A stretch of 10,944 bases of DNA from Eggerthellales bacterium UBA948 (GTDB taxonomy: Bacteria; Actinomycetota; Coriobacteriia; Coriobacteriales; UBA8131): assembly GCA_002293265.1 (NCBI GenBank), contig DBCW01000057.1, positions 1 through 10,944 on the forward strand. The letters are read 5' to 3'. Each line of letters begins with the position of its first letter. Position 1 is the first letter of the stretch. Of this stretch, positions 1 to 10,944 are shown piece by piece. Under the pieces are notes generated by a model. That model worked only from the letters and a program-made list of their open reading frames with translations. It made no database searches and was not told the origin of the DNA. Both the position numbers and the translations under genes were made by a program.

Positions 1-75
1 TGCATTGGGTTTTTCAATTTACCGCTAGGTGATTAGGAGAGCCAAAACAATGATGATAGACAAAATCAAAAGAGT

Positions 76-1143
76 CTAAACAGCTTGCTTTAACCTAGTT
101 TGCTTTTGCGGAAAGTAAATTCTTGCTAAAGGTCGTGGCAGCAAGTAGATTAGCGCACTCATGGCAATGGGTACCAGTAATTGGATCACAAGAAAGCCTA
201 CAATCGGTGGTATGCCTGTAGAGCTCGTTATGCCATAAGCCAATGTCTCGACCGGAAACCTGTCAATAATCAGTATGTGCATACAAAACAGAACCAGTGT
301 ATTGCGTCCTACAAATTGCATAAAGTTGCCAAATTGCCCTAGGTGCTTATCAATGAACTTTGCAAGAGGCACGACGCACAAACAACCACAAATTGCTCCA
401 ACGGCATCAGAAAGACCGTGCGGATAAGCGCAACCTACCGGATAAACTCCAACAGAATCACCAAACCACCAGATTGTGGTTATCCAGATTATCGGAAATG
501 TTATCCATATTGGAATTGGAATTTTTTTGTCCTCAAAAAGACCATGCTTGTTGCATAGGTAACCAACGTGCAAGAACAAAGACGCACAAAGCCCGGGCTG
601 AATACTAAATGGCAAAAATACATAACGTGAAGAATACCAACCTACTAAAAAAATCACTATGATTATTGCGCTTGCATACTTGGTCTTATGAGCCAATGAC
701 CACGCAAGCTTGCCCCAAAATAACGCCAGCAGAAACCAAATGCCACCAATAGCTGATACCGGAAACAGCGTTACGTCCGATCTGGAACCTGTACCATATA
801 CTGCAGCCATAAACACATCCCATGCGCCACTTCCCACAGTTGTCGGATCGCCTAAGACAAACACTACAATTGCCGTAATAATAACTGCAAGCAGTGCCGT
901 AACTGCATATGGTAGCAAAATCGACCGCGCTTCCTTCTTAAGGCTCCACTTAGAAGTTGGCTTTAAAAAGAAACCGCTGGCGAGCCAAAACAAAACAACA
1001 TTTATTGAAAATACGTAAAGCGAAATCTCTGACGGAATTACATCTTTTACGATGCTCCAATTAAACCCAATATGACCAAAGAAGATAAGAATTATCGCAA
1101 AAGCTTTTAAGATATCGATGTAGTGAATTCGTGCTTTAGTCAT
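76..1143 (-). CDS. Membrane acyltransferase, acyltransferase-3 family
   Basis: Predicted integral membrane O-acyltransferase (OafA/WecH/fucose-O-acetylase type) that would move an acyl group, usually acetyl, onto a cell-surface sugar. The N-terminus has the family signature: YIDILKAFAIILIFFGHIG, with the conserved Arg5 and His24. It is followed by about ten hydrophobic helices across the full 355 residues, normal for the family. I chose the ATG at 1143 because GAGGGAG lies 7-8 bases upstream; the longer open frame to 1203 adds 20 residues without a good ribosome site and would include the candidate -10 box. It lies 92 bases downstream of the DUF6020-like gene on the same strand and could be co-transcribed with it or use its own promoter. 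Family assignment is firm; the substrate is unknown, and a cell-wall glycopolymer is inferred from the neighbours. Confidence 0.9.
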   Translation of the reverse strand: MTKARIHYIDILKAFAIILIFFGHIGFNWSIVKDVIPSEISLYVFSINVVLFWLASGFFLKPTSKWSLKKEARSILLPYAVTALLAVIITAIVVFVLGDPTTVGSGAWDVFMAAVYGTGSRSDVTLFPVSAIGGIWFLLALFWGKLAWSLAHKTKYASAIIIVIFLVGWYSSRYVFLPFSIQPGLCASLFLHVGYLCNKHGLFEDKKIPIPIWITFPIIWITTIWWFGDSVGVYPVGCAYPHGLSDAVGAICGCLCVVPLAKFIDKHLGQFGNFMQFVGRNTLVLFCMHILIIDRFPVETLAYGITSSTGIPPIVGFLVIQLLVPIAMSALIYLLPRPLARIYFPQKQTRLKQAV

Positions 1144-1198
1144 AATTGAGCTCCCTCGCCAAAGTTGGAAAAGCGGTGCACTCCAAAACCGCAAGACC

Positions 1199-1225
1199 AT
1201 CATAACATAGGCTTTTGAATGTTAA
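1199..1225 (-). promoter_or_regulatory. Candidate promoter for the acyltransferase gene
   Basis: On the minus strand TTAACA (1220-1225) and TATGAT (1199-1204) each match the sigma-70-type consensus at five of six positions. The spacer is 15 bases, shorter than the usual 16-18, which lowers confidence. It lies in the short gap between the two minus-strand membrane protein genes and would give the acyltransferase an independent transcript. Confidence 0.3.
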
Positions 1226-1235
1226 TCGCTTAATG

Positions 1236-3005
1236 TTATAACTCTTTAAATTGACGACTTTTTTGGTACATAAATACTGCAAATATACATAGGATAGGTG
1301 TTGTGTAGATGAAGGGTATTGCGTACCTAAACGCTTCTGTTAAAGCTCCGGTCGATGGAGATACAAGCAGGAATAAAAAGGATACAAACACCGGTACAAT
1401 TAATCCCAAATAGCGCTTTTGACCTTTAAGTATTAACATAAAGCTGATCAAAGGAACAACAAATACATAAAAAGCCGGAGTGAACAGAAAGGATATTACC
1501 GGTAGTTGGGCAACAAGAACATCTAGCCTAGCTAAGCCTTTTGTTAAAAGCTTATTAACCTCCGGCCTATCGTAGTGTGGCACGTCTTCATACCAACCAA
1601 CTGCTACATCATTGTTAGTGCTCAGCCAGTCAAACACATTAGGATTACCTTCGCTGTAGTTTTCATTCACAAACCATTTTCCGTTTATAGCGCCTACAGC
1701 TCTAATATATGATTCCGGGTGCCTCAGTCCTTGAGAGACATAGCATTTTAAATAACGCTGCAACTGATCGCTTGTAGGCCAATATTCCACTCCCTCCAAA
1801 AATCCTATTCCTTTTATGTTGTCTATTACAAATGGGTAGTAACGCTCAGCAATATAGTCATAGCCCAACAACTCATCGATGATCTCTCGCTCTTCAGCAG
1901 TTACGTCATTTGGGTTTTCGATAACGTAACGTGCGGTTTGTTGATATAAAGCGCCAAATACTTCTACAGAAGATCCCGGAGAAACATTAAAAAGAGGGTA
2001 AACAATTGCGGGAATCAAAACAACGCTTGTTATAAGAGGCAATAAAATTGAGACAAAAAGTGTAATTAAAGCCTTCCTATATACTACTGCCAATACAAAA
2101 GCTGTTAAAACCACAAGATAAAGGCTGGTTTTTTTAGTTAGCATCATTAACAAACAGCTTAATATGAAAGCAAACGCCATGCCCGGCTTTTTGAATGTTG
2201 CTCCCTTACTTCTTATGTATTCAATCACAAATAAGAAGAACCATACGTATATCCATGCGAAAAAGGTTTCTTTAACAACAATGTTTGCCATGATTGGAAA
2301 CAGAGGAAACAGTGCATATATCGCCAACACGATACGCATCACCAAGCGCTTAACACCTAGGTTTTCAAGATAAGTACATGATACTGCCAATGTAAAAGCA
2401 GTTATTGTAACTTGTAATACAACCAAGCCAAAAAGCCCTGCTGTTGAGCTACCAGTTATGAACATGCCTAAATTAATGATCGCACCAAAAACAAAAGTGA
2501 CAAATATTGGATGGTGGTCGGTGAATGATGCGCCTTCTTGCATCGAGAAGACACCGTAAGAACTGTTACCAAAATACTGTCCTAATTGAAATATCGTGTC
2601 GTTAAACAGCACTCCCGGCAACAAGGCAATAGTTGCCGGCAACCAACATATAAAAAGCAGTAAGGCACGCTTCGCTGTTTTTAGATTAATTATCTGACCA
2701 ATTACAAAATCTTGTTTTTCTACATCTTCAAAGAATGTCTGCTTTTTGTCCGTCTCTGAAGTTTTTTGTGTGTTGCTAATAATGCTAAATCTGTTCAGGA
2801 GTTGTATTAGCAGCAGCAGACCCAAATATATAACGGCTGTCAAAACAAATGCAAAGACAATCTCAACAATACCAGGCGTACCCCATCCGTCATCTTTAAT
2901 AAATCCTGATGAAAGTGCGCTTACCCATGCAATGATTGCGGCTACAAAAAAAGGACTCCATCCCGCATTTTCAATTATTGCTTTGGCTTTTTGCATGATG
3001 AGCAT
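1236..3005 (-). CDS. Large polytopic membrane protein, DUF6020-like, possible GT-C-type glycosyltransferase
   Basis: A 589-residue protein with roughly 12 hydrophobic helices. After two N-terminal helices and a charged segment (about residues 78-112) come features I associate with DUF6020 proteins: LPGVLFNDT with the downstream QLGQYFG near residues 128-146, the loop motif SFTDHHPIF near 160-168, and VVKETF near 243-248. A hydrophilic loop rich in aromatic and acidic residues (about 355-475) sits between the central and last helix groups. Acidic residues in an early loop plus many helices resemble GT-C enzymes that use polyprenyl-phosphate sugars, but I see no assignment stronger than family resemblance. 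The ATG at 3005 is preferred over the TTG at 3011 because AAGGA lies six bases before it. It diverges from a GT2 gene, so it is a candidate for the transferase step of a three-component glycosylation system. It could instead be a transporter-like protein of unknown role. Confidence 0.6.
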   Translation of the reverse strand: MLIMQKAKAIIENAGWSPFFVAAIIAWVSALSSGFIKDDGWGTPGIVEIVFAFVLTAVIYLGLLLLIQLLNRFSIISNTQKTSETDKKQTFFEDVEKQDFVIGQIINLKTAKRALLLFICWLPATIALLPGVLFNDTIFQLGQYFGNSSYGVFSMQEGASFTDHHPIFVTFVFGAIINLGMFITGSSTAGLFGLVVLQVTITAFTLAVSCTYLENLGVKRLVMRIVLAIYALFPLFPIMANIVVKETFFAWIYVWFFLFVIEYIRSKGATFKKPGMAFAFILSCLLMMLTKKTSLYLVVLTAFVLAVVYRKALITLFVSILLPLITSVVLIPAIVYPLFNVSPGSSVEVFGALYQQTARYVIENPNDVTAEEREIIDELLGYDYIAERYYPFVIDNIKGIGFLEGVEYWPTSDQLQRYLKCYVSQGLRHPESYIRAVGAINGKWFVNENYSEGNPNVFDWLSTNNDVAVGWYEDVPHYDRPEVNKLLTKGLARLDVLVAQLPVISFLFTPAFYVFVVPLISFMLILKGQKRYLGLIVPVFVSFLFLLVSPSTGALTEAFRYAIPFIYTTPILCIFAVFMYQKSRQFKEL

Positions 3006-3064
3006 TGGCAATCCTTTTTATGGTTAAGAAAGCTTGTTCCAATGCAATATTACCAGAAGACAAA

Positions 3065-3092
3065 TTAATAATTGATTACATGCAAATGTAAA
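3065..3092 (-). promoter_or_regulatory. Candidate promoter for the DUF6020-like gene
   Basis: On the minus strand TTTACA (3087-3092, five of six to the -35 consensus) and TATTAA (3065-3070, four of six to the -10 consensus) are separated by 16 bases. They sit about 60 bases upstream of the chosen ATG at 3005, inside an AT-rich divergent region, where several weaker matches also occur. Confidence 0.35.
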
Positions 3093-3256
3093 GTTGTTCA
3101 AAAGCATGGTGTTATCAAGAACTCATTATCACATCTGTCTTTTTATATATTTATCTTCTTATAACATATAGTGTGATTATTTTCTCTAATTTATTTAGTT
3201 TCTTTGTTCTATTCAGTCTTGGTATTCTCTACAATTAAGCGAGGATAAAGTACTAA

Positions 3257-3283
3257 GGAAGTGCCGATTTAATCATTACTTCC
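3257..3283 (+). repeat. 27-bp remnant of the palindromic element in the leader of the first GT2 gene
   Basis: Positions 3257-3277 repeat, base for base, the last 21 bases of the intact element at 4606-4626 read on the opposite strand (GGAAGTGCCGATTTAAT followed by CATT). They are followed at once by ACTTCC, the complement of the element's first six bases. The whole could be a deletion derivative keeping one end and the tip of the other. CTAA precedes it (3253-3256) and TAAA or an overlapping CTAA follows, in keeping with a YTAR target. Its two tips could form a six-base stem with a 15-base loop just before the Shine-Dalgarno sequence. Confidence 0.7.
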
Positions 3284-3298
3284 TAAAAGGAGAAGTTG

Positions 3299-4465
3299 AT
3301 GCCACAACATGATTTTCAACTTGAGTTGACGATATTAATGCCCTGCCTTGATGAGGCTGAGACACTTGCAATTTGCATAGATAAAGCAAAAGGATTTCTG
3401 GAAAAAAGCGGAATAAGTGGAGAGATTGTAATTGCCGATAATGGCAGCACAGATGGATCACAAGATATTGCCAGAGAGCATGGAGCAAGAGTAGTTGATG
3501 TGCCACAGCGTGGTTATGGTGCCGCTCTAATCGGAGGGTGCAACGCCGCAAAAGGTAAATACGTAATCATGGGCGATGCTGACGATAGTTATGACTTTAC
3601 CAACTTGTCAGCTTTTGTTGAGCGTTTGCGTGCAGGCGACGATCTGGTAATGGGTAATCGTTTTGCAGGAGGTATTGCCAAAGGGGCAATGCCCGCTTTA
3701 CACAAATACTTGGGTAATCCGGTTTTATCCGGACTTGGAAGAATGTTCTTCAAGTGCCCGATCAAAGACTTTCACTGTGGACTTAGAGGATACAATACAA
3801 GCCGCATGCGTGAGCTTGGGCTTCAGACATTAGGTATGGAGTATGCCAGCGAGATGGTTGTGCAGTCTATTATTAACAACTACAAAGTTTCTGAAGTTCC
3901 AACAACGCTATCGCCTGACGGACGGACGCGACCACCGCACTTGCGTAGTTGGCGCGATGGATGGCGTCACTTGAAGTTTCTCTTAATGCATAGTCCTAAT
4001 TGGTTGTTTTTGTATCCTGGGATTGTTTTGGTCATTATAGGTCTTGTTTTAGGCATAATTGTAGAAATATCACCACTAAACTTCTTTGGTGCCACACTTG
4101 ATATCAATACTCTTTTGTATTTTGCGGCGATGGTCATTGCAGGCTTTAACATAATATCTATCCATTGTTTTACAAAAGTCTATGCTGTAAAAGCAAAATT
4201 TATCAAAGTTGAGCAAGCACCTTTTAGGAATCTAAACGCAGATACGTGCGCATTGGCTGGTTTTATCATTGGTTTGATCGGTATTGTAGCTACAATATTT
4301 GCTTTTGTAATCTGGGGTGGCACTTCTTTTGGCGATTTAGAGCCTGAGTCATTTATGCGTATAACAATTCCTGCCACAACCCTAATTATTGTTGGAGTCC
4401 AACTTGTGTTCTCAGGATTCTTTCTGGACATTTTACGCATTAAAACAAAGGACAAAGAGCTCTAG
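3299..4465 (+). CDS. Membrane-anchored family 2 glycosyltransferase, dolichyl-phosphate-glucose-synthase type
   Basis: A 388-residue polyprenyl-phosphate glycosyltransferase expected to move a sugar from a nucleotide donor to undecaprenyl phosphate on the inner membrane face. The GT-A domain fills residues 8-230: TILMPCLDEAETL at 11-23, DNGSTDGS at 47-54, and the metal and nucleotide-sugar binding DADD at 93-96. GNRF (119-122), DFHCGLRGY (157-165) and the SPDGRTRPPHLRSWRDGWRH block (205-224) are typical of the dolichyl-phosphate-glucose-synthase-like group. Four helices follow at about 235-257, 272-292, 316-339 and 354-378. The ATG at 3299 is chosen over the adjacent in-frame TTG at 3296 because AAAAGGAG ends six bases before it. 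The gene is bracketed by a remnant and a full copy of the same palindromic element, and its TAG stop lies within that element's CTAG target duplication. Sugar identity is unknown. Confidence 0.9.
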   Translation: MPQHDFQLELTILMPCLDEAETLAICIDKAKGFLEKSGISGEIVIADNGSTDGSQDIAREHGARVVDVPQRGYGAALIGGCNAAKGKYVIMGDADDSYDFTNLSAFVERLRAGDDLVMGNRFAGGIAKGAMPALHKYLGNPVLSGLGRMFFKCPIKDFHCGLRGYNTSRMRELGLQTLGMEYASEMVVQSIINNYKVSEVPTTLSPDGRTRPPHLRSWRDGWRHLKFLLMHSPNWLFLYPGIVLVIIGLVLGIIVEISPLNFFGATLDINTLLYFAAMVIAGFNIISIHCFTKVYAVKAKFIKVEQAPFRNLNADTCALAGFIIGLIGIVATIFAFVIWGGTSFGDLEPESFMRITIPATTLIIVGVQLVFSGFFLDILRIKTKDKEL

Positions 4466-4626
4466 GGAAGTGCCGATTTAATGCTTGTGCGTCAGATTCT
4501 GCTCAGTTTGTTCCAAATCTGTTTGAGCAGGCAACGGCACTACCTAGCGTAATGTCGTTGTCTGCTCGGACATATCTGGGTCAAACTGTGCTGAAGATGG
4601 CGAGCAATGATTAAATCGGCACTTCC
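4466..4626. mobile_element. 161-bp MITE-like palindromic element with 17-bp perfect terminal inverted repeats
   Basis: The ends are GGAAGTGCCGATTTAAT (4466-4482) and its exact reverse complement (4610-4626), each flanked by CTAG (4462-4465 and 4627-4630). The interior is also palindromic. Arms 4466-4543 and 4549-4626 align without a gap around the loop CTAGC (4544-4548), and by hand count about 60 of 78 positions form Watson-Crick pairs, with several further G-U pairs. The best inner blocks are 4504-4510 with 4582-4588 and 4525-4536 with 4556-4567. There is no open reading frame of note, so it would be non-autonomous. From memory, IS5-group elements use a 4-bp YTAR target and have GGAAG-type tips, so an IS5-related transposase elsewhere in the genome is a plausible driver. 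The left CTAG contains the stop codon of the preceding gene. When transcribed it would fold into a long hairpin between two glycosyltransferase genes. Confidence 0.85.
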
Positions 4627-4649
4627 CTAGTTTATGTGCGCTGTATAAT
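4621..4649 (+). promoter_or_regulatory. Candidate promoter for the GtrB-GtrA pair, -10 box beside the mobile element
   Basis: TATAAT at 4644-4649 is a perfect -10 hexamer preceded directly by TG. With a 17-base spacer the -35 position falls at 4621-4626, the last six bases of the palindromic element (ACTTCC), a poor -35 match. A second weaker pair, TTGTCT (4653-4658) and TATCTT (4675-4680), lies just downstream with a 16-base spacer. Either would yield a short leader to the ATG at 4740. Confidence 0.4.
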
Positions 4650-4739
4650 AATTTGTCTTATGGCATAATTACTTTATCTTGATCTGCTGATTTTATATCA
4701 GTATTTTCAGGACGTAATTATTTGCGCAAGGGGATTTAT

Positions 4740-5708
4740 ATGAATTTTGGAACTAGGGTCGCGGTCATTATTCCGTGCTTTAACGAAGAGCTTACTATTG
4801 CAAAAGTTGTCGAAGATTTTGGACGCATCTTGCCTGATGCTGACATATACGTTTACAACAACAACTCCACAGACTCAACAGCTTCAATAGCTCGTGAACA
4901 CGGTGCAATCATTAGAAACGAACCCAGACAAGGTAAAGGCAATGCAGTGCGTCAAGCATTTCGCGATATAGACGCGGATTACTACGTTATGATTGATGGC
5001 GATGATACTTATCCAGCTGAAGCAGTGCATGAGATGCTGGAGCCTCTCATAAGAGGCGAAGCTGACATGGTCATTGGGGACAGGTTGTCCAACATGAGTT
5101 ATCACGCTGAAAACAAGCGTGCTTTTCATAGCTTTGGAAACAACCTTGTTCGCTCGCTAATCAGCATGTTTTACGGTGTTAAATACAACGACATAATGAC
5201 AGGTTACCGTGCTTTCAATCGTGTTTTTGTTAAGTCGTTCCCTATTTTGTCTAAAGGATTTGAGATAGAGACCGAATTATCCATACATTGTATTGATAAG
5301 AACTGGCGCATAGTCGAAATACCAATCGATTATCGTGATCGTCCTGAGGGAAGTGTATCCAAGCTCTCAACATTTAGCGATGGCTTTAAAGTATTGATGA
5401 CCATCATGACGCTCTTTAAGGACTATAAGCCGCTGGCACTCTTTTCAGTAGTTGGAGCACTGTTTTCGCTTATCGGATTGGTATTTGGCATTACTGTTGT
5501 GATCGATTTTGCACAAACCGGACTCGTGGAGCGTCTTCCGACTGCTATACTTGCTGTTGCACTTGTGTTTTGTGGGTTGCTTTCTCTGGCCTGTGGACTA
5601 ATCCTCGACACAACCGTAAAGGGTTACCGCAAACAATACGAGCTTATGCTGATGGACAAGCAGGAGTGGCAAAATATGAGTCAGTCTACACTTAATTCTG
5701 ACCAATAA
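4740..5708 (+). CDS. GtrB-like family 2 polyprenyl-phosphate glycosyltransferase
   Basis: A 322-residue membrane GT2 enzyme that should make an undecaprenyl-phosphate-linked sugar. The catalytic domain spans residues 6-230: VAVIIPCFNEELTI at 7-20, NNNSTDST at 40-47, DGDDTYP at 86-92 (metal and donor binding), and the TGYRAFNRVF block at 154-163. FEIETELSIH (174-183) and YRDRPEGSVSKLSTFSDG (198-215) are typical of the DPM1/GtrB-like group. Two C-terminal helices lie at about 232-254 and 267-290, as in GtrB/CsbB proteins. The ATG at 4740 has AAGGGGA just upstream; the in-frame TTG at 4722 is not supported. A gtrA-like gene follows after 17 bases, so the two form an operon. The first GT2 gene is only distantly similar and has four helices rather than two, so they probably act on different donors or acceptors. 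Confidence 0.92.
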   Translation: MNFGTRVAVIIPCFNEELTIAKVVEDFGRILPDADIYVYNNNSTDSTASIAREHGAIIRNEPRQGKGNAVRQAFRDIDADYYVMIDGDDTYPAEAVHEMLEPLIRGEADMVIGDRLSNMSYHAENKRAFHSFGNNLVRSLISMFYGVKYNDIMTGYRAFNRVFVKSFPILSKGFEIETELSIHCIDKNWRIVEIPIDYRDRPEGSVSKLSTFSDGFKVLMTIMTLFKDYKPLALFSVVGALFSLIGLVFGITVVIDFAQTGLVERLPTAILAVALVFCGLLSLACGLILDTTVKGYRKQYELMLMDKQEWQNMSQSTLNSDQ

Positions 5709-5725
5709 TTATTAGGAGGCGTTGG

Positions 5726-6139
5726 GTGCCTTTAAATATTAAGAAACTCATTTCCGAGTCAGGCAGATACTTGATTATTGGCTTTTCGTCTGCTGCTATC
5801 GAGCTGGGGTTGTTTTGGATCCTTTATGAGCTGGTTGGTTTTCGCACCATCGTTTCTCCACTTGGAGTAACTCTTCTGCTCAGCAATGTGATCGCCATTC
5901 TGCTTGCCACTCTCTTTAACTTTGTCATGAACTACAAATGGACTTTTAAATCATCATCGCATATAGCTCGCTCAGCCACTCTTTTTATTCTACTTTTTGT
6001 TTTTAATCAGATATTCTCAAATGTGGCTATCGTATTTCTCCTAAACAATGGCACAAATTCGATGCTGGCTAAAGTTATTACCATGGCCTGCATCGTTTGC
6101 TGGAATTTCTTTCTCTATCGCTTTGTTGTTTTCAAATAG
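5726..6139 (+). CDS. GtrA-family membrane protein, likely lipid-linked sugar flippase
   Basis: A 137-residue protein with four hydrophobic helices, the usual length and topology of GtrA. Family marks are visible: RYLIIGFSSAAIELG at the first helix (about 14-28), NFVMNYKWTF at about 65-74 after the second helix, and the terminal WNFFLYRFVVF. GtrA proteins are proposed to flip the undecaprenyl-phosphate sugar made by the neighbouring GtrB to the outer face. The start is a GTG at 5726 with a strong AGGAGG six bases upstream (5714-5719). Spacing of 17 bases from the GT2 gene implies co-transcription. It is the last gene of the plus-strand operon and runs toward the glucosaminidase gene. Confidence 0.92.
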   Translation: MPLNIKKLISESGRYLIIGFSSAAIELGLFWILYELVGFRTIVSPLGVTLLLSNVIAILLATLFNFVMNYKWTFKSSSHIARSATLFILLFVFNQIFSNVAIVFLLNNGTNSMLAKVITMACIVCWNFFLYRFVVFK

Positions 6140-6164
6140 TGGGTGTCTTTTCCTACAAAAGTGA

Positions 6165-6201
6165 GAATCCATCGCCGTACAAAGCTTACAGCAATGGATT
6201 C
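6165..6201 (-). terminator. Hairpin in the convergent gap, better paired on the minus strand
   Basis: GAATCCATCGCCG (6165-6177) and CAGCAATGGATTC (6189-6201) form a 13-position stem with an 11-base loop. On the plus strand two positions are C-A mismatches; in a minus-strand transcript both become U-G pairs and the stem is complete. The minus-strand RNA continues with a short T-rich stretch (CACTTTTG), so this fits a weak intrinsic terminator for the glucosaminidase gene. Confidence 0.4.
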
Positions 6202-6238
6202 CAGTCTTCGCATAAATAACAGAGAAACGCTCTCACAC

Positions 6239-6258
6239 GACCTGACGGTCTTTATTTT
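6239..6258 (+). terminator. Weak candidate terminator for the GtrB-GtrA operon
   Basis: GACC (6239-6242) and GGTC (6247-6250) form a four-pair stem with a TGAC loop, followed directly by TTTATTTT. The stem is short, so the call rests mainly on the T-run and on its place about 100 bases after the gtrA-like stop. Confidence 0.25.
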
Positions 6259-6263
6259 CTCCT

Positions 6264-9170
6264 CTACTTGTACTGCGGAATTATGTAATAAAGGCTTGGA
6301 GAATAGCCGACACCGTTGTAAAACTCGCCCATAATCTTGGCGATCTTACGTGCCCAAAGATGGTCTGTAGCGTACTGATGCCATCCATAAGTGCTATTAT
6401 CGCTGCTTCGCTTATAATCCCATTTCATTGCATACAATGTGGGCTGTGAATAACTTGAGCTGTATATATAGTAGTTGGCTATCCACTTTGCAGCACCCAC
6501 AATTGCTTTCCTTGGTGAGTTCCATCCGTTTTGAATTGCCAAGCTCATACCACCGGAAAATGGGCTGCTGTCGTACGCTCCAATACCATAGAAGTTGTAG
6601 TATGTTCCCTTTGGATACTTGCGCCCATTAATAGGAGTCTTTCCATCGTAGTAATTGCCTTTTGCTAAGTTCGAGGTGCCCCAACCGCTTTCTAGTACCG
6701 CGTGTGCCAACAGATAGCTTTCGTTTAAGTTATAGGTATTAGCGGCGGTTATAAAGGCTGCACCCATTCCTCTGAGTTTCCCGCTTTTGCCCAGTGTATT
6801 ATTTGAAATGATCGAGTTTAGCTGTGCTGCGGTTAAACCTGATGTGCTTCGAAGATCTGCAAATTGATAAACTCCACTGGTATAAGTAACACCATGTTCA
6901 GCATAATAGTAGTTTGACATCGACACAGACGGATCAATAACGTCTCGCAAGTGTTGTGTAGAAACACTGTCAATGTAAGGATTTCCTTCTTTTTGCCACG
7001 ACACCATATTATCAACGGTCATTGAGACGTTTTCGTAAGCAATGTTGCCAAAAGGCAGCAGTAAGAAGTTTTGTGCCAGTGAATTGTTCTCTCTATAGAC
7101 CTGTATGATCGTTTCGTTTTGAAAAGCTGCATTTGAAATGTCTAAGCATGACTTACCGTCACCGCAAGCGCTGTACATTTTAAACTGACCTTTTCCTATA
7201 TAAACTACTCGCCAAAGCTGAGATGTCTTGTTGTCAGCGCCCACACTAAATTGCTGCACACGCCCTTGCCCGCTAGCTGAGTTTATATATCCATCAACAA
7301 CTTCAAGCGCTTTTGCCGAGTTAAGATTTGTTATGCGGTAATAGCCACCGTTAACCTTAGTAAATCTGAAGGTCTGAGCCATAGAATTGTTCTTGTCATA
7401 CAACTGAAGACCTGCACGATCTTCAGTTGAGGCATATCCAATATCCAATACCATGTTAGGCGCAGCCGCAGCGGGCACAACATACAGTCCTTCGGAGATA
7501 ACATCTGTTTTTACCAGCGTCCATCTTTGAGAGCTGGCATTATTCTTTTTGTCAGCTTCTACGTTTGCACCGGAGTGCTTTTCGTCACCAACAACATCTA
7601 AAACTAGCCCTGTGGCCTTGTTCTTAAAGAAAAATCGTCCATTTCCGGCAATAATCGGTCTCCACAATTGATATCCGGAATTTGTAAAGTTGACAAGAAT
7701 TACATTATTGTTACTTTCGTTTTGAGCAACTACCAGACCTGAGTTTAGGCACTCAATTGAGTAAAGCCCATTTTTTGTATGAGTAACTTTAAATTTTTGA
7801 GCCGGACTGGTGTTTGGTTTATATATTTGAATCTGCGTACCCTCATCTGTAGAATTATTTGAAACGTCAAGATTATTTCCGGACATTGTGTTTAAGTGAA
7901 ATATTCCTTCGTTGATCAAAAGGCTCGAGGAGAATATCCATATTTGTGAGTTTGAATTATTCCTCTTAGCCACCTCAATGTTTGCGCCATTAGTATCACT
8001 CGCGTTGTCTACATTAAGCATCAAACCGCTTACCGCAGATATAATCCTATACTTTCCTGCTCCCGCGCTTACAATCGTCCACTTTTGAGCATTAGAGTTA
8101 TTTCTTGCATAGCTTTGAACATTCGCGCCATTTTTATTGCTGCCACCCGCAACTTCCATAGGTTTACCGGAATGGACATTGGTAAACCTGTAATAACCGG
8201 TTTGAGTATCATATGTGACAGTAAAGCGCTGATTTAGACCATTGTTTGCTTCCCATAAATCGTAATTGGCACCATTTTTTGGAGAATACCCAGCCAGATC
8301 AAGAACTTTGTCACCCAGAGCAGATCCAACAACATATGTACCGTTCTTTATAATCCTTTTTATGTTGCTAAATACAAAGCGCTGACCTTTAGAGTCATTG
8401 CTCTTACAGACCTGAAGTATCGCGCCTTTTTTTGCTGAACCATTAGGAACATCAAGGCAGTACTCTCTATTTAAAGCTGAGCTAATGCGATATTGCTTGC
8501 TGTCATCCGTACTCTTTTCCACATACCACTTCTGTGACTTCGCTGATCTTCTGCTGTTTTGCCAAACAGCGGCTCCGTCCTTTACCACACCGCCACCAAC
8601 TTCTAAGAACTTACCTGAATTAACATTTAGTATCTTGTAAGTACCGTCTGAGTTTTTCATAAACCTAAAACGCTGTGCCGGATTGTGGTTAGCAGTGGAC
8701 AGCTGTAGTTTTGCTTTGTTTTTTTGAGAATCTCCAACTATATCTAACAGCATTTTTTTGTTCAAAGCAGAAGATATTGTAAATATTCCGGGGAGATCAT
8801 TAACGGCTCTCAAAGCGATCTCTGAGTTTATGCTTAGTTTGCTCTCTGCGCTCTTTTCGCTCTTGGATTCTACGTTTTTAACATCGCTTTTATTCTCTGC
8901 TGATTTCTCGGTTGATTCTTTGTCATCGGTCTTTGAGCCATCTGTAGAATCACTTTTCTTTTCTACTGAGCTTTTGTCCGAAGCCCGATCTTTGTTTGTC
9001 TTTGTTGATTGGCTTTCCTGAGATTCCTGAGACGCTTTCTCAGCGGCAAAGGCTTGAATCCCGGATAGAGGCATTAGTCCGGTTGCCAGCAGTATTGCAA
9101 GTGCAAAAGATATAAGTGCCTTGCCAAAACGTCGACCAAGCTTCCCTGAATGGAACGTATTGGTTTTCAT
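6264..9170 (-). CDS. Secreted ricin-repeat cell-wall glucosaminidase (GH73-type)
   Basis: A 968-residue secreted protein. Residues 1-42 form a signal peptide (basic LGRRFGK, long hydrophobic core, cleavage likely after AFA). Residues 43-120 are a low-complexity linker of Ser, Lys, Glu and Asp. Residues 128-706 hold twelve ricin-type QxW/QxF repeats, listed separately. The C-terminus, about 760-950, is a glucosaminidase domain that should cut GlcNAc-containing bonds of peptidoglycan: AHAVLESGWGTSNLAKG at 822-838 carries the presumed catalytic Glu827, followed by NFYGIGAYDSSP (859-870) and KAIVGAAKWIANYYI (888-902). There is no LPXTG signal or C-terminal membrane helix, so attachment would depend on the lectin repeats. 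The ATG at 9170 has AGAGGAG unusually close (three to five bases). The 89-base gap to the exporter ATPase shows no convincing promoter or terminator, so it may lie in the exporter operon. Confidence 0.92.
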   Translation of the reverse strand: MKTNTFHSGKLGRRFGKALISFALAILLATGLMPLSGIQAFAAEKASQESQESQSTKTNKDRASDKSSVEKKSDSTDGSKTDDKESTEKSAENKSDVKNVESKSEKSAESKLSINSEIALRAVNDLPGIFTISSALNKKMLLDIVGDSQKNKAKLQLSTANHNPAQRFRFMKNSDGTYKILNVNSGKFLEVGGGVVKDGAAVWQNSRRSAKSQKWYVEKSTDDSKQYRISSALNREYCLDVPNGSAKKGAILQVCKSNDSKGQRFVFSNIKRIIKNGTYVVGSALGDKVLDLAGYSPKNGANYDLWEANNGLNQRFTVTYDTQTGYYRFTNVHSGKPMEVAGGSNKNGANVQSYARNNSNAQKWTIVSAGAGKYRIISAVSGLMLNVDNASDTNGANIEVAKRNNSNSQIWIFSSSLLINEGIFHLNTMSGNNLDVSNNSTDEGTQIQIYKPNTSPAQKFKVTHTKNGLYSIECLNSGLVVAQNESNNNVILVNFTNSGYQLWRPIIAGNGRFFFKNKATGLVLDVVGDEKHSGANVEADKKNNASSQRWTLVKTDVISEGLYVVPAAAAPNMVLDIGYASTEDRAGLQLYDKNNSMAQTFRFTKVNGGYYRITNLNSAKALEVVDGYINSASGQGRVQQFSVGADNKTSQLWRVVYIGKGQFKMYSACGDGKSCLDISNAAFQNETIIQVYRENNSLAQNFLLLPFGNIAYENVSMTVDNMVSWQKEGNPYIDSVSTQHLRDVIDPSVSMSNYYYAEHGVTYTSGVYQFADLRSTSGLTAAQLNSIISNNTLGKSGKLRGMGAAFITAANTYNLNESYLLAHAVLESGWGTSNLAKGNYYDGKTPINGRKYPKGTYYNFYGIGAYDSSPFSGGMSLAIQNGWNSPRKAIVGAAKWIANYYIYSSSYSQPTLYAMKWDYKRSSDNSTYGWHQYATDHLWARKIAKIMGEFYNGVGYSPSLYYIIPQYK
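7053..8789 (-). repeat. Twelve ricin-type repeats, probably four beta-trefoils
   Basis: Within the glucosaminidase, residues 128-706 contain twelve QxW/QxF-type motifs: AQRF, SQKW, GQRF, NQRF, AQKW, SQIW, AQKF, YQLW, SQRW, AQTF, SQLW and AQNF, spaced about 43-52 residues apart. A G-x-[YF]-x-[ILV] start recurs at about 128, 277, 422 and 561, before repeats 1, 4, 7 and 10, which divides the array into four groups of three. Three repeats make one beta-trefoil, so this predicts four tandem lectin domains. Each group opens with a QxF repeat and has a QxW repeat second, so the threefold unit was probably duplicated as a block. Sugar specificity cannot be read from the sequence. Confidence 0.85.
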
Positions 9171-9259
9171 ATTCTCCTCTTTCTGTTTTATTAGCCCTCA
9201 TTTTTATGTTGCTACCCAAGGTGCATTCCCCCATAGTATTAGTTTCCCGGTGCTTTGGG

Positions 9260-10054
9260 TTAGTTGCCGTGACTTAAACGATACGCCTCGCATACCTCCA
9301 GTGTTGTGCCTTGCATTTTTTCTTCGCCATGATCTATCCAGATCGCCTTTTTACATATTCTCTCTACCTGTACTATATCATGAGACACAAATAAAACTGT
9401 AGTCTCGTTGCTTTCAATCAGCTCTTTGATCCTTGCTTCGCACTTTTCTTGAAAGAACATGTCTCCCACCGCAAGAGTCTCGTCAACTATCAAAACATCA
9501 GGAACGATCACTGTCGCGATAGAAAATGCGATGCGTGCTACCATGCCGGACGAGTAATTCTTCATTGGCAGATCTAAGAACTCTCCTACCTCGGAAAACT
9601 CTACGATCTCATCGAAATGCTGGTTAATAAACTCTCTGCTGTAGCCAAGCAACGAACCGTTAAGGTAGATGTTTTCTCTGGCTGATAGCTCAAAGTCAAA
9701 ACCGGCGCCTAGTTCTATGAGCGGAGCTATGATCCCCTTTGTTGTACACGTTCCCGAGCTGGGCTCTAACACGCCGGCAATAATCTTTAAAAGAGTGGAT
9801 TTCCCGGAGCCGTTTACGCCAACGATACCCATAACATCACCCTTTTTTACGGTGAGTGAAATGTTTTTTAACGCCAAGAACTCCTTAAAGAACAACTCTC
9901 GTCTCACAAGTTTAATGAAGTATTCTTTGAGGTTGTTCAATTGTTCGTTGGCTATATTAAAGACCATGCTCACGTTTTCCAAAACGATCATGTCTTCTAA
10001 AGAACTGTAAGAAGTGTTTGTCTCGCTGTCTTTGGGAAACGCTTCCTTATACAT
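9260..10054 (-). CDS. Polysaccharide/teichoic-acid ABC exporter ATPase (Wzt/TagH type)
   Basis: A 264-residue nucleotide-binding subunit that powers export of a lipid-linked polymer through the adjacent permease. Walker A is GVNGSGKST (79-87), the signature loop is NYSSGM (167-171 region), Walker B is VLIVDE (187-192), and the switch histidine is in FVSHD (222-226). The segment EQLNNLKEYFIKLVRRELFFKEFLAL (written here as EQLNNLKEYF to FKEFLAL, 37-62) before the core domain and the ELGAGFD block (114-120) are hallmarks of the Wzt/TagH group. The C-terminal carbohydrate-binding domain found in some Wzt proteins is absent. I chose the ATG at 10054: it overlaps the permease stop by eight bases, with GAGAGGAAG upstream, suggesting translational coupling. 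An internal ATG at residue 22 is an alternative; the open frame to 10105 is not needed. Family is certain, substrate is not. Confidence 0.93.
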   Translation of the reverse strand: MYKEAFPKDSETNTSYSSLEDMIVLENVSMVFNIANEQLNNLKEYFIKLVRRELFFKEFLALKNISLTVKKGDVMGIVGVNGSGKSTLLKIIAGVLEPSSGTCTTKGIIAPLIELGAGFDFELSARENIYLNGSLLGYSREFINQHFDEIVEFSEVGEFLDLPMKNYSSGMVARIAFSIATVIVPDVLIVDETLAVGDMFFQEKCEARIKELIESNETTVLFVSHDIVQVERICKKAIWIDHGEEKMQGTTLEVCEAYRLSHGN

Positions 10055-10835
10055 AAAGGATAAACTTCCTCTCTGTTCTCTTAAATACCAGCAACCCCAC
10101 AGCAAATGTGAGCAGTGCCATGCCCAGGCAGATTAAGTTTTCCATTAATCCGGGATTGTTTCCCCACAAAGCTATCTCTCTAAGATAAGTAACGAAGTGA
10201 TACATCGGGTTAAATTGCATAATTGCCTTCATCCAAGGCGCTAAAAGATCAATCGGATAAAAGAGAGGTGTCACGTATGTCCAGGCAATTATCACAACGT
10301 TCCAAAGATGTATTACGTCGCGAAAAAACACTGCAAGAGACGATAGCAACAAACTGAGCCCCGTGCAAAATATCACCATGTAAACTAATAAGAGAGGAAG
10401 AAAAAGCAGATTTAATGTAGGAACAATTGTCGGGTTTGCCCAAAAGATCATAACTGCCGCAACGGCAATAAGGGATAGTCCATAGTTAACAAGCTCAAAC
10501 AAGACCGTTTCTATAGGAAACAACAGCTTGTTTACACGGATCTTTTTTATCAGTGACGCTGCTCCTATTATCGAAGTCACCGCCGCAGAAGTTGAGTTTG
10601 CCATCAAATTGAACAAGGTCAACCCCAGTATTAAATATACGGGGAAATTCACGATGTCAAAGCGGAAGATGAATGAGAATACCGCATTAATCACGAGCAT
10701 CATTAATAGAGGATTTAAAACACTCCAAATGATACCGAGAACACTGCGTCGGTATTTTAGTTTAAAGTCTTTAGATATCAGCTGCCTCAAAATAAAGAGA
10801 TCTTTTTTGAGGCTTGTGTTGGCCGTAAGTGCCAT
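10047..10835 (-). CDS. Polysaccharide/teichoic-acid ABC exporter permease (Wzm/TagG type)
   Basis: A 262-residue ABC-2 type membrane subunit. The amphipathic N-terminal region DFKLKYRRSVLGIIWSVLNP (about residues 23-42) is a hallmark of the Wzm/TagG/RfbA permeases. About six helices follow, with the conserved late segments AVFFRDVIHLWNVV, TPLFYP and FNPMYHFVTYLRE. The length is normal for the family. The ATG at 10835 has GGAG seven to eight bases upstream and shares one base with the stop codon of the preceding gene (TAATG), while the gene's own end overlaps the ATPase start by eight bases. All three frames are therefore tightly coupled in one minus-strand operon. Together with the ATPase it should move a lipid-linked glycopolymer across the membrane. 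Confidence 0.93.
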   Translation of the reverse strand: MALTANTSLKKDLFILRQLISKDFKLKYRRSVLGIIWSVLNPLLMMLVINAVFSFIFRFDIVNFPVYLILGLTLFNLMANSTSAAVTSIIGAASLIKKIRVNKLLFPIETVLFELVNYGLSLIAVAAVMIFWANPTIVPTLNLLFLPLLLVYMVIFCTGLSLLLSSLAVFFRDVIHLWNVVIIAWTYVTPLFYPIDLLAPWMKAIMQFNPMYHFVTYLREIALWGNNPGLMENLICLGMALLTFAVGLLVFKRTERKFILYV

Positions 10836-10944
10836 TAAGCTTCTCCGTAATATGCCTGGTTCTCATCGGGCTCGTAGGTTGGAACCTGCTTCACTAAGCA
10901 TGCAATTATATCCGATGTGTCTAAGTCTAAACAATTCTTGAGTG
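10835..10944 (-). CDS. C-terminal end of an upstream gene, possibly a CapD/FlaA1-type nucleotide-sugar dehydratase (partial)
   Basis: An open minus-strand frame enters from the window edge and ends at a TAA that overlaps the permease ATG by one base (TAATG). Its last 35 residues are visible, containing the stretch LVKQVPTYEPDE and ending in AYYGEA. A leucine-rich segment followed by a V-P-x-Y motif near the end is how many CapD/FlaA1/WbpM-like polysaccharide biosynthesis proteins finish, and such a gene would fit next to an exporter. The fragment is too short for a firm family call. That it is a real coding end is well supported by the stop-start overlap and by the ribosome site GGAG lying within its final codons. 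Confidence 0.6.
   Translation of the reverse strand, partial: LKNCLDLDTSDIIACLVKQVPTYEPDENQAYYGEA

Follow-up and report, generated by a model that had tools for sequence, protein, structure and literature searches.

Bacterial MITEs are usually taken to be a pair of transposase tips around filler, and the folding of their transcripts is read as a by-product of the palindrome. A 161-bp palindrome between two glycosyltransferase genes of Eggerthellales bacterium UBA948 raises the question of whether that description suffices, or whether what is conserved in such an element is the RNA it encodes. The window analysed here is a stretch of 10,944 nucleotides (contig DBCW01000057.1), and all coordinates without another label refer to it. 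The reading that best fits the results below is a family of IS5-mobilised MITEs of about 160 bp, whose interior is probably a conserved structured RNA transcribed from the plus strand of the window.

An intact palindrome at a stop codon

The element spans 4466-4626 (161 bp), and its plus strand is the sense strand of the hairpin. The features of the region, with the conservation of loop positions counted in an alignment of 43 copies, are as follows.

3257..3283, putative collapsed 27-bp copy of the element, GGAAGTGCCGATTTAATCATTACTTCC, flanked by CTAA and TAAA, just upstream of the first GT2 ORF
3296..4465, plus strand, GT2 glycosyltransferase ORF, 389 aa, between the collapsed and intact copies, ending GAG CTC TAG
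4462..4465, left target duplication CTAG, the TAG within it being the stop of the GT2 ORF
4466..4482, plus strand, left tip, GGAAGTGCCGATTTAAT, 14 of 17 positions as in the IS5-family element of relative G002
4483..4484, plus strand, internal loop, unpaired G-C opposite T-G at 4608-4609, kept in 43, 42, 43 and 43 of 43 copies
4495..4496, plus strand, tandem G.A internal loop, G-A opposite G-A at 4596-4597, kept in 41, 43, 43 and 42 of 43 copies
4540, plus strand, C.A mismatch below the apical loop, C4540 opposite A4552, kept in 43 of 43 and 43 of 43 copies
4544..4548, plus strand, apical loop CTAGC
4610..4626, minus strand, right tip, equal to the left tip in this copy alone among 14 aligned host copies
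4627..4630, right target duplication CTAG
4722..5708, plus strand, second GT2 glycosyltransferase ORF, downstream of the element

A sequence-only reading of this locus had described a 161-bp element with perfect 17-bp tips, CTAG on both sides and a gapless palindrome around 4544-4548. All of this is confirmed: GGAAGTGCCGATTTAAT occurs at both ends (17/17), and the 82-nt arms, 4462-4543 and 4549-4630, match at 64 of 82 positions without a gap. The same reading correctly placed the stop codon of the 389-aa ORF inside the left CTAG; because this tetramer is the one duplicated, the stop is unchanged by the insertion. Since targets of the YTAR type contain TAA or TAG, an insertion at a stop codon is unsurprising. 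The element contains no ORF that reaches 80 aa.

The predicted fold of the window copy is far beyond chance, with an RNA z-score of -14.2 and none of 200 shuffles equally stable. Together with its flanking CTAGs the element folds at -104.9 kcal/mol on the sense strand versus -86.9 kcal/mol on the other, and a covariance model of the family scores it at 150.8 bits on the plus strand and 93.9 on the minus strand. The very long hairpin that had been predicted for the transcript turns out to be the important part of the sequence-only reading.

The 389-aa GT2 gene has a patchy distribution, occurring in 4 of 33 genomes of the family, its own included, and the matches to its protein are taxonomically mixed (Synergistales, Lachnospiraceae, Eggerthellaceae, Coriobacteriales, Bacteroidetes). 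It is flanked by the collapsed and the intact copy, whose identical 17-bp outer tips face outward (3257-4626), and this 1370-bp stretch could in principle be movable as one unit. With 62 tips in a genome of 2.9 Mb, finding two copies so near each other would be no surprise even by chance. Elsewhere in the window, 6264-9170 on the minus strand is predicted to encode a large protein carrying several lectin repeats of the ricin type, with a glucosaminidase domain at its C terminus.

Copies in the host and its relatives

The host assembly (2.89 Mb in 180 contigs, 83% complete) holds 15 near-full-length copies of the element, the window copy included, each spanning 95% or more of its length with 80-100% identity. 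One further copy is nearly complete at 69% identity, and many fragments are present. The 17-bp tip, with up to two mismatches allowed, occurs 62 times in this genome, versus none for a reversed control pattern. Several of the single tips appear to be collapsed remnants 23-27 bp long, 3257-3283 among them, and their sequences suggest that they arose by deletion between short repeats such as GCTT.

BLAST finds the element in 11 of 80 relatives, the host included. The covariance model has matches in 13 of the 33 genomes of the family (again with the host). It has no match in the order's other 264 genomes, or in 395 further genomes sampled across the phylum, a set that shares some members with the order set. 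These genome searches used strict filters, which weak relatives of the element may escape, and scored the best 7-9 candidates per genome, so that the numbers of copies are minimum values. Searches of plasmid and phage collections found no copy, and neither did a BLAST search of 71 GT2 loci, 9 of which were also searched with the covariance model; none of 18 viral contigs matched by a 20-nt degenerate pattern was matched by the model.

Copies occupy unrelated loci in the host and in relatives, and 82 of the 85 copies collected from 13 genomes are 159-163 nt long. The sequence-only reading had proposed a non-autonomous mobile family, and had set against it a single copy or a hairpin kept at one locus in distant species. 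The element is multi-copy, non-coding, flanked by CTAG or YTAR and dispersed through 13 of 33 family genomes, as a mobile family would be.

A few copies are rearranged. In L149 (G019) and L173 (G005), which belong to two genera, the left part is swapped for a nearly identical GCTTCGCTCCTTC...GCGGGGGCCCC. The right end of the copy at L164 (G007) is fused to a different palindrome, AAAACAGTCCAGTGGACTGTTTTC, and L246:1001-1171 (G009) carries in its 5' arm an insertion of 11-12 nt that looks like a tandem duplication.

Target sites, tips and an IS5-family partner

The flanks of the 43 aligned copies follow a YTAR pattern. The 4-bp flanks on the two sides are identical in 11 of 43 copies versus 4.4 expected, a number reached by 4 of 2000 shuffles, and agreement is highest at exactly four bases; in 32 of 43 copies the two flanks differ. 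Because the YTAR motif comes close to being a palindrome, stronger evidence comes from direct duplications of tetramers that are not palindromic, and CTTG, CTAA and CAAG are all seen. In a subfamily with GGCACC tips (G009 copies L242, L243 and L245) the duplications CATAAG and CAAAAG look 6 bp long rather than 4, and perhaps this subfamily uses a different helper. Empty sites, which had been expected in related strains, were not found: 71 joined-flank queries against the collected loci returned self matches or palindrome artefacts alone, and the locus itself was not found in relatives, a search of the 32 other family genomes having given no match to the GT2-GT2 junction of the window.

Tips vary by subfamily (GGAAGTGCC..., GGCACTTCTAGAAACC..., GGAACCACTGATTAAC..., GTACACTGCGTCAGC...), and the interior can be aligned throughout. 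The earlier picture of perfect tips around a diverged interior describes the window copy alone; for the remaining 13 host copies in the alignment, tip agreement is 11-15 of 17 positions. Its proposed explanation, selection or recent mobilisation through the tips, is not supported by the family as a whole, where it is the tips that vary and the interior that stays conserved.

An IS5-group transposase with matching tips, also anticipated from the sequence, exists in two relatives, G002 and G007, where IS5-family insertion sequences carry CTAG duplications and tips resembling those of the element; the search of the host found none. The G002 element is 1390 bp long, with tips GGAACCACCGATTTAAT that agree at 16 of 17 positions between its own ends, and is flanked by CTAG on both sides. 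It encodes a transposase of 329 aa with DUF772 and DDE_Tnp_1 domains, assigned to the NCBIfam IS5 family (NF033581) with an E-value of 2e-78. Three more G002 contigs end after the same 115 bp of this element. G007 has a 1109-bp relative of it, right tip GGAAGCACCGATTAATT, also between two CTAGs, in which the transposase ORF lacks the N-terminal part (it matches residues 66-327 of 329). The commoner right tip of the palindromic element, GGAAGCACCGATTTAAT, matches the G002 tip at 16 of 17 positions; depending on the host tip used, the agreement is 14-16 of 17 with the G002 element and 13-15 of 17 with the G007 right tip.

A transposase of the G002 kind is present in 2 of 33 family genomes. The 83% complete host assembly has no match to PF13586 or PF05598 (DDE_Tnp_1_2, DUF772) and no relative of the G002 transposase, which may reflect loss or an assembly gap. 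One weak host match to PF01609 (DDE_Tnp_1), at L271 (G000:C148), belongs to the IS1634 family and has no element tips nearby. Outside the tips, the palindromic element and the G002 insertion sequence share chance-like matches of 9-11 nt at most, which gives no evident sign that the element arose from that insertion sequence by internal deletion. We regard the element as a MITE with near certainty, and the resemblance of tips and target sites suggests movement in trans by IS5-family transposases.

Covariation of the arms

Two alignments were used to ask how the arms change with respect to each other. The first holds 43 copies drawn from 52, with one copy left out for an N (L011) and eight as truncated or chimeric (L149, L160, L164, L172, L173, L174, L178 and L180). 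The second, more divergent, holds 41 of the 85 copies, picked by hand for diversity. The set of 85 combines 43 copies oriented by BLAST with 42 best-strand rows from 77 covariance-model matches, in which the other rows represent these loci on the opposite strand.

In the 43 copies, 40 of 62 pairs are doubly changed versus 24.4 after shuffling (0 of 500 shuffles reached this number) and 10-16 in slid registers, although the structures were derived from the same alignments, which gives them an advantage over the slid versions. With the tips excluded, the count is 30 of 48 pairs versus 17.3 (0 of 500). For the 41 divergent copies, 45 of 47 pairs are doubly changed versus 34.1 (0 of 500), and 94.0% of cells are paired versus 72.5% after shuffling.

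The positions that do not pair are conserved as well. Ten unpaired loop positions (G4483, C4484, G4495, A4496, C4540, A4552, G4596, A4597, T4608 and G4609) are kept in 41-43 of 43 copies. The main interior mismatches of the window copy are present also in copies from other genera, which shows them to be inherited rather than the result of decay after insertion.

Asymmetry between the strands

G.U pairs and A.C mismatches were counted over the complete set of 78 register pairs, including those that are mismatched, with changes placed on a FastTree tree by Fitch states. The sense strand has 389 G.U cells versus 82 A.C cells, of which 43 come from a single invariant C.A position; G.U makes up about 14% of paired cells (380/2666). 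On internal branches, changes from Watson-Crick pairs to G.U outnumber those to A.C by 32 to 4 (binomial p = 2e-6). Terminal branches also favour G.U, by 80 to 33, and the contrast between internal and terminal branches is modest (Fisher p = 0.03, or 0.05 for the interior).

The youngest changes behave differently from the older ones. Letters unique in the alignment give 6 G.U and 6 A.C, and pair types confined to a single copy within a genome give 23 G.U and 22 A.C, the latter count covering the 38 copies of G000, G019 and G005 plus G030, with the 5 of G003 and G007 left out. The even ratio of the youngest changes (23:22) argues against a mutational bias toward G.U and for filtering of the older ones.

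Across the larger set the sense strand is the more stable in 85 of 85 copies, by 4.2-43.3 kcal/mol (median 24.8), a count that is partly circular because 42 of the 85 were oriented by the RNA model itself. Relative to co-directional neighbouring genes, as found by a crude ORF caller, the orientation of 83 copies (all except L248 and L260) shows no bias, with 15 in the same and 13 in the opposite direction, and this offers no help for any cis-acting role.

Palindromes with the same tips and a different interior serve as a control. The collected loci contain 61 distinct two-tipped elements, of which 54 have the core and 7 lack it, a proportion biased by the fetching of loci for core or tips. Two of the 7, one collapsed and one masked by Ns, were not used. 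The remaining five are palindromes with unrelated interiors: three of a 119-bp family in G009 (L222, L246 and L247, with CTAG or CCAG on both sides), one in G007 (L230) and one in G030 (L285). Their strand differences are 11.0, 0.9, 0.8, 0.9 and 11.4 kcal/mol, with inconsistent sign in the 119-bp family; two of the five, at about 11 kcal/mol, lie inside the 4.2-43.3 range of the core family. This argues that the asymmetry belongs to the core and not to palindromic MITEs with these tips generally, although five controls are few. Coreless palindromes with the same tips have moved too, so the core is not required for mobility as such and the tips by themselves are enough.

We consider it likely that a structure formed by one strand is under selection, and it is probable, at a somewhat lower level of confidence, that the selected strand acts as RNA rather than as single-stranded DNA.

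Alternative explanations

An ordinary IS5-type MITE could keep its arms complementary through copying of one arm from the other, by template switching or gene conversion, with an RNA that has no role. The element is plainly a MITE, other palindromic MITEs share its tips, and template switching is reported to create and maintain hairpins (PMC8794818). Copying would account for the compensatory changes; it acts on both strands and yields Watson-Crick pairs, and so leaves unexplained both the preference for G.U over A.C (32:4) and the persistence of mismatched loops in 41-43 of 43 copies. Double changes on internal branches are reachable through G.U in 18 of 24 cases, which also speaks against copying, although transitions are commoner anyway. 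We judge this explanation unlikely. The selected object might instead be DNA that folds as a single strand, in the course of replication or transposition for instance. Strand-specific DNA hairpins serve other mobile elements, namely IS200/IS605 and integron attC sites, G.T is better tolerated than A.C in DNA too, and the copies have no bias to the transcribed strand of their neighbours. The share of G.U cells, about 14%, is within the range of structural RNA, and a DDE transposase that duplicates its target has no need of a folded single strand; on balance a DNA hairpin seems improbable as the object of selection.

Selection for an RNA could also act through the spread of the element itself, if the hairpin RNA helped propagation in the manner of a SINE and the transposase tips served for insertion. 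The propagating lineage shows a constraint that the youngest changes lack, core and length persist while the tips change, and the core is found in 54 of the 61 two-tipped elements of the biased sample, all as such dependence would have it. Palindromes without the core bear the same tips and duplications nonetheless, and we hold RNA-dependent propagation to be highly improbable. Least credible of all, to the point of being practically dismissed, is the idea of a terminator or other local regulatory structure that serves the glycosyltransferase genes. The element does lie between two GT2 genes and in the sense orientation; its copies sit at unrelated loci in the host and relatives, its GT2-GT2 junction was found in none of the 32 other family genomes, and its right flank has no T run as a terminator would. 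The dispersal of the copies already refutes the local regulatory reading.

Relation to known elements

Like IS5-family MITEs, the element is short and non-coding, has IS5-like inverted tips and a 4-bp duplication of the YTAR type, and is multi-copy with many copies intergenic. It differs from them in that interior and length are conserved across genera while the tips change, and in that the interior bears the signature of selected pairing on one strand. No Rfam 15 family exceeds its gathering score, the best match reaching 38.7 bits against 77.5, and weak matches to eukaryotic microRNA hairpins are of the chance type.

Transcripts of bacterial MITEs that form stem loops are described in the earlier literature. 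The enterobacterial ERIC or RU-1 sequences (127 bp) are, according to published descriptions, likewise imperfect, dispersed palindromes with a long stem-loop transcript, and they differ in length and hosts; in Yersinia, ERIC is described as having an orientation-dependent effect on mRNA stability (PMC2229807, PMC10969869). The same sources report for the Correia or NEMIS elements of Neisseria, also MITEs, that RNase III cleaves their folded transcripts at the inverted repeats (PMC2229807, PMC10969869); the likeness is one of description, and RNase III cleavage of the present element would follow by analogy. Dispersed stem loops in Borrelia plasmid repeats have compensatory pair changes that were taken as conservation at the RNA level (Delihas 2009, PMC2674063); in the text consulted they are 34-122 nt long, with no demonstration of mobilisation by a transposase and no strand test. 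In the literature searched, which took in few subscription papers and some sources only in part, we found no description of this element, nor of selection in a MITE recognised by strand asymmetry.

A proposed role and its implications

On the preferred reading, a selected RNA hairpin carried by a MITE, read-through transcription from neighbouring genes would yield an unbranched hairpin of about 70 pairs. A protein would then read it as double-stranded RNA, the most likely candidates being a nuclease of the RNase III type or another RNA-binding protein at the invariant loops. Such recognition would keep the propagating lineage in shape, and single inserted copies would decay. At the window locus, insertion at CTAG spared the GT2 stop and placed the hairpin, in the sense orientation, between two co-directional GT2 genes. 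A role involving a nuclease or mRNA processing is offered tentatively; we prefer it to other roles by analogy with Correia/NEMIS and ERIC. A bolder and rather unlikely version would make the element a SINE-like parasite whose heritable identity is its structured RNA, selected in the propagating lineage, with tips changing and IS5-type helpers being swapped while the core and the 160-nt length stay fixed.

Strand asymmetry, loops that hardly vary and the difference between older changes and the youngest ones together separate a selected RNA from a passive palindrome, and in this family they favour the RNA. If this is true, whether MITEs persist through what their RNA does becomes a testable matter, and a compact hairpin is available for finding the protein that reads it.
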